Below, piece after piece: positions 1-64,000 of a stretch of 64,000 nt of DNA. Origin of the DNA: Brumimicrobium mesophilum (GTDB lineage: Bacteria; Bacteroidota; Bacteroidia; Flavobacteriales_D; Crocinitomicaceae); the NCBI RefSeq assembly GCF_003025005.1, contig NZ_PVSS01000018.1:1-64000 (forward strand), in the 5' to 3' direction. The notes under the pieces are model-generated. The model was not told the origin of the DNA and did not search any database. It saw only the letters and a list, made by a program, of their open reading frames with translations. The first letter of the stretch is position 1, and every line of letters begins with the position of its first letter. A program made the translations under genes and the position numbers.

Positions 1-3000
1 AAGTAAATCCATTTGGTCCTGTCCAAGAGTAGCTATTTGCAACTGTTGTTGAACCTAAGCTAAATGTACCACCTTCACATAAAACAGTTGCTGTAGATGA
101 AATAGCTGGAGCTGGTGGAGTGTCAGTAATCGTTACAACTGTAGTTGCAGTGTCAACACATCCGTTCACATTTAAAATGTAGTTGTAAGTGTATGTTCCA
201 GCACTTAAACCACTAAATGTATGAGTATTACTAGTTGATAATAAAGTTGAATAATCATCATTGTACCACTCATAAGTTCCATTTGTAGCGGTATTTCCTA
301 ATAAGATAACATTTCCACCATTACAAATTGGTCCGGTATAACAATTTAATCCGCCAGCACATCCGCTAGTACAGTCAATTCCATTATTAATAGCAATAGC
401 ATTTGGAATTGGTAAGATATTAACTGCTTGAGTATTTGAGTTTGCACTTAAGCAATCATTTGCATTTCCAACAACTAAAGTCCAATTTCCAGAAGCATAG
501 TTTGAACCATTATTTACTGTTAAACTTGGTGTTTGTGTTGTAATTGTATCTCCACTTGAGGCAATCCATAGATAATCTGTTGCAACTGCATTAGTTGACA
601 ATTCAATTTCCTCACCTTGACAAACATCATTACTCGTTATATTAAGTACCGGTGTTGTTGGTAAAGGATTCACTGTAATATCTACTGTAGCATTAGAAGT
701 ACCACAACCATTAGTTGTAACACTTAATGAATATTGTCCTGCAGTTAAAGCACTTGCTGGAATCGCAGCAGGATATTGATTACTTGAAGTGAAACCATTT
801 GGTCCATTCCATGTATAAGAGTCTGCAGCAGTTGAAGTTCCTAAAACAATCATTTCGCCTTCACAAACTTCTGTATCTATTGCTGAAATAGATGGTGCTT
901 GTTGAACTGCATTAACTATTGCAACTGTTGTTGCCGTGTCAATACATCCATTTGAGTTTAAAATATAATTATATGTGTAAGTTCCAGAAGTTAATCCATT
1001 AATTGTATGGTTTTCACTTGTTGACAATAATGTAGTATATGTTTCATTATACCACTCATAAGTTGCGCCAGAAATTGTATTTCCTATCAAGTCAAGACTT
1101 GTGTTATTACAAACTGGTCCACTGTTACTTGCAACGGCTGTCGGTGCAGGATTGATGGTAACATTAAGTGGATTAGATAATGGTGATTCACAACCAGCAG
1201 CAGATACGCAAACTACTTTCCAATCACCGGCAGCATAAGCTGGATCTGTTGAAGGAATCGTTAATGAATTTGCGCTTGTAGTGAATTCAGGATTCGCACT
1301 TGTTCCTCCAGGTCCTATCCATTTGAAAGTTGTACAAGTTGAATTTGTTGAAAGTACAATTGGCTCACCAAAACATATAGTTGTTGGTCCTGTAATTGTT
1401 GGTTGTGCCGGAAGTGGATTTACAATAATGTCTATTGTAGCATCATCACTAACACATCCGTTTCCATTCATTACAGATAAAGTATAGGTTCCTGCTGTTA
1501 AACTTGAAGCAGTAATTGCTATAGGGTTTTGGCTTGAAGAACTAAATCCGTTTGGACCAGCCCAAGAATAATTATTAGCAACTGTTGCTGTGCTTAGACT
1601 AAATATTTCTCCTGCACATAATTCAGTGGCAGTAGAAGAAATTGTCGGTGCCGCAGCATTAGCAGAAACTGTAACAACTGTAGAAACTGTATCAACACAA
1701 CCATTCACATTTAAAATGTAGTTGTATGTGTAAGTTCCAGCACTTAAGTTATTAATAGAATGAACTGAATTCGTTGACAATAGAGTTGTGTAATTTTCAT
1801 CATACCACTCATAAGTCCCATTTGTTGAAGTATTTCCTGTTAAAGTAACTGTTCCTCCGTTACATATTGGACTATTATTAGAAGCAACTGCATTTGGATT
1901 ATTCAGAATATTGATCAAAACGCTATTTGAGTTATTACTCAAACAACCACTTGCATTTGCAGTTACCAAACTCCAATTACCCGCTGTATAATTTGGTCCA
2001 CTTCCAACTGTTAGAGTAGGAACTTGTGTTGTTAACGTATCACCATTCGGTGCAATCCATAAATAATTAGTTGCTGTTGCATTTGTAGTTAAAACGATAT
2101 TCTCCCCTAGACAAATATTTCTATTTGAAGCATTCAATACAGGAGTATTTGGTACAGGATTAACATTAATGTTCAATGAAGAACTCGCTGAAGTACAACC
2201 ATCAATTACCACCGTAAGATTATATGTTCCGGCAGTGGATGATGAAGCAGTTAAAACTTGTGGGTTTTGACTACTTGAAGTAAATCCATTTGGTCCTGTC
2301 CACGAATAACTATCTGCAGATGTCGATGAGCTTAAAGCAAAAGTTTCTCCTACGCACAAATCAACATCAGTTGATGAAATGGCTGGAGCAGAAGGTGTAG
2401 CATTCACTGTCACAACGGTTGTCGCTGTATCAACACATCCGTTCACATTTAGGATGTAATTGTAAGTGTATGTTCCAGCACTTAAGTTATTGATTGTATG
2501 AATTGGATCCGTTGATAATAGCGCTGTATAATTCTCATCAAACCACTCAGAAGATGAATTTGCAGCAGTATTTCCAGTTAAAGTAACATCTCCTCCATTA
2601 CAAATTGATCCGTTATTCGAAGCAATTGCATTTGGATTATCATATAATTTAATCATCAAATTATTCGAGTTATTACTCAAACATCCTGTTGCATTTGCAG
2701 TAACTAAACTCCAATTACCAGTTGTATAATTCACACCACTGCTAACAGTTAGAGATGGAGTTTGTGTTGTAATTGTATCTCCATTCGGAGCAATCCATAA
2801 ATAATTTGTGGCATTGGTATTTGTAGTTAATACAATATCTTCACCTTGACAAACATTCGTACTTGCTGCGTTAAGTGTTGGAGTATTTGGTATTGGATTC
2901 ACTGTTACGTTTACTGAAGCATCAGCCGAACCACATCCATTCATGGTTACACTTAAAGTGTAAACACCAGCGGTTGTTGAACTAGCTGGAATAGCTGCAG

Positions 3001-3900
3001 GATTTTGACTATTTGAAGAAAAGCCGTTTGGTCCTGTCCAACTATAAGTATCAGCAGAAGTTGAAGTTCCTAAAACAATCATATCTCCAACACAAATATC
3101 TGGGTTAACTGGAGAAATAGAAGGCGCTTGTTGAACAGCATCCACTGTTGCAACCGTTGTAACTGTATCTGAACATCCGTTCGCACTTACTATATAGTTA
3201 TAAGTATATGTTCCAGTTGTTAAACCATTAATTGTATGGTTTGCACTCGTTGACAATAAAGAAGAATAAGTCTCATTATACCACTGGTAAGTTGCTCCTG
3301 AAACAGTGTTACCTATTAATTCTAATGTGTTACCGTTACAAATTGGTCCGTTATTATTAGCCACCGCATTAGGTACCAGATTAATTGTAACATTTATAGC
3401 GTTTGATAATGGTGATTCACATCCATTAGCTGATACACAAATTACCTTCCAGTCACCTGAAGCATATGCTGGGTCAGTTGAAGGAATAATTAATGAATTC
3501 GAATTTGTAGTGAATTGAGGATTTGCACTTGTTCCACCAGGTCCAATCCATTTGAAAGTTGAACATGTAGAATTAGTACTTAAAACAATAGACTCACCAA
3601 AACAAAGTGTTGTTGTTCCTGTTAAAGTTGGTGTAGCTGGTAAAGGATTAACTGATATTGTAATTGAAGTATCAGCACTAACACAACCGTTCTTTGTGAC
3701 ATTTAAAGTATATGTACCTGCTGTTGTAGAACTTGCCACAATAGAAGCAGGGTTCATATTTGTAGAACTAAATCCATTTGGTCCTGACCAATTATAGCTA
3801 TTCGCTACAGTTGTAGTTGACAATGAAAAACTTTCACCGCTACATAAGACAGTTGCAGTAGAATTAATGTTTGGCTTAGCACTATTATTGTTGACATTAA
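1..3900 (-). repeat. Tandem coding repeats of about 740-790 bp in the giant adhesin
   Basis: Five copies of the YEWYNE-type module are visible, marked on the plus strand by ACCACT at 265, 1051, 1804, 2542 and 3280. Spacings are 786, 753, 738 and 738 bp, all multiples of three. Each unit holds about three Ig-like modules. The module between markers comes in two types: a CTTFKWIGPGG type (about 3361-3640 and 1141-1410) and a YLWIAPNGD type (about 2620-2890, 1890-2140 and 395-640). The type order from the N-terminus is X, Y, Y, X, Y, so there is a second level of repetition of about 2.2 kb. Confidence 0.85.
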
Positions 3901-6900
3901 CTATTGTTGTTCCCGATGCATTTGAAGTACAACCATCAACTTCAACAGATAAAGAATAGGCTCCTCCGTCAGAAAGCTGTGCCGAATTCACGGTTAAAGT
4001 TGGTGTTGCTGTTGTAATAATCCCATTCGGTGTACTCCAATTGTATTCAACTAAATTTCCGGAGTAAGAAATATTACTTGTAAGTGTAAAGTTATCTCCT
4101 ACACAAACACTTGTTTGAGAAGCAGTGAAAGTTGGTGTTTGAAGTGCAGCATTAATATTCACTTGAACACTTCCTTGAGATGTACAACCTGCGCTATTTG
4201 TTATTGTTAAATTATAGAATCCTGCGTTCGATTGATTTACTCCTTGAATCGTTGGATTTTCCAAAGAACTTACAAATCCATTTGGTCCAGTCCATTGATA
4301 AGTAAAGTTAGAACCTACTGGTGAATTTGAGAATAATGATAGATAATCGTTATCACAATTCGGTGAAGATGCTGTAGGTACAGGGTTAGCAGGTTGAGGA
4401 GAAACAATAACATTTATATCTGTTGACGGAGATGTACATCCATCAACTTCAACCGTTAAGGAATAAATTCCAGAAACACTTGAATTTACTGAATTTAAAG
4501 TAAGAACATTTGAGTTATTATTAATCGCACCATTTGGTCCTGACCAATTATAATTAATACTTGAACCGGTATAAATAGTATTGGATTGAACAGTAATTTG
4601 TCCACCCTCACAAATTGGTGAATTAGTGATTAAACTTGGTTTAACCGGAGTTTTAGAATAAAGTAAATCTGTACTTATTGGCCCAGAACTACATCCATTA
4701 TTATCTGTAACAGTTACTAAATAAGTACCAGAACTACTGCTGTTAGGGTTTAGAATAATAGGATTCTGAGCTGAAGAAGTATAATTGTTTGGTCCCGTCC
4801 AATAATAACTATATGGTGGTGTTCCTCCAGATGGATTTGAACTTAAAGATAAAGTATTACTTGGATCGAAACACACGGTCCCATTATTTGTTGGTGCAGC
4901 AGTTGGTTTAGGGTATACTTGTAAATTAAACATTTGAGAAGTATCAGAAATACAACCATCCACATTAACAATCACATAGTAAGTCCCAACATCTGACAGT
5001 GTTATTGGATTAAATGTCAATACATTACTATTAAAACCTACAGGAACTCCTGGACCGTACCATTCATAATTAACTACACCTCCGGTATATTGTTGAACAG
5101 ATAGTGAAACAGCACCACCTTCACAAACAGGTCCAGTTGAAGTAATATTTGGATCAAAAGCTAATTCATTAGTCGTATACATATCAACACAAGACTTACT
5201 TCGATATGTATTATTTGTTCCTCCAACATTACTTTCAACCCCAGTTCTTTCTCCAACTAAAGTGTTATTAATTCCAGTTGGAAGACTTGCTAAATTTTGA
5301 TAAGGTGCATTAGGTTGATAAGGTGCATTAGGTAGATAATTTGGATTATAAATACTACTCCAATTTGCATCCATACAATTATCAATCACTTGACAGTAAG
5401 GGAATGATTCATCAACCTCTACCTTAAATACCAAAGCAATATTTTCAGTCAATGCTAAACTATCAATAGAAACTGAAATAGTATTTCCAAAAATATTTAA
5501 AACAGGCGTTGCGGAATGAGTACCACTAATTACTGCAGAAGATGGAATGTAATTTAAACCAAGTTGCAATGTATCAGAGAAAGTCACATCATAAGCTGTA
5601 GCATTTGATCCAGCCAAATGAGCAAGGTTTAAAGTTACAAAAGTTTGACCTCCTGGAGTCAAAGTAGAAGTTAAAAATGATTTGTTACTTTCCAATAAAG
5701 GTTCAGTAATAGTAACAATTGGAGCAGTAGCTCTTTCGTAAACACTACCTCCACCATTTGGATTGTTCCAAAGTACATCAAACCTATTGTTTAGGTTCGT
5801 TCCTAAAACATTATTATCAGAGTTAATTACAGTTGTAGTATATTCAATGAAAATTTGTTCATCTATATTGTTATCAGAATTGCTATTCGTAACATTTCCA
5901 ATGGTCAAATCAAAAACTCTATCTTCTCCATTTGGTAAAGAACCATTTGAACTATAAACTTCATTTCCAATTAATGAATTTAGAGATGCCGAAGATGGTG
6001 ATAAATCAGAACTATTAGAATAAATGGAATCAATGCTTACAAATGCAAGTCCTTCATCAAGTACATCTCTAAATCTTACATTATTCATTTCACCTTCTGG
6101 AATTGTAACGGCTACTTTATATTTAATAAAGTCTCCTATCACAACTCTATTAGGAAGAGAATTCGATGGAAATATAGTATCTATACTTTTATTTACAGAA
6201 AGATCAGAAATCGTAACATCTGATTCATCTTCAATTGCTGGAAACTTCGTAGCCCCTTCCTCAGATGCCCAATCCATTTCTGCATAATTTGTAAGAACTT
6301 CTAGGGGTTGAACATCATTTTCAACAATACAAGAATACCTTATTGTAAATCCATCTTTAGGAAGTCCTTGTGGGTCAAGACTATCCGTCAAATCAACTAC
6401 AAGTTGATTTCCTGTAAAACCACCTGTATAATCAGCAACAGTGTTATCACTATAAGTTAAAGGGTTAGAAGCATCTAAATAGCATCCCGTTAATCCATTT
6501 GGAACAACATCTCTAACTTGGACATCATATGCATACGCCCCTCCAATGTTACTTGTAGATAATTCAAAATTAATTGTATCACCAGCATCTACATTACTAA
6601 TTCCATTTGAGTTAATACTAGCAGAAGAGTTACTTGAACTTGCAACACTTTTATCAAAATCAGAAAATGAAGGAGCTCTTACATTAATTAAAGTAAGGGC
6701 ATCAATGATATCATCATCAACTTCACTATTATCAGTACTTACTACTTTAAAATTACTATGGAATAAATTATCAGCAAAAGGAACAGTAGTTATTGGAATA
6801 TCAATAAGCAATACAATATCAACACAATTTCCTGATTCATTATCAGTAACATTACCAAACTCAAGTTTTAGACTATTGGTCTCCGTCACGATAGTATATG

Positions 6901-8539
6901 TTAAAGGAGTAGTATTCCAACATGTATTATTTTCAAATCTTACGTCTGCTCCAAAAGCAGGCGATAAATCTGTAACATCATGAATAGGAATTGGGAAGAA
7001 ATCGGTAATCACAACATCATCTGCATCTAAACTAGGGATTTGTAATTCCAATCGATATTGAACTATATCACCTGGTAACCAATCAATACCGTTGGGAGGT
7101 AAATTATTTACCGTTTTATTTATAATCACACCTTGAATAACTGATCCAACCCCAGATGCCGATTGACAACCAGTAGCTCCTTCAACTAAATCATAAGTAA
7201 TAGTTGATGTATGGCTTAAGTCATCTCGCGACAAAACTTTTGCGCCGCTACCATAAAATTCTCTAACATCAGCAGTATAAACTAAATTTGGTGATGCACA
7301 TGGTAAAAAATCTGCCCCATTAAACGAATGTATATCTACACTTACTGTTGCTCCATTTCCTGGACCTGGTGTAACAGTATAATATGTATTCGAAACAGGA
7401 GCTCCTCCAAAAGTTAAACTCGTTTCATTATATTCCATTCCATCAGGAACAATAAAATCAATCACTGCTGAATTAATCCCTGCTGTATATTCAGTAATAC
7501 TAGCATTAATTGTATAAGTCACAGTTTGCCCAACACTTACTAAATCATTATCGTTAGAATGAGATAAAGTTACATGTTCCACAATGGTTTCAACAGAATC
7601 CAATTCAATAGGAAAACCGTCAATATTAAAAGAGACATTATTCTGAACTTCTTTTGTATCACAAATCGTTTCATCTAAAATATCTTGAACATAGGCGTCA
7701 TATTGAACAACTATATCATCTGCATCAGTTGAACCTGCATAACTACCATTACAAGTAATAGTCAAATTCCCACCAGTAGATCCCACTGCTGGTTCAACAG
7801 CCGAACAACCTCCTGGTAAAACTAAATTTCCTGCATAAGTTATATCAGCACCCAAATCATCAGAAAAGACAATAGGACCATTTAAGGTCCCAGCTGCTGC
7901 AATATCAACATTTATAGTATAAGGATAAATATGACATTCTGCGGGACCTCCACCTGGATTAATTACTGCAGGACCACTCTTACTTGTTTTAAACAATATA
8001 GGTGTTATCGGTTCAGATTCTATTTCTCCTGCGATTGGTCCATTTGTTCCCAAAGGAGTATCACCTAATTCATAAACAGGTTGTGCTAAAATAGCAACCG
8101 GCGTATTAATCGTTGCATTTGCATCTACACTACCACAAATTTCAAATTTCAAAACAGGACCATTTGTTACTAACGAACCTACCGAAACCTGAAGTATCAC
8201 TAAAGTATGTCCTGCAGGACCATCAATAGTATCGGCCGCAGTACCTGAGTTAATGATTGGATCAAGAATAGGTGTACTAGGTAAAACACCTACAACCGTT
8301 GAAGTTGCAGTATAACTACCATAGGTTGCGTCACTAAAAGTTATCCCCGGAGGAATAAACAATCTAACATAAGGATTAAACCCTGCCTCAAGACCATCAT
8401 TAACAAGATCATAAGAAAAACAAAAATCTTCACCTATGAATTCTTCTGCTGGGACATCAAGAGTTCCAACAGGAATTTGAGCGTAACTATTGAAACTAAT
8501 TATTATAAATAAAATTACAATTGATAAATACTTAAACAT
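1..8539 (-). CDS. Giant secreted adhesin-like protein with DUF11-like and Ig/PKD-like repeats (C-terminus beyond the left edge)
   Basis: Reading the minus strand from the ATG at 8539 gives an open frame through base 2, more than 2,840 codons, cut by the window edge. It opens with a signal peptide (MFKYLSIVILFIIISFNSYAQ, written here as residues 1-21, cleavage after AQ likely). Residues about 22-1120 (8475-5160) look like DUF11/CARDB-type modules, with phrases such as GQTVTYTI, VVPNGLTG and GDTINFEL. From about 5160 down to 1 there is a tandem array of roughly 80-residue Ig/PKD-like modules with the signatures YSWTGPNGF, YEWYNE and TYTYNYILN, most with two cysteines. Below 3900 these are grouped into units of about 740-790 bp. 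Such proteins in Bacteroidota are usually exported by the T9SS and act in adhesion or gliding (SprB-like), but the sorting tail would lie outside the window, so this is inference. Dense in Thr, Ser and Asn; no enzyme domain seen. Confidence 0.9.
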   Translation of the reverse strand, partial: MFKYLSIVILFIIISFNSYAQIPVGTLDVPAEEFIGEDFCFSYDLVNDGLEAGFNPYVRLFIPPGITFSDATYGSYTATSTVVGVLPSTPILDPIINSGTAADTIDGPAGHTLVILQVSVGSLVTNGPVLKFEICGSVDANATINTPVAILAQPVYELGDTPLGTNGPIAGEIESEPITPILFKTSKSGPAVINPGGGPAECHIYPYTINVDIAAAGTLNGPIVFSDDLGADITYAGNLVLPGGCSAVEPAVGSTGGNLTITCNGSYAGSTDADDIVVQYDAYVQDILDETICDTKEVQNNVSFNIDGFPIELDSVETIVEHVTLSHSNDNDLVSVGQTVTYTINASITEYTAGINSAVIDFIVPDGMEYNETSLTFGGAPVSNTYYTVTPGPGNGATVSVDIHSFNGADFLPCASPNLVYTADVREFYGSGAKVLSRDDLSHTSTITYDLVEGATGCQSASGVGSVIQGVIINKTVNNLPPNGIDWLPGDIVQYRLELQIPSLDADDVVITDFFPIPIHDVTDLSPAFGADVRFENNTCWNTTPLTYTIVTETNSLKLEFGNVTDNESGNCVDIVLLIDIPITTVPFADNLFHSNFKVVSTDNSEVDDDIIDALTLINVRAPSFSDFDKSVASSSNSSASINSNGISNVDAGDTINFELSTSNIGGAYAYDVQVRDVVPNGLTGCYLDASNPLTYSDNTVADYTGGFTGNQLVVDLTDSLDPQGLPKDGFTIRYSCIVENDVQPLEVLTNYAEMDWASEEGATKFPAIEDESDVTISDLSVNKSIDTIFPSNSLPNRVVIGDFIKYKVAVTIPEGEMNNVRFRDVLDEGLAFVSIDSIYSNSSDLSPSSASLNSLIGNEVYSSNGSLPNGEDRVFDLTIGNVTNSNSDNNIDEQIFIEYTTTVINSDNNVLGTNLNNRFDVLWNNPNGGGSVYERATAPIVTITEPLLESNKSFLTSTLTPGGQTFVTLNLAHLAGSNATAYDVTFSDTLQLGLNYIPSSAVISGTHSATPVLNIFGNTISVSIDSLALTENIALVFKVEVDESFPYCQVIDNCMDANWSSIYNPNYLPNAPYQPNAPYQNLASLPTGINNTLVGERTGVESNVGGTNNTYRSKSCVDMYTTNELAFDPNITSTGPVCEGGAVSLSVQQYTGGVVNYEWYGPGVPVGFNSNVLTFNPITLSDVGTYYVIVNVDGCISDTSQMFNLQVYPKPTAAPTNNGTVCFDPSNTLSLSSNPSGGTPPYSYYWTGPNNYTSSAQNPIILNPNSSSSGTYLVTVTDNNGCSSGPISTDLLYSKTPVKPSLITNSPICEGGQITVQSNTIYTGSSINYNWSGPNGAINNNSNVLTLNSVNSSVSGIYSLTVEVDGCTSPSTDINVIVSPQPANPVPTASSPNCDNDYLSLFSNSPVGSNFTYQWTGPNGFVSSLENPTIQGVNQSNAGFYNLTITNSAGCTSQGSVQVNINAALQTPTFTASQTSVCVGDNFTLTSNISYSGNLVEYNWSTPNGIITTATPTLTVNSAQLSDGGAYSLSVEVDGCTSNASGTTIVNVNNNSAKPNINSTATVLCSGESFSLSTTTVANSYNWSGPNGFSSTNMNPASIVASSTTAGTYTLNVTKNGCVSADTSITISVNPLPATPTLTGTTTLCFGESIVLSTNSTCSTFKWIGPGGTSANPQFTTNSNSLIIPSTDPAYASGDWKVICVSANGCESPLSNAINVTINLVPNAVANNNGPICNGNTLELIGNTVSGATYQWYNETYSSLLSTSANHTINGLTTGTYTYNYIVSANGCSDTVTTVATVDAVQQAPSISPVNPDICVGDMIVLGTSTSADTYSWTGPNGFSSNSQNPAAIPASSTTAGVYTLSVTMNGCGSADASVNVTVNPIPNTPTLNAASTNVCQGEDIVLTTNTNATNYLWIAPNGDTITTQTPSLTVSSGVNYTTGNWSLVTANATGCLSNNSNNLMIKLYDNPNAIASNNGSICNGGDVTLTGNTAANSSSEWFDENYTALLSTDPIHTINNLSAGTYTYNYILNVNGCVDTATTVVTVNATPSAPAISSTDVDLCVGETFALSSSTSADSYSWTGPNGFTSSSQNPQVLTASSSTAGTYNLTVVIDGCTSASSSLNINVNPVPNTPVLNASNRNICLGENIVLTTNATATNYLWIAPNGDTLTTQVPTLTVGSGPNYTAGNWSLVTANASGCLSNNSNSVLINILNNPNAVASNNSPICNGGTVTLTGNTSTNGTYEWYDENYTTLLSTNSVHSINNLSAGTYTYNYILNVNGCVDTVSTVVTVSANAAAPTISSTATELCAGEIFSLSTATVANNYSWAGPNGFSSSSQNPIAITASSLTAGTYTLSVMNGNGCVSDDATIDIIVNPLPAQPTITGPTTICFGEPIVLSTNSTCTTFKWIGPGGTSANPEFTTSANSLTIPSTDPAYAAGDWKVVCVSAAGCESPLSNPLNVTINPAPTAVASNSGPVCNNTSLDLIGNTISGATYEWYNETYTTLLSTSENHTINGLTSGTYTYNYILNSNGCIDTATTVAIVNAVQQAPSISAIDTEVCEGEMIVLGTSTAADSYTWNGPNGFTSSNQYPAAIPASALTAGQYSLSVTTNGCGTSNATVDITVNPLPTTPVLNITSNDVCQGEEIELSTNAVATDYLWIASSGDTITTQTPSLTVNNGSNYASGNWTLVVGNANDCLSANSNTQAVNILPIPNAIAINNGIDCTSGCAGGLNCYTGPICNGGNVILLGNTATNGTYEWYNDDYSTLLSTSNTHTFSGLSAGTYTYNYILNVNGCVDTATTVVTITDTPPAPAISSTATVLCEGGTFSLGSTTVANSYSWTGPNGFT

Positions 8540-9153
8540 AGGTTTTTATTTAAAATTATTTTTAAATGGTAAAATTGAATTGATAAAATTGGTTCCAAAT
8601 AATAAGGAATCAACTCCAAAGTTTTTATGCAGAACACAATTGTCATTGTGAACTGATTTTATTGTTGTCAAACACTGTATTCTCATGTGTGACAATTTAA
8701 TTATCGCCAAAATTATATAAAATGTAGACTAAAAAATGAAGGTGTGTATTCATTTTAACGATTTCAGACATCGCAAACCTCTAAATATCAAGGTTTTCAT
8801 TACTTTTAAGAAATATTGCGTTGGACCTTAATATTGACTAATATCTATGCTATTTCTAATAATTATCAATATATCAATACTTAAAAAAAGAGGGTTTGTC
8901 GAAATAAAAAAACGTTTTGTCGAAACAGATGATTAATAAAAAAACGACCTTTAATGGAAATGAGAAAAAGAAAAATGATCAGTCTCTAATAATATTTTAC
9001 AATCAAAAGAAACATTATTTCGAGTAAAGAATTATAACAAAAGTTAGATTAAGTAAAAGTAATATCTCCTTTCAGAGAAAAAAATAATAATCGTGACAAA
9101 TCAAAAAAGATTCATAAAAATTTATCCGAGCAAAAAAAATATTCAATCGATTA
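8540..9153. other. Intergenic region upstream of the giant adhesin
   Basis: About 610 bp, very AT-rich, with no credible gene. It is the 5' region of the adhesin gene and also lies downstream of the minus-strand regulator at 9154. A loose inverted repeat lies at about 8667-8700 (TTGTCAAACAC, then GTGTGACAA after 11-12 bases), with a further TTGTCA at about 8640. These could be operator sites for the adhesin. No clear promoter could be picked. Confidence 0.4.
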
Positions 9154-10788
9154 TTAGCTTTCTACATTTTTAGATTCAGAACTAGTTGAATTAATTTCTT
9201 GATCTTCAAATTCTTTTAGGAAAACAGAAGGTGATAATCCTGTCACAGATTTAAAAGCTTGAGAGAATTTAGTATGTGACGAAAATCCAGTTTCTTCAGC
9301 GAGGTAACTAATTTTATAATTTCTATATATTTTATTACCGCTTATTTTTTTAATTATATGTTCAATTCTAAGCTTATTAATATAGGATGGGAAATTGAGG
9401 TTCTCATGTTTATTCAGAACATAAGATAAATACTTACTATTGGTATTAACAATAACTGCCAATTTTGACAAAGAGATATTTTTATCAAGGAAATCTTTTC
9501 CCTTTTCAAACTTTTTAAGATTATTTAAAATAAGCATCTCGGTATCCTCTGCCATAATTGATTTCAATTCATCAACTCCGTTATCTTTTGAATTTTCTTG
9601 AGGAATCACTTCTAAAACTTTAGTTGTTACCTCTTCAGGAACCACAGCCTTTTTCATTACATTCTCAAATAATAATTTATCCCTTTTTTGCCTTTTCCTG
9701 AAATAGATGATTATGCAAAAAATTGAAATTGACAATAGGATGGACAATACAATAAATACAATTTTATATTTTTCATGTATATCTCTTTGATTTTTTGTAA
9801 GCTGAATGTATTGACTTATAGATAATCTCTTTTTTCTTTCAAACTCTTTAAGAGCTATAGAATATTTCTCGTTATATAAAACATAATTTTCGTACTCCTT
9901 TAAAGAATTATAATAATCCGAAAATGTTTTATAGACCTCAATCTCTAAAGCTAAATTTTTTGACTCCTTCATTAAATCCTCTGCCTTTAGAAGATATTCA
10001 AAAGCTAGATCAAATTTATCTTGTTCATAATAAGCTCTCCCCAACTCACTATAGATTTCACCTTCAATCATGAAATTATCTTTAGACATTTTAAGAGAAA
10101 GGTCTAAAGCTTTTAGCAAATGAAATTCCGCAAGTTTCCATTCTTTACTTTGAATATAAACTCTTCCTTGTAATTCTTGATTTGTTAGAGAAAAATAATC
10201 TTTACTTCTTTCGTTTTTTAATTTATTAAAATTTACTTCTGCTTCATTTACTGATTTTTTAGCCTCATCAATTTCCTTATTCGCAAGATAGTTAAATGTC
10301 TTCTCTTGTAAAATAAGTCCCTGATATAACAAACTCATCTCCTCATTATCTATCTTTTTACTGAATTCTATTCCTTCATTTAAATATATTTCACTCTGTT
10401 CATACATTTCCATAATTCTAAACTGTGACGACAAAAAACCTGAGATTCTTGCTTGCCATTCATATAGATAATTATTCTTAGCAATGCCATACGCTTCCTT
10501 TGCTGTAAAGATTGACTTACCTATGTCTCCATTCTGTTGATATAATGACGAAGACAACATCAAAGCCTTAACTTGTTTAAGTTTAGAACTAGAATTCAAA
10601 AATAATGAATCGGCTATATTATGTGCACGATCAATATCATTAACTGCAATAGTTACGGTAGTATGAAAATAAATACTATCGAAATCATTCCCTGCAGTAC
10701 TTGAATCCTTTAAGCCGCTAGAACACAAAATCCATAAAATAAAAATTACATAAAGTAGTGAACTTAGGGTAGATTGTTTATAATTCAT
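9154..10788 (-). CDS. Membrane-anchored TPR / AraC-type transcriptional regulator (paralogue 1)
   Basis: A 544-residue protein from the ATG at 10788. The frame is open for 49 codons further upstream, but those lack signal-peptide character; the chosen start gives a hydrophobic N-terminus ending near residue 25. Residues about 35-340 contain TPR-like helical repeats (for example GRAYYEQDKFDLAFEYLLKA). A membrane helix follows at about residue 345 (IVFIVLSILLSISIFCIIIYF), and then a cytoplasmic C-terminal AraC-type helix-turn-helix with YLAEETGFSSHTKFSQAFK and VTGLSPSVFL. This layout is common in Flavobacteriia, where an outside or periplasmic TPR sensor is joined to a DNA-binding domain across one membrane helix. 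The signal is unknown. It is divergent from a paralogue at 11291 and sits next to the giant adhesin gene, a possible target. Confident in architecture, not in target. Confidence 0.85.
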   Translation of the reverse strand: MNYKQSTLSSLLYVIFILWILCSSGLKDSSTAGNDFDSIYFHTTVTIAVNDIDRAHNIADSLFLNSSSKLKQVKALMLSSSLYQQNGDIGKSIFTAKEAYGIAKNNYLYEWQARISGFLSSQFRIMEMYEQSEIYLNEGIEFSKKIDNEEMSLLYQGLILQEKTFNYLANKEIDEAKKSVNEAEVNFNKLKNERSKDYFSLTNQELQGRVYIQSKEWKLAEFHLLKALDLSLKMSKDNFMIEGEIYSELGRAYYEQDKFDLAFEYLLKAEDLMKESKNLALEIEVYKTFSDYYNSLKEYENYVLYNEKYSIALKEFERKKRLSISQYIQLTKNQRDIHEKYKIVFIVLSILLSISIFCIIIYFRKRQKRDKLLFENVMKKAVVPEEVTTKVLEVIPQENSKDNGVDELKSIMAEDTEMLILNNLKKFEKGKDFLDKNISLSKLAVIVNTNSKYLSYVLNKHENLNFPSYINKLRIEHIIKKISGNKIYRNYKISYLAEETGFSSHTKFSQAFKSVTGLSPSVFLKEFEDQEINSTSSESKNVES

Positions 10789-11290
10789 TTTAATGTGCAA
10801 AATTTTTAGCCTCAAAAACGTTTGAAAAATTTGGTTGAGAATATCCTTTAAAATTACAAAAATAAAAGTCCCACTATAAAAGTAGTCTATCCGAATTAAT
10901 GAATTTAAACACCGTAAAAGATAGAAAAACAACACCTTAAGTTACGTAAAGAAAATATCATTCAAAACAAAAAAACATCTAATTAAAACATTTAAGTACT
11001 TTTTTTCAGTAAGAATAAAAACTATTTCCTTTGGATAAAGAATGAGAAATAAATAAAAGTAATACATCATATTGAAGTCCCATAAACAAACTTATTTTTC
11101 TATAACACCAAGCTATTTTCGGATATTATTTTTTTTTGTTTATCCATTTTAAAAGTACATATAAGCATATTATTGTTAGACTAAGTACAAATTACAACTA
11201 TAGTTTTTTCAATTAGGAATTTTTGATTAATTTTAAAAGGTATTTTTCTATACGTAACACCTGTGAAAAATTCACTTTAAAACCAGTGTA
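10789..11290. promoter_or_regulatory. Divergent control region between the two TPR-AraC regulators
   Basis: About 500 bp, AT-rich, with no gene. Two near-identical 11-mers lie in opposite orientation: GTTACGTAAAG at 10941-10951 (minus strand CTTTACGTAAC) and CTATACGTAAC at 11248-11258. Each therefore reads the same way relative to its own downstream gene. A short palindrome GTGAA-AAA-TTCAC lies at 11263-11275, just before the plus-strand start. These are candidate (auto)regulatory sites; function is inferred only from position and symmetry. Confidence 0.4.
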
Positions 11291-12871
11291 TTGAATTCTC
11301 ACACATTTAAGATATTATTATCGTTTTTGATTATCGTTTGTACAAGTTTTCATCAACTTAATGCGCAAATGCCACAAAGCAAGTTTGATAGTTTGTATTT
11401 AGACATTGCTATCAACTTAAGAATTAATGAGCCTGACAGAGCTCTAATTAAAACAGATTCTTTATTCAACAATTCACAAACTCATTTACAACGTATAAAA
11501 TGTGCTCTTTTAACAGCACTCTTATATGAAAATCAAGGAGAGCTTGCAATGACAATATATTGGGCTACCAAATCAGAACAGCTTTCTATAGAAAATAAAA
11601 ATTATGAATATGTAGTTCGTAGCTCAGGTTATTTAGCCACACTGTATAGGAGAATAGGTTTAAGTACAGAGTCAGACACTCACCTTGAAAATGCTGAAAA
11701 AGCAAATGCGCAAAGGAAAAATGAACCTAACTATCACTCAATTCAAAGTGTCATCCACCATGAAAAAGCTGCAAATCTATTTTCTAAAAGAAAATATAAC
11801 GAATCTTTAATTGAACTCGATAAATCCAAAAAATGTTTGGAGAATATGGAGGAGACTAAGATGATAGAATTTAATATGTCATCAATATTTGAGACTTACA
11901 TCGATTGTTATCTAAAGTTAAATGATAACAAAAGCGCAAGAGAGAAAGCAGAACAAGGATTACAATTCGACCTCGATAACTACCCTTCATTGCTTAGTAT
12001 TTTTCATAGTTCTATGGGAAACATCGAAATGAATGACCAGAACTATGATAAAGCATTGGAACACCTCATTATTGCAAGGGAAACTTTCGAAAACATTCCA
12101 AATCTAGTTGTTCAAACTAAAGTCTTAGAGGTTTTAGTAAGATACTATAAAGAAACTGGCGATGTTGAAAACACCTTATTTTACAGCGACAAACTTACCG
12201 AAACCAGAAATAAAAGAGATTTGTTTTCCAAGAAAGTTACAAATGAATTATTGCTAAAAATGCATAAAAAAAATGAAACAACGAACTCAAATAATTATCT
12301 TTTAATTTTGGTAGTTACATTCCTAGTCCTCCTTATGTTCGTTGACTATTATTCTTACAGGTTTAAACTAAAAAAACAACACATTAAATATAAAACTCTC
12401 CTAAATAAATTAGACACGCTAAACAAAGTTCAAACAGACATTGAAAATTCGAAAAAAATTGCAGAGGAAAAGAATAGTGAAAAATCTATCATGCCAATTG
12501 AAACAGAATCTAGATTACTAGAAAAGTTAAATCTACTAGAGGCTAAAAACTTCTTTTTAGACAAAGATATTTCATTATCCTCTTTAACTGTCGAAATGAA
12601 TAGTAACACTAAATATGTTTCTTACATTATTAACACTTATAAAGAAAATGACTTTAAAAACTACATAAATGAATTGAGGATACTTTATGTAATAGGCCTT
12701 ATGAGAAGTGAGCCAGAATATTTAAAATATAAAATATCTTATATTGCCGAAATGGCTGGTTTTTCTTCACACAGTAAATTCGCTTCTGTATTTAAAAAAG
12801 TTACCGATTTAACACCTTCAAGTTTCATAACAGAACTGGAGAAAGGAAAATTCCAAGAAAACCTTGGTTGA
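11291..12871 (+). CDS. Membrane-anchored TPR / AraC-type transcriptional regulator (paralogue 2), TTG start
   Basis: A 526-residue paralogue of the divergent gene at 9154. No upstream ATG exists in frame; a TTG at 11291 gives a good signal peptide (KILLSFLIIVCTSF, then LNAQ near residue 25), whereas the first in-frame ATG would remove it, so TTG is preferred. TPR-like repeats fill about residues 60-310, a membrane helix lies near 337-357 (NYLLILVVTFLVLLMFVDYY), a charged linker follows, and an AraC-type helix-turn-helix closes the protein (YIAEMAGFSSHSKFASVFK, VTDLTPSSFI). The helix-turn-helix closely matches paralogue 1, while the sensor half is much more diverged. This suggests related DNA sites but different inputs. 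The ligand is unknown. Confidence 0.85.
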   Translation: MNSHTFKILLSFLIIVCTSFHQLNAQMPQSKFDSLYLDIAINLRINEPDRALIKTDSLFNNSQTHLQRIKCALLTALLYENQGELAMTIYWATKSEQLSIENKNYEYVVRSSGYLATLYRRIGLSTESDTHLENAEKANAQRKNEPNYHSIQSVIHHEKAANLFSKRKYNESLIELDKSKKCLENMEETKMIEFNMSSIFETYIDCYLKLNDNKSAREKAEQGLQFDLDNYPSLLSIFHSSMGNIEMNDQNYDKALEHLIIARETFENIPNLVVQTKVLEVLVRYYKETGDVENTLFYSDKLTETRNKRDLFSKKVTNELLLKMHKKNETTNSNNYLLILVVTFLVLLMFVDYYSYRFKLKKQHIKYKTLLNKLDTLNKVQTDIENSKKIAEEKNSEKSIMPIETESRLLEKLNLLEAKNFFLDKDISLSSLTVEMNSNTKYVSYIINTYKENDFKNYINELRILYVIGLMRSEPEYLKYKISYIAEMAGFSSHSKFASVFKKVTDLTPSSFITELEKGKFQENLG

Positions 12872-12915
12872 AAAGAGAATAAAAATAGAGTTGTACCTGG
12901 TCAAACAAGTTGTTA

Positions 12916-14199
12916 CTAATTCAATTCTTCTACAAATTCTACCAACAACTTCACAATATTATCATACGCTGAAAAAGTTAATTCCTCATAAGTATCATAA
13001 ACATCATGATAATTTTTATTAGGCCCCATTGTATAAATAAAGAATGAAGGAACTCCTTTGACATGAAAATGATAATGATCACTATTTGCTGTTTCTCCTC
13101 TTGATTTTACTTGATTCAAATAATTATGTTCATCATTTAAGGCTTTTAATTGATTGAATTCCTTTTCGTGTACCCTACCATTAACTGCAGTAATTCCTTC
13201 CTCACCACTTCCCATAATATCAAGATTGAGTAAAAACTTGATATTATCTAAGTTTATTATTTTACTATTTACAAAATATTCTGAACCTACAAGCCCCGCT
13301 TCCTCTCCTGCAAAAGCTATAAATAAGATATTATATTCACTCGGATTCTCAACAAAATGATCAGCCATAGAAATCAACATTGCCGTACCGCTTGCGTTAT
13401 CATTTGCTCCTGGAAAGTACGTTATAGGACTTGTTCCCATTCCTCCTAAATGGTCATAATGCGCAGTAAAAATTATTGTTTCTGCTTTTCTCTTTCTTTT
13501 CTTCGCAGGGAGATAACCAATAACATTCCTACTTTCGAAGTTTTTAACGAATTCGGCTGCTATTTTTACATTTAACTGCGTTTTAGCGTCAATTTTACCT
13601 GTTTTAATGTGTAAAACTGGATATTTTAATTGATTTCTCCCAACAGACCAAGTGAATTTTTGATCAGTAGAATAAACAACAGCTCCAATAACCGCTAAAG
13701 CATTAAATTGTTGTACTGCAATGTAGGTGTCTCTTCCAGATAAGCCAGTTAGGTCAACATAAAATCCATTTCTATCGCCATTGCGCACTAAACTAATTAA
13801 TGGATCTAGCAAATGAGGATTAGATAAAACAGCTGTATCAATTTCTACCAAATTCAAACCTCCGTTAAAGGAACCTGAAGAGGCATCTACCAAAAAGTCA
13901 ACTCCAGGTTTAAGAATTTCATTTCCTGCTTTAACTTCAATTATTCCAGGAAAAGTATTGACATTAAGCGTAAAAGACTGAAAATAAGAATCATCCTTTA
14001 AATAAGCTATTAAGCCTGCGTTTTCAAACTCATTCGCAAGAAAATCAGCTGCTTTATTCACACCATCTTTTACATACCCTCTACCGTAAAGAGAATCACT
14101 GCATAAAACTTCTGTGATACGTCTTGCTTTTTCAACTTGAGCAAATGTCGAAATCGAAATAAAAACTCCTAGAAAAAGCAAAGACATTTTAGTCAACAT
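12916..14199 (-). CDS. M28 family zinc aminopeptidase/carboxypeptidase, secreted
   Basis: A 427-residue metallopeptidase with an N-terminal signal peptide (LLFLGVFISISTFAQ). The M28 metal ligands are recognisable in order: TAHYDHLGG (His), GANDNASG (bridging Asp), AFAGEEAGLVGS (Glu pair), LLNLDIMG (Asp) and KNYHDVYDT (His). The N-terminal 200 residues resemble the PA-like insert found in many M28 peptidases. It likely trims peptides in the periplasm or outside the cell. The gene overlaps the end of the upstream gene: ATG at 14199 lies inside it, and a second ATG at 14187 immediately follows its TAA, so translation is probably coupled. Either start keeps the signal peptide. Confidence 0.9.
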   Translation of the reverse strand: MLTKMSLLFLGVFISISTFAQVEKARRITEVLCSDSLYGRGYVKDGVNKAADFLANEFENAGLIAYLKDDSYFQSFTLNVNTFPGIIEVKAGNEILKPGVDFLVDASSGSFNGGLNLVEIDTAVLSNPHLLDPLISLVRNGDRNGFYVDLTGLSGRDTYIAVQQFNALAVIGAVVYSTDQKFTWSVGRNQLKYPVLHIKTGKIDAKTQLNVKIAAEFVKNFESRNVIGYLPAKKRKRKAETIIFTAHYDHLGGMGTSPITYFPGANDNASGTAMLISMADHFVENPSEYNILFIAFAGEEAGLVGSEYFVNSKIINLDNIKFLLNLDIMGSGEEGITAVNGRVHEKEFNQLKALNDEHNYLNQVKSRGETANSDHYHFHVKGVPSFFIYTMGPNKNYHDVYDTYEELTFSAYDNIVKLLVEFVEELN

Positions 14200-15175
14200 A
14201 TCTTCTTGTAATTAAATGTGCAAATTCATCAACTGAAGAATCTTCTTTGTTCCAATTTTCTTTGACTGCAATTTCACTTAGTTTGCGCATTGCTACTTCA
14301 TTGTTTTCTAATTGATCAAGTGTTTCAATTGTATCATTGAAATAATTAGAATCTCCATTAAAAAGCTCGTTTATAAAAAGCATTCGGTCATTTAATCCGA
14401 TCGCTCCTTTTAAAGAATCAATTTTTGACGTTCCTAATCGGTCTCCTGCTGCAGCCTTATAAGCTTTTGAAAATCGTTCATAAAATGAAGTAGTTTGATC
14501 ATCAGATCTGGTTGTTTCATCTGATTTCGCATCTCTTGAAGCGGTTCTTTTTTGATCAAATATAGCTTGTTTTTGTCTGGCCATCGCTTCATTAATCGCC
14601 TCTCGATTTTCTCTATTTAATGGCTCTACTTTTCTTGATTCTTCGGAAATTGTTGAGTCATTAATTTCTATACTTTCCGGCTCTGATTTTTCAACTTCAT
14701 TAACTTCTGACTTTTCTTCATCGCTTAATGCATCAAATCCTCCAGAAAAGTCAAATTGAACTCTACCATCCTCTTCAATGATTTCTTTTTCAGGTTCATT
14801 TTCCTCAACTTCTTCTTCAGTCGCCTCATCGTTATTAACAGAATTATCTACTTCCAATTTCTCTTCCTCAACATCGTTTTCTTCTACAAACGCGTCCATA
14901 TGGATTTCTGAAATTGGTGTGTTTTCTTGAACTTCTACCACCTCATCTTCTTCATTAGAAAAAGGCAAGATTGGATTTACTTTTTTATCTAAAGAATCAC
15001 CATAAACATGTTCTTCTTTGGATTTATAGTTCAAAATTACTGCTCTTTCGTAGAGTTTTCTTGAAAGTAATTCAAATTCTGTCAATTCCTCCTTGGATAA
15101 TTTAGAGGTTGAAAGTTGATGTGTTAGTTCATCTAAACGTGAACTAATAGACTGAAGGGAATTGTAAAGCGTCAT
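14189..15175 (-). CDS. Acidic conserved hypothetical protein
   Basis: A 328-residue soluble protein without signal peptide or membrane helix. The N-terminus (residues 1-65) looks like a helical hairpin or coiled coil. Residues about 70-190 are low-complexity and strongly acidic (runs such as EEEVEENEPEKEIIEED). The C-terminal 100 residues (SLKGAIGLNDRMLFINELF, ending in a RRYVD tail) are well ordered and are, from memory, conserved across Bacteroidota proteins of unknown function. It overlaps the M28 peptidase by 11 bases, implying co-translation. No function can be assigned. Confidence 0.75.
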   Translation of the reverse strand: MTLYNSLQSISSRLDELTHQLSTSKLSKEELTEFELLSRKLYERAVILNYKSKEEHVYGDSLDKKVNPILPFSNEEDEVVEVQENTPISEIHMDAFVEENDVEEEKLEVDNSVNNDEATEEEVEENEPEKEIIEEDGRVQFDFSGGFDALSDEEKSEVNEVEKSEPESIEINDSTISEESRKVEPLNRENREAINEAMARQKQAIFDQKRTASRDAKSDETTRSDDQTTSFYERFSKAYKAAAGDRLGTSKIDSLKGAIGLNDRMLFINELFNGDSNYFNDTIETLDQLENNEVAMRKLSEIAVKENWNKEDSSVDEFAHLITRRYVD

Positions 15176-15206
15176 AAAAATGATATAATTATTCGAGGTT
15201 CAAAAT

Positions 15207-15253
15207 TAAACAAAACAATAACACCTTCTTCCAAAACTTGAAAGAAGGTGTTA
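15207..15253 (-). terminator. Rho-independent terminator of the hmgA-hppD unit
   Basis: A perfect 12-bp stem (TAACACCTTCTT at 15219-15230 with AAGAAGGTGTTA at 15242-15253) and an 11-base loop. On the minus strand it is followed by a T-rich run (15207-15218). It lies 22 bases after the hppD stop and separates hmgA-hppD from the next gene. Confidence 0.8.
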
Positions 15254-15274
15254 ACAAAATTAAAAGTTCGAGAA

Positions 15275-16435
15275 TTACAATGTTCCTCTCAATTCTTGTT
15301 CACGCTCAATAGATTCGAACAATGCTTTAAAGTTACCTGCTCCAAATCCTTTGGCTCCCATTCTTTGGATAATTTCAAAGAATAAAGTTGGACGATCTTC
15401 AAGAGGTTTCGTAAATATCTGTAATAAATAACCCTCTTCGTCAGCATCAATCATAATTCCAAGCTCCTTCAATTTATTGATATCTTCTTGTAGTTTATGG
15501 TCATGCTTATCTAAACGAACAGGAACGTCATCGTAATATGCTTGTGGAGGAGTACTCAAAAACTCGATTCCTCTAGCTCGCATTTCAGCAATAGTTTTCA
15601 AAATATCATCTGTTGCAACTGCGATATGTTGAACACCCGGACCTTCATAGAAGTCAATGTATTCTTCAATTTGAGATTTCTTCTTCCCTTCTGCTGGCTC
15701 GTTAATTGGGAATTTAATTCGTCCGTTTCCGTTTGACATAACTTTTGACATCAAAGCAGAATATTCGGTTGTAATTTGCTTGTCATCAAAAGAAAGGAAG
15801 TTAACAAACCCCATAACATCTTCATACCATTTTACCCATGTATTCATTTCATTCCAACCAACATTTCCTACCATGTGGTCAATAAATTTCAATCCAACAG
15901 GCTCTGGGTTGTAATCAGACTCCCATTTTACAAATCCTGGTAAGAAGTCACCCTTGTAGTTCTTGCGCTCAACAAACATGTGAACAGTTTCTCCGTAAGT
16001 ATAAATACCTGCACGAACAACCTCACCATGCTCATCAGTCTCAACAGTTGGTTCCATGTAAGATTTTGCTCCTCTTTTTGTAGTTTCTTCGTAAGATTTA
16101 CGTGCATCATCAACCCATAAAGCAACGATTTTCACACCATCACCATGCTTTTTTACATGCTCCCCTATTGGTGAGTCACTTTTTAAAGCGGTTGTCAATA
16201 CAATTCTAATTTTATCTTGTTTCAAAACATAAGATGCTCTGTCTTTAACTCCAGTTTCTAAACCAGCGTAGGCATGTGATTGAAATCCGAAAGCGGTTTT
16301 GTAAAAGTGAGCTGCTTGTTTCGCATTACCTACATAAAACTCAACATAATCAGTACCTAATAATGGAAGAAAGTCTTGCGCTCCTTCAAATATTTTTTCT
16401 AATCCGTACTCTACATTTTTTATCTCTTTTGCCAT
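15275..16435 (-). CDS. hppD: 4-hydroxyphenylpyruvate dioxygenase
   Basis: A 386-residue VOC-superfamily enzyme, the usual length, that converts 4-hydroxyphenylpyruvate and O2 to homogentisate and CO2 in tyrosine degradation. Two tandem VOC halves are visible: N-terminal FYVGNAKQAAHFYKTAFGF and C-terminal IDHMVGNVG. The iron ligands are the His of IDHMVGN, the His of VQHIAVATDDI and the Glu of LFFEIIQRMG. The C-terminal helix with GFGAGNFKALFESIE that closes the active site is intact. It lies 48 bp downstream of hmgA on the same strand, forming a two-gene catabolic operon ended by the hairpin at 15207-15253. Fumarylacetoacetase and maleylacetoacetate isomerase are not in the window. Confidence 0.96.
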   Translation of the reverse strand: MAKEIKNVEYGLEKIFEGAQDFLPLLGTDYVEFYVGNAKQAAHFYKTAFGFQSHAYAGLETGVKDRASYVLKQDKIRIVLTTALKSDSPIGEHVKKHGDGVKIVALWVDDARKSYEETTKRGAKSYMEPTVETDEHGEVVRAGIYTYGETVHMFVERKNYKGDFLPGFVKWESDYNPEPVGLKFIDHMVGNVGWNEMNTWVKWYEDVMGFVNFLSFDDKQITTEYSALMSKVMSNGNGRIKFPINEPAEGKKKSQIEEYIDFYEGPGVQHIAVATDDILKTIAEMRARGIEFLSTPPQAYYDDVPVRLDKHDHKLQEDINKLKELGIMIDADEEGYLLQIFTKPLEDRPTLFFEIIQRMGAKGFGAGNFKALFESIEREQELRGTL

Positions 16436-16483
16436 TGCAATATTTTTATGATTGTTAATATATTCTATTTAAACTTCTTATTT

Positions 16484-17644
16484 CTAATCTTCTAACCAAC
16501 TGAAAGCATAATCCTTATCACTTATATCCAAAGCTGTTTGTGTTAATTTCAGTGGTTTAAAAGTATCTACCATAACTGCTGTTTCACCAGTTTCAGTTTT
16601 TCCAATACTTTTTTCCATCGCTCCAGGGTGTGGTCCATGAGGAATTCCCATTGGATGTAAAGAAATAAATCCTTTTTCCACATGGTTTCTAGACATAAAA
16701 TCACCATCAACGTAATAAAGTAATTCATCTGAATCAATATTACTGTGATTATATGGCGCTGGAATTGCTTCTGGATGGTAATCGTACATTCGCGGAACGA
16801 AAGAACAAATCACGAAATTGTGTGCTTCGAATTGTTGATGAATTGGTGGCGGCATGTGAACGCGACCTGTAATTGGTTCAAAATCCTTAATATTTATAGC
16901 ATAAGGGAAATTATAACCATCCCAGCCTACAACATCGAAAGGGTGAGAAGCATACGTTATATGATGTAGTGAATTTTGTTTTTTTATTTTCATTAAAAAC
17001 TCTCCCTTTTGATCATGCGTCTCTAATTCACTAGGTGCTCTAAAATCTCGCTCACAAAATGGAGAATGTTCCATCAATTGTCCAAAGCCATTTCTGTATC
17101 TTTTGGGAGTGTACATTGGAGAAAAAGACTCAACAATGAACAAACGATTATCTTCTCCATCAAAATGGATTTGATAAATAATTCCTCTAGGAACAATCAA
17201 ATAGTCACCAGGTCCAAAGGGTATATTCCCTAACATAGTTTTCAATGTTCCAGTTCCTTCATGAACGAAAATCATCTCGTCAGAATCTGCATTCTTATAG
17301 AAATAATCAGTCATGGATTTTTGAGGCGAAGCCAAAGCAATATTCAAATCATTGTTGAACATTACAATTTTTCTACTTTCTAAGAAATCAGCTTCTTTTC
17401 GGATATTAAATCCACTAAGCATTTGACTTCTAACAGATTTGTCGAGTGCAGCATATGGAGTTAAATCTATAACTTCCCCTATTTCTTTTACCATAGTTGG
17501 TCTATGAACATGATAAATTAAAGAAGCTGTTCCACTGAAACCCTCTGTTCCAAATAGCTGCTCATAATGATATCCACCCTCTTCTTTTTTAAATGTGGTG
17601 TGTCTTTTATGAGGAATTTTACCAAGTTTTGTATAAAACGGCAT
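16484..17644 (-). CDS. hmgA: Homogentisate 1,2-dioxygenase
   Basis: A 386-residue cupin-type ring-cleaving dioxygenase that opens homogentisate to maleylacetoacetate. Recognisable parts are the N-terminal YHVHRPTMV, the cupin stretch GTGTLKTMLGNIPFGPGDYL, PPPIHQQFEAHNFVICSF and the C-terminal SLHPMGIPHGPHPGAMEKS, which hold the conserved His residues and the active-site loop. The length is somewhat shorter than the roughly 430-residue proteobacterial and human enzymes but typical for the Bacteroidota form. It is the first gene of an operon with hppD. Its start faces a 427-bp divergent region shared with the threonine dehydrogenase. Confidence 0.94.
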   Translation of the reverse strand: MPFYTKLGKIPHKRHTTFKKEEGGYHYEQLFGTEGFSGTASLIYHVHRPTMVKEIGEVIDLTPYAALDKSVRSQMLSGFNIRKEADFLESRKIVMFNNDLNIALASPQKSMTDYFYKNADSDEMIFVHEGTGTLKTMLGNIPFGPGDYLIVPRGIIYQIHFDGEDNRLFIVESFSPMYTPKRYRNGFGQLMEHSPFCERDFRAPSELETHDQKGEFLMKIKKQNSLHHITYASHPFDVVGWDGYNFPYAINIKDFEPITGRVHMPPPIHQQFEAHNFVICSFVPRMYDYHPEAIPAPYNHSNIDSDELLYYVDGDFMSRNHVEKGFISLHPMGIPHGPHPGAMEKSIGKTETGETAVMVDTFKPLKLTQTALDISDKDYAFSWLED

Positions 17645-18071
17645 AAAATCGAATTTTTAATATGAATTGTTGTGATTTTTAGGAGGATTAGAAATTAAGA
17701 ACGGAATCACTCCGGATTGCGCTTCAACAAAGCTTTTCTTTTGCTATTTAAACTTTCGAATAAATTCATATAAAAGTAAATTCTTAATTTACACAAAAAT
17801 ACATATTTCAATTACGAATGACGAATTTTTCAATTACGAATTTTTGAATCACTGAAGTTTTTGAATAAAACAACAAATACAAACATCACCAAAGGTTTTC
17901 AAAACGTTCCTACAATGTTTCTTTCATTGACGGTTGTCTTTTATTTTATTAAATCTTTCAATCCTTGAATATTTGAATTTCACAATCCTTGAATATTTTG
18001 TAAAAAAGTAAGATGTTTAATTTTTTAGTCGCGACAAGTAATTATATTCGCATCCTGAAATAATGTAAACT
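17645..18071. promoter_or_regulatory. Divergent intergenic region with short direct repeats
   Basis: About 430 bp between hmgA (minus) and the threonine dehydrogenase (plus), both amino-acid catabolic genes. It holds two pairs of near-perfect direct repeats: TTTCAATTACGAAT at 17806-17819 and 17828-17841 (period 22), and CAATCCTTGAATATTT at 17959-17974 and 17983-17998 (period 24). Spacings of about two helical turns suit side-by-side regulator binding, but AT-rich slippage is equally possible. No gene seen. Confidence 0.4.
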
Positions 18072-19028
18072 ATGAAAAAGATTTTAGTTATCGGTGCTGG
18101 AGGTCAAATTGGGACAGAGCTTGTTCTATTATTGGAAAGCAAATTTGGGAAAGATGCGGTTTGGGCCTCTGACATTAAAGAGGAATGTCCAAAAGCATTG
18201 AAAGAATCCAATTACACTGCGTTAAACGTACTTGATAACGAAAAACTTTCATCTATTGTAAAAGAAAAAGGCATTACAGACATCTATTTATTGGCTGCAC
18301 TTTTATCTGCAACAGCTGAAAAAGACCCAAAGTTTGCTTGGAAACTAAATATGGATGGTCTTTTTAATGTACTTGAACTTGCAAAAGAAGGTCATATTAA
18401 AAAGGTATTCTGGCCAAGTTCTATAGCTGTTTTTGGACCAACAACCCCTAAAACAAATACGCCACAACACACAATTATGGAGCCGAGTACTGTTTACGGG
18501 ATTTCTAAACAAGCAGGAGAACAATGGTGCGCTTGGTACCATGAGAAGTATGGAGTAGATGTTAGAAGTATTCGATACCCTGGTTTAATTTCATACTCTA
18601 CCCTTCCAGGAGGTGGTACCACAGATTATGCAGTAGACATTTTCTATCATGCTAAGCACAACGGAGAATACACTTCTTTTGTGAATGAAGAAACTACGCT
18701 TCCAATGATGTATATGGACGATGCTGTTCGTGCAACTGTTGAATTGATGGAAGCTCCTGAAAGCAAAATAAAAATTCGTAGTTCTTATAACCTAGGAGGT
18801 ATTAGCTTTACACCTGAAGATTTAAAAGAAGAGATTCAAAAACAGATACCAAGCTTTAAAATTAGCTACGCTCCAGACTTCAGACAAAAAATCGCCGACT
18901 CTTGGCCTGCATCAATAAATGATGAAAGTGCTCAAAATGATTGGGGTTGGAAACATGAATATGACTTAAAAAAACTCGTTAGTGTTATGCTTGAAAACGT
19001 AGACACTAAACAAATGTTTGATAAATAA
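18072..19028 (+). CDS. L-threonine 3-dehydrogenase, extended SDR type
   Basis: A 318-residue NAD-dependent enzyme of the UDP-galactose-epimerase-like SDR family, not the zinc MDR type. The dinucleotide motif GAGGQIG lies at residues 8-14, the catalytic Ser is in WPSSIAVFGP, and the YxxxK pair is in TVYGISKQAGEQW. The stretch GLISYSTLPGGGTTDYAVDIFY is characteristic of the threonine dehydrogenase subgroup described from Flavobacterium and Cupriavidus. It oxidises threonine to 2-amino-3-ketobutyrate, normally passed on to a ligase giving glycine and acetyl-CoA; the ligase gene is not here. It is monocistronic, ending in a strong terminator at 19069. Confidence 0.88.
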   Translation: MKKILVIGAGGQIGTELVLLLESKFGKDAVWASDIKEECPKALKESNYTALNVLDNEKLSSIVKEKGITDIYLLAALLSATAEKDPKFAWKLNMDGLFNVLELAKEGHIKKVFWPSSIAVFGPTTPKTNTPQHTIMEPSTVYGISKQAGEQWCAWYHEKYGVDVRSIRYPGLISYSTLPGGGTTDYAVDIFYHAKHNGEYTSFVNEETTLPMMYMDDAVRATVELMEAPESKIKIRSSYNLGGISFTPEDLKEEIQKQIPSFKISYAPDFRQKIADSWPASINDESAQNDWGWKHEYDLKKLVSVMLENVDTKQMFDK

Positions 19029-19068
19029 TTTTTCTAAAAAGGAATTAATAATTCTTAAAACATATTTC

Positions 19069-19112
19069 GAATGCTTTGGTTTATATAATTGAACCAAAGC
19101 ATTCATTTTTTT
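19069..19112 (+). terminator. Rho-independent terminator after the threonine dehydrogenase
   Basis: Perfect 13-bp stem GAATGCTTTGGTT (19069-19081) with AACCAAAGCATTC (19092-19104), a 10-base loop and a following A-T7-A run. It isolates the dehydrogenase from cysS. Confidence 0.88.
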
Positions 19113-19161
19113 ATGTACTAAATTTTGTAATTTAGCACTTGTATTTTCAAACAGATATTTC

Positions 19162-20640
19162 ATGAATTATAAAGAAAACAAACTCAAGATAAATAACAGT
19201 TTAACTGGTGAAAAAGAAGTTTTCAACTCTATTTTAGATGGCTTTGTAGGTCTTTACGTTTGTGGACCAACTGTTTATAGTGATGTTCATTTAGGAAACT
19301 GCAGAACCTTTATTTCTTTTGATGTCATCTATCGCTATTTATTACACTTGGGGTATAAAGTGAGATACGTTAGAAATATTACAGATGCTGGTCACCTTGA
19401 AAATGATGCAGAAGAAGGAGAAGATAAAATTGCGAAAAAAGCAAGATTAGAGCAATTGGAACCAATGGAAATCGTTCAACGATACACTTTAGATTTTCAT
19501 AAAGTACTTGATCAATTCAATAACCTTCCTCCAAATATTGAACCTACTGCAACTGGTCACATTATTGAGCAAATCGAAATGATTATGGACATCATCGAAA
19601 ACGGTTTTGCCTATGAAGCAAATGGCTCTGTTTATTTCGACGTTGAAAAATACAATGAAAGCAATAACTATGGAGAACTTTCAAAAAGAAAAATAGAAGA
19701 TTTAGTTGCTGGAACAAGAACTTTAGACGGGCAAGAAGAGAAAAGATCTCCGCTTGACTTCGCTTTATGGAAAAATGCTAAACCTGAACACATCATGAAA
19801 TGGCCTTCTCCTTGGGGATTAGGTTTTCCTGGTTGGCATCTAGAGTGTTCTGCAATGAGTACAAAATATTTAGGTGAAAGCTTTGACATTCATGGAGGAG
19901 GAATGGATTTGAAATTCCCACATCACGAATGTGAAATTGCACAAGGAACAGCAGCAAATGGAAGTAAACCAGTAAATTATTGGATGCATGCCAACATGTT
20001 AACTCTAAACGGTAAGAAGATGAGTAAATCAACAGGAAACACCTTACTTCCTGAAGAGTTATTTTCTGGAGACAATGAAGTTTTAGGCCGTGCTTATCAT
20101 CCAATCGTTGTTCGATTCTTTATGATGCAAGCTCATTATGCAAGTGTTTTAGACTTCAGCGCTGAAGCATTAAATTCTTCGGAAAAAGGATTCTTGCGTT
20201 TGATGGAAGCAATGAAAATATTAGAAGAAATTAAAACCAGTAAGAAATCATCATTTGATGTCGAAGGTTTAATCATGAAGTTCTACAATGCAATGAATGA
20301 TGACTTTAATACTCCGATATTAGTTGCTCATTTATTTGATGCTGCAAAATATATCCAAGCAGTGAACTTAGGAAAAGAAACAATTTCAGAGTCAGACAAG
20401 AAGGATTTAACTTTTGCTATGAATGAATTTGTTTTTGATGTACTTGGCTTAACTTTACCGTCAGAGGAAAAAGGAAACAATGAGAGTTTGGAAACGGTGA
20501 TGGAATTAGTTCTACAAATGCGTCAAAAAGCCAGAGAAAATAAAGATTGGACAACTGCTGATGCTATTCGAGATAAGTTGAATGAAGCAAAAATTGTTGT
20601 CAAAGACGATAAAGATGGCGCTACATGGAAAGTTCAATAA
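19162..20640 (+). CDS. cysS: Cysteine-tRNA ligase
   Basis: A 492-residue class I aminoacyl-tRNA synthetase charging tRNA-Cys. The Zn-binding Cys of [16 protein letters not shown] is near residue 33, directly followed by the HIGH-type signature [13 protein letters not shown] and [10 protein letters not shown] give the remaining zinc ligands, and KKMSKSTGN is the KMSKS loop. The C-terminal DALR-like helical region and the [20 protein letters not shown] anticodon-binding part are present. Length is normal. The start ATG at 19162 lies 50 bases after the preceding terminator, so the gene must have its own promoter in that gap. Confidence 0.97.
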
Positions 20641-20712
20641 TTATTTTTATATTTTAAAAGACTGTTAATCTGAGACTTAATAAGTTGTTTTAAAATAATT
20701 TTAAAAAATTGT

Positions 20713-20742
20713 TTTGAAATCAATTAAATGTCCGTATCTTTG
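20713..20742 (+). promoter_or_regulatory. Bacteroidota-type promoter for the initiator tRNA
   Basis: TTTG (20713-20716), an 18-base spacer and TATCTTTG (20735-20742) closely match the -33 TTG and -7 TAnnTTTG consensus of the primary sigma factor in Bacteroidota. Transcription would start about 65 bases before the tRNA, leaving a 5' leader to be removed. Confidence 0.65.
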
Positions 20743-20814
20743 CAACCCGTTTGAATACGGAAAGTGTTTCGCAATAACACTCAAAATTAGATAAAAAGTT
20801 ACATAAAGATATAT

Positions 20815-20890
<76 letters not shown>

Positions 20891-20892
20891 TT

Positions 20893-20931
20893 AAAATGGC
20901 AATTGAGAAATCAGTTGCCATTTTTGGTTTT
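20893..20931 (+). terminator. Terminator of the initiator tRNA
   Basis: A 14-bp stem AAAATGGCAATTGA (20893-20906) with TCAGTTGCCATTTT (20911-20924), one G-T pair, a GAAA tetraloop and a following T-rich tail. It begins two bases after the CCA end. Confidence 0.85.
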
Positions 20932-21121
20932 ATGAAGGTTAATAATCAAGTAGGGGACGAGATTTTATGGGATCAAGACTAATTGTTGGTGATTAGGCAT
21001 AAATATTTGTCAATCTGAATAAAAAATATTCAATATTTCTTACTTCATCCTTTGAATATATACTTCACGGAAGCAAAGTATATACTGATTACCTACTTTT
21101 CTTCTTCTTCTTCTGCCCATC

Positions 21122-21550
21122 TCATCGACTCTCCCCCATCAAAGTCAACACCAACTTCCGTTTTCCACCTTGGTTTCTGTGTTCACACAAGTATATTCCT
21201 TGCCAAGTTCCTAAATTTAATGCCCCATCTGTAATTGGTATTTGAACAGAACTCCCCAATAAAGATGCTTTTATATGCGCCGGCATATCATCGCTTCCTT
21301 CATAATCATGTTTGTAATAAGGTTCATTTTCTGGAACAAATTTATTGAAGTGGCTCTCAAAGTCCATGCGAACTGTAGGATCAGCATTTTCGTTGATCGT
21401 TAATCCTGCTGATGTATGTTTAATAAACACCTGTAATGTCCCAATTTTAATTTCCTTGATTTCTGGAATTTCACCTAGAACTTCATCTGTAATAATATGA
21501 AACCCTCGTGAAAAAGCAGGTAAATGTATTTCTCTTTGTATCCACTTCAT
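21122..21550 (-). CDS. yjbQ: YjbQ/UPF0047 family protein (secondary thiamine-phosphate synthase)
   Basis: A 142-residue small enzyme of the YjbQ family. Family signatures are VFIKHTSAGLTINENAD, MPAHIKASLLGSS, GTWQGIYLCEHR and the C-terminal LVLTLMGE. Members have weak thiamine-phosphate synthase activity and their main role is unsettled. The gene is divergent from rhlE by 105 bp and stands alone. Length and conserved His/Glu positions are normal. Confidence 0.9.
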   Translation of the reverse strand: MKWIQREIHLPAFSRGFHIITDEVLGEIPEIKEIKIGTLQVFIKHTSAGLTINENADPTVRMDFESHFNKFVPENEPYYKHDYEGSDDMPAHIKASLLGSSVQIPITDGALNLGTWQGIYLCEHRNQGGKRKLVLTLMGESR

Positions 21551-21627
21551 AGCTTGAATATATAAATTTAAATCCGTTCAAAAAATCACAAAAATACACA
21601 TCACTCTACAAAGTAGGATTAAAAACC

Positions 21628-21635
21628 TATCTTTG
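21628..21635 (+). promoter_or_regulatory. Candidate -7 element of rhlE
   Basis: TATCTTTG matches the TAnnTTTG consensus exactly and sits 20 bases before the rhlE ATG. There is no good TTG at the expected -33 position, so support is partial. Confidence 0.4.
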
Positions 21636-21655
21636 TAATATATATTAAATAATAC

Positions 21656-22921
21656 ATGACATTTAAACAACTCGGCTTAGCCGAACCAATTTTAAAAGCC
21701 CTCGAAGAAGAAGGCTACGAAAATCCAACTCCAATTCAAGAACAATCTATTCCTATCCTTTTGAAAGGAAAAGATCTTTTGGGTGTTGCTCAAACCGGAA
21801 CAGGTAAGACAGCAGCATTTGGTATTCCAATTTTACATCATTTATACAACTCGAATAATAATTCGAACGGCAGACGCAAAGTTCGTGCTTTAATCGTTAC
21901 TCCTACACGAGAGTTAGCGATTCAGATTGATGAGAGCTTTAACGCTTATGGTAGACACACAGGTTTAAGAACTACTGTAATTTATGGTGGAGTAAAACAA
22001 ACCAAACAAGTTGCACGACTAAAACAAGGTGTTGATGTTTTAGTGGCTACTCCAGGTCGTTTACTAGATTTAGTGAGCCAAGGATATATTACTTTTCGCG
22101 ATTTAGAATTCGTAGTTTTGGATGAAGCAGATCAAATGCTCGACATGGGTTTCATTCACGATATTAAGAAGATTATCGCTCAACTTCCACCAAAGAGACA
22201 ATCACTTTTCTTTTCAGCTACAATGCCGAAATCAATTGTGGAACTATCTAGAAAAATCTTAGGAGAATTTGAACAAGTTACAATTAAACCACAACAGGCT
22301 ACTGCTGAAAAAGTAGAGCAAGGTGTGTATTTTGTGAGTAAAGGCAATAAGGTTCACTTATTGAGAGAATTGATTAAAGACCGTCCAGGAGAATCTGTTT
22401 TAGTATTCTCTAGAACGAAACACGGAGCAAATAAAATTGTCAAGAAACTTGATCAAGCAGATATAAAAGCTGCTGCTATTCATGGAAACAAATCTCAACC
22501 ACAACGTGAAGCTGCATTGGGAGGTTTTAAAGATGGAAAACTTCAGGTGTTAATTGCAACAGATATTGCTGCTCGTGGAATCGATGTAGATGATTTGGCT
22601 TTGGTTATCAACTATGACTTACCAAACGTTGCCGAAACTTATGTCCACCGAATTGGTAGAACAGGTCGTGCTCATGCAAGTGGAATAGCACTTTCTTTCT
22701 GTGAAAACGAAGAACGTCCTTACCTTAGAGATATTGAAAAACTCATCAAGCAGCAAGTTCCTGTAATGGATCCACACCCTGAAGTTGAGGAAGAAATTGA
22801 AGATAAAAATGCGAAACCAAAGAAACCTCAACAAAGAGGAAGAGGAGGCGGAGGTGGTCGTAGAAAACCACAAAATAACAATGGAAATAGAAACAGAAGT
22901 AGAACTCCAAAAAGAGATTAA
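21656..22921 (+). CDS. rhlE: DEAD-box ATP-dependent RNA helicase, RhlE type
   Basis: A 421-residue helicase. Motifs run in order: Q motif (NPTPIQEQSIP), motif I AQTGTGKT, Ia PTRELAIQ, II DEAD, III SAT, then motifs V and VI in RGIDVDD and HRIGRTGRA. The C-terminal 50 residues are basic and Gly/Arg/Asn-rich (RGRGGGGGRR), an RNA-binding tail. It remodels RNA, probably in ribosome assembly or cold adaptation. It is monocistronic, followed by a terminator at 22971. Confidence 0.93.
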   Translation: MTFKQLGLAEPILKALEEEGYENPTPIQEQSIPILLKGKDLLGVAQTGTGKTAAFGIPILHHLYNSNNNSNGRRKVRALIVTPTRELAIQIDESFNAYGRHTGLRTTVIYGGVKQTKQVARLKQGVDVLVATPGRLLDLVSQGYITFRDLEFVVLDEADQMLDMGFIHDIKKIIAQLPPKRQSLFFSATMPKSIVELSRKILGEFEQVTIKPQQATAEKVEQGVYFVSKGNKVHLLRELIKDRPGESVLVFSRTKHGANKIVKKLDQADIKAAAIHGNKSQPQREAALGGFKDGKLQVLIATDIAARGIDVDDLALVINYDLPNVAETYVHRIGRTGRAHASGIALSFCENEERPYLRDIEKLIKQQVPVMDPHPEVEEEIEDKNAKPKKPQQRGRGGGGGRRKPQNNNGNRNRSRTPKRD

Positions 22922-22970
22922 TTTCTGTAAACAACAGTTTTTCTTTTTAGGAAAATGAAAATTTATTAAG

Positions 22971-23013
22971 CAGCGAAAGAACAATTAAAATTGGGAATTC
23001 GCTGTTTTTTTTT
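22971..23013 (+). terminator. Terminator after rhlE
   Basis: CAGCGAA (22971-22977) pairs with TTCGCTG (22998-23004); an inner CAATT/AATTG pairing is separated by a 4x4 internal loop. Nine T residues follow. Confidence 0.75.
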
Positions 23014-23293
23014 GGTTTAAAGTTTGTAGAAATCCATTCAAACATGATAAATCTCAAGACTTATTTAAAGAAAATAATCATTTATTCATCTAGCTAACAT
23101 AAATTCATTTGACTAAGTCATCACACTATTTTAATTTTTCAATCGTTATACAAATGAAGAATAAATAACTAAACTAATTTTCATTATTGCTTTTATGTAG
23201 GGGTTCTATTCAACCCTAAGCTTAATGATTTCAGTAGTTTTGACAAAATGGCAAGTTATTTGCATATTCAATATCGAATAAAAACTTAAAACT
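23014..23293. other. AT-rich intergenic region before the DUF3108 gene
   Basis: No gene seen. A small hairpin with one bulge (TAGGGGTT, six bases, AACCCTA) lies at about 23198-23218, some 75 bases upstream of the next start. It lacks a T run in either direction and could be an operator or mRNA leader structure. Confidence 0.3.
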
Positions 23294-24076
23294 ATGAAAA
23301 CAATCATTTCAATATTTATTATGACTGCTGTGCTAGTTGGAATGACTAGTTCAACAAATATATCTTATCCAAAAATCCAAAGTAAAAGTTTTACAAGTGG
23401 AGAGAAATTAACCTATAGAATTAGCTATGGTGTAATGGATGCTGGTGAAGCAATTTTGACAGTAAAAGAAACGAAGAAAAAAGGTGCCAATGGCCGACCT
23501 TTATATCATGTGAAAGGAGAGGGTAAAACCCTAGGTGCTTTTAACTGGTTCTATAAAGTAGAAGATGTTTACGAATCTTATGTAGACAAAGAAGGAGTTT
23601 TTCCTTGGTTATTTATCCGCGATATTAATGAAGGTGGATATGAAAAGGAACAAGAATATGTTTTCAAACAAGACAAGCAAAAAGTTGTTTCTAAAGGGCA
23701 AGAATATAAAGTCCCTTTAGGTGTTCAAGACATGATTTCTTCTTTCTATTATGCCAGAACCTTGAACTTTAAAAACATGAAAGTTGGTGATATTACTGAA
23801 TTCAAATGTTTTATGGATGAAGAGATTTTTCCTTTAAAAGTGAAGTATGTGGGTAAAGAAGACATCAAAATTCGAAAAGGAACTTTTGAATGTTTAAAAT
23901 TTCAGCCTGTTGTGCAAGAAGGAAGATACTTTGAAGAACCAGACGATGTTGAATTTTGGGTAACCAATGACGCCAACAGAATTCCAGTTTTAGTGAAAGC
24001 TAAAATCCCAGTAGGAAGCATTAAAATGCACCTTGTTGATTGGGAAGGATTGGTAGGTGACATTGCAATAAAATAA
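23294..24076 (+). CDS. DUF3108 domain-containing secreted protein
   Basis: A 260-residue protein with a signal peptide (IISIFIMTAVLVGMTSS). The body matches the DUF3108 pattern: SGEKLTYRISYGVMDAGEA, then FNWFYKVEDVYESYVD, the switch GVQDMISSFYYAR and a late FWVTNDANRIPVLVKAKI with VGSIKMHL. The family is beta-rich and periplasmic in Bacteroidota; its function is unknown. It stands alone and ends in a terminator at 24098. Confidence 0.85.
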   Translation: MKTIISIFIMTAVLVGMTSSTNISYPKIQSKSFTSGEKLTYRISYGVMDAGEAILTVKETKKKGANGRPLYHVKGEGKTLGAFNWFYKVEDVYESYVDKEGVFPWLFIRDINEGGYEKEQEYVFKQDKQKVVSKGQEYKVPLGVQDMISSFYYARTLNFKNMKVGDITEFKCFMDEEIFPLKVKYVGKEDIKIRKGTFECLKFQPVVQEGRYFEEPDDVEFWVTNDANRIPVLVKAKIPVGSIKMHLVDWEGLVGDIAIK

Positions 24077-24097
24077 AATTGACCCCTTTAAAAATTT

Positions 24098-24129
24098 AGC
24101 GCTCAGTAGAAATACTGGGCGTTCTTTTT
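24098..24129 (+). terminator. Terminator after the DUF3108 gene
   Basis: A 10-bp stem AGCGCTCAGT (24098-24107) with ACTGGGCGTT (24114-24123), including two G-T pairs, loop AGAAAT, followed by CTTTTTG. Confidence 0.75.
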
Positions 24130-24180
24130 GCTTAAAAACTGTTTTAAACACTAAAAGCTTAACTATTGAATACACTTTCG

Positions 24181-24188
24181 TAAATTTG
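24181..24188 (+). promoter_or_regulatory. Candidate -7 element giving a leaderless DUF4286-rsmA transcript
   Basis: TAAATTTG matches TAnnTTTG and ends only four bases before the ATG at 24193; a near-match TTA lies 19 bases upstream. If used, transcription would start at or very near the start codon. Confidence 0.35.
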
Positions 24189-24192
24189 CACC

Positions 24193-24504
24193 ATGGTAGT
24201 ATATAATGTAACAATTAGTCTTGATGTAAATGTTGCCGAAGATTGGCTAACATGGATGCGCGAAACACATATTCCTGATGTGATGGCAACCGGACATTTT
24301 AGAGATAGTAAAATTTGCCGTGTTCATGGTGAGGAAGAAGGTGGAATAACGTACGCGATTATGTACACTGCTATTTCACAGGAAGACTTGGACACCTATC
24401 AAGAAAAACATTCTCCACGTCTACAACAAGAACATACAGAGAAGTTTCAAGGTAAATTCGCTTCATTCAGAACATTGCTTTCTGTAGTACAAGAATTTAA
24501 ATAA
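24193..24504 (+). CDS. DUF4286 family protein
   Basis: A 103-residue soluble protein matching the DUF4286 family: VVYNVTISLDVNVAEDW, WMRETHIPDVMATG, YAIMYTAISQEDLDTY. It resembles a ferredoxin-like alpha/beta fold. The function is unknown. It sits two bases before rsmA, so the two are co-transcribed; the pairing may hint at a link to ribosome biogenesis, but that is inference. Confidence 0.82.
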   Translation: MVVYNVTISLDVNVAEDWLTWMRETHIPDVMATGHFRDSKICRVHGEEEGGITYAIMYTAISQEDLDTYQEKHSPRLQQEHTEKFQGKFASFRTLLSVVQEFK

Positions 24505-24506
24505 TC

Positions 24507-25292
24507 ATGAGCGTACAACCAAAAAAGCATTTAGGCCAGCATTTCCTGACCGATGAAAATACGTGTAGGAAAATTGTTGAACAATACACCAACTTTCAAG
24601 GTGCTAACAACATTTTAGAAATTGGTCCAGGTATGGGAGCCATCACAAAATATCTTTTAGATATCGAAGGAACTGACTTACACGTTATGGAAATTGATCG
24701 TGATTCGGTAACATATTTAGAAGAGGTTTTTCCTGCTCTTCAAAACAAAATTCATTCAAATGACTTTCTGAAAACAGATCTATCTCAATTTTTTGAAGGT
24801 CAACCCTATGCAGTAGTAGGAAATTTCCCATACAATATTTCTTCTCAAATTCTTTTTCATTGCATTGAGTATAGAAACCAAATTCCAGAAATTATGGGAA
24901 TGTTTCAAAAAGAAGTTGCTGAAAGAGTTGCCGAGCCTCCTGGTTCAAAAAAATATGGAATTTTGAGTGTTTTAATGCAAACTTATTACGATATAAAGTA
25001 TTGTTTTACAGTGCATGAAAATGTTTTCAATCCACCACCAAAAGTGAAATCAGGAGTTATTCGTTGTTTGAGAAATGAACGAACTCACCTTCCTGTTGAT
25101 GAAGAATTATACAAAAGAGTAATCAAATCTACTTTTAATCAACGGAGAAAAACGATTCGCAACGGATTAAAAGTTATTCTTGATGTAGCTTTACTTCCAG
25201 AACATCCATTTTTAAAACAACGTGCAGAAACATTAAGTGTTGATGATTTTATCGAATTAACACAACTCGTTGAGAAAGCAATGGTAGAGTAA
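24507..25292 (+). CDS. rsmA: 16S rRNA dimethyladenosine transferase (A1518/A1519)
   Basis: A 261-residue SAM-dependent methyltransferase of the KsgA/Dim1 family. Motifs are KKHLGQHFLTD at the N-terminus, SAM motif I ILEIGPGMGAITKYLL, the acidic ribose contact VMEIDRDS, and catalytic motif IV VGNFPYNISSQI (NFPY instead of the more usual NLPY). The C-terminal FNQRRKTIRNGLK segment is also conserved. It dimethylates two adjacent adenines in helix 45 of 16S rRNA late in 30S assembly. Normal length. Confidence 0.95.
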   Translation: MSVQPKKHLGQHFLTDENTCRKIVEQYTNFQGANNILEIGPGMGAITKYLLDIEGTDLHVMEIDRDSVTYLEEVFPALQNKIHSNDFLKTDLSQFFEGQPYAVVGNFPYNISSQILFHCIEYRNQIPEIMGMFQKEVAERVAEPPGSKKYGILSVLMQTYYDIKYCFTVHENVFNPPPKVKSGVIRCLRNERTHLPVDEELYKRVIKSTFNQRRKTIRNGLKVILDVALLPEHPFLKQRAETLSVDDFIELTQLVEKAMVE

Positions 25293-25508
25293 TAAGTGCT
25301 ATTCAAAAGTATGATGTTGGACGATTTACTAATCTAGTAGTTATAGTACTTGGAGCTATGAATACCTTTGAATAAATCGACTAGCCACTTTAAAAAATTA
25401 AATATTTGATATTAAGTTCAAGGAAATCCTCCATTTGTCACTTATAGTTATTCATTTTTTTTAAAATTCTAATTCTTTCTTTCGTAAATTCGCACAAAAA
25501 TTATCGAT

Positions 25509-26858
25509 ATGCAGTTCGAATTAACAAGAGAATATCTAGATAAAATTAGAGATGAAATCACTATTAACAATAGTCAATTCATTGAAAAAGAGATCATTCA
25601 TTTACATCCAGCAGATATTGCTGAGATTCTTGACGAACTCGATAGAGACGAAGCAAAGTTTATTTATGATCATCTAGATTCAGATCTTCAAGGTGACGTT
25701 TTGATGGAACTGGATGAAGACGTACGTCAAAATTTTCTAGAATCTATTAATTCAGATCAACTTGCCATTCAATTAGAAAATTTAGATTCTGATGATGCTG
25801 TTGATATCCTTGGTGAAATGTCTGTTGAAAAACAATTGGAGGTCATTTCTAAAATGGACAGTGACAATGCTTCAGAATTAGTTGAACTGCTAAATTACGA
25901 TGAAGATACAGCCGGTGGTTTAATGCAAACTGAGTTTATCAAAGCAAAACTTGATTGGCCTATTAACCGATGCGTTATCGAACTGCGACGACAAGCCGAA
26001 GAAGTAGATAAAGTACACACCATTTACGTCGTCGATAATGAAGATAGACTTGTTGGAACTTTATCTCTTCGATCCTTATTGGTTGCCAATGCAAAATCGA
26101 TTGTAAAGGATGTTTATGAAAATACAAACATGTCTTATGTTTACACCAATGAAGACGCTGAAGAAGTTGCAAGAGTAATGGATAAATATGACTTGGTATC
26201 TGTTCCTGTATTGGATTTACAAAAGAAATTAGTGGGAAGAATTACCATTGATGACATTGTTGATGTAATGCGTGAGGAGGCAGACAAAGATTTCCAGATG
26301 GCATCAGGTATTTCTGAAAATGTAGAACACGATGCTGGAATTATAAAAATGTCTCGAGCAAGACTTCCTTGGTTAATGATTGGATTAATGGGTGGAGTTT
26401 TAGGTTCACAAGTTATTGGAAACTTTGAAACTCAAATTGGTGCCATTCCATCATTGGCTTTCTTTATTCCACTTGTTGCGGCAATGGGAGGAAATGTTGG
26501 TGTACAATCGAGTGCTATTGTTGTTCAATCTATAGCTAACGGGACAAGTCAATTTAGTAGTATTTTATCCAGGGTTAAAAGAGAAGCAATTCTAGGTCTT
26601 TTAAATGGAGTGATTTGTGGTGTTTTTATTTTTGGAATCACTTGGTTATTGCAAGATATCAGGCTAGGAATATCCGTAAGTATCGCCTTATTTATCGTCA
26701 TCTTCTTTGCGGCCATTTTTGGAACGTTAATTCCCTTGATACTTCATAAGTATAAAGTTGACCCTGCTGTAGCCACAGGGCCATTTATAACAACCTTAAA
26801 CGACGTTGTAGGGCTATTCATATACTTTGCCGTAGGTATGATGGTATTTGGATTGTAA
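25509..26858 (+). CDS. mgtE: Magnesium transporter MgtE
   Basis: A 449-residue channel. Order of parts: acidic MgtE N-domain (residues about 25-130, HPADIAEILDEL repeats), a CBS pair (about 135-255; TAGGLMQTEF, VPVLDLQKKLVGRITIDDIVDVM), then five membrane helices from about 280 (LPWLMIGLMGGVLGSQVI, GGNVGVQSSAIVVQS, FITTLNDVVGLFIYF). The family gates Mg2+ entry through Mg2+ sensing by the N and CBS domains. The gene lies 216 bp after rsmA. Its stop codon directly abuts the stop of the convergent MORN-repeat gene, with no base between. Confidence 0.95.
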   Translation: MQFELTREYLDKIRDEITINNSQFIEKEIIHLHPADIAEILDELDRDEAKFIYDHLDSDLQGDVLMELDEDVRQNFLESINSDQLAIQLENLDSDDAVDILGEMSVEKQLEVISKMDSDNASELVELLNYDEDTAGGLMQTEFIKAKLDWPINRCVIELRRQAEEVDKVHTIYVVDNEDRLVGTLSLRSLLVANAKSIVKDVYENTNMSYVYTNEDAEEVARVMDKYDLVSVPVLDLQKKLVGRITIDDIVDVMREEADKDFQMASGISENVEHDAGIIKMSRARLPWLMIGLMGGVLGSQVIGNFETQIGAIPSLAFFIPLVAAMGGNVGVQSSAIVVQSIANGTSQFSSILSRVKREAILGLLNGVICGVFIFGITWLLQDIRLGISVSIALFIVIFFAAIFGTLIPLILHKYKVDPAVATGPFITTLNDVVGLFIYFAVGMMVFGL

Positions 26859-28568
26859 TTACCTTCCAGGTGTAAACCCAGTTCCTTCGATAACCTGCAT
26901 TCCGTTTTCGAATACTTGCTCCTTTACAACCTTTCCTGTTTGGTCATAAATCTTCACTTTTCCGTGTTTTACGCCATTCTTGTATTCCGCTTCGGAAATA
27001 ATATTGTTCCCTCGGTATTCGTAGGTTTTCATTTTTCCATGTAATTCTCCATTCTTATAATTTGAAATTACTGCAGGTAAAACCCCTCCAGGATGATAAA
27101 CTGTCCAAGTTCCATGCTTTTCGCCATCCTTGTATTTCCCTTCTTCAGTTTTAGAAAAATCTTTTTGTGAATAGGTAATTGACTCTCCATGAGGAACAGA
27201 AACGCGTACAACTCTGTCCTTCATTGGACCATAATTAACTTTAGATTTCTTTTCAATTACTTTGAAATTCTCAACGTCTTTTGGCATTCCATTTGAAAAA
27301 TAAGTTATCCATTCATCGGTTTTTTGACCGAGATCATAATATCCTTTTGACAATGGTTTTCCGTTACTAAAGAAAGACAACCATTCCCCGTTTAATTTTC
27401 CTTTTGTAAAATCCGATTGATTTTTAAGTTGACCGTTTTCCCAATAATTTTTCCATGTTCCTTCTTCCAAATCATCTTTGTATTCTCCTTCCATCAAAAG
27501 CGTACCGTCTTCATACCAAGTAGACCAATTACCATTTCTCAAATCATTTTCAAAATGTCCTACTTTAAACTTCTTCCCGTTGCGATATTTATAAGTCCAT
27601 TTTCCGTCTTTCTCTCCTTCTTTATATCTCGCACGGTAAGAAAGATCTCCATTTGGAAAATTATACAACCAAACCCCATGTTGTAATCCATTTTTGAATT
27701 CTCCCTTCATGTCGATAATTCCAGAATTGGTATACCAAATCCATTCTCCCGTTTTTTCACCTGCTTCGAAATTACCCTCAACATTCACTTGACCATTGTC
27801 GAAATAGTAGGTGTATGTTCCGTCTAATTTTCCATTTTTATAATGTGTTATTTTTTCTAAATCACCCGTGTAATAATAGTATTCCCATTCTCCTTCCGGC
27901 TTGTTTTCAATAAATGAACCTTTCATTAAATAAAATCCATTCACAGAAGCTTCTTCAAAATCTCCATGGCGCAAACCATCCTTGTAGTTATACCAGGATT
28001 CTAATCTACCATTTCCAAAATAGGTAGCCATTTGCCCGTTTCCATCGATTACAGTTTGCGTATGCGCACTGTCAGCACCATAAAATTGCCAAACATAATT
28101 TACTTCATCAATGATTTCTTCCACCATTTTTAAAGCTCCGTCCGTGTAGAAATAACGCCATTTCCCTACAGGTTCTCCTAAGTTATAATAGCCAATTTGA
28201 GTAGTGTCTCCGGTTAAAGAAAAGTCAATAAAAATACTGTCTTGTTGATCTTGAAAGAAATATCCTATACTTCTAACTTTCTCTTCCCTTCCATAGTAAG
28301 TTTTAACCTCACCATTTAATTTATTTCTATCGTAGTGACGTTCTTCAACGATACCCCCTTCACGATTAAAGAAAGTCCATTTTCCATGCCTTTCAGTAGT
28401 TTCTCCTAAGTCATCTGAATAATAATATCCGTGACTTTCCACTTGAGTTCTGGTTGCAGGATCATAATAAAAAGTTTGACGCTTTGATAAATTTCTATCC
28501 TTCCTAGATTGGCTATAACCATTGAACAATAGGGTCACAAATAAAAAAAGTAAAATTGATTTGTACAT
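26859..28568 (-). CDS. Secreted MORN-repeat protein
   Basis: A 569-residue protein from the ATG at 28568, chosen because it starts a clean signal peptide (KSILLFLFVTLLFNGYSQ); an upstream in-frame ATG adds 14 residues. The rest is almost entirely MORN_2-type repeats of about 23 residues, such as YYFDNGQVNVEGNFEAGEKTG, WYEDGTLLMEGEYKDDLEEG and YWENGQLKNQSDFTKGKLNG, roughly 20 in all. Many Bacteroidota encode such proteins, often annotated YwqK-like; the role is probably structural or at the envelope, but not established. It is convergent with mgtE and lies 54 bp downstream of the lysE-like gene. Confidence 0.85.
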   Translation of the reverse strand: MYKSILLFLFVTLLFNGYSQSRKDRNLSKRQTFYYDPATRTQVESHGYYYSDDLGETTERHGKWTFFNREGGIVEERHYDRNKLNGEVKTYYGREEKVRSIGYFFQDQQDSIFIDFSLTGDTTQIGYYNLGEPVGKWRYFYTDGALKMVEEIIDEVNYVWQFYGADSAHTQTVIDGNGQMATYFGNGRLESWYNYKDGLRHGDFEEASVNGFYLMKGSFIENKPEGEWEYYYYTGDLEKITHYKNGKLDGTYTYYFDNGQVNVEGNFEAGEKTGEWIWYTNSGIIDMKGEFKNGLQHGVWLYNFPNGDLSYRARYKEGEKDGKWTYKYRNGKKFKVGHFENDLRNGNWSTWYEDGTLLMEGEYKDDLEEGTWKNYWENGQLKNQSDFTKGKLNGEWLSFFSNGKPLSKGYYDLGQKTDEWITYFSNGMPKDVENFKVIEKKSKVNYGPMKDRVVRVSVPHGESITYSQKDFSKTEEGKYKDGEKHGTWTVYHPGGVLPAVISNYKNGELHGKMKTYEYRGNNIISEAEYKNGVKHGKVKIYDQTGKVVKEQVFENGMQVIEGTGFTPGR

Positions 28569-28622
28569 AATAGAAACTATATTTACATATAAGTATAATA
28601 AAAAATTCAAATTGGTTACACT

Positions 28623-29273
28623 TTACCTGAACCAAATAACAATGCTATTTATTACTAAAAACGCGCCAAAAACCATTAAAATTGTTCCTGTAATTCTATT
28701 TAATGACCGTAAAAGGGATACTGTAATGAAAGGACGCAATTTCTTTGCTCCAACAATTTTTCCTACATCGATTGCGAAAAAGGTAAAAAGAACTACTAAA
28801 AGATACAAGAAAGTTTCTCCTCCGGTATGTACGGCATCAGAACCTGAATGACCCAGTGCCATAACAGAAAACCAATAAAAGACAACCAAGGGATTTGCCA
28901 AATTAAGGAGTAACCCTTTAATAAACAATATCCAATAATCTTTTGGATCAGCGTTGACTTTTTTGGTTTTCTTCGCTGTGACACCATCTACTTTTTTGAC
29001 AAAAGTTAAGTATCCATAAATAATAAAAAGTACACCTCCTAATCCGCGAATCAAGGCGTTATCTCCACCTTGCGAAAGTTCTTCAATTTGCTGAATAAAA
29101 ACATAAGCGATGATGATATAAATGATATCACTAATCAATACCCCAGCATCGAAAGCCAAAGCTGCCCGAATTCCTCTTTTAATACTTGTTTCTAAAAGCA
29201 CAAAAAATGCAGGTCCAAGCATAACACTTAAGATTAATCCTGTAACTAAAGCCTTTAGAAGTAATGCGCTCAA
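28623..29273 (-). CDS. LysE/RhtB family amino-acid exporter
   Basis: A 216-residue membrane protein with about six hydrophobic segments. The LysE signature is at the N-terminus (LSVMLGPAFFVLLETSIKRG, then AALAFDAGVLISD). The conserved FIKGLLLNLANPLVVFYW lies in the middle. The substrate is probably an amino acid or similar small molecule and cannot be named. It starts 17 bases downstream of the lepA stop and may be co-transcribed with it. Confidence 0.88.
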   Translation of the reverse strand: MSALLLKALVTGLILSVMLGPAFFVLLETSIKRGIRAALAFDAGVLISDIIYIIIAYVFIQQIEELSQGGDNALIRGLGGVLFIIYGYLTFVKKVDGVTAKKTKKVNADPKDYWILFIKGLLLNLANPLVVFYWFSVMALGHSGSDAVHTGGETFLYLLVVLFTFFAIDVGKIVGAKKLRPFITVSLLRSLNRITGTILMVFGAFLVINSIVIWFR

Positions 29274-29290
29274 TTTATTCTATTTCTATT

Positions 29291-31087
29291 TTAATCGTTT
29301 AACTTTAAAACGGCTAAGAATGCTTCCTGTGGAACTTCTACTCTACCCACTTGACGCATACGTTTCTTACCCTCTTTTTGTTTTTCTAATAGTTTTCTTT
29401 TACGAGAAATATCACCTCCATAACATTTTGCAGTAACATCTTTTCGCAAGGCTTTTACCGTTTCTCTAGCAATAATCTTAGCGCCAATACTGGCTTGAAT
29501 CGGAATCTCAAATTGCTGTCTTGGAATCAATTCCTTTAACTTCAAACAAATTTTCTTTCCTAAATCGAAAGCGTTACTTCTGTGAACTAAAGCTGAAAGT
29601 GCATCAACTTGCTCGTGGTTCAAAAGAACATCAAGCTTCACCAAATCCGAAACTTGGTAACCAATTGGGTGATAGTCGAAAGAAGCATAACCTCTGGAAA
29701 CAGATTTCAAACGGTCATAAAAGTCAAATACAATCTCTGCCATTGGCATTTTGAATGTGATTTCAACCCTGTCTTGCGTTAAATAAACTTGATTCTGTAA
29801 TTCACCACGTTTTTCAACACATAAATTCATTACTTGACCAACATATTCCGATTTCGTAATTACTTGTGCTTTTATATATGGTTCTTCAATTGTTTCAATT
29901 GTGGATGGGTCTGGTAAGTCAGAAGGATTATTTACAATTTGTTTTTGGTCCGGATATTTTCTTGTATAGCAAAAATAAGAAACGTTAGGAACAGTTGTGA
30001 TCACTGTCATGTTGAACTCACGCTCTAACCGTTCTTGGATAATTTCCATGTGCAACATTCCTAAGAATCCACAACGGAAACCAAAACCTAATGCCGCAGA
30101 AGATTCAGGTTCAAAAACCAAAGAAGAGTCATTCAATTGCAATTTCTCCATTGAATAACGCAATTCCTCAAAATCATCCGTATCCACAGGATAAATCCCT
30201 GCAAATACCATTGGTTTTACGTCTTCAAAACCTTTTACTGCAGTCAAACAAGGATTCTCAAAAGTGGTAATTGTTTCACCAACTTTTACTTCTTTTGCAA
30301 TCTTGATTCCTGAAATAATATATCCTACATCCCCTGTTTTAACTTCTTTTCTTGGCTGAGGATCCATTCTTAAAATACCAATTTCATCAGCATGATAAGT
30401 CGCTCCAGTATTTAGGAATTTAATTTTTTCCCCTTTTTTAAGAGAACCGTTCATTATTCTGTAATAAGCAATAATTCCTCTAAAAGGATTAAAAACAGAA
30501 TCAAAAATCATAGCTTGCAATGGACCATCAGGATCTCCTTTTGGCGCTGGAACTCTATTGATAATTGCCTCTAAAATCTTGTCAACTCCTAATCCAGTTT
30601 TACCAGAAGCTGGAATAACATCAGAAGGATCACAGCCAATTAATTCAACAATTTGATCTGTAACTTCTTCTGGTTCTGCTCCCGGCAAATCCATTTTATT
30701 TAAGATTGGAATAATCTCCAAATCGTTTTCTAATGCCAAATATAAGTTTGAAATTGTTTGAGCTTCGATACCTTGTGATGCATCAACAATTAGCAACGCA
30801 CCTTCGCAAGCAGCAATGGAACGAGAAACCTCATAAGAAAAATCAACGTGACCAGGTGTATCAATAAGATTTAGGGTATATTTTTCACCATCTTTCTCAT
30901 AATCCATTTGAATGGCATGGCTTTTTATGGTAATTCCACGTTCGCGTTCTAAGTCCATGCTATCAAGTGCTTGATTTTGCATGTCACGGTCTGAAATCGT
31001 GCCCGTTGTTTGTAATAACCTATCAGCCAGCGTACTTTTCCCGTGGTCAATATGAGCGATGATGCAGAAATTGCGAATATTTTTCAT
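29291..31087 (-). CDS. lepA: Elongation factor 4 (LepA), ribosome-associated GTPase
   Basis: A 598-residue translational GTPase. G motifs: G1 [10 protein letters not shown]2 RERGITI, G3 DTPGH, G4 NKMDLPGA. The LepA-specific C-terminal domain is present ([23 protein letters not shown] in part, [39 protein letters not shown]). It helps translation initiation or 30S biogenesis and back-translocation; the length is standard. It is the first gene of a probable unit with the LysE-like exporter. A 452-bp leader region with a strong hairpin lies upstream. Confidence 0.97.
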
Positions 31088-31539
31088 GTAAATTCTTTAG
31101 TTCTTGTGTTTTCTATCTCAGAAAGATAGTAAATGATATGCGAAAATAATGGATTTTCGCCGGTTTTCAAGCTATTTATCTTAAGAATGCTGTAGGATAT
31201 TTCATTCTAATCAAAAAATGGTTTTAAAAGAATGTTATTCTATAAAAAATGGGATTGACTTCAAGGTAATTCCTTTGAAAAAACTTTTGTTCTAGAACTC
31301 ATAATCTACTCATTTGATTCAGAAAAAACGTCCTAAAACTAATTGGAGATAATGGCAGGCGCCATTATCTCCAATCAAACACTACTACTTATGAAACCTA
31401 ACGGTGCAAAGGTAATAAACTTTTATTCTTAAAATAACTTACCATGGTATTTATTCCTAAAAATATGTTAATAAACACTTCATTATCTATAAATAGCATT
31501 TAGAAATGTATTTATGTTAGAATTGAAGGGTGAAAAAGA
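31088..31539. other. Intergenic region upstream of lepA
   Basis: No gene seen. The outstanding element is the perfect 15-bp inverted repeat at 31342-31375, described separately. The rest is AT-rich without clear promoter matches. Confidence 0.4.
31342..31375. terminator. Perfect 15-bp hairpin without T-tract
   Basis: ATTGGAGATAATGGC (31342-31356), loop AGGC, GCCATTATCTCCAAT (31361-31375). It sits about 165 bases downstream of the acetyltransferase stop and 255 bases upstream of lepA on the minus strand. There is no T run on either side, so it may be an intrinsic stop of weak type, an mRNA end protector or a protein-binding palindrome. Confidence 0.5.
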
Positions 31540-31992
31540 TTAAAAAAACAATCTTCCATTGATCCATTCAGGATCCAAGGTTGCTCCAATTTTCTCATAA
31601 AACTTGATTGCAGATTCATTCCAGTCCAAGACTTGCCAATCCATACGTTTTACACCTAGTTTTTTTGCCTCGTCAACTAAAATTTGAAAAAGCTTCAATC
31701 CTATTCCAGTTCTTCTGAATTCAGGCTGGATGTATAAATCTTCCAAATATAGACAGCGACCTCTCCAAGTGGAATAAGAAATATAGTACAACGCCATTCC
31801 TCGAATTACACCATCCACCTCATACACGAAACAATCGCACAATTGATCATCGAATAAATCAATGGCCAATTGTTCTGGTGTATTAATTACTTCATCAGGC
31901 GCTTTTTCGAAATCGGCTAACTCCTGCACAAGTCCCATGAGTGCTTGTTCGTCTCCGCGTTTTGCTTTTCTAATGTTTGTTACTTCAATCAT
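31540..31992 (-). CDS. GNAT family N-acetyltransferase, diamine-acetyltransferase-like
   Basis: A 150-residue acetyltransferase. The acetyl-CoA loop is in EFRRTGIGLKLFQIL, preceded by YLEDLYIQPE, and the C-terminal WNESAIKFYEKIGA is typical. The layout (KAPDEV near residue 30, WRGRCLYLEDLYI) resembles the spermidine/spermine or thialysine N-acetyltransferase group, suggesting a polyamine or lysine-analogue substrate. This is inference from family resemblance. It stands alone between sprA and lepA. Confidence 0.85.
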   Translation of the reverse strand: MIEVTNIRKAKRGDEQALMGLVQELADFEKAPDEVINTPEQLAIDLFDDQLCDCFVYEVDGVIRGMALYYISYSTWRGRCLYLEDLYIQPEFRRTGIGLKLFQILVDEAKKLGVKRMDWQVLDWNESAIKFYEKIGATLDPEWINGRLFF

Positions 31993-32071
31993 TCTATTCT
32001 CTTTATATTTTGGTTCTATGGAAAAAATCCAACATGCCTTACCAGTTTAAACACCTAATCCTAACTTGTAT

Positions 32072-32110
32072 AAAAACAAAACGGTCAATCACTTTAAAAA
32101 TGATTGACCG
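32072..32110 (-). terminator. Terminator of the maeB-ruvA-sprA operon
   Basis: Perfect 10-bp stem CGGTCAATCA (32082-32091) with TGATTGACCG (32101-32110), a nine-base loop, and a T-rich run on the minus strand (32072-32081). It lies about 30 bases after the sprA stop. Confidence 0.82.
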
Positions 32111-32141
32111 AATTTTGTAGTATTATGGTTAGTAATTCTTT

Positions 32142-35100
32142 TTATAGCCCTCCTAAGTTAAATCTCAATCGAACTCCTGTTGCAATGTTTCCTGTTACGT
32201 AAGAAGTAGCAATCGTTGGGTCAGTCAATTGTTGATCATAATATAATGAAACGGTTAAATTCTTACCTACTAAATAATCAGCGCTTGAACGAATTGAGAA
32301 TACACGCTGTCCGGCGGTTGCCTGCGTAGTGTTTTCAACTACTTTTCGAATTACTGTTATGTTATCTCTAATGGACAAATCAAATCGTACGTTTAAATCA
32401 GAAGGTTTCAATCTATCTCCTCTAACAGTAATTGGAATTCTGAAATTTGTGAATTTATAACCTGTTCCGATTACAATTTCTGTTCCTATTAATTCAGTCA
32501 ATTGATTATTTGCTAAAGACAAGGAGGAAGCACGTTCTTTACTAATTTCAAATTTCGTTAACAATCCGTTACCATTCACTTTCCAAGTTGCATCAAAACC
32601 AATTAATGGAGAGAATCTCTCTGATATAGTTACGTTTTGTATTTGCTGCTCAGAAATAAAGTTGTTATTGATATCTCTAGCAGATAGGTAGCCATCATCG
32701 TCAACTTCAGCATTCAAATTCGTCTGCATTCCCGAAACATTAACTGTTGAGGTATATCCATGACGTAAAGTAAAGTTTTGTACATACTTTTTAAAGAACT
32801 TAAACTTAGTTAATCCATTGTATGAAACTTGCCAATTTGGAAGAGGTACACTTCTTACAGGAGATATAGAGTTTTTATTTGTGTTTTTTCCTGAGAAAGT
32901 ATTTAAGAAAGCTCCTATCAATACATCCTGCTGGTTAGGACCATAGCCATCAGTATATCCAGCACTATCAGACAAACTATAAGGATTTCCTTCACCCAGT
33001 AATTGTGAAACTTCTGCACGCCTTTCCCTTATATTGTCGAATGAGGGAGAACGATAATCATCATTCTTATCAAGTCTTTCAAAAGCTGATCGAATAGATA
33101 TAGTAGAATAACTTACCGTAGTAGTTTTAAATTCACTTTGATTTTCAAATGCTTGCAAACTATCTGAAAATCTAAAATAAGAAGACGTATTTTCAGTAAA
33201 ATTTCGTTGCATAGACAAATCAATCTTCAAATCCTTAATTGGTTCTATACTTGCACGCAAATTATAGTTTTGAGAATGCATTATAGTATGTTGTGTATTT
33301 AACCCACTCGTATCCACTATAAATCCATTTGCTCCTGCATAAGGTGCGTAATCAAAACCTGTTTCATTTCCGAAAACACTTCTTTGCTGTTGACCTATTG
33401 CAAAACCTCGTAATTTACTATCGCCCAACATTGCACTGTTTAATCCAAAGAAATCTGCTTCTTGATTAAATCCAGGCAATAACATTCCATCAGTTTGTGT
33501 GTATGTACCAGAAACAGTCCTTACACTCATTAATGCTCTAGCGGCAAATCCAACTACAGGATGATAAGGTTTACCAAACTTATCATTGTACTTCTCTTCA
33601 CGTTCATTTTGATTAGCAATTCGATCATCTTGACGCTCAAGTCTAGGCTCTTTATTTTCTAACTTTTTGGTGACTTTGGCCAATTCTTTTTCATGTTCAA
33701 CCAATTCATCAGTTTCTAAAGTATTCACCCTCACTCTTTCAAGCTTTTCCTTTTTAATGGTAAGTTCTCGAACTTTTTTCGCCAATCTACTGGTATTTAC
33801 AGGATTTGAACCAGGTCTATTTAATGTCCCCCTATTCATGGCGCCTTGTGGAGTTCGTAAAGATTCTCTACCTCCTCTACCATCTTCTACAATCTTTTTC
33901 AAGAAATCAGACTTCCTATATAAGGTCAACAAATTCAATTGTGCCGTGGTATTTATATTTCGACTATTTTGAATTGTATTTCCAAACACTTCTTGACCTA
34001 AATTTGGCCTTGTCCATTCGTAAGCCCCACCATATCTGATATTCGAATTAATGAAATCCAAAGCTGGAATTTTGTTGAAAGGAACATTGTATGTTAAATT
34101 ATAATTATGGTCATAACGCATAGTTTTTCCTAAAGTTCTCAATTGAGTTCTTACTGAATCTTGGAAATCTCTATACAGTTCTGGACTCTCATTCTTATCT
34201 ACTTGACCTTCTGCCTCATCAATTATTGATGTGTTATTTGAAGCAAAATCAAATTTCAGATTTCTAGTAATATCATATCCAAAATCAAACCTTCTGTTCC
34301 AAGTAAAGTTCTTCAAATAAATCGGTTGAAATTCAAAATCAGTATTCGGAATATTATTCGCGATTTGCCTTTCGTTATAATTACGAATTAAATTATTTTT
34401 TACACTAATATTTTTTGGTCCTAAATAGAAATTAGTAGATTGCAGCAAGCCCCACCATTTCGATTTACGCATGAATTTAGATTGCTTAAATGGCTCCCAT
34501 AAAGTTGGTGAACCATTGTAAACATAATTTACACCACCTTTCCAAATTTTTGTTCTATCGTAATTTGTAGTGAAATTTCTTGCATAATCTTCACTATAAG
34601 CAAAATTCAATGAGAAATTACTAATGTCCCAAATATTTGCCTCAGCACCCGGTTTTCTTTGTCTTCTTACATTAGTGAAATTAAATGATTTACGTTGTGT
34701 AAAATCACTTCCATCTTTCATTCTTTGTTTTCGTTCTTCAGAATCATAGGATGAAAGTTCGATGTCCGGATTATACGGATCATAACGCGGCCTCACTGTT
34801 CCTACAGAATATGTATACAAGAAGGGAATATCAATTTTAGCTTTATCGCCTAACAATTGACCTAGTTGTGCATTCGCTGAAACGTCCAAACTTAAACGTG
34901 TGTCTCTTTGTCTTTCTGCAACACGGCTATCTATACTCCCCCAATTTAGTCCGCTATATGCTCCTGCTACTTGAACGGTTGCAAAATCTGCTATTTGTAA
35001 TTGCGCTTGAGCAAGGGCGGCAGACCCCCCTTCATTTTGGAATTCTGTTAATCGCAATTCGTTAACCCAAACTTGAACACATTTTGCCAAACCATCATCT

Positions 35101-38100
35101 GGTTTCCATGGGTTATCTGCATTTTGCGCAGGGTTTCTAACTCCGATCATAATGGTTTTTACATCAACTAAATTAGGATTACCCTTAATTTTCACCATTC
35201 TCGGAGGATGATTAACATCATTGTTGTCAGACGTTCCAGGTTTATGTGCAATTTCCTTAGAATACTCGATATTTGTAGCAACATTAGACCCTGGCTGCTC
35301 CATCGCTGTATTTCTCTCTTTCTTTAAATTAATTAAGTCTTCAAAAACAATTCTTAGATTATTCTCTTCTGGCCAGATCTGTAAATCTTGAGTAACACCC
35401 CATTGACTTACCGTCATTGGAACTTCATACTCATAATAATTCTCCCTAAAGTCTGTTCCCAATCGAATAAAGACCGTGACATCTTCATCGTTTAGCGGAT
35501 TAGTGGGTTCTACTTCTTCAGCATGCAAGTACATTTCTAAATTCTTGTACATAATCATGTCCATACCAACATTCTTAGTTGCACCTCTAGCATCACCATC
35601 TTTTAAGTTACACACTTCAATGGTCATCGATTGCTCGTTCAACTGTCTTTGGAATTGCTGAGATGGATCAACTTCTCTATCGATTCCAGGTGGAATAACA
35701 TACTTAATTGGTTCACGCTGATCATGTTCTTCAACATTTACAGCTCCAATATTAAATGGTGTCAAATCTGGATCTTCTTGAACTCCATCCCCAGGTTGAG
35801 TTAAACTCTCTGTGAATTTTCTCCATTCTCCACGAACCAATTCTAATTTTGCAAAACGCAACGTAGTTTCTTGTTCAAAAGAACGCATAAACATTCTCAT
35901 AAAACGAATAGAACGGTAGTCCGAAATTCCATTAACTGCTTTTTCAGGATTTCTGATAGGTACACGGAACTGATACCATTTGAAATTCTTATTGTTTTTA
36001 TCGTATTCTCTTGTGTTAATAATGTAGTTTTTACCAACAACCAAATCACTTTGACGTAATGAGACCTTATATTGGAAATAACTTTCTGATTCACTTAGGT
36101 TGTTGTCGCGATTCACATCCTCCATGTCTGGAGTGTTGGTTGCTTGAGTAGGATATCCTTCGCTATTTATTTGAGCTGACATTTCTGGTGTTGGAGAATT
36201 TCCTTCATGCCCATTCCAATATTTGTACCTACGAATGATGTCTCTTTCATCTGCATCATATTGATCATCACGATAATAATTGTAGTTATCACCGGAAATA
36301 TCACGTAAAAGTTCAGCCCTTGCTTCAGGAGATAATACACTATTGGTTTGAATCCAATTAACGTAACTTGCGTATGCTAGTCGCTCTTTCTCATCATCAT
36401 ACCCGTCAAGTCCAACATCTTGTTGGGCTCTTGTTTCTGGGTCATTATCAAAAGCGTTTACTACAACTTGTTGAGTAGAAACTCTAGCCCAATTCGTAAC
36501 ATCAGTATTTAATGTGTTATCATATTCTCTTGGCAAACCGTTTTCAAAACTTTTTCTAGAATCAGGAAGTATATCTTCAGATAAGTTACCAATATTGAAG
36601 TATAAATCTCCTCCAGAATAAGGTGTTGTTGGATCTTGCGCCTGTTGGTCTTCATTAAATGGATCTAACAACCAAAATTGAATATATTCGACGTTGGTTT
36701 CTTCAAAATTAGTTGTTGTCAAAGAACGCATGATTCCATTCCATCTTTCTTGAGGATCTGTGAATTCTCCTTCAGCGTTAACGGTGTTTGTTGTATCGTA
36801 ATTATACATCCCTCTATCTTTAGGATAGTAAGTCATATTGAAAATAGGAAGATTCGTAATTTCACCAGTTGCAGGTTGTGTATTCGGGAAAATATCTGTT
36901 TTATTTACCAATGAAACATTCATATTTTCCGTAAAAGTTGGATCATCTGCAATATGTTGTGGAGTAATTGAACGGTTTTCATGGAACATAGGATCAATAG
37001 AATACCAAGACAAATGTGAACGCTTAAATCCAGCAGCCAAATTATTCTTTAAGGAAGCTTCCGGGAACAAGTCATCTTGTCCTTGAGGAATTGAAGCTAA
37101 CTTCCATGAAGAAAAGTTTTTTAAATCTATTGTTGATTGACTTCCTTCAAAATCGTCAACATAAGAAATCCCTTGTTTTGAAATTGCACGAGGAGTTCCA
37201 GGAATTAAATGTGCCGCCTCAGCATTTAAGGTTAAGGTAGACATTTGTTTGGTAGAAATTGTTGGAATAAAATTAATCAATTTAGTCAATAATGGAATAT
37301 CTGTTCTATAGGATAAATTAGCGCCAACAATGTTGTTTTTGAATGGTTCATCTCCAATATCCACTTTTTGTGTAATTGGTTTTTCTGTCATTCTCATCCA
37401 TGTTGCTCCCACATTAAAGTCAGGATTAATCATGTAATTCATATGAGTACCAATGAGCGATTTGTTTTGGAAACCAAAGACAGAATTACTTTCAATGGAA
37501 ATTTTTATGTCAGCATTTGATTCCAATACCGCACTATTCAAAATCTTTACACGACCTAAATTGTAATCTACAGTAAAATCTTGACCTTCTTGAAGCCTAA
37601 TTCCTCCTGCTGTAACTACCACTGCTCCTTCTGGAACGTTTAATGCGTTCAAAGGAATTTCATCACTAACTGAAGATTCATATTTCCCTACAAAATAAAA
37701 CCTGTTTTTCTTCGGTATTTGTTGTGCGGCTATTTTTGTTGAGTCATAAAGCTCATCGTATGCTACATTATCCGCAATTTGAGGAAGTCCCGCAGCAATC
37801 ATTTCTTTTCTTACCGTTTCAGCAAAGGGCTCGATTGTACTAAAATAAATACGACCATTTCTCGTATTGATAGTTCCTCCATTTGTAGCTTGATTTCCAT
37901 TAAAAGTAATAGGTAAAAAATCAAAAACTCCATCTTTTTGAGAACGATTGTTTTGATTTAATCGATCCATTCCTACTACATCAATTACTTGTTTATCATC
38001 CAAACCAGGGTAAGGAAGGAAATTCACTAATAAACTGTTGTCTGGGTTGTTGTAAAGAATGTCTAATCTAAATCCTTCTTGACTTACTTGATACGCCCCT

Positions 38101-39623
38101 ATTGAGTAGACGTTTTTCATCATCAAATCCCATAATTTATTTTTAGGATTAACGATAGTAGGTTTCAATAACTTCAGGAACAAGGCATCTGTTCCCACAA
38201 TCCCATCTGTTGAAAATTCACCTACTTGATATGTTCTTCCTGCATATGTATATTCATATGAAACAGCTAAAACCTCATCATTATTCAAAGGTAAATTCAC
38301 AGAAATAAACCCTAACTGGGCGTTGTAAGTAAATTCTTGTTCCGTTAATCTTCTCGCGTTTTCAACTTTCTCATAGTCATTCGCTTGTTGAAAAGGACCA
38401 GGTTCCAAAGCCTCAGATTCTAATGCCACAACAGCATTATTAAATCCACGAACTGTTGGATTGTTTTTCGCGTAATCATATAACCCATTTGAAGAGTTGT
38501 TCGGTAATTCATTGGTTGAAGCACTCCCTGGATTTCCAGACCAATTATCTGGATCTGCTTCTCCTAAATCAGTAAATGCAATAATATTTCGTGTATCTTC
38601 AACTTTATTAGTTTGGTTGGTAACCCATACTTCAATTCGGGTAATATTTACCAAGGAGCTTATAAATGGAACAGATTCCATGGCCTGATCATAATTTTCT
38701 CTGTGATAATAGTTCAGGAAATAATGGCGATTGGCCTCATAATCATCAGCTTTCAATTCAAAATCCTGAACCTGAGAACCTCCCTTAATATTAATTTCTT
38801 GTTTTTGCCCTCGAGATGTAGAGGCTATTGCATCCACAGTTAAACGTCCAAATCTCATCCTAGTTTTAACACCAAAAAGCGTTTGGGAACCTTCAATCAA
38901 AGAGGTTTCTAGTGGCATGGAAACATTACCCGCTTCTATTTTTTGAAGAATTTGATCTTCCTCACCAGTCCATTCTAATTTAGTTACGTTGTCAAAATTA
39001 AAAGCGGCTTCTGTATTGTATGAAGCTCCTAATTTCAATTTAGTTCCAATTTGTCCAACCAAGTTCAATTGAATTTGTTGTTGGAAGTCAAATCTTGTAA
39101 TTCTTCTTTGATTTTCTGGTAAAACAGGATTGTCATATCGCGCTGAATTTAAACCTAATGACAATTCTACACTACCCTCTGGTCGAATCAAAATTTCATC
39201 AGACCCAAAAATGTTTGCAAATCCTGGACTATCAATTTTAATTGGCGGAATTAATCCTTGTTCTTCTTCAGTTTGAGAATCAATTTTTTCCTTCCAATAG
39301 CTTTGCATTTTTTGTTGACGTTCATACTCGATATATTCTTCGAGTGTCATCATTGATCCTCTTTTATAATCTATACCTCCAATAACTTCCTTAAAAACAT
39401 ATTTACCAGTTTTTGGATCATAAACAATAGATTTTTGAACGCTTTTAGGATCTCCTAAGTCAAAGCTTTGTCTATCGTTCCCCGTTGGGTCATAAGGATT
39501 TTTTATAGGGAATTTTAATTTTGTTGAATCCGGATCACCTTGACCATAAGCAAATGTTAAGGTTGTAATAATCAGGGTTATCAAAAACCCACTACATATT
39601 GTATTTAGTGTTTGTCTATTCAC
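32142..39623 (-). CDS. sprA: SprA/Sov, T9SS outer-membrane translocon and gliding protein
   Basis: A 2,493-residue protein, the size expected for SprA (Sov in Porphyromonas). A signal peptide (FLITLIITTLTFAYGQ) is followed by the conserved N-terminal region (GSMMTLEEYIEYERQQKM) and alternating beta-strand segments. Recognisable stretches are ISYVDDFEGSQSTIDLK near residue 810, LRQSDLVVGKNYI, WVNELRLTEF and the C-terminal VTGNIATGVRLRFNLGGL. SprA forms the 36-strand barrel through which T9SS cargo with sorting tails leaves the cell, so it would serve the cargo proteins at 43.3-47.5 and 59.7 kb. It starts 14 bases after ruvA; the maeB-ruvA-sprA order is, from memory, conserved in several Flavobacteriia. 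The gene is intact, without frameshift. Confidence 0.96.
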   Translation of the reverse strand: MNRQTLNTICSGFLITLIITTLTFAYGQGDPDSTKLKFPIKNPYDPTGNDRQSFDLGDPKSVQKSIVYDPKTGKYVFKEVIGGIDYKRGSMMTLEEYIEYERQQKMQSYWKEKIDSQTEEEQGLIPPIKIDSPGFANIFGSDEILIRPEGSVELSLGLNSARYDNPVLPENQRRITRFDFQQQIQLNLVGQIGTKLKLGASYNTEAAFNFDNVTKLEWTGEEDQILQKIEAGNVSMPLETSLIEGSQTLFGVKTRMRFGRLTVDAIASTSRGQKQEINIKGGSQVQDFELKADDYEANRHYFLNYYHRENYDQAMESVPFISSLVNITRIEVWVTNQTNKVEDTRNIIAFTDLGEADPDNWSGNPGSASTNELPNNSSNGLYDYAKNNPTVRGFNNAVVALESEALEPGPFQQANDYEKVENARRLTEQEFTYNAQLGFISVNLPLNNDEVLAVSYEYTYAGRTYQVGEFSTDGIVGTDALFLKLLKPTIVNPKNKLWDLMMKNVYSIGAYQVSQEGFRLDILYNNPDNSLLVNFLPYPGLDDKQVIDVVGMDRLNQNNRSQKDGVFDFLPITFNGNQATNGGTINTRNGRIYFSTIEPFAETVRKEMIAAGLPQIADNVAYDELYDSTKIAAQQIPKKNRFYFVGKYESSVSDEIPLNALNVPEGAVVVTAGGIRLQEGQDFTVDYNLGRVKILNSAVLESNADIKISIESNSVFGFQNKSLIGTHMNYMINPDFNVGATWMRMTEKPITQKVDIGDEPFKNNIVGANLSYRTDIPLLTKLINFIPTISTKQMSTLTLNAEAAHLIPGTPRAISKQGISYVDDFEGSQSTIDLKNFSSWKLASIPQGQDDLFPEASLKNNLAAGFKRSHLSWYSIDPMFHENRSITPQHIADDPTFTENMNVSLVNKTDIFPNTQPATGEITNLPIFNMTYYPKDRGMYNYDTTNTVNAEGEFTDPQERWNGIMRSLTTTNFEETNVEYIQFWLLDPFNEDQQAQDPTTPYSGGDLYFNIGNLSEDILPDSRKSFENGLPREYDNTLNTDVTNWARVSTQQVVVNAFDNDPETRAQQDVGLDGYDDEKERLAYASYVNWIQTNSVLSPEARAELLRDISGDNYNYYRDDQYDADERDIIRRYKYWNGHEGNSPTPEMSAQINSEGYPTQATNTPDMEDVNRDNNLSESESYFQYKVSLRQSDLVVGKNYIINTREYDKNNKNFKWYQFRVPIRNPEKAVNGISDYRSIRFMRMFMRSFEQETTLRFAKLELVRGEWRKFTESLTQPGDGVQEDPDLTPFNIGAVNVEEHDQREPIKYVIPPGIDREVDPSQQFQRQLNEQSMTIEVCNLKDGDARGATKNVGMDMIMYKNLEMYLHAEEVEPTNPLNDEDVTVFIRLGTDFRENYYEYEVPMTVSQWGVTQDLQIWPEENNLRIVFEDLINLKKERNTAMEQPGSNVATNIEYSKEIAHKPGTSDNNDVNHPPRMVKIKGNPNLVDVKTIMIGVRNPAQNADNPWKPDDGLAKCVQVWVNELRLTEFQNEGGSAALAQAQLQIADFATVQVAGAYSGLNWGSIDSRVAERQRDTRLSLDVSANAQLGQLLGDKAKIDIPFLYTYSVGTVRPRYDPYNPDIELSSYDSEERKQRMKDGSDFTQRKSFNFTNVRRQRKPGAEANIWDISNFSLNFAYSEDYARNFTTNYDRTKIWKGGVNYVYNGSPTLWEPFKQSKFMRKSKWWGLLQSTNFYLGPKNISVKNNLIRNYNERQIANNIPNTDFEFQPIYLKNFTWNRRFDFGYDITRNLKFDFASNNTSIIDEAEGQVDKNESPELYRDFQDSVRTQLRTLGKTMRYDHNYNLTYNVPFNKIPALDFINSNIRYGGAYEWTRPNLGQEVFGNTIQNSRNINTTAQLNLLTLYRKSDFLKKIVEDGRGGRESLRTPQGAMNRGTLNRPGSNPVNTSRLAKKVRELTIKKEKLERVRVNTLETDELVEHEKELAKVTKKLENKEPRLERQDDRIANQNEREEKYNDKFGKPYHPVVGFAARALMSVRTVSGTYTQTDGMLLPGFNQEADFFGLNSAMLGDSKLRGFAIGQQQRSVFGNETGFDYAPYAGANGFIVDTSGLNTQHTIMHSQNYNLRASIEPIKDLKIDLSMQRNFTENTSSYFRFSDSLQAFENQSEFKTTTVSYSTISIRSAFERLDKNDDYRSPSFDNIRERRAEVSQLLGEGNPYSLSDSAGYTDGYGPNQQDVLIGAFLNTFSGKNTNKNSISPVRSVPLPNWQVSYNGLTKFKFFKKYVQNFTLRHGYTSTVNVSGMQTNLNAEVDDDGYLSARDINNNFISEQQIQNVTISERFSPLIGFDATWKVNGNGLLTKFEISKERASSLSLANNQLTELIGTEIVIGTGYKFTNFRIPITVRGDRLKPSDLNVRFDLSIRDNITVIRKVVENTTQATAGQRVFSIRSSADYLVGKNLTVSLYYDQQLTDPTIATSYVTGNIATGVRLRFNLGGL

Positions 39624-39637
39624 AGTTATATTTCCCG

Positions 39638-40213
39638 TTAGAGCACTTTCAGAGCATCTTTAATTAATAACTCTACAGTTGCTTGCTCGTTCATTACTTT
39701 ATTTATTGCTTTCTCAGCAGACTTTTTATCAAACCCAAGAGAAACCAAAGCAGTTAACGCTTCAAATCGAAGTCTATTGTTTGAAGACGAAACATTCTCA
39801 TCAGAAACCTCGAATTTTAACATTTTATCCTTCAAATCTACAATTACACGCTGTGCAGTTTTAGTTCCTATTCCCTTGACCCCCTTGATGGTATCAACAT
39901 CTTCCGATGTAATTGCTTGCACAATTTCCGATGGTGAAAGCCCTGAAAGCATAAGAATTGCAGTATTTGGTCCTATTCCTGAAACAGAAACCAAATAATT
40001 GAACATTTCTCGTTCTTCAATAGTCATAAATCCATATAAAATTTGCGCATCCTCTCGCACCACAAATTGAGTAAAAATCTTAATCGATTCATCACCACCA
40101 ATTGCAGAAAAGGTATTCAACGAAATCTTTACTTCATATCCTATCCCACCACATTCTATCACCAAAACTGTTGGTGTTTTTTCTACAAGCCTCCCATTTA
40201 GGTATGTAATCAT
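39638..40213 (-). CDS. ruvA: Holliday junction branch-migration protein RuvA
   Basis: A 191-residue DNA-junction-binding subunit of RuvAB. The N-terminal OB fold (MITYLNGRLVEKTPTVLVIE, GIGYEVKIS) is followed by the helix-hairpin-helix pair (LVSVSGIGPNTAILML and IKGVKGIGTKTAQRVIVDLKDK) and the C-terminal RuvB-contacting domain (ALVSLGFDKKSAEKAI). Normal length. It starts 2 bases after maeB and ends 14 bases before sprA, so the three form one operon; ruvB and ruvC are elsewhere. Confidence 0.96.
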   Translation of the reverse strand: MITYLNGRLVEKTPTVLVIECGGIGYEVKISLNTFSAIGGDESIKIFTQFVVREDAQILYGFMTIEEREMFNYLVSVSGIGPNTAILMLSGLSPSEIVQAITSEDVDTIKGVKGIGTKTAQRVIVDLKDKMLKFEVSDENVSSSNNRLRFEALTALVSLGFDKKSAEKAINKVMNEQATVELLIKDALKVL

Positions 40214-40215
40214 AT

Positions 40216-42480
40216 CTATTTGTTTTGTGCGTCTACAACTGCAACTTTTACCATGTTTACAATTTCTCTAACTGATGCACCCAATTGCAATACATGAATA
40301 GATTTTCTCAATCCAACCAATACTGGTCCAATTGCTTCTGCATCTGTCATTTCTTGCAACAATTTATAAGCTATATTTCCTGAAGATAAATTCGGGAAAA
40401 TAAATGTATTTACTTCTTTATTTGCCAATTCAGAGAATGGGAACTTCTCATTCATTAAGTCATTGTTTAGTGCGAAATTCGCTTGAACCTCACCATCTAC
40501 AACAAGTGTAGGATACTTTTCGTGAATAATTTTTACTGCTTTTGCCATTTTCTCAGCATCTTTCCCTTCTGCAGAACCATAGTTAGAATAAGACAACAAT
40601 GCAATTTTTGGATTTACCTTAAACTTACGTACCATCTTCGCAACGTTGTTTGTCATTTCAGCAATTTCTTCGGCCGTCGGATCAAAATTCACAGTTGTAT
40701 CTGCTAAGAATATCGGTCCTCGCTTTGTAATCAATACATACATTCCCGCAACACGATCTACATCTTTTTGTGTTCCGATCACTTGAAGAGCTGGGCGCAA
40801 AACATCGCTATATTTTCTTGTTGCTCCTGAAATCATTGCATCTGCATCACCAGATTGAACCATCATTGCACCAAAATAATTACGTTCACGCATTATCTTA
40901 TTGGCTTCATACTCTGTGAATCCTTTTCTTTTTCTCAGTTCAAAGAAATCTTTCGCGTAGCGCAGAAGTCTTTCTTTTTCTTCAGGAGCTTTTGGATCTA
41001 AAATTTCAACATGAGAAAGATCCATGTTGTATTCTTTAATCATTCCTAAAACTCTTTCCTTTCGACCTAAAAGGATAGGTATAACAACTCCTTCTTCATA
41101 AGCCGTTTGAGCTGCTTTTAAAGTTTTATAATTATCAGCTTCAGCAAACACAACACGTTTTGGATTGCGTTCTGCCTTTTCAGTTAATCCTCTTACTAGT
41201 TTATTGTCTATTCCTAAACGCTTTTTCAATGTAGCTTCATAAGCATCCCAATCTTTAATTGGCATTCTAGCTACTCCAGAATCCATTGCCGCTCTTGCTA
41301 CTGCAGGTGCCACGTGATAAATTAATCGAGGATCTAATGGTTTAGGGATAAAATTATCTCGTCCAAATGAAATACTTCTCTCTCCATAAGCTTCACTTAC
41401 CTCCTCTGGAACTGATTCTTTAGCTAAATTAGCAATGGCATAAACCGCCGCCAATTTCATTTCTTCGTTAATTGTTTTTGAACGAACATCTAAGGCTCCT
41501 CTAAAAATAAAAGGGAAACCTAAAACATTGTTCACCTGATTAGGATGGTCTGAACGTCCGGTTGCCATAATTAAATCTTCACGAACAGACATGGCATCTT
41601 TATATGCAATCTCGGGATCTGGATTCGCCAAAGCAAATACAATTGGATTGTCGGCCATTGATTTCACCATCGTCTTCGAAACAACCCCACCTCTAGAGAG
41701 TCCTACCAACACATCTGCACCAGCTAACTCAGTAGCTAAATCAGATGTTTTTTCGTGGTGCTCACCAAACAACTTTTTATTTCCGTCCAGTTCTCTATCA
41801 CGGCTCAGTAAACCTTTACTGTCAAACATGAAGATATTCTCCATTTTTGCTCCTAAAGAATTGTACAACTTAGCGCAACTCATTGCAGAAGCACCTGCTC
41901 CTGAAACAACGATTTTCACATCTTCTATTTTCTTATCTGCTAATTCTAAAGCGTTCAAAAGTCCAGCAGATGAAATAATTGCTGTTCCGTGTTGATCATC
42001 ATGCATAACTGGAATATCCAATTCTGCTTTCAATCTTTCTTCTATTAAAAAAGCTTCTGGAGCTTTAATATCCTCTAAGTTTATTCCTCCAAATGTTGGC
42101 GCAATTGCTTTTACAGTTTGAATAAATAATTCTGGATCGTTAGCATCTACCTCAATATCAAAAACGTCGATATCCGCAAATATTTTAAATAACAAACCTT
42201 TACCTTCCATGACAGGCTTCGAGGCCGCTGGACCAATATCACCCAATCCTAAAACAGCCGTACCGTTAGAGATAACAGCAACTAAATTAGATTTTGCAGT
42301 ATATTTATATACATCTTCCGGGTTTTCAGCAATTTTTAGACATGGTTCTGCAACACCAGGTGAATAAGCCAAAGACAAATCACGCTGTGAACTATATGGT
42401 TTTGTAGGTACAACTTCAATCTTCCCAGGTTTACCTTGAGAATGGTAGTCAAGTGCATCTTGTTTTCTTATTTTAGCCAT
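40216..42480 (-). CDS. maeB: NADP-dependent malic enzyme with phosphotransacetylase-like domain
   Basis: A 754-residue MaeB-type enzyme that decarboxylates malate to pyruvate with NADP+. The N-terminal malic domain (residues about 1-420) has YSPGVAEPC, the metal and substrate stretch [12 protein letters not shown], and the NADP fold [12 protein letters not shown]. The C-terminal 330 residues match the phosphate acetyltransferase fold ([46 protein letters not shown]), which regulates MaeB and is not expected to be a separate active enzyme. First gene of the maeB-ruvA-sprA operon. Divergent from cobB, 82 bp apart. Confidence 0.95.
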
Positions 42481-42562
42481 ATTGAATATTATTTTTCATT
42501 TTTATGCAAGAGCGTAAATTTAACAAAAACCAACACATCCAAAGAATTAAAAACTTCAAAGT

Positions 42563-43258
42563 ATGACAAATAAGAAAATAATTGTTTTTAGCGGTGCTGG
42601 AATTAGCGCAGAATCAGGTTTAGGCACTTTTCGCGATAATGGAGGATTATGGGAAAAATTTAATATTGAAGAAGTAGCAACTCCTGAAGCTTGGAAAAAA
42701 AATCCAAAAATGGTGACCGAATTTTACAATATGCGCCGTAAGCAATGCTATGAATCTGAACCTAATGCAGCTCACTTTGCCATAGCCAAATTACAAGTAA
42801 AATATGATGTAGAAGTGATTACACAAAACATCGACGATTTACACGAGCGAGGAGGAAGTAAAAATGTTATTCACCTTCATGGCGAAATAAATAAAGTGAA
42901 AAGTTCTGGCCCGAATGCAGAAAACAAATATTTCATTCAAAAAAATTGGGAAGTTAAAATAGGAGATAAATGCGCGGATGGTTTTCAAATGCGTCCTCAT
43001 GTAGTTTGGTTCGGTGAAGCTGTCCCAATGATAGATCAAGCCATTTCAAGAATTAATAGTGCAGATATTGTAATTGTAGTTGGGACCTCATTAAACGTTT
43101 ATCCTGCAGCTGGAATTCTCAATTACGCACCACATAATGCCGAATATTATTTGATTGACCCAAGTGAAGTGAGTGTTCCTGATTATTTCAATGTGATTCG
43201 TTCATCTGCAACAAAAGGTGTTCCTGAGTTAGTGGAGAAGTTGATGATTGAGAGATAA
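42563..43258 (+). CDS. cobB: NAD-dependent protein deacylase, class III sirtuin
   Basis: A 231-residue sirtuin. NAD motifs: GAGISAESGLGTFRD at the N-terminus, TQNIDDLHERGG, the catalytic His in IHLHGE, and VGTSLNVYPAAG. The FYNMRRKQ stretch carries the Tyr and Arg that mark class III sirtuins, which remove succinyl and malonyl as well as acetyl groups. The zinc module between HLHGE and RPHVVWFGE has only one Cys (DKCADG), so the usual four-Cys zinc site is absent; from memory this is shared by Bacteroidota relatives. Monocistronic. Confidence 0.92.
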   Translation: MTNKKIIVFSGAGISAESGLGTFRDNGGLWEKFNIEEVATPEAWKKNPKMVTEFYNMRRKQCYESEPNAAHFAIAKLQVKYDVEVITQNIDDLHERGGSKNVIHLHGEINKVKSSGPNAENKYFIQKNWEVKIGDKCADGFQMRPHVVWFGEAVPMIDQAISRINSADIVIVVGTSLNVYPAAGILNYAPHNAEYYLIDPSEVSVPDYFNVIRSSATKGVPELVEKLMIER

Positions 43259-43308
43259 ATGTATTCTTCTTTTAATCGAAACCAAAGGAATTCAGCAATC
43301 AAAATCTT

Positions 43309-44196
43309 TTATTGAATCATCAAACGGAGTGTTTTGCTTTTAGATCCATTTATTCCGTTTACATTCACAAAATAAACACCCTTTTTTAAATCGTTCACAG
43401 CAATATTGGTATTTGCTTTTACATAAATACGTTTCACTTCTTTACCCAAAGCATTTAAAAAAACTACCGTTCCTCCTTTCTTAAAATCATCACCGGTAAT
43501 CGTTATAAAGTCTTTCGTTGGATTTGGAAAAATACTCAAAGTAGATTTCTTTATAGTTTCTAAAACATCTAAATAAATAGGAACACAAGCATCAGTAGAA
43601 TCTAATTGAGTGTATATTAACTGACCTTCATTGAAATAACAGCTTAATTTTCCTGCGTCGTTTACACCTGGTGTTCCACCTGGAGCATTGATTAAACTAA
43701 GCGAACCTATTCCTTCAATCCAAATTGGATTTTCCGAACTTGATGATGTTGAACTAGGAGATAAATAAAAAAAACGATAATCAAAGCCATCTAATAATTG
43801 TTCTGTTCTAATTGAATCTAAAATAAAAAAGCCAGGGCTAGTAGGAAATGGACTCAAAGGGTTTTTAATCTCTATTGAATCTCCTACTTGCAATGAAAAA
43901 TCGTAAAGTATATCCTCCCTTCTAGACAAACCATCTTCTGTAGATAGAAAAATCTTTCTACTTTGGACATCTTCCCTCAACCAAAAGGTTCTTGAAATAT
44001 AATGGTAACCATTTAAAACCTTATAGTTCTTACCGTAATAAATAGTATCTCCATCAGTGTAATACACATCATCCACGCAACCTGTAAAACATGATGTCAA
44101 GTGCCATTCACTGTCATGATCAAGCATTTCATTATAAGATTGCGAAAGGCCAAAAGAAGCAAACAAAGTGAAAGTTAAAATAAAAGTAATCTTCAT
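43309..44196 (-). CDS. T9SS cargo protein with type A sorting domain (unknown function)
   Basis: A 295-residue secreted protein. A signal peptide (ILTFTLFASFGLSQ) is followed by about 200 residues without a recognised domain, beta-rich, with Cys pairs (TSCFTGCVDD near residues 34-41). The last 75 residues form a T9SS type A sorting tail: LSIFPNPTKDFITITGD, GKEVKRIYV, LKKGVYFVNVNG, ending KTLRLMIQ. It is exported through SprA and its tail is removed on attachment or release. The tail closely resembles that of the next gene upstream, but the bodies differ. Confidence 0.85.
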   Translation of the reverse strand: MKITFILTFTLFASFGLSQSYNEMLDHDSEWHLTSCFTGCVDDVYYTDGDTIYYGKNYKVLNGYHYISRTFWLREDVQSRKIFLSTEDGLSRREDILYDFSLQVGDSIEIKNPLSPFPTSPGFFILDSIRTEQLLDGFDYRFFYLSPSSTSSSSENPIWIEGIGSLSLINAPGGTPGVNDAGKLSCYFNEGQLIYTQLDSTDACVPIYLDVLETIKKSTLSIFPNPTKDFITITGDDFKKGGTVVFLNALGKEVKRIYVKANTNIAVNDLKKGVYFVNVNGINGSKSKTLRLMIQ

Positions 44197-44260
44197 ATAA
44201 TTGAATTTGGGAACACCAACATCATGTAGCTAGGATTAAAAAATCAAACTTTCAAGTGCA

Positions 44261-44292
44261 AAAAAAACCTTGATTATAATAATCAAGGTTTT
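44261..44292 (-). terminator. Terminator after the 44317-45054 gene
   Basis: Perfect 12-bp stem AAAACCTTGATT (44264-44275) with AATCAAGGTTTT (44281-44292), loop ATAAT, flanked by an A/T run that gives Ts on the minus strand. It separates the two neighbouring T9SS cargo genes. Confidence 0.8.
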
Positions 44293-44316
44293 ATATATAA
44301 ATAGGTTAATAATCTA

Positions 44317-45054
44317 CTATTGGATAATTAAACGTTGGACACTACTTTTAGTTCCAGCTGCTCCATAAATGTTTACGAAATAAACACCTCTTTTTAAATC
44401 ATTCACTGATAATTTTGTATTTTCAGAATTAACAAATGAACGTTTAATTTCTTTTCCTAGTGCATCTAAAAATACAATAGTACCTCCATTTTTCAATGCA
44501 TCACTTTTAATGGTAATAAAATCCTTTGCAGGGTTAGGGAAAATATTCATTGAAGTCTTTTCCTCATTCTTGTCAACACTTAGGTTACAGTTTGCGTTTG
44601 TTGTTCTGAAAATTATAGTAACAGAATCTAAAGCTTCACCAGACTCGGTAACAACATAATAATTGTGAACAGCGCAGGACTCCATCCCATTTGGAATTAA
44701 TTGAGGTTTGAAAGTCGAAGGTACATTTGTCTCTAAAGTATTTAGAATAGGAGATGTATAACTATATACATCATCAGCATCAAAGCAAAGTGAGTTATCA
44801 CAAACTTGATCAACTCTTCCGCTATTTACCTCTCTAATTCTTTGGTATTTTACGTCGACAGGTGCACCTTCGTTAATGACTTTTAAATCGAAATAAATAA
44901 CAGCATCATTTTTATCTCCCGTTATTTCAACGCTTGTTCCACTAATATCATTACTAAAATCATTTACTGAAACAATTTTAATGTCTTGTCCAAATAATTG
45001 GCTTGACAATAATATTAAGGATATTGCGAGTATAATTAATTTCATATTTTTCAC
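44317..45054 (-). CDS. T9SS cargo protein with type A sorting domain (unknown function)
   Basis: A 245-residue secreted protein with a signal peptide (LIILAISLILLSSQLFGQ). Residues about 25-160 form a single beta-rich domain with four Cys (VCDNSLCFDADD, MESCAVHNYYV, NANCNLSV). It resembles an Ig-like fold but matches nothing I recognise. The tail is a T9SS type A domain (MNIFPNPAKDFITIKSD, GKEIKRSFV, LKRGVYFVNIYG, ending QRLIIQ). It has its own terminator at 44261 and a 460-bp region upstream. Confidence 0.85.
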   Translation of the reverse strand: MKNMKLIILAISLILLSSQLFGQDIKIVSVNDFSNDISGTSVEITGDKNDAVIYFDLKVINEGAPVDVKYQRIREVNSGRVDQVCDNSLCFDADDVYSYTSPILNTLETNVPSTFKPQLIPNGMESCAVHNYYVVTESGEALDSVTIIFRTTNANCNLSVDKNEEKTSMNIFPNPAKDFITIKSDALKNGGTIVFLDALGKEIKRSFVNSENTKLSVNDLKRGVYFVNIYGAAGTKSSVQRLIIQ

Positions 45055-45514
45055 TTTTATTAATAATTGGAATAAATTTAACTAAAACATTGGGAAAAAC
45101 ATAATAATTCTTGACCAAAAAAACAATTAACAACGGTAGCTTTACAATAATGATTAGAATATAGAAAGAAAATATTTTTAAAACAAACTATTCCTACATT
45201 CAACTAAACATTCAGATTTCTCATCATTTTGAGTAGCATTGAAATATAATTTGTTATAAAGATATCACAATACACCTACCCTATCCTCAAGGATTTATAA
45301 AAAAATAACATTAAAATATTGATTATCTAAAAGCAATGTCATTAAAACTAATATGTAATTAGGATATAGAAATATATGATGAGAAACATCCTTAGTAAGA
45401 ATTGAGAACAATCATTTTTCTATCAAATTAAGAATTCAATAATACTTAAATATTAAGTTTATAAAATCACAAGTTATATCTATTTTAGTCCCAAATTATA
45501 AAACCTTATTAATT
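45055..45514. other. AT-rich divergent region between two T9SS cargo genes
   Basis: About 460 bp with no gene, RNA or clear repeat seen. It must contain the promoters of the minus-strand gene at 45054 and the plus-strand Omp28-like gene at 45515; no sequence matched the TTG-N19-TAnnTTTG pattern well. Confidence 0.4.
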
Positions 45515-47554
45515 ATGAAACATCAAATACTAAGCACGGCTGTTGCTTTATTTACAGCAACAGGCCTTTTCGCCCAACTACCAGTTAGTCAGGCAGCTGA
45601 AAACAAAAACGCCGTTTTAGAAGAATTCACTGGAATCTATTGTACTTTTTGTCCAGACGGACATAAACGAGCTCAAGAGTTCAAGGATGCCAATCCTAGT
45701 GACGTTATCTTGGTGAACGTACATGCAGGAGGATATGCTGCTCCAAACGGATCAGATCCAGACTTTAGAACACCTTTCGGATCAGCTATAGCATCTCAAT
45801 CAGATTTAGCAGGTTATCCAGCGGGAACTATAAATAGAAGAAACTTCCCTGGAATGGAACAACAAGGATCTCCAAGTGGTGCTACCGCTATGAGTCGTGG
45901 TGACTGGTCAACAGCAGGAGGAACTGTTATATCCGAAGCTTCATATGCAAACATTGCACTAGAAGCATCAATAGAAGTTGCAACAAGAGAATTAACTGTT
46001 GACGTTGAAATGTACTATACAGGAACTGCTCCAGCAACAAACCAATTGAGTGTAGCAATATTACAAAGTGGAATTGAAGGACCTCAAACAGGAATGGCAG
46101 CAAATCCTAATCAGATTCTTGCCAATGGAAACTACGAACACAACCACATGTTACGTCACTTATTAACAGGACAATGGGGTGAATCAATCACAACAGCTAC
46201 TGGAACTGTAATTACACGTCAATACGTTTACACAATTCCAGCAGATTTAAATGGTATTGCTTATGAATTAGGTGACCTAGAGGTTGTTGCATTTATAGCA
46301 GAAGGTAATCAAAATATTGTTACTGGTGCAGAAGCTCCAATTACATACGTTCTTCCTCCTGGTGCTATTTTAGCAGACTTAAGTGCTACGTCATCAATGG
46401 CAGCACCAAATGGATACTGTGATGGTTCGGTAACACCTGAAATCACTGTAACAAACGAAGAAACTACTTCTATTGCAACTTATGAGGTTTCATACTCTGT
46501 AAACGGAGGTACAGCTGTTACACAAACGGTTACAAATGCATTAGCTGCAGGAGCATCTGCAACTACTTCTTTCCCAACGATTACTTTACCAGCAGGAGAA
46601 AACACAATTTCATACTCTACTAACGTTGTTAATGGTTCTTCATATGTAGAATTATCAACAGGAAATAACGTTGCTTCATCTGATGGGATTTATATAATTC
46701 CTTCAGGTACATTCGGTCAAACTAATAGTGAAGGATTTGAAAGTTCTGATGCATTCCCAAATGCTCCATCTGTTTCAAACGCGCTTATTGAAAACCCACA
46801 AGGACTTGCAATTCACGCAATTAGCCAAGCTAATGTAAATGGATTATCTCATGATTTAGGAGGATTTGGAAATAGTGCGAAAAGTTTATTTTGGAACTTC
46901 TTCAGTATCGCTAGTGGTGATGCAAGTTTAGTTTTCCATAAAATGGACTTTAGTGCAGGAACAGACCATGGTATTATGTTTAACCATGCTTATTCACAAT
47001 ACTCAACTGAAAATGACAAATTAGAAATTTTAGTTTCAACAGATTGTGGAGATACATGGACTACTGTTTTCTCTGAAGAAGGATCTTCTTTAGCAACTGC
47101 ACCAGCAACATCTACAGGAAACTTCTTCCCAGATGTTACAGAATGGAGCAGCAACTTTGTTGATTTAAGTGCTTATGATGGTGAAGCAGAAGTAATGGTT
47201 TCATTTAAAGGTACGTCTAACTTCGGAAACAACTTATTCGTAGATGACATTCAAATTCGTGACAACTTATTCTTAGGTGTTGAAAAACAAGAAGGTTTAA
47301 ATGTTGCCTTAAATGTTTACCCTAATCCTTCAACAGATTTAGTAAACGTTGACTTTAAATTGGAAAACTTAACGGATGTTACAGTTTCTATATTGAATAC
47401 TGTTGGTCAAACTGTTTCTTCAAATAATTTAGGTTCAGTTTCAGGAGTTCAATCAACACAATTAGATGTTTCTTCCCTTGAGTCAGGAATATACATTGTT
47501 AGAGTTCAAACTGCTAACGGAGAGCAAACAAAACGTATCTCAGTTATCAGATAA
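45515..47554 (+). CDS. Omp28-like thioredoxin-fold protein with T9SS sorting domain
   Basis: A 679-residue secreted protein. After the signal peptide (ALFTATGLFAQ) comes an Omp28-related domain, residues about 28-270, with a thioredoxin-like start (AVLEEFTGIYCTFCPDGHKRA; CxxC at Cys43 and Cys46). A CARDB or Ig-like module follows (about 285-400; TYEVSYSVNGG), then a jelly-roll-like domain (about 400-585; FWNFFSIASGDASLVF, KLEILVSTDCGDTW) as in many adhesins and peptidases. The tail is a T9SS type A domain (LNVYPNPSTDLVNVDF, LESGIYIVRVQT, ending RISVIR). It is the first of three CxxC envelope proteins in the next 6 kb. It is ended by its own terminator at 47588. Confidence 0.88.
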   Translation: MKHQILSTAVALFTATGLFAQLPVSQAAENKNAVLEEFTGIYCTFCPDGHKRAQEFKDANPSDVILVNVHAGGYAAPNGSDPDFRTPFGSAIASQSDLAGYPAGTINRRNFPGMEQQGSPSGATAMSRGDWSTAGGTVISEASYANIALEASIEVATRELTVDVEMYYTGTAPATNQLSVAILQSGIEGPQTGMAANPNQILANGNYEHNHMLRHLLTGQWGESITTATGTVITRQYVYTIPADLNGIAYELGDLEVVAFIAEGNQNIVTGAEAPITYVLPPGAILADLSATSSMAAPNGYCDGSVTPEITVTNEETTSIATYEVSYSVNGGTAVTQTVTNALAAGASATTSFPTITLPAGENTISYSTNVVNGSSYVELSTGNNVASSDGIYIIPSGTFGQTNSEGFESSDAFPNAPSVSNALIENPQGLAIHAISQANVNGLSHDLGGFGNSAKSLFWNFFSIASGDASLVFHKMDFSAGTDHGIMFNHAYSQYSTENDKLEILVSTDCGDTWTTVFSEEGSSLATAPATSTGNFFPDVTEWSSNFVDLSAYDGEAEVMVSFKGTSNFGNNLFVDDIQIRDNLFLGVEKQEGLNVALNVYPNPSTDLVNVDFKLENLTDVTVSILNTVGQTVSSNNLGSVSGVQSTQLDVSSLESGIYIVRVQTANGEQTKRISVIR

Positions 47555-47587
47555 TTTTGAATTAACTAAAATATTATCTGTAAGAAT

Positions 47588-47617
47588 CGGGAGGCTGAAA
47601 AGTCTCCCGTTTTTTTT
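47588..47617 (+). terminator. Terminator after the Omp28-like T9SS cargo gene
   Basis: Nine-bp stem CGGGAGGCT (47588-47596) with AGTCTCCCG (47601-47609), one G-T pair, GAAA loop, eight Ts following. The rest of the gap to 47948 is AT-rich; an imperfect palindrome AGTAT-GCTT-ATACT lies just upstream of the TlpA gene. Confidence 0.88.
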
Positions 47618-47948
47618 GAAATGTATTATACAACTTAAAGGTGATTTTGAAGGTTATTTGAATTATACCTCCAAAAGAAAAATCTAAGTTTTGCATTGCC
47701 ACAAATCAACATCCTAAAACCATTAACAATCAATCTAAAAACAACTTGAACTTAGTGATTGAATATTTCAACTCAAGCAAAATATTCTGCGTAAATAGGA
47801 AGTGCTAACATTTAACTTCCTGTTCTTTGGAATCCAATAGTTCTTCTATCATTTTTTACCATTTTTTCACTTTTATACCTATATTTGAATATTATGCAAT
47901 ATATGGTATGAAGTATGCTTATACTATGCTAAACTAAAACTAAAAAAC

Positions 47949-48476
47949 ATGAAAAAATTATCCCTTTTAATTGCTACTGCATTTATTTTCTTTACAGTCA
48001 ATTCTTTTGCACAAGATGGTGACAAAGGACTTTTGGAGAAATCAATTCCTGATATGCAATTAAAAAATACTGTTGGTGAAATGATTAGTACAGGTCAATT
48101 AGAAAACGATGGGAAACCAATGATTATTTCTTTTTGGGCAACTTGGTGTACGCCTTGTAAAAAAGAATTAAATGCAATTCACGATATGTATATAGATTGG
48201 CAAGATGAAACTGGTGTTCGTTTGATTGCCGTTTCAGTGGATGACCAACGTACCGCAAGCCGTGTTGTTCCTTATGTAGATTCAAAAGCATGGGAATATC
48301 AAATATTATTAGACCCAAATGGAGATTTTAAACGTGCGATGGGCGTAAATAACGTTCCCCATACCTTCCTAGTGGATGGAAATGGAAAGATTGTTTATTC
48401 ACATAACAATTATGCTCCTGGAGATGAATATGAACTATATGAGCACGTTTTAGAACTCTCAGAGAAAAAGGACTAA
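47949..48476 (+). CDS. TlpA-family thioredoxin-like protein, exported
   Basis: A 175-residue protein with a signal peptide (LLIATAFIFFTVNSFAQ). The thioredoxin-like domain has the active site WATWCTPCKKE (Cys67 and Cys70), the central beta-alpha-beta insert typical of TlpA/ResA (VRLIAVSVDDQRTASRV) and the cis-proline loop NVPHTFLVDG. Such proteins reduce disulfides outside the cytoplasm. It is the first gene of a tight unit with the DUF6029-like protein (30 bp downstream) and the Omp28-like lipoprotein. No membrane partner (DsbD/CcdA) that would feed it electrons is in the window. Confidence 0.92.
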   Translation: MKKLSLLIATAFIFFTVNSFAQDGDKGLLEKSIPDMQLKNTVGEMISTGQLENDGKPMIISFWATWCTPCKKELNAIHDMYIDWQDETGVRLIAVSVDDQRTASRVVPYVDSKAWEYQILLDPNGDFKRAMGVNNVPHTFLVDGNGKIVYSHNNYAPGDEYELYEHVLELSEKKD

Positions 48477-48506
48477 GTTTCAAATAATACAGTTTACATT
48501 CATCTT

Positions 48507-50162
48507 ATGAAAATTACACGATTACTTACGGGTACTGCTTTATTATTTTCTAGTTTTAATGTTTTGGCCCAAGGGACAATTACGGGAAACATGGAAAGTA
48601 ATTTTCAGTTCCTGCGCGATGATGATAAAATCAATGCTATACAACCAGATGAAAAGGCTTTGATTAACTCCTATATTAATGTTAATTATAGAAATTCTGG
48701 ATTTAAAGCTGGACTTCGTATTGAATCATATTTACCTAGAACTTTAGGCTATCCTGACCGCTTCGATGGAACTGGATTAGGATATGGGTATGTTGGTTAT
48801 GAAAACGAATTGGTAGATATTACAGTAGGAAATTTCTATGAGCAATTTGGATCTGGATTAATTTTCCGATCTTATGAAGACCGTGCATTAGGATTCGATA
48901 ACGCCATGAATGGTGTAAGTTTAAACTTACGTCCATACAAAGGAGTCACAATTAAAACTGTATATGGTCGTCAGCGTTTTTCCTTCACTGAAGGAAAGAA
49001 TGTATACAGCGCTGGAATTGTAAGAGGAGCTGATATTGAAATTAATTTTAACCAATGGTTTCCTAAGCTTGCAGCAAGCGATTTTAGAATTAACGGGGGA
49101 GGTTCATTTGTTTCTCGCTATCAAGAAGACAATAATTCGCAATTCATACTTCCTGAAAACACTGGAGCTTATGGAGGAAGATTAGAATTGGCTTATAAAA
49201 AATTCTTTATTAATGGAGAGTACATCATTAAAGAACAAGACCCTTCTCAAGACAACGGCTATATTTATAATTACGGAAAAGGAGCCATCATAAATGCAGG
49301 TTATTCTCAAAAAGGTTTGGGAATTATTCTTTCTGCAAAATCAATTGACAATATGAGTTTCAGGAGCGACAGAGATGCTGCGCTTCAAGATGTTACTATA
49401 GGATTCATTCCTCCATTAACAAAGACTCATACATATAATTTAGCTGCCACTCTATATCCTTATGCTTCTCAACCAAATGGTGAAGTTGCATTTCAGGCGG
49501 ATATAATTTATAAGATAAAAAGAGGTACTTTGTTAGGAGGGAAATATGGAACAGACATCGCTCTGAATTTTTCTACGGCCTATGAACCTAGAAAAAGAGC
49601 AATTGCGCCTAATGAAATGGACTCTTCACGCGTAACCTACAAATCAGATTTATTTGATAAAGGCGACTTACTATATTGGAGAGACGTTAACGTAAATATA
49701 AAACGAAAATTAAATAAGAAATGGACTGTTGAAGCAAGTTATTTCAATATTTCAATGAACAACGATGTTTTAAAACTTACTGATGAAAAGGGAATAATCG
49801 AGTCTCATATTGGGGTTTTAGATGTTCAATATAAAATCAATAGAAAACATACGATTAGAGGTGAAATTCAAGGTTTATGGACAGTTGACAATAAAGACAG
49901 AGGTTCATGGGCAACCGCATTAATTGAATATACCGTTTCTCCTGATTGGTTCTTTAGTGCAGTATTACAATCTAATTATGGTAATCCAGTTGAAGAAGAC
50001 CGTATAAATTATCCAATGGTATTCGTAGGACGTATTTGGGGCGCAACTCGTTTACAAGTTGGATATGGACGTCAAAATGAAGGATTGTTTTGTGTAGGAG
50101 GAATATGTAGATTCGTTCCAGCATCAAACGGTTTATCCGTTTCATTCACTCACAGCTTCTAA
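48507..50162 (+). CDS. Probable outer-membrane beta-barrel protein, DUF6029-like
   Basis: A 551-residue protein with a signal peptide (LLTGTALLFSSFNVLAQ). The remainder alternates polar and hydrophobic residues in beta-strand fashion and ends in an aromatic (SFTHSF), as outer-membrane barrels do. Conserved-looking stretches are ITVGNFYEQFGSGLIFRSYE, LGFDNAMNGVSLNLRPYKG and FVGRIWGATRLQVGYGRQNEG. From memory this matches the DUF6029 family of Bacteroidota. Only two Cys, close together near the C-terminus (LFCVGGICRF). It sits between TlpA and the Omp28-like lipoprotein, 30 and 11 bp away, so the three probably work together. Confidence 0.78.
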   Translation: MKITRLLTGTALLFSSFNVLAQGTITGNMESNFQFLRDDDKINAIQPDEKALINSYINVNYRNSGFKAGLRIESYLPRTLGYPDRFDGTGLGYGYVGYENELVDITVGNFYEQFGSGLIFRSYEDRALGFDNAMNGVSLNLRPYKGVTIKTVYGRQRFSFTEGKNVYSAGIVRGADIEINFNQWFPKLAASDFRINGGGSFVSRYQEDNNSQFILPENTGAYGGRLELAYKKFFINGEYIIKEQDPSQDNGYIYNYGKGAIINAGYSQKGLGIILSAKSIDNMSFRSDRDAALQDVTIGFIPPLTKTHTYNLAATLYPYASQPNGEVAFQADIIYKIKRGTLLGGKYGTDIALNFSTAYEPRKRAIAPNEMDSSRVTYKSDLFDKGDLLYWRDVNVNIKRKLNKKWTVEASYFNISMNNDVLKLTDEKGIIESHIGVLDVQYKINRKHTIRGEIQGLWTVDNKDRGSWATALIEYTVSPDWFFSAVLQSNYGNPVEEDRINYPMVFVGRIWGATRLQVGYGRQNEGLFCVGGICRFVPASNGLSVSFTHSF

Positions 50163-50173
50163 AATATATAGCA

Positions 50174-51103
50174 ATGAAAAAATTACAAAAATATTTCTTA
50201 TTTCTATTTGGAGCCTCTGTTGTTTTAACAAGTTGCGACAAGGTAGATAATCCTTATGAAAAAGTTGTTGAGATTAACCTTGACACCACATTATACGATG
50301 GTGCTTGGAGTGATTATCTGGCAAATGAATATCCGACCTTTCCTAGTAATACTAATACAAACGTAAATGTTTTAATAGAAGATTATACAGGACATACTTG
50401 TATTAGTTGTCCAACTGCAGCTGACATTGCTCACGACATTCATATCAACAATCCAGACCGCGTTTTTGTAGCGTCAATCCATACAGGTCCAGGATCACTT
50501 TCATTTCAAGCAGCAAATCCAAATAATCCTAAATTCTTCACAGACCACACAAATCCTGATGGAATTGCATATGGTGATGAATTCAAGAATGGTTTTGGTT
50601 TTTTTGGTAACCCTCAAGGAACGGTAAATAGAAAAGAAGGTAATGGACAGATGTTTTCATTATTTGGTGTTTGGCAAAGTAGAACGGATGACATTTTAAA
50701 TGCAAATGAATTAAAATTTGATATCCAATCAGTATTCAATTATTATACTGCCGCTAATGGTGGATATTTACATGTTGAAGTAGAAAAGAAAACCACTGAA
50801 GCTATACAATTGAATACCGTTGTATATGTGATCGAAGATTCCTTAGTTGATTGGCAAAAAATGCCTGACAATACAGACAACGAATTCTACGTGCACAGAG
50901 ACAAACACTTGGGGAGTATAGATAATAATGCTTTTGGTATTTCCACATTTATGTCAGACGCATCTTCTGGAGATAAAAAGATATTAGATTATTCTTATGT
51001 TTTACCTCAAGGCTTAGATAAAGAAAATATGCATTTCTTAATTTATGTTTACGATGTCGATACGTATGAAATTCTACAAGTAATTAAACAAAAAATTGAA
51101 TAA
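50174..51103 (+). CDS. Omp28-like lipoprotein with CxxC motif
   Basis: A 309-residue lipoprotein; the lipobox VLTSC places the lipidated Cys at residue 21. The domain starts with VLIEDYTGHTCISCPTAA (CxxC at Cys76 and Cys79), closely parallel to EEFTGIYCTFCPDG in the T9SS-sorted protein at 45515. Together with the FFGNPQGTVNRKEG stretch this supports the Omp28-related family with a thioredoxin-like core. No sorting tail is present. It is the last gene of the TlpA unit, followed by a terminator at 51135. It is likely anchored in the outer membrane; function unproven. Confidence 0.85.
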   Translation: MKKLQKYFLFLFGASVVLTSCDKVDNPYEKVVEINLDTTLYDGAWSDYLANEYPTFPSNTNTNVNVLIEDYTGHTCISCPTAADIAHDIHINNPDRVFVASIHTGPGSLSFQAANPNNPKFFTDHTNPDGIAYGDEFKNGFGFFGNPQGTVNRKEGNGQMFSLFGVWQSRTDDILNANELKFDIQSVFNYYTAANGGYLHVEVEKKTTEAIQLNTVVYVIEDSLVDWQKMPDNTDNEFYVHRDKHLGSIDNNAFGISTFMSDASSGDKKILDYSYVLPQGLDKENMHFLIYVYDVDTYEILQVIKQKIE

Positions 51104-51134
51104 CAATTTAAATTACGGAGATTTGATTATTAAG

Positions 51135-51163
51135 AGAGTTACAAGAAATTGTGGCTCTTTTTT
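51135..51163 (+). terminator. Terminator of the TlpA-DUF6029-Omp28 unit
   Basis: Eight-bp stem AGAGTTAC (51135-51142) with GTGGCTCT (51151-51158), two G-T pairs, followed by five Ts. The remaining AT-rich gap to 51431 holds no gene. Confidence 0.7.
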
Positions 51164-51431
51164 ATTTGATGGAATTATCCATTAAAGGGGGAAGGAGTTT
51201 TCCAAATTAGAAAGAAAATAGAAAGAATTCCAACAATTTACAGAATTGTACAATACCTATTTGCAGAGTTAAAATATGGCCATAAACGTTTGTGGTTATT
51301 TCGAAAGCACTGAGTAACTTTTTCTTCTTTTTACTCAATTCCACTTCTTTATTTGTGAACCTCTACTAAAACTTTGCATGTCTTTGCGTTATTCTTTCTA
51401 TTTTTGGATAAATAACACAAACATTTCCTCC

Positions 51432-52601
51432 ATGGGCAAGATATTAGTCATTGACGACGAGAAAAGTATACGAAGAGCACTCAAAGAGATTTTAGAATTT
51501 GAAGATTTTGAGGTTGACGAAGCCGAAGATGGTAAACAAGGTTTTGACATGGCCACCAATCAATATTATGATCTTATTTTTTGTGACATAAAGATGCCTA
51601 AAATGGATGGAATGGAAGTTCTTGCTGCCCTTCAAAAGGAAAAGGTGGATAGTCCAGTAATTATGATTTCAGGTCACGGAAACATAGAGACAGCGGTTGA
51701 AGCAATTAAATTAGGTGCTTTTGATTTCATTGAGAAGCCACTAGACTTAAACAGAATCTTGGTAACCATTCGCAATGCAAGTGACAAGAACAATCTTGTT
51801 GAAGAAAAAAAGGCTTTAAAGAAAACTGTACAACGCTTTAAAGGTTCTTCTATCATTGGAGAAACAGATGGAATCATTCAAATAAAAGAAATGATAGAAA
51901 AAGTTGGGCCTAGTGAAGCGCGCGTTTTAGTTACCGGAGAAAACGGAACTGGAAAAGAATTGGTCGCAAGATCCCTTCACGATAATAGTCCACGAAAGGA
52001 TGAAGCATTCATTGAAGTCAATTGTGCGGCTATCCCTGCAGAATTAATAGAAAGTGAGCTTTTCGGACATGAAAAAGGTGCGTTTACTTCTGCTGTAAAA
52101 CAGAAAAAGGGAAAGTTTGAATTGGCTAAAAATGGAACCTTATTTCTTGATGAAATTGGAGACATGAGTGCCTCTGCACAAGCAAAAGTTTTGCGCGCGT
52201 TGCAAGAAAATGTTATACAGCGTGTTGGTGGTGAGAAAAACATTAATGTAAGTCCCCGTATAATCGCAGCAACAAATAAAAATCTCAGAAAGGAAATAAC
52301 AGAAGGAAACTTCAGAGAGGATTTATACCATAGGTTAAGTGTTATTTTAATTCATGTTCCAACATTAAATGAAAGAGAAGAAGACATTCCTTTACTGGCT
52401 GAGCACTTCTTATCAATGACTTGTGCTGAACATGGTATTCCTAGAAAGAAATTTACAGAAGATGCCTTAGAAGCACTTAAAAACACAAATTGGAGTGGAA
52501 ACATTCGTGAGTTGAGAAATATTATTGAGCGAATGGTCATTTTATGCGATCATGAGATAACCGGATTTGATGTGAATACTTTTTCGAATCCGAGAGGATG
52601 A
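51432..52601 (+). CDS. Sigma-54-type response regulator without a DNA-binding domain
   Basis: A 389-residue protein from the ATG at 51432, where the receiver domain begins (KILVIDDEKS); an in-frame ATG 54 bases upstream adds a non-conserved leader. The receiver domain has phosphoacceptor Asp52 (CDIKMPKMDG). The AAA+ domain has Walker A TGENGTGKE, the sigma-54 loop GAFTSA (normally GAFTGA), Walker B LFLDEIGDM and the R-finger region REDLYHRLSV. The C-terminus stops at NIRELRNIIERMVILCD plus about 17 residues, without a Fis-type helix-turn-helix. It probably works through protein contact or from solution. A histidine kinase lies 0.9 kb downstream on the other strand; pairing is unproven. Confidence 0.88.
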   Translation: MGKILVIDDEKSIRRALKEILEFEDFEVDEAEDGKQGFDMATNQYYDLIFCDIKMPKMDGMEVLAALQKEKVDSPVIMISGHGNIETAVEAIKLGAFDFIEKPLDLNRILVTIRNASDKNNLVEEKKALKKTVQRFKGSSIIGETDGIIQIKEMIEKVGPSEARVLVTGENGTGKELVARSLHDNSPRKDEAFIEVNCAAIPAELIESELFGHEKGAFTSAVKQKKGKFELAKNGTLFLDEIGDMSASAQAKVLRALQENVIQRVGGEKNINVSPRIIAATNKNLRKEITEGNFREDLYHRLSVILIHVPTLNEREEDIPLLAEHFLSMTCAEHGIPRKKFTEDALEALKNTNWSGNIRELRNIIERMVILCDHEITGFDVNTFSNPRG

Positions 52602-52795
52602 ATAACAGAGCGAGAAAGTGATCGGAGAGCGAGGAAGAAAAAGAGAGAGACAGAAGTGGATTTTAACCGCAGAGGTGCAGAGGTTTTCGCAGAGAACACA
52701 GAGTCTTCAGAAATAAAGTTCGCAGAGCTATCACCTTTGGTGAAGGAGAAACAGAGAAGAGCGAAACTTAAACTTGCAAACAAATCATAAAATAG
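52602..52795 (+). repeat. Purine-rich GCAGAG repeat stretch
   Basis: About 190 bp between the response regulator and pth, unlike its AT-rich surroundings: rich in A and G with recurring GCAGAG (in CCGCAGAGGTGCAGAGG, TTCGCAGAGAACACAGAG and TTCGCAGAGC). The frame of the response regulator stays open for about 64 codons after its TGA until a TAA at about 52787, but it reads as basic low-complexity sequence. This type of GCAGAG-rich intergenic sequence is, from memory, dispersed in several bacterial genomes. No promoter for pth was recognised here. Confidence 0.5.
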
Positions 52796-53419
52796 ATGTT
52801 TTTTAAATCATTATTCGGTAAGAAGAAGGAAGCCGAAGAAAATATTCCAACAGAAATGAAGTATTTAATTGTAGGATTGGGAAATCCTGGTGTAAAGTAT
52901 GAAAACACGCGACATAACATAGGTTTTAAAGTTGTGGAAGCTTTTGCAGAAGAACGTAAAGCTGTTTTTGAAACGATAAAATTAGGTGATGTTGCGAAAG
53001 CGAAATGGAAAGGTAGACAAGTAATCTTATTGAAGCCATCTACTTTTATGAATTTGAGTGGTAAAGCAGTGAATTACTATCTACAAAAAGAAAAGATTCT
53101 TCCTGAAAATTTATTGGTGATTACCGATGATTTAGCATTGCCTTTTGGAAAATTACGCATGAAAGGAAAGGGAAGTGATGGTGGTCATAATGGTTTAAAA
53201 GATATTCAAGCGGTGCTCAATACAACCAGTTATGCCCGATTACGCTTTGGAGTTGGAGCAGAGTTTAGTACAGGTCAACAAGTTGATTATGTGCTCGGAG
53301 AATGGAATTCTGACGAAGTAAAACAAATTGAAGAACGCATAAAAACGGCTACTGAATTTATAAAAGGATTTACAACTATTGGATTAAATCAAACCATGTC
53401 GAATTGGAATAACAAATAA
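52796..53419 (+). CDS. pth: Peptidyl-tRNA hydrolase
   Basis: A 207-residue enzyme that frees tRNA from stalled peptidyl-tRNA. Signatures: YLIVGLGNPGVKYENTRHNIGF (catalytic His in TRHN), KPSTFMNLSGKAV, LLVITDDLALPFGKLRMKGKGSDGGHNGLKDI and the C-terminal DYVLGEWNSDE. The first 20 residues (FKSLFGKKKEAEE) form a charged extension ahead of the core that starts at Met21; both starts are possible. Normal core length. Confidence 0.95.
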   Translation: MFFKSLFGKKKEAEENIPTEMKYLIVGLGNPGVKYENTRHNIGFKVVEAFAEERKAVFETIKLGDVAKAKWKGRQVILLKPSTFMNLSGKAVNYYLQKEKILPENLLVITDDLALPFGKLRMKGKGSDGGHNGLKDIQAVLNTTSYARLRFGVGAEFSTGQQVDYVLGEWNSDEVKQIEERIKTATEFIKGFTTIGLNQTMSNWNNK

Positions 53420-53449
53420 AATTAGTTGAAGGTCTTAATGTGCAGGACT

Positions 53450-55354
53450 TTAGAACTCCTTAAATGTTATTTTAATCACAGTATTCCAATTTTCCATGGT
53501 AGTAATTGAAACATCTCCGTCAAAATTAGAGATAATTGTATCAATTAAATCCATTCCAAAATTCGCTTGATAATCTTGTTTATCTATCCCTACACCATTG
53601 TCTTTATATACAATTTCATATGTTTTATCGGCAATAGTTCTTAAAGAAATATTAATTTTTGGTTGGTCCATTTGATCAGTGAAAGCATGCTTAAAAGAAT
53701 TAGTAATCAATTCATTTAAAGCAATTCCTAAATTAATTAAGGTTTCAATTTTAAACGGAACCTCTTCGGATTGAATAGATACTACAATACGACTGTCTCC
53801 TGTTTTATTAAGATTATCTACTAATTGTTCAAGGTAACTTTTAGCATCAATATCTTTAAATTTTTCCTGTCTATAAATTACATTATGAACAATAGCCATC
53901 GCATTAATTCTTGAAACAGCCTCTTCAAAATTTTGTCTAAGAATTTCATTCTCGAATCCATACGATTGAAGTCGCAACATACTGGATACAATTTGGAAAT
54001 TGTTTTTCACCCTGTGGTGAACTTCTTTTAAAAGTAATTTCCTTTCTTCACTTTGTTTGGTAATGTATTTATTAAGTTTTCTAATTGCTCTCAACCTAAT
54101 GTATAATACCAGGGCGATTGTTTTTAAGATAGCAAAAACACAAAATAAAATTATGTAGATATAGTTCTGTTCCTTTTCCTTTTGTTCTTTTTCAAATTGT
54201 GACTTTATTTTTTCATTTTCGATGATTAAATTCTGTTTATCTAATTTAAAGCGCACAGTTTCTAATTCGTTGATTTGCGCATTTAATTCATCTTTGTGTT
54301 CAAATAAATGTGCAATTACTCTTTTTTGATATAAAGCTAATTTATCCGTATTTCCTATCTTTTCGTATATCTTAAGCAGAATGTTTAGTGTAATAAATTC
54401 CCCACGTCTATTTTTAATTTCTTCGCACAAATGCAAGGCTTTTTCGCCATATATAACTGCCTGTTGATATTCTTCCTTCAAATAATAATAATCTGAGTAA
54501 TTAAGCCATAAAAAAGACCTCTTGTAATCTGAATCACTTTCTTCAATAATTTCATTGGCCTTATCAAAATATAATTTTGCTTGATCCAATTTTCCACTAT
54601 TTTTATAAAACTCAGCCAAGTTGCTATAAACGTTTGCGCGTACTAATCCGACATTTGTTAGTTCCGCCAACCTTAAAGCCTCCTTATACATTTCTGCTGT
54701 CTTCTCTAAATCATCAGCCTTCTTATACATAACAGCAAGTGCCACATATAAGTGAATTGAAGATTCGATATCATCAGTATTCTTACTCAGTTTTAATGCC
54801 TTAATTAAATACTCTCTTCCCCTTACATAATCTCGTTGACGGTTATACAAAAGACCAATACTACGATAACCTGCAATAATTCCAGCTGTATCTTTAAGAT
54901 CAATAAAAATTGAGGTTGCTTCATGCATTAATTGCAAAGACTTTGGAGCTTCACCTACCTTTGAAAAATTTGTTGCTAGTTCAAAAATACAATCTGAATA
55001 TTTATCCTTAACATCATACTTTTTAAAAATTTTAGCCGCATTTTCAAATCCATTAATAGATTCGAAAACGTCATTACTAATATAATTCATATCTCCATAA
55101 TGATAATAAATTTCAGCTATAACCAGTTGAATATCTTTAGAATCGACAGAGTTTAAATCAATCTTGCTACATTCAGAATATCCCAACTTAACGTAATGAA
55201 ACAGACTATCTTGAATATTTAGAGAATCAAAAAACTGAATTTTAGAATAGATATGCTGTACCTTATAATTGCTTAAGTTTGCAGCTATGGAATGGGAGGT
55301 AAAGGCAAACATCAAAAATAAGAAGTACACAGTTTTTCCACTGAATTTTAGCAT
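53450..55354 (-). CDS. TPR sensor histidine kinase (HisKA_2 type)
   Basis: A 634-residue membrane kinase. A signal peptide (VYFLFLMFAFTSHSIA) precedes about 340 residues of TPR repeats (RSIGLLYNRQRDYVRGREYL, SNLAEFYKNSGKLDQAKLYF), a coiled coil near 370-395 and a membrane helix near 398-422 (YIYIILFCVFAILKTIALVLY). The dimerisation domain has EVHHRVKNNFQIVSSML with the phospho-His at about residue 447. The ATPase domain has N box LGIALNELITNSFKHAF and G1 box DNGVGIDK. The family autophosphorylates on His and passes phosphate to a response regulator. The nearest response regulator is at 51432. Convergent with pth. Confidence 0.9.
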   Translation of the reverse strand: MLKFSGKTVYFLFLMFAFTSHSIAANLSNYKVQHIYSKIQFFDSLNIQDSLFHYVKLGYSECSKIDLNSVDSKDIQLVIAEIYYHYGDMNYISNDVFESINGFENAAKIFKKYDVKDKYSDCIFELATNFSKVGEAPKSLQLMHEATSIFIDLKDTAGIIAGYRSIGLLYNRQRDYVRGREYLIKALKLSKNTDDIESSIHLYVALAVMYKKADDLEKTAEMYKEALRLAELTNVGLVRANVYSNLAEFYKNSGKLDQAKLYFDKANEIIEESDSDYKRSFLWLNYSDYYYLKEEYQQAVIYGEKALHLCEEIKNRRGEFITLNILLKIYEKIGNTDKLALYQKRVIAHLFEHKDELNAQINELETVRFKLDKQNLIIENEKIKSQFEKEQKEKEQNYIYIILFCVFAILKTIALVLYIRLRAIRKLNKYITKQSEERKLLLKEVHHRVKNNFQIVSSMLRLQSYGFENEILRQNFEEAVSRINAMAIVHNVIYRQEKFKDIDAKSYLEQLVDNLNKTGDSRIVVSIQSEEVPFKIETLINLGIALNELITNSFKHAFTDQMDQPKINISLRTIADKTYEIVYKDNGVGIDKQDYQANFGMDLIDTIISNFDGDVSITTMENWNTVIKITFKEF

Positions 55355-55722
55355 GTAATTATATTTATTAATCAGAGACCATTACCTTCTTGTAGAAAGA
55401 ATAATCATCATTAAAACATTATTTTAATCTTCAAGATTATATTATAGTAGTTTATGGCAACCCAAGCTTCCATTTAAATTCTTCATATTCAAAACGAGTA
55501 TTTTAATGTGAAATTCCGCATTTATGAAGTCCTAAAGATAACACTATCTCACCTTTAGCCTCAAAAAAGAGTATAAAAAAGTAATTTCAATATTCATCAA
55601 ATGTTTAGTTGAAAAGGTAATAAAAAATTGCAGTAATACTGCTTTCAAGCACATTTTGTAACATTAAGTATAGGTAACTTTAGCGTTTAGGTGAAAAATT
55701 TAATAGACCATTAATTATAAAA
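55355..55722. other. AT-rich intergenic region
   Basis: About 370 bp between the TPR histidine kinase and the Ig-like lipoprotein gene, both minus. Nothing beyond AT-rich sequence was recognised: no tRNA, repeat or clear terminator. Confidence 0.4.
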
Positions 55723-57366
55723 TCAATTATTCTCACTTTCCTTTTCTAGCTCTTCATTCATTAACTTGATTGTTAAAGTAGTCTTTACCTCCCAATTAGC
55801 CCTAATTGTAGATGTATTATTAAACCATTTTATAATTTCAGCGTCTTTATTCTCAAAAATAGATCCTGTTGTCCAAGCACCACTTTTATCTGTATCATAA
55901 ATAAAATGAAACCCATATTCTCCAGGCTGCATCGATTCAATTCTATGAGTTGATTTTTCAACACCATCAAAAACTATATTTCTTTTGAGCTTTGTACTTT
56001 TATTTGTGACAACCAAAATACCATATGCTGGAATTGTATCAAATTCAATAATCATCACTCCTGTTTCTTTCTCCTTTTGAAGCGTAAAATCTAAATTTAG
56101 GCTGTCTTTTAATGGATAATTTAATCCTTGAATTGCTTTTGGAGGTATACTCAAAAAGACTTTCTCAACGTTTTTTTTATTGAAAAATATACTTTTTTCT
56201 ATTGGAGAATGATTAATTACTTCATATTCTATTGGAGATTTTAGACTGTCACCTTCAAGAATGGTTTCTAGCATAATTTCAGCATTATCAAAGTATAAAA
56301 CTGGTTCGTTAAACTTTAATTTGAGCGTATCATTAGACCATAATTTTTTATTATTCAAATTATTTGTAGAAACAATCTTCATATCCGTTTTATCTCGGAT
56401 AAAATATTTTTTATTAATCGTATCCATTTTATCATTAGCATGCAAAACACCATAAAATGTACCTGTATTAGCATCAGTTTCATAAAAGGCACTTAAAGAA
56501 TCTTTAGCACCGTTCCAAATAATTTCAGTGGGTTGAGGATCAATAAAAGTAAAACTATCCACCTCTCTCAATGGGCGATTAAAACTTAAGCACCAAGTTG
56601 CAGTTGGAATAACTTCGTTACTAATAACCCAAGTTGAATTGGTTTCTGGTGGCATAAGACGAATTATTGAACCCGTTTCAAAGATGGTATCTAATTTGAC
56701 TGGATTTCTTAAAACTGCTCTTTTTTCGGTAGGGTCAATTCGATTATTATAATTGTCATCTTCAAAAGCATAAGCAAAGAAGGTGGTGTCTTTTATGAAT
56801 TGAAATTTTGCAATTCCCGTATTATCAGTAGAAGCATAGTATCTAGGCTCAAAATTGGAGGAATCATTTTCTAATTGCTGGGTGAACAAACCCACAGTAA
56901 CATCTACAACTGGTTTACCAGAATAAGCATCAACTACTTGAATGGCTGTTTTTAATGAATCAAGATAATCTCCTGTAGAAAAAACATAAGCAATAATAGA
57001 ATCATTGGCTTCTGTAATATCTTTAACTGCTCTGTTGAGGTAAATTGTATACGTTGTATTCGGCTTCCAATTTCCTGATTCTACAGAAAGAATAACCGAT
57101 TTTTTCTTAATTAAGTAATCCAATTTTACATCTGCTGGAGTAACCGTTATATTCTCTGCGGCTTTATTAAACTCTATAAATTCATCAAAAGGAATAGTGA
57201 TTATTTGTGGCGAAATGTTAGTGCTTTCCATTGGAGGAGAAACACGCTCGACAATAATCTTAGGTGATTGTGTATCAACATCTCCCCCAGTTATTGAACC
57301 AACTTGTCCACATGAGAATAGAAATAATGATAAAACACATACAACTATAAAATGGATCCGAGCCAT
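55723..57366 (-). CDS. Ig-like (Big_5) lipoprotein
   Basis: A 547-residue lipoprotein from the ATG at 57366 (the frame opens two codons earlier with a TTG). The lipobox is LFLFSC followed by GQ, lipid Cys near residue 19. Residues about 30-135 form a Big_5-like Ig domain (TDTQSPKIIVERVSPP-type start, FDEFIEFNKAAENITVTP, PNTTYTIYLNRAVKDITE). A second beta-sandwich follows (SGKPVVDVTVGLF, a carboxypeptidase-regulatory-like module), then further Ig-like segments. Surface or outer-membrane anchoring is likely; function unknown. The start overlaps the msrC end by 22 bases, so the genes are translationally coupled. Confidence 0.85.
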   Translation of the reverse strand: MARIHFIVVCVLSLFLFSCGQVGSITGGDVDTQSPKIIVERVSPPMESTNISPQIITIPFDEFIEFNKAAENITVTPADVKLDYLIKKKSVILSVESGNWKPNTTYTIYLNRAVKDITEANDSIIAYVFSTGDYLDSLKTAIQVVDAYSGKPVVDVTVGLFTQQLENDSSNFEPRYYASTDNTGIAKFQFIKDTTFFAYAFEDDNYNNRIDPTEKRAVLRNPVKLDTIFETGSIIRLMPPETNSTWVISNEVIPTATWCLSFNRPLREVDSFTFIDPQPTEIIWNGAKDSLSAFYETDANTGTFYGVLHANDKMDTINKKYFIRDKTDMKIVSTNNLNNKKLWSNDTLKLKFNEPVLYFDNAEIMLETILEGDSLKSPIEYEVINHSPIEKSIFFNKKNVEKVFLSIPPKAIQGLNYPLKDSLNLDFTLQKEKETGVMIIEFDTIPAYGILVVTNKSTKLKRNIVFDGVEKSTHRIESMQPGEYGFHFIYDTDKSGAWTTGSIFENKDAEIIKWFNNTSTIRANWEVKTTLTIKLMNEELEKESENN

Positions 57367-57824
57367 AAACAAATTTCGTTTAAATATTTACGATCAACAG
57401 CATCAAAAGCACTTAATTTATCGTGATCGAGATCAAACACACCAATTACCTCATCATTCTTTATTATGGGAACAACAATTTCTGATTTTGATAAACTACT
57501 GCATGCAATATGTCCTGGAAATTCATCGACATTTTCTACAAGAATAGTTTCTGCCTTTTCCCAAGCTTTACCGCAAACTCCTCTACCCATTTTGATACGT
57601 GTACAAGCTATTGGACCTTGAAAAGGGGCTAAAACTAATTCATTATCCTCAACCAGATAAAAACCTACCCAGTAGTAATCAAAGGTTTGCTTAACAGCTG
57701 CTGCAACATTTGCCAGATTTGCAATACGGTTTGGTTCTCCTTCACACAACGCCTTCAATTGGGGAACAAGCAATTTATACTTCTCCTCTTTTGAACCCTT
57801 CTGAATATTGAGATCCTCACCCAT
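57345..57824 (-). CDS. msrC: Free methionine-(R)-sulfoxide reductase, GAF domain
   Basis: A 159-residue GAF-domain enzyme that reduces free methionine-R-sulfoxide. Three Cys at positions 74, 84 and 108 (PIACTRIKMGRGVCGKAW and HIACSSLSKS) keep the spacings of 10 and 24 seen in the E. coli enzyme, with the last Cys catalytic. FDLDHDKLSAFDAVD near the C-terminus is typical. It overlaps the lipoprotein gene and lies two bases after the TPR membrane protein gene, so it is in one operon (58411 to 55723). Confidence 0.93.
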   Translation of the reverse strand: MGEDLNIQKGSKEEKYKLLVPQLKALCEGEPNRIANLANVAAAVKQTFDYYWVGFYLVEDNELVLAPFQGPIACTRIKMGRGVCGKAWEKAETILVENVDEFPGHIACSSLSKSEIVVPIIKNDEVIGVFDLDHDKLSAFDAVDRKYLNEICLWLGSIL

Positions 57825-57826
57825 TA

Positions 57827-58411
57827 TTATCTTTTTCTAGGAGTTTTCTTTCGTCCTTTATGCATTTGCGCCATACGCATTTGATTAGCAGAAGCAACCA
57901 TTCCTAGTTGTTTTCTCATCGTAGATAATTGCTCTTTCAACATATTCTTCTCGTCTAATTTCTTAGCTTCAGAAAGCAGCATTTTAGCTTCGTTCTTGCG
58001 ACCTGTTTGCATACAAATACCCGCCAATTGCATGTGTGCAACTCCTTGATCTTGTTTTGTCCTCAAACCCATGCTCAAAGCCTTACGAATCATTTGTTCA
58101 CATTTAGCAAAACCCAAATCTTTTTGTAAACCCATCATTCCTTTCAAATAAAGAACATATGCATGTTGACTTTTTGGCAAAAACTGAGGTGCTTTAATTC
58201 TATTTAGGGCGTTCCAAGCTTTATCTTGTTTTCCCAAACGCATTTGGTAAAGCGCAATAATCACGTTTTCATTTCTCCAAAAAGTCAACCAGATTATAGC
58301 TGTCGGAAGTAACATAGTAATTCCCCAACCCCAAGAACCTGAGTAAAATAAATAAACATTAAAAGCCAATGCCGCGAGGGCTACGATAACTCTAATAATA
58401 AATCCAATCAT
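57827..58411 (-). CDS. Small membrane protein with TPR-like domain
   Basis: A 194-residue protein with two N-terminal membrane helices (FIIRVIVALAALAFNVYLFY and WGITMLLPTAIIWLTFW), then a helical TPR-like region (residues about 50-160; LYQMRLGKQDKAWNALNRI, AHMQLAGICMQTGRKNEAKML) and a strongly basic tail (HKGRKKTPRKR). No enzyme motif. It sits 8 bp after the RidA-like gene and 2 bp before msrC. The basic tail suggests contact with nucleic acid or phospholipid, but that is speculation. Confidence 0.7.
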   Translation of the reverse strand: MIGFIIRVIVALAALAFNVYLFYSGSWGWGITMLLPTAIIWLTFWRNENVIIALYQMRLGKQDKAWNALNRIKAPQFLPKSQHAYVLYLKGMMGLQKDLGFAKCEQMIRKALSMGLRTKQDQGVAHMQLAGICMQTGRKNEAKMLLSEAKKLDEKNMLKEQLSTMRKQLGMVASANQMRMAQMHKGRKKTPRKR

Positions 58412-58419
58412 AGTTATAA

Positions 58420-58854
58420 TTATTCAATTGTTGCAATACATTTTAATTCAATAGCGATTGGAGTAGGCAAAGAAGAAATTTCAACTGTAGTTCTACAAGG
58501 CTGATTTTCTTTGAAATACTCCGCATAAATTTTGTTGTAAGTATGAAAATCTCTCTTCATATTTACTAGGAAAACTTGAACATCAATTAGTTCATTCCAG
58601 CTTGATCCAGATGCTTCTAAAATAGCACGAACATTGTCAAAAACTTGGCGACATTGAGCTTCAAAATCGAATTGAATAAAATTTCCATTTTTATCCAATT
58701 CCAAACCTGGAACATGAGAATCTGTAGCATCAGAACCAGCTGTTCTTGGTCCTACTCCAGATAAAAAAAGTAAGTTTCCTGCCCTTCTAGCATGCGGGTA
58801 TAACCCCACTGGTTTTGGTGCTTTATCGGTACTAAATTTCTCTTGATTTGACAT
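58420..58854 (-). CDS. RidA (YjgF/YER057c/UK114) family deaminase
   Basis: A 144-residue protein from the ATG at 58854; an upstream in-frame ATG adds seven residues. The family core has GNLLFLSGVGPRTAGSD and the catalytic Arg in the C-terminal PCRTTVEISSLPTPIAIELK. The family hydrolyses reactive enamines or imines. The extended N-terminus and the central NGNFIQFDFEAQCRQVFDN resemble 2-aminomuconate deaminases of tryptophan degradation, so it may be that enzyme; no other genes of that pathway are nearby. First gene of a compact four-gene minus-strand unit. Confidence 0.87.
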   Translation of the reverse strand: MSNQEKFSTDKAPKPVGLYPHARRAGNLLFLSGVGPRTAGSDATDSHVPGLELDKNGNFIQFDFEAQCRQVFDNVRAILEASGSSWNELIDVQVFLVNMKRDFHTYNKIYAEYFKENQPCRTTVEISSLPTPIAIELKCIATIE

Positions 58855-58981
58855 ATCCAATTTCTTTAAGAGCACAAATATACGGAATTGTAGTGGGTTG
58901 AATGAAAAATCTTAAAAAGTTAAAAAAATATCCTGTTATTTATATTTGAAAAATGAGAAAACGCAATGAAAATTTTTAAAA

Positions 58982-59554
58982 TTAATGCTGCAAAATAAAC
59001 TTCTCAACCACTTCAGAGAAATGTTTATGCTCTATTTCCAAAACTTTTTTCTGAATTATATTGGCATCATCTTTTGGTGTAAGTGAAACTTTATATTGCG
59101 CCAAAATTTCTCCTTCATCAAATGCATCGTTTACTAAATGTATTGTAATTCCAGATTCTGTTTCTTTATTTTCGAAAACAGCATTATGAACATTCATTCC
59201 ATACATTCCTTTTCCTCCATACTTAGGTAATAAAGCCGGATGAATATTAATAATATGTTGTGGAAAAGCTTTAATTAATTCAGAAGGTATTTTCCTTAAG
59301 TATCCTGCCAAAACGATATAATCTATGCGTTCTTCTTGCATTAATTCAGTAAGAAAAGAGCCATCATTTGCACCATCATTATTGATTACAACTTGATCAA
59401 TATATTCATCAGTAAGCTCAAGAACTCCAGCATTCTCATTATTGGTTAATAGTAAAACCGCGTCAATTTCCGATGATTTATCGAAATGTTGAATAAGTTT
59501 TATAGCGTTACTACCTCCTCCTGAAGCAAAAATTGCGATGCGTTTATTTTCCAT
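58982..59554 (-). CDS. purN: Phosphoribosylglycinamide formyltransferase
   Basis: A 190-residue enzyme of step 3 of purine synthesis, transferring formyl from 10-formyl-THF to GAR. Signatures are IFASGGGSNAIKLI, the folate and catalytic stretch INIHPALLPKYGGKGMYG with Asn and His, and the catalytic Asp in NDAFDEGEILAQY. Normal length. It lies 127 bp upstream of the RidA-like gene on the same strand, possibly a separate unit. Confidence 0.95.
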   Translation of the reverse strand: MENKRIAIFASGGGSNAIKLIQHFDKSSEIDAVLLLTNNENAGVLELTDEYIDQVVINNDGANDGSFLTELMQEERIDYIVLAGYLRKIPSELIKAFPQHIINIHPALLPKYGGKGMYGMNVHNAVFENKETESGITIHLVNDAFDEGEILAQYKVSLTPKDDANIIQKKVLEIEHKHFSEVVEKFILQH

Positions 59555-59689
59555 GGCGTGAAAATACGGTTATTTCAAAAAAGAGAAGGAGAAAATTTGA
59601 GAAAAGCATCACACGCTATCTCCTAGCTAACTTTAAAGAAAAACAATCCTGAGGACGTAAGGAAAATTGAAATATTCTTCAAGACCTTA

Positions 59690-59720
59690 TTTGTAATTAG
59701 TCTAAATAAAAATAACTTTG
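59690..59720 (+). promoter_or_regulatory. Bacteroidota-type promoter of the LamG T9SS cargo gene
   Basis: TTTG (59690-59693), an exact 19-base spacer, and TAACTTTG (59713-59720) match the -33/-7 consensus. The ATG follows 28 bases after the -7 element, giving a short leader. Confidence 0.72.
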
Positions 59721-59748
59721 CGAAAATCATTATATTTACAATTTATTC

Positions 59749-61128
59749 ATGAAAAAATTAAACATCTTACTTATGTGCTTGCTCACTGTGACAGGCCTAA
59801 AAGCACAAAATCCTACTGCGTTATCTTTTGATAATGAAACGGATAAGAACTATATCATCACTGGAACTAATGCAATAGCATCAGATAATGATAGAACCAT
59901 AGAATTCTGGACGAAAATAGACAGTTATTATGCGAACCAAAGATTTATGGTTGATATGGGTGGTATGGGAACAGGAACCAGAATGTCTGTTAAGCTAAAC
60001 CCACTAGGTCATGCTGCCAGAGTAGAAATTGGAGGATGGGGATTAGATGGTGTTTCAAATATCAGAAATAATGTATGGCATCATGTTGCCGTAGTGTATA
60101 GTTCAACCGCAACCGAGAATTTCAAAATCTATGTAGATGGAATTCTAGAAGCTTCAGGGAATCCAACCCAAACTGTAAATACGACATCCAACAGACCGAT
60201 AACAATTGGAATTAGAAATGATACCAGTTTAGTCACCTCAATGGAAGGACACATCGATGAAGTTAGAATTTGGGACATTGCCTTAAGTGAGGCTGAAATC
60301 AATGCAAACATGAATCACGAATTTTGTACAATCCCACCTCATCTGATTGCTTACTACAAATTCAATGAAGGAATTCCTGAGGGAGATAACACAGGTTTGA
60401 ACCCACAAGTGATCAATTTCGCTGATAGTTCAACAATTAATGCAATGTATGGCTTTGAACAATATGGAACAAATACCAATTGGGTTACCGGTCCAATCCT
60501 TAACAATGGAATTGCCTTTGAAGGAACTGCCCCTATATCAACATGCGATTACATAACTTTAAATAATATCACTTACTATGAAGACACTTTATTCACGGAT
60601 ACATTAATTACGGCCATAGGGTGTGATTCTATCCTTAATTATGAAATTGAAATTATTGAAATAGACACAACTGTGAATGTAAACGGAAATCAATTAGCTG
60701 TAAACCAATCAAATGCAACGTATTCATGGGTCAATTGTGATGACAATACAGTCGTCGGAAATTCCGGGGCACTCAATGTTACAAGTTCAGGTTCATATAA
60801 AGTAGAAATTACCATTAATGGCTGTACAAAATCATCAAATTGCCATAACGTTGAATTTGCAAGCATCAATAAAAATTATTTAGACAATCATAATTTTAAA
60901 ATTGTTCCAAACCCTAACAATGGACAGTTTAAGGTTCAATTAACTTCACAATCTGAAATTGTAGCTTACAAAATCCTAAATATATTGGGAAAGGTGGTTT
61001 TTGAAAATGCGGTATCATCAAAAGCAACGGAAATCAACATTCAAGCCAATGGACTTACAAAAGGAACGTACTTTATATGGCTAGATGCCAAAGAAGGCTA
61101 TGCAGTTAAGAAGATAATTGTACAATAA
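59749..61128 (+). CDS. T9SS cargo protein with LamG-like lectin domain
   Basis: A 459-residue secreted protein. Signal peptide LLMCLLTVTGLKAQ, then a LamG/concanavalin-like domain (about residues 25-200; ALSFDNETDKNYI, IEFWTKIDSYYA, WHHVAVVYSSTA, MEGHIDEVRIWDIALSEAEI). A linker follows with two fibronectin- or Ig-like stretches (SICDYITLNN-type, YEDTLFTDTLITAIGCDSILNY, YSWVNCDDNTVVGNSG). The tail is a T9SS type A domain (FKIVPNPNNGQFKVQL, LTKGTYFIWLDA, ending KKIIVQ). The LamG domain probably binds carbohydrate, as in many flavobacterial surface proteins. It has its own promoter and an end hairpin at 61141. Confidence 0.87.
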   Translation: MKKLNILLMCLLTVTGLKAQNPTALSFDNETDKNYIITGTNAIASDNDRTIEFWTKIDSYYANQRFMVDMGGMGTGTRMSVKLNPLGHAARVEIGGWGLDGVSNIRNNVWHHVAVVYSSTATENFKIYVDGILEASGNPTQTVNTTSNRPITIGIRNDTSLVTSMEGHIDEVRIWDIALSEAEINANMNHEFCTIPPHLIAYYKFNEGIPEGDNTGLNPQVINFADSSTINAMYGFEQYGTNTNWVTGPILNNGIAFEGTAPISTCDYITLNNITYYEDTLFTDTLITAIGCDSILNYEIEIIEIDTTVNVNGNQLAVNQSNATYSWVNCDDNTVVGNSGALNVTSSGSYKVEITINGCTKSSNCHNVEFASINKNYLDNHNFKIVPNPNNGQFKVQLTSQSEIVAYKILNILGKVVFENAVSSKATEINIQANGLTKGTYFIWLDAKEGYAVKKIIVQ

Positions 61129-61140
61129 AAAAATTGAAAC

Positions 61141-61175
61141 TTATGAGTACTAGGAGATTTTTCTAGTGCTCATAA
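61141..61175. terminator. Bidirectional hairpin between convergent genes
   Basis: A 13-bp stem TTATGAGTACTAG (61141-61153) with CTAGTGCTCATAA (61163-61175), one G-T pair, nine-base loop. It lies in the 58-bp gap between the LamG cargo (plus) and the thioesterase (minus). The T-tract is weak on both sides. Confidence 0.6.
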
Positions 61176-61186
61176 TGTTAATTCAA

Positions 61187-61576
61187 TTATACTACAGCCA
61201 CTGGATTCTTCTCATCATCAACCGCAACCATAGTAAAAGTACCATGAACAGCTTTTTCTCTTTTTTCGGAATACATTTCTTCAACGAAGATATCTACAGA
61301 AACTACGATGCTGGATTTACCCACTTTTTCAACATTTGCTACTAGTTCAACCAATGTTCCACTAGGAATAGGCTTTGTAAAATCTACACGATCTGAACTT
61401 ACAGTAACTACTCTTTGACGACTAAAACGAGTGGCACAGATAAATGCAACTTCATCCATTAATTGTAATGCTGTACCTCCAAACAATGTGTCATAATGAT
61501 TAGTTGTATTAGGAAAAACAGCTTTAAAAATTCTTGTTTCAGCAGCAGCTATTCGGTCTTCTATAGTTTTATTCAT
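61187..61576 (-). CDS. Acyl-CoA thioesterase, hotdog fold
   Basis: A 129-residue protein from the ATG at 61576 (an upstream in-frame ATG at 61621 adds 15 residues inside the MATE gene). The hotdog core has VFPNTTNHYDTLFGGTALQL, MDEVAFICATRFSRQ and VDFTKPIPSGTLVEL, as in YciA/BFIT-type acyl-CoA thioesterases that hydrolyse fatty acyl-CoA. The Asn in NTTNHYDTLFGG and the Asp of MDEVA are the expected active-site residues. It overlaps the upstream MATE gene by 8 bases. Confidence 0.88.
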   Translation of the reverse strand: MNKTIEDRIAAAETRIFKAVFPNTTNHYDTLFGGTALQLMDEVAFICATRFSRQRVVTVSSDRVDFTKPIPSGTLVELVANVEKVGKSSIVVSVDIFVEEMYSEKREKAVHGTFTMVAVDDEKNPVAVV

Positions 61577-62975
61577 TTCTATATATTTCTGAGGTTTTAA
61601 ACTTATCCAGTTCTTGATCAATTATTATTTCGGGATCAATCTTAGTTGGGTATTTATTGCGACTCATTTTATAGTAAACAAAACTTACAGCCGCTGCTCC
61701 AAAATCAGCAATTGGGAAAGCCATCCATATTCCATTTAATCCAAAGTACAATGGTAGTAAAAGAACTAGTGGAATCAAGAAAATACCTTGTTTTGTTAAG
61801 GCCAAAAACAATGCAGGACCTGCCTTTCCAATAGCTTGAAAATAAGCGCTTATTATAAGACTTACTGCTAAAAGTGGAGTTGCTAAAAAGACTGTTCTTA
61901 TTACTGGGGTTGTTTCCCTAATTAATTCTAAATCTGAGGTAAAAAGTTCGGAGATAGATGATGCAAAGATCATGAGGAGTATAAAAAGTAAAACAGAAAT
62001 ACCGGACGCCCATCCAATTGAAATTTTTAGTATTTGTTGTACGCGCTCCTTTAATCTTGCTCCAAAATTGTACCCAACAATTGGAACAAAACCTTGGGTG
62101 ATTCCTAACACTGGGAAGTTGGCGAACATTAAAACGCGATTAATAATACCATATACAGATAAACCCTGTTCTCCACCATAGAAGAAAAGTGAATTATTTA
62201 GAACCACTGCCAACACACTAATTACTCCTTGCCTAGCTAATGTAACAGAGCCTAAAGATGCGATTTCTTTAATTATTGGAAATGATGGTTTACAATTATC
62301 AAACGAGATTTTCAATACAGACTTTCCGTAAACAAAATGACGTAAGGTAAATGCAGCACTTCCAATGTAGGATATAGTTGTAGCCCATGCAGCACCTTTA
62401 ATCCCCATATCTAAAGCTATAATGAATATAGGATCCAAAATTAAATTAATAATGGCAGGAACGATCATAGCATACATTGCTACTCTGGGATGGCCTTCAG
62501 CCCGAATGACGTTAATGCTCATCATTGCCCAAGCTAAAAATGGGACACCCAATAATACGATACCAAAATATTCTATTGCCGGAGCTTCTACATCTCCCAT
62601 TCCTCCAAAAGCATGAATAATTTCATCAATAAAAAGAGAACCTAAAACAACAAAGAAAATCGCCAGAACCAAGGTCATTAAAACCTGATTTCCAAAAGTT
62701 TTAAAAGCTTTTTTAAGTTTATTATTACCTAGAGCTCTTGATAAAACAGAAGACCCTCCTACTCCAATGGCCATTCCAATACTAGAAATCAAGAATGTAA
62801 TGGGCAGAACCACAGTAATTGCTCCAATTCCTTCCGGACCTACAAACTGCCCGACATAGATGGTGTCAATAATGGCATATATAGACATTGTAAGAATTCC
62901 AACTGATGCTGGAATAGCTTGCTCTGCTAATAATTTCCCTAAGGGAGCTGTACCAAATTTTTCTGTAGACTTCAT
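61569..62975 (-). CDS. MATE family efflux transporter
   Basis: A 468-residue, 12-helix membrane protein that exports drugs or metabolites against Na+ or H+. Both MATE halves are visible: N-half (VGILTMSIYAIIDTIYVGQFVG-type first helices, GVGGSSVLSRALG) and C-half (ITQGFVPIVGYNFGARLKERV, SAYFQAIGKAGPALFLALTKQ). Substrate cannot be named. Its end overlaps the thioesterase start, implying translational coupling. Confidence 0.93.
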   Translation of the reverse strand: MKSTEKFGTAPLGKLLAEQAIPASVGILTMSIYAIIDTIYVGQFVGPEGIGAITVVLPITFLISSIGMAIGVGGSSVLSRALGNNKLKKAFKTFGNQVLMTLVLAIFFVVLGSLFIDEIIHAFGGMGDVEAPAIEYFGIVLLGVPFLAWAMMSINVIRAEGHPRVAMYAMIVPAIINLILDPIFIIALDMGIKGAAWATTISYIGSAAFTLRHFVYGKSVLKISFDNCKPSFPIIKEIASLGSVTLARQGVISVLAVVLNNSLFFYGGEQGLSVYGIINRVLMFANFPVLGITQGFVPIVGYNFGARLKERVQQILKISIGWASGISVLLFILLMIFASSISELFTSDLELIRETTPVIRTVFLATPLLAVSLIISAYFQAIGKAGPALFLALTKQGIFLIPLVLLLPLYFGLNGIWMAFPIADFGAAAVSFVYYKMSRNKYPTKIDPEIIIDQELDKFKTSEIYRNE

Positions 62976-63240
62976 TCTAGAATGCTAACACATAGATTTT
63001 AAAAATGTTGTCGAAGTTAATTTAAATTTCTCGAGACGAACGATGTTTATTTCTTATAACTTTGTTAAACTATTCAAAATTACCTATTAGGTCTTGAATA
63101 GATTCGAAAATCATTACATGTTACCTTCTAAAAAAACTTAGCTCTTTTTTTTATTTATACTATAGTTCAACCCTTCGAACTCACAACCAATTAAACACAA
63201 GCTTTTCACAAAGTTTAAATCCCTAAAAAAGTATAGAAAT

Positions 63241-63399
63241 ATGGATTTAAATAGCTACATATCGCTACTTCAACCAAGCGAAATAGAGAAAGCTTTGGGT
63301 TTAGATTCTTTTATTCTAATTAATTGTTTTGTAAAATTAAAGATTAAACCTAGGGAAAACCCTTGGTTTATATCAGAACAGCAGCTCTATATTTGTTGA
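63241..63399 (+). CDS. Possible small ORF of 52 codons
   Basis: ATG at 63241 to TGA at 63397-63399, encoding a hydrophilic, slightly amphipathic peptide (DLNSYISLLQPSEIEKALG at the start, ending in QQLYIC). The start loosely resembles N-terminal parts of some transposase-associated proteins, but no further homology follows. It could be a gene remnant, a small protein or chance. No ribosome binding or promoter signal seen. Confidence 0.2.
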   Translation: MDLNSYISLLQPSEIEKALGLDSFILINCFVKLKIKPRENPWFISEQQLYIC

Positions 63400-63453
63400 A
63401 GCGATTTAACTAATCAAACCTAACAAATAATCAACCTTCTAAAACACTAAGAA

Positions 63454-63478
63454 CCCTTGCTGACAAAATCGGCAAGGG
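63454..63478 (-). terminator. Hairpin downstream of the truncated histidine kinase
   Basis: A 10-bp stem CCCTTGCTGA (63454-63463) with TCGGCAAGGG (63469-63478), one G-T pair and loop CAAAA. It lies about 130 bases after the kinase stop on the minus strand. Only a weak T-rich tail follows, so terminator function is probable rather than certain. Confidence 0.5.
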
Positions 63479-63608
63479 ATTCTAACTTTAATAAAAAATA
63501 GTTAACAAAATCTCATCAAAAAAAGTGAAAAAGGATTCATTAGACAACTAAATCCTTTTGTCATCGTTAACATAAAACATAACAATACCTATTCACTTAA
63601 AAAAAGGA

Positions 63609-64000
63609 CTAAAGTTTATTTTCTCCACCTACATCATCAATTAATGTAAAGTGAAAGTAAGTTCCAGAATCTATTATTTCACGTTCATAGGTTCCATCTA
63701 ACTGATCGGTAAAGACTTCAATCAATTGAGTTCCGAATGTTTGCTTATCATTCTCTTTCCAAGTACCATCGTCAAAATATGACAGGCTAAAACTAGTGCC
63801 TTCTAGAGGAGTCAATGTTAATTCAATTCGGCCAATACTCTCGAAGGCATGTTTAATCGAATTACTCACTAACTCATTAATAATTAAGCCTAAAGGAACC
63901 ATGTTCTTTGCACTTACACATTTTAAGCTCGAATTTACAGTAAAGGAAATATCTTTATTGACGGCATTAGACTTTACAAGATTATTTATTAATGTACTCA
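63609..64000 (-). CDS. Histidine kinase C-terminal part (N-terminus beyond the right edge)
   Basis: The frame is open from the right edge down to the TAG at 63609, about 130 residues. It contains the end of a dimerisation region and an ATPase domain: N box VPLGLIINELVSNSIKHAF, a short degenerate G1 region (SYFDDGTWKEND, where DNGxG would be expected) and FGTQLIEVFTDQLDG. It resembles the HisKA_2-type kinase at 53450 and probably begins with a TPR sensor outside the window. A gene start at the internal Met is unlikely because the upstream codons continue the ATPase domain. Confidence 0.8.
   Translation of the reverse strand, partial: STLINNLVKSNAVNKDISFTVNSSLKCVSAKNMVPLGLIINELVSNSIKHAFESIGRIELTLTPLEGTSFSLSYFDDGTWKENDKQTFGTQLIEVFTDQLDGTYEREIIDSGTYFHFTLIDDVGGENKL

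Follow-up and report, generated by a model that had tools for sequence, protein, structure and literature searches.

Introduction

DsbD and ScsB are helical inner-membrane proteins that transfer thiol redox equivalents across the membrane by means of cysteine pairs; the MtrCAB layout comprises a periplasmic redox protein, a wide barrel, and a surface redox lipoprotein. Thioredoxin-family lipoproteins with a redox partner are described on the surface of Streptococcus pneumoniae (Etrx1/Etrx2; excerpt of PMC3914529), i.e., in a Gram-positive host with no outer membrane to cross. In Porphyromonas gingivalis, the T9SS surface protein HBP35 acts as a thioredoxin in vitro, an activity that depends on cysteine and is lost when both cysteines are mutated; haem binding is described for it, and the excerpt of PMC2907840 mentions neither a barrel in the outer membrane nor TlpA nor a source of electrons for HBP35.

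Here, we describe a gene set of Brumimicrobium mesophilum (draft genome, 99.8% complete) that lies in a window of 64,000 nt, the whole stretch of contig NZ_PVSS01000018.1 analyzed. Its layout parallels that of MtrCAB (MtrB, PDB 6r2q), with thioredoxin folds instead of cytochromes. No CxxCH motif was found in the five window proteins of the system, which sets the locus apart from porin–cytochrome systems with multihaem cytochromes, and an Mtr complex chain appears among the Foldseek matches of the barrel as a generic barrel match only (TM 0.37). The job proposed for the module is that of DsbD/ScsB, except that an outer-membrane beta-barrel would take their place; as with Etrx1/Etrx2, lipoproteins of the thioredoxin family stand at the surface and have a redox partner, and the host of Etrx1/Etrx2, unlike this one, has no outer membrane. 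HBP35 (PDB 5y1a) is the best PDB match of the model of the surface lipoprotein (E 6.7e-11, TM 0.61), and the two have a thioredoxin motif and a surface location in common. We propose a conserved Bacteroidota thiol module that would move thiol-disulfide redox equivalents between periplasm and cell surface, a reading to which we give even chances. Among the matches listed in a search of the open-access literature, no paper ties DUF6029 or Omp28 to TlpA or to trans-outer-membrane thiol transfer.

Results

Locus layout and transcription units

A sequence-only reading of this DNA had described a cluster of four genes encoding a T9SS-sorted Omp28-like protein, a TlpA thioredoxin, a DUF6029-like barrel, and an Omp28-like lipoprotein. 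The ORF and cysteine listings of the window confirmed its genes, coordinates, and CxxC motifs: all four ORFs lie on the plus strand, at 45515–47554, 47949–48476, 48507–50162, and 50174–51103. The tight operon proposed for the last three was also borne out, with same-strand gaps of 30 nt (TlpA to barrel) and 11 nt (barrel to Omp28). Intrinsic-terminator-like hairpins follow the T9SS-Omp28 gene (47588–47609, plus strand; nine pairs, six of them G-C, then eight T) and, in weaker form, the Omp28 lipoprotein gene (51132–51161, plus strand; 3 G-C of 13 pairs). These fit two transcription units, i.e., T9SS-Omp28 alone and the three-gene operon; the region holds five such hairpins, where chance would give 3.5. 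The only two Omp28-family matches of the genome both sit at this locus, which together with the synteny across loci described below rules out incidental clustering.

TlpA and its linkage to DUF6029 across Bacteroidota

The first operon gene (47949–48476, plus strand) encodes a TlpA/ResA-type thioredoxin of 175 aa, assigned by its AhpC-TSA/Redoxin domain (AhpC-TSA, 80.3 bits against a cut-off of 26, E 1.5e-22), a WCTPC motif (C67/C70), and an N-terminal signal peptide read by eye; its score against the narrower ResA family NF002854 is 87.1 bits, below the cut-off of 170. The protein is predicted to be exported to the periplasm. Across 94 locus TlpAs, a strict lipobox pattern was absent from 91 and flagged 3, and a looser rule with the active site excluded found a signal-peptide cysteine in 18, with all eight rows displayed having a cysteine in or near the signal peptide. 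A rule accepting cysteines up to residue 75 flagged 70 of the 94, which we attribute, by reading rather than row by row, to the active-site cysteines that fall within this limit.

Next, we evaluated whether these genes occur together elsewhere, as the sequence-only reading had predicted. They do so across the phylum: of 101 distinct close loci (window's own included), 92 have a same-strand TlpA gene before DUF6029 and Omp28 immediately after it. TlpA by itself precedes DUF6029 on the same strand at 94 of the 101, with a gap of ≤160 nt in 91 of these 94, and within 1.5 kb of DUF6029 in 74 of 88 further loci. Of the TlpA-like proteins detected in the B. mesophilum genome, the window TlpA is the best match for each of the 168 locus TlpAs (including that of the window). 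Clustering of ORFs at 188 loci without a prior gene list recovered the barrel at 188, TlpA at 170, Omp28 at 166, and a small T9SS-sorted family with a cysteine pair (the C85/C90 family, see below) at 48 or more, with every other family at 30 or fewer. Families seen at 10–30 loci, not all of which were identified, include malic enzyme and sirtuin (named by eye; sirtuin also by Pfam). Overall, DUF6029 was detected in about a quarter of the sampled Bacteroidota genomes (98 of 395); 76 genomes held both DUF6029 and Omp28, 22 DUF6029 only, 7 Omp28 only, and 290 neither (raw counts, uncorrected for phylogeny).

For the 14 loci without an adjacent TlpA, ten genomes were searched (L158, L175, L180, and L198 fall outside this set), and all ten hold a clear orthologue at 133–231 bits, so that the absence of an adjacent TlpA was rejected as an argument against coupling. 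In one of them (G348), the orthologue (133 bits) overlaps the start of the barrel frame and is thus adjacent after all, and TlpA and barrel are unlinked in nine genomes. A second TlpA match, at 128 bits, was seen in G216.

An outer-membrane barrel with an invariant cysteine pair

The central gene (48507–50162, plus strand) encodes a DUF6029 protein of 551 aa (PF19494, 600 bits against a gathering score of 27, E 5.7e-180, model positions 14–538 of 538). Its AlphaFold2 model (pLDDT 95.1, pTM 0.89) shows 24 long strands, counted from the model. A soluble fold would have undercut the sequence-only reading; the protein is instead predicted to be a 24-stranded outer-membrane barrel. This barrel holds a cysteine pair of its own, C529/C534 (CVGGIC), which had been overlooked. 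The pair lies in loop 12 (residues 524–539; 50076–50123, plus strand), the last extracellular loop by predicted topology, which forms a hairpin (526–530/533–537) in the model. C529, G532, and C534 are invariant in 149 aligned barrel sequences with 14–86% identity to the window protein, i.e., 148 of 157 listed plus the window's own; of the nine barrels outside the alignment, eight carry the pair and the ninth (L066) is truncated by its contig end. Counted by locus, the pair is present in 100 of the 101 distinct close loci, L066 being the exception, and in 86 of the 88 further loci, the exceptions being an early-ending frame (L145) and a match below the Pfam cut-off (L198). Tandem second DUF6029 copies (L062, L063, L064, and L068) were considered as pair-less candidates and ruled out, the pair being kept there as well. 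No segment of the barrel is more conserved than the cysteine loop (3.23 bits, mean 1.60); conservation extends to loops L3 and L7 and to charged residues of the strands, and the remaining nine extracellular loops are variable.

Searches for solved relatives by sequence returned four matches, all antibody chains at E 0.3–0.97, which were taken as chance. By structure, Foldseek returned generic large outer-membrane barrels and no close match, with TM-scores (query length) of 0.25–0.41 among the 50 matches listed. The likeness to FimD-type ushers is likewise generic (AlphaFold2 model, Foldseek), and the Pfam matches of the barrel at E ≤ 1 are DUF6029 and one chance match (0.17), with the usher family absent.

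These patterns bear on a reading of the barrel as a channel for a specific substrate, i.e., a polysaccharide, a small thiol or cystine, or a metal, in which TlpA and Omp28 would set the cysteine hairpin as a redox gate or ligand. Conserved L3, L7, and charged strand residues would suit a selective pore, polysaccharide and metal barrels (AlgE, OprC) figure among the many generic Foldseek matches, and the excerpt of PMC9603273 reports that, of 28 Wzi-like barrels that lack a plug and lie near polysaccharide-export genes, many strongly resemble DUF6029 (HHpred). The low TM-scores among the 50 matches listed argue against such a channel, as does the gene neighborhood: the barrel, TlpA, Omp28, and C85/C90 families alone exceed 30 of the 188 loci, and no polysaccharide-export family was recognized among those at 10–30 loci, not all of which were identified. 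We consider this channel reading rather improbable.

The probable surface thioredoxin-fold protein downstream of the barrel

The third operon gene (50174–51103, plus strand) encodes an Omp28 outer-membrane lipoprotein of 309 aa with a lipobox (C21) and a GHxCxxC motif (C76/C79). It matches PF11551 at 50.4 bits (gathering cut-off 34.9, E 3e-13), and its model (pLDDT 94.3) consists of a thioredoxin fold plus a beta-sandwich. The Omp28 family (P. gingivalis PG2173, PDB 2r2c) has two members here, both above the Pfam cut-off. In the lipoprotein, the Pfam match covers residues 135–308 and the 2r2c sequence match residues 199–308, with the CxxC thioredoxin part N-terminal of both. Lipoprotein and T9SS form score 101.7 and 100.4 bits against the NCBIfam family of Omp28 outer membrane lipoproteins (NF033782, cut-off 150), and 25 and 22.9 bits are reached against the Omp28-related selenoprotein family (NF045500, cut-off 200), where the window Omp28 genes have cysteine in place of the expected selenocysteine. 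The existence of the latter family, taken by its name and through a weak sub-cut-off match, suggests that the cysteine is catalytic. A TGA in an Omp28 frame of genome G089 was ruled out as selenocysteine, since it lies at the frame end.

The CxxC motif foreseen as a conserved feature is indeed retained in orthologues: C76 and C79 are invariant in 94 aligned Omp28 sequences, as are C21, H103, P147, and G255. For this alignment, 93 sequences were picked from 138 listed and most T9SS-tailed ones were excluded, so the invariance of C21 is partly by choice. Across 188 loci, the slot downstream of the barrel was occupied by an Omp28 lipoprotein (128), an Omp28 with a T9SS tail (16), a redoxin lipoprotein (7), a redoxin with a T9SS tail (2), or another protein (3), and by no thiol protein in 32 loci, some of which have Omp28 upstream instead. 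A second lipobox rule gave 125, 16, 7, 2, 6, and 32 for the same categories; a strict rule recognized 74 of 98 Omp28 and missed real ones, and the counts used are those of the looser rule. All 156 proteins occupying the slot carry a CxxC. As a lipoprotein or T9SS cargo, Omp28 is probably on the surface, judging from its sorting signals. In distant lineages, the slot holds T9SS-sorted Omp28 or redoxins of another family (lipoproteins or T9SS cargo), and this exchange of lipoprotein and T9SS-sorted forms provides independent support for a surface location.

The predominance of surface-type proteins (lipoprotein or T9SS tail) in the occupied slot could also be expected of a barrel acting as translocon or docking platform, by which Omp28 and the corresponding T9SS-sorted proteins would reach the surface, with the cysteine pair as a transient checkpoint with cargo. 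A CD[KE][VI][DE]xP-like start is conserved in the lipoprotein form, and the strand number of the barrel resembles that of wide ushers. However, T9SS-tailed downstream proteins are exported independently and yet the barrel cysteine pair is unchanged in their loci, and the periplasmic TlpA would be left without a role; we regard a translocon as very improbable.

T9SS-sorted proteins around the operon

The T9SS-sorted Omp28-type protein upstream of the operon (45515–47554, plus strand; 679 aa, C43/C46, type A sorting tail) matches PF11551 (68 bits against 34.9, E 1.2e-18) and Por_Secre_tail (E 2.5e-16), and has further cysteines at C302 and C511. The sequence-only reading had counted it as part of the system. 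We rejected it as a core member: no more than 35 of 101 loci have an Omp28-like match upstream, and tail-only matches count among these, as do loci whose 1.5 kb flank cannot show the whole gene. It is an accessory surface thiol protein; the core consists of TlpA, the barrel with its cysteine pair, and a thioredoxin-fold protein at the surface. The candidate system is real and phylum-wide, with thiol proteins predicted in the periplasm and at the cell surface around a barrel. In related loci, the position upstream of the operon is often taken by another T9SS-tailed thiol protein; at L031–L033 and L035–L037, the TlpA profile gives this protein its best score (20–30 bits), and at L034 it is of Omp28 type.

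Two neighbors at 43.3–45.0 kb, earlier guessed to be cysteine-containing T9SS cargo of the system, are real ORFs with T9SS tails; along with 45515–47554, the products of 44317–45054 and 43309–44196 score above the type A cargo cut-off (TIGR04183/PF18962). Only the first of them holds up as a candidate. The gene at 44317–45054 (minus strand) encodes a 245-aa T9SS-sorted protein of an unnamed family with an invariant C85-x4-C90 pair. This family (≥50 bits) occurs in 95 of 198 loci, with both cysteine columns full in 97 rows, and has one match in the B. mesophilum genome; of 69 members, at most 3 match any one Pfam or NCBIfam family. At the score line used, 40 of the 98 DUF6029 genomes have no match, and 8 genomes have the family without DUF6029. 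The protein is a candidate conserved partner or client of the module. The gene at 43309–44196 was rejected as a conserved client, having no match at E 1e-5 in a single, non-iterated blastp pass over the ORFs of loci L001–L198.

The link to the T9SS drawn earlier gained independent support from the loci where the operon Omp28 has a T9SS tail (16 of 188) or a T9SS-tailed redoxin lies beside it. From a by-eye comparison of lists, G286 has the module without SprA, i.e., the T9SS is not required.

In all nine genomes examined in which the located TlpA lies apart from the barrel (one family accounts for eight), a C85/C90 match lies 61–186 nt from the TlpA match. This persistence of the TlpA gene beside a cysteine-pair cargo gene supports the proposed module, and it also supports the main rival of a trans-membrane relay, namely dedicated disulfide maturation with no electron flow via the barrel: TlpA would keep or repair the cysteine pairs of nascent barrel and T9SS cargo in the periplasm, and surface Omp28 and T9SS redoxins would form or isomerize disulfides after insertion or export. 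Both candidate clients, barrel and C85/C90 protein, carry invariant cysteine pairs, and hbp35 complements an E. coli dsbA mutant (earlier study, per the excerpt of PMC2907840). Maturation does not readily explain the conservation of barrel loops L12, L3, and L7 and of charged strand residues. In addition, ordinary structural disulfides seldom require dedicated oxidoreductases on each of the two sides of a membrane. We hold disulfide maturation to be unlikely.

Discussion

Given this gene coupling, we infer a transfer of electrons, the steps of which would be as follows. Electrons would pass from an inner-membrane DsbD-type protein, of which the genome encodes a separate example elsewhere, to TlpA. 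TlpA would enter or dock at the wide barrel and exchange with the C529/C534 hairpin, which could then pass equivalents to the CxxC of Omp28 and of T9SS-sorted thioredoxin-fold proteins. These surface proteins, with no NADPH-fed reductase outside, would work on clients at the cell surface, with the C85/C90 protein as the first candidate. Since TlpA is of the TlpA/ResA type, the net direction is probably outward reduction, i.e., from DsbD through TlpA, barrel, and surface redoxins to clients.

Several observations weigh against such a relay. A TlpA–hairpin contact is hypothetical, and the membrane is predicted to separate the C529/C534 hairpin from TlpA. The lumen of the barrel may be filled by the conserved L3 and L7, and C529 and C534 may be permanently joined in a structural disulfide that spans the hairpin turn. 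TlpA and barrel are unlinked in the nine genomes mentioned above, the downstream slot lacks a thiol protein at 32 of 188 loci, and Omp28 has no match at the score line used in 22 of 98 DUF6029 genomes. We advance only tentatively, as a possibility short of probable, that the module is the first conduit to carry electrons across an outer membrane by means of thiols, in which a 24-strand barrel with an invariant extracellular CxGGxC-type hairpin would link periplasmic TlpA, surface thioredoxin-fold proteins, and a T9SS cysteine-pair client.

The Bacteroidota surface bears thioredoxin-fold proteins, and there is no NADPH there. If true, such a conduit would explain how these surface thioredoxins stay reduced, and the module, with an invariant-cysteine-pair barrel between periplasmic and surface thioredoxins, is a concrete candidate for recharging them. 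DUF6029 thereby gains a first function to look for, and a T9SS-sorted cysteine-pair family, so far unnamed, is defined as a possible client of the module. Taken together, a gene set with thiol proteins inside and outside the outer membrane around a cysteine-pair barrel may represent an undescribed route of reducing power to the cell surface.

Gene content and conservation of the locus

The four genes that the sequence-only reading had delimited, and the cysteines it assigned to them, all proved correct in position and residue. By Pfam, these genes encode an Omp28 protein with a T9SS tail (T9SS-Omp28, 45515-47554), an AhpC-TSA/TlpA protein (TlpA, 47949-48476), a DUF6029 protein (the barrel, 48507-50162, E 5.7e-180), and a second Omp28 protein (Omp28 lipoprotein, 50174-51103; lipobox C21 read by eye). 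Only 30 nt separate TlpA from the barrel and 11 nt the barrel from Omp28. The T9SS-Omp28 gene and the Omp28 lipoprotein gene are each followed by a terminator-like hairpin (47588-47609 and 51132-51161, respectively), the region holding five against 3.5 expected, i.e., near chance. The barrel's nearest named relatives are from Brumimicrobium species (identity up to 86%), and the genome contains two Omp28 matches, both within this locus, and one DsbD-type match. The T9SS translocon gene is found at 34749-36365 on the minus strand (SprA_N match, E 3e-148), ~8 kb from the T9SS-sorted C85/C90 protein discussed below and ~9 kb from T9SS-Omp28; 22 of 188 loci also had a SprA-like frame, named by eye, close to the barrel. 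Another T9SS-tailed protein (43309-44196, minus strand), with several cysteines, had no blastp match among ORFs of the fetched loci and looks lineage-specific.

Next, we examined synteny around DUF6029 genes in related genomes. Among 101 distinct close loci (110 collected; the window's own included), 94 had TlpA upstream in the same orientation (gap ≤160 nt in 91), 98 had Omp28 downstream, and 92 had both. CxxC was found in 93 of the 94 TlpAs, the exception (L108) being cut, and in all 98 downstream Omp28s. For 88 further loci, which may overlap with the first set, TlpA was ≤1.5 kb from the barrel in 74, of which 69 had it on the same strand. When compared with the operon TlpA and with TlpA-like proteins at five other places in its genome, 168 of 168 locus TlpAs (window's included) were closest to the operon TlpA. 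An adjacent TlpA call was lacking for 14 loci; a search of ten of the corresponding genomes found an orthologue in each (133–231 bits), which in one (G348) adjoins the barrel after all.

Clustering all neighboring ORFs of ≥90 codons without a prior list, across 188 distinct loci, yielded the barrel in 188, TlpA in 170, Omp28 in 166, and the main C85/C90 family cluster in 48. The remaining clusters, including malic enzyme, sirtuin (also detected in the window by Pfam), RuvA, and SprA-like frames (named by eye, and not for every cluster), occurred in ≤30 loci and look like ordinary chromosomal neighbors of one branch. One cluster, of small exported proteins encoded close to the barrel in 30 of 188 loci (e.g., L071:10557-11183), perhaps represents a small outer-membrane protein.

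A surface slot with interchangeable anchors

Directly 3' of the barrel, the 188 distinct loci carried an Omp28 lipoprotein (128), an Omp28 with T9SS tail (16), a redoxin lipoprotein (7), a redoxin with T9SS tail (2), another protein (3), or none (32), the tails being recognized with a model built within this analysis. A second lipobox rule, from which the active site was excluded, gave 125, 16, 7, 2, 6, and 32 for the same classes; under this rule, two of the 16 T9SS-tailed Omp28s also had a lipobox-like Cys, within frames that probably begin too far upstream. CxxC was present in every one of the 156 proteins occupying the slot. The T9SS tail at L188 was confirmed by Pfam and NCBIfam, and L192 encodes a periplasmic redoxin, a second redoxin (lipobox by eye), and a T9SS-tailed redoxin (families per Pfam and NCBIfam). 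Some loci with an empty slot had an Omp28 upstream of the barrel. In this surface slot, anchors interchange, a redoxin of another family replaces Omp28, and a CxxC thioredoxin-fold protein persists. T9SS-tailed proteins with a match to the profile of Omp28 or of TlpA were encoded close to the barrel in 65 of 198 loci; this set is redundant, and many of its loci have no more than 1.5 kb of flank. Four of the matching proteins had no CxxC within the visible frame.

The Omp28 lipoprotein model (pLDDT 94.3) displayed, as judged by inspection, a thioredoxin-type N-terminal part and a beta-rich C-terminal part, with C76/C79 opening a helix and P147 preceding a strand. Its best match among solved structures was HBP35 (5y1a, E 6.7e-11), followed by 2axo and a P. 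gingivalis Omp28 domain (2r2c). Across 94 downstream Omp28s (93 of 138 collected, plus the window's), C21, C76, C79, H103, P147, and G255 were invariant, the lipobox column C21 partly by choice since most T9SS-tailed Omp28s were excluded. The sequence right after the lipobox Cys, mostly CD[KE][VI][DE]xP (window 50234-50254), is kept in homologues; it differs from the lipoprotein export signals known in Bacteroidota, and is perhaps a tether binding the barrel. One lipoprotein-type Omp28 (L162:3238-4272) has an additional N-terminal domain, presumably PEGA-like, ahead of its CIPC motif. The genomic setting of NCBIfam NF045500, by name an Omp28-related selenoprotein family, could serve to test a redox role.

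Distribution across the phylum

A co-occurrence survey, proposed in the sequence-only reading, linked the two families: among 395 sampled genomes, DUF6029 was detected in 98 (96 over cut-off) and Omp28 in 83 (75 over cut-off), i.e., both in 76, DUF6029 only in 22, Omp28 only in 7, and neither in 290 (odds ratio 143, a statistic that ignores phylogeny). A single divergent family (f35) accounted for 19 of the 22 DUF6029-only genomes. We fetched 11 of these 19 loci: ten (L186, L188-L196) had a redoxin-type gene downstream, and the eleventh (L198) is a sub-cut-off match. SprA was detected in 303 of the 395 genomes and, compared by eye, in 97 of the 98 with DUF6029, an association confounded by kinship because 14 of 20 listed SprA-less genomes (72 more lie beyond those listed) belong to one family. 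One genome (G286) has no SprA yet retains TlpA, barrel, and Omp28 (L137); the T9SS is therefore not needed.

A candidate fifth partner

The C85/C90 protein (44317-45054), on the strand opposite to the operon, is a member of a family detected at ≥50 bits in 95 of 198 loci, mostly upstream of the barrel and on the opposite strand (85 of 118 matches before the 50-bit cut). Both cysteines were present in 97 of 97 rows of one alignment and 69 of 69 of another, at variable spacing, and no Pfam or NCBIfam family matched more than 3 of 69 members. The window's own genome had a single match. Across the 395 genomes, 164 had some match at E 1e-3, many weak ones spanning only the signal peptide region. 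At a line of 3e-9, set after viewing the list and with up to nine candidates scored per genome, 66 genomes were retained, 58 with DUF6029 and 8 without; 40 DUF6029 genomes had no match at this line (odds ratio 52). The best match was ≤8 kb from the barrel in 37 of the 58. TlpA was located in nine of the other 21, eight of them from one family (f44), and in all nine the C85/C90 and TlpA match ends were 61–186 nt apart: in those genomes, it is TlpA, not the barrel, that the gene for the T9SS-sorted C85/C90 protein accompanies.

A conserved cysteine hairpin in the barrel

The barrel has two cysteines, C529 and C534, in a CVGGIC motif near the C terminus that the sequence-only reading had overlooked. 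Of 101 distinct close loci, 100 kept this pair (the exception, L066, is cut by a contig end), and it was missing in 2 of 88 further loci (L145, whose frame ends early, and L198, below the Pfam cut-off); distant members vary mostly mid-motif, e.g., CxSGIC or CxNGVC. Across 149 aligned members (148 of 157 collected plus the window protein; 14 to 86% identity to the latter), G108, G117, G136, G526, C529, G532, C534, and G542 were invariant. The AlphaFold2 model (mean pLDDT 95.1, pTM 0.89) has 24 long strands, counted by hand, and Foldseek returned generic large barrels, including FimD, OprC, and the Mtr complex (query TM 0.25–0.41 for the 50 matches listed). With the turns after even strands (2–12 residues) assigned as periplasmic, the Cys hairpin (526-530/533-537) is predicted to fall in L12, the last of the extracellular loops.

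L12 is the barrel's most conserved segment (3.23 bits vs an overall mean of 1.60), followed among loops and turns by L3 (2.49), periplasmic turn 478-480 (2.41), and L7 (1.90); four strands scored 2.0–2.2 and the remaining nine extracellular loops 0.70–1.45. Many of the best-conserved positions are charged or polar residues within strands. By position, most of these fall in the extracellular half, suggesting that they face the lumen. The periplasmic turn, SPD, is far more conserved than other such turns, and P479 and W481 rank near the top for conservation in the whole barrel; this stretch (478-481, window 49938-49949) is a possible docking site for TlpA. A second DUF6029 gene, Cys pair kept, follows the Omp28 lipoprotein gene in four loci (L062, L063, L064, and L068). 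DUF6029 is split over frames or fragments in a same-genus genome (G008:C11:26584-28025) and in a second copy in G048 (G048:C3:213886-215559), possibly by decay or sequencing error.

A possible thiol relay across the outer membrane

Gene linkage, redox motifs, and predicted protein positions are established by these data. From them, we propose that redox equivalents would pass from TlpA to the barrel hairpin and on to the surface thioredoxins. Three observations favor an outward flow of reducing power: TlpA is of the TlpA/ResA type, the genome encodes a DsbD-type protein, and HBP35 reduces insulin according to PMC2907840. By the standard barrel formula, we estimated a backbone diameter of ~43 angstroms for 24 strands, so that a small thioredoxin might fit inside, provided that L3 and L7 leave enough space. 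In the strongest alternative, which we consider less probable, the role of TlpA and the surface oxidoreductases would be restricted to maturing the cysteine pairs of barrel and T9SS cargo. The constancy of L12, L3, and L7 favors, short of proof, an active role of the barrel.

In published work, likeness to DUF6029 is reported among Wzi-like barrels, with polysaccharide secretion suggested as a possible role (PMC9603273). A T9SS substrate, PG2172, was found with PorV (PMC5562754), and another study refers to PG2173 as an Omp28 lipoprotein (PMC9722745); by their numbers, PG2172 and PG2173 would be adjacent genes. A 2026 preprint discusses Muribaculaceae surface thioredoxins, its accessible text neither naming Omp28 nor mentioning such an outer-membrane barrel (PMC13404670). 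A thiol relay across the outer membrane was absent from the matches listed in a literature search spanning few subscription journals. The module is real and widely conserved, and apparently undescribed so far: its parts belong to known families, and the system as a whole falls under none. We regard it as an even call that this module transfers thiol redox equivalents across the outer membrane.
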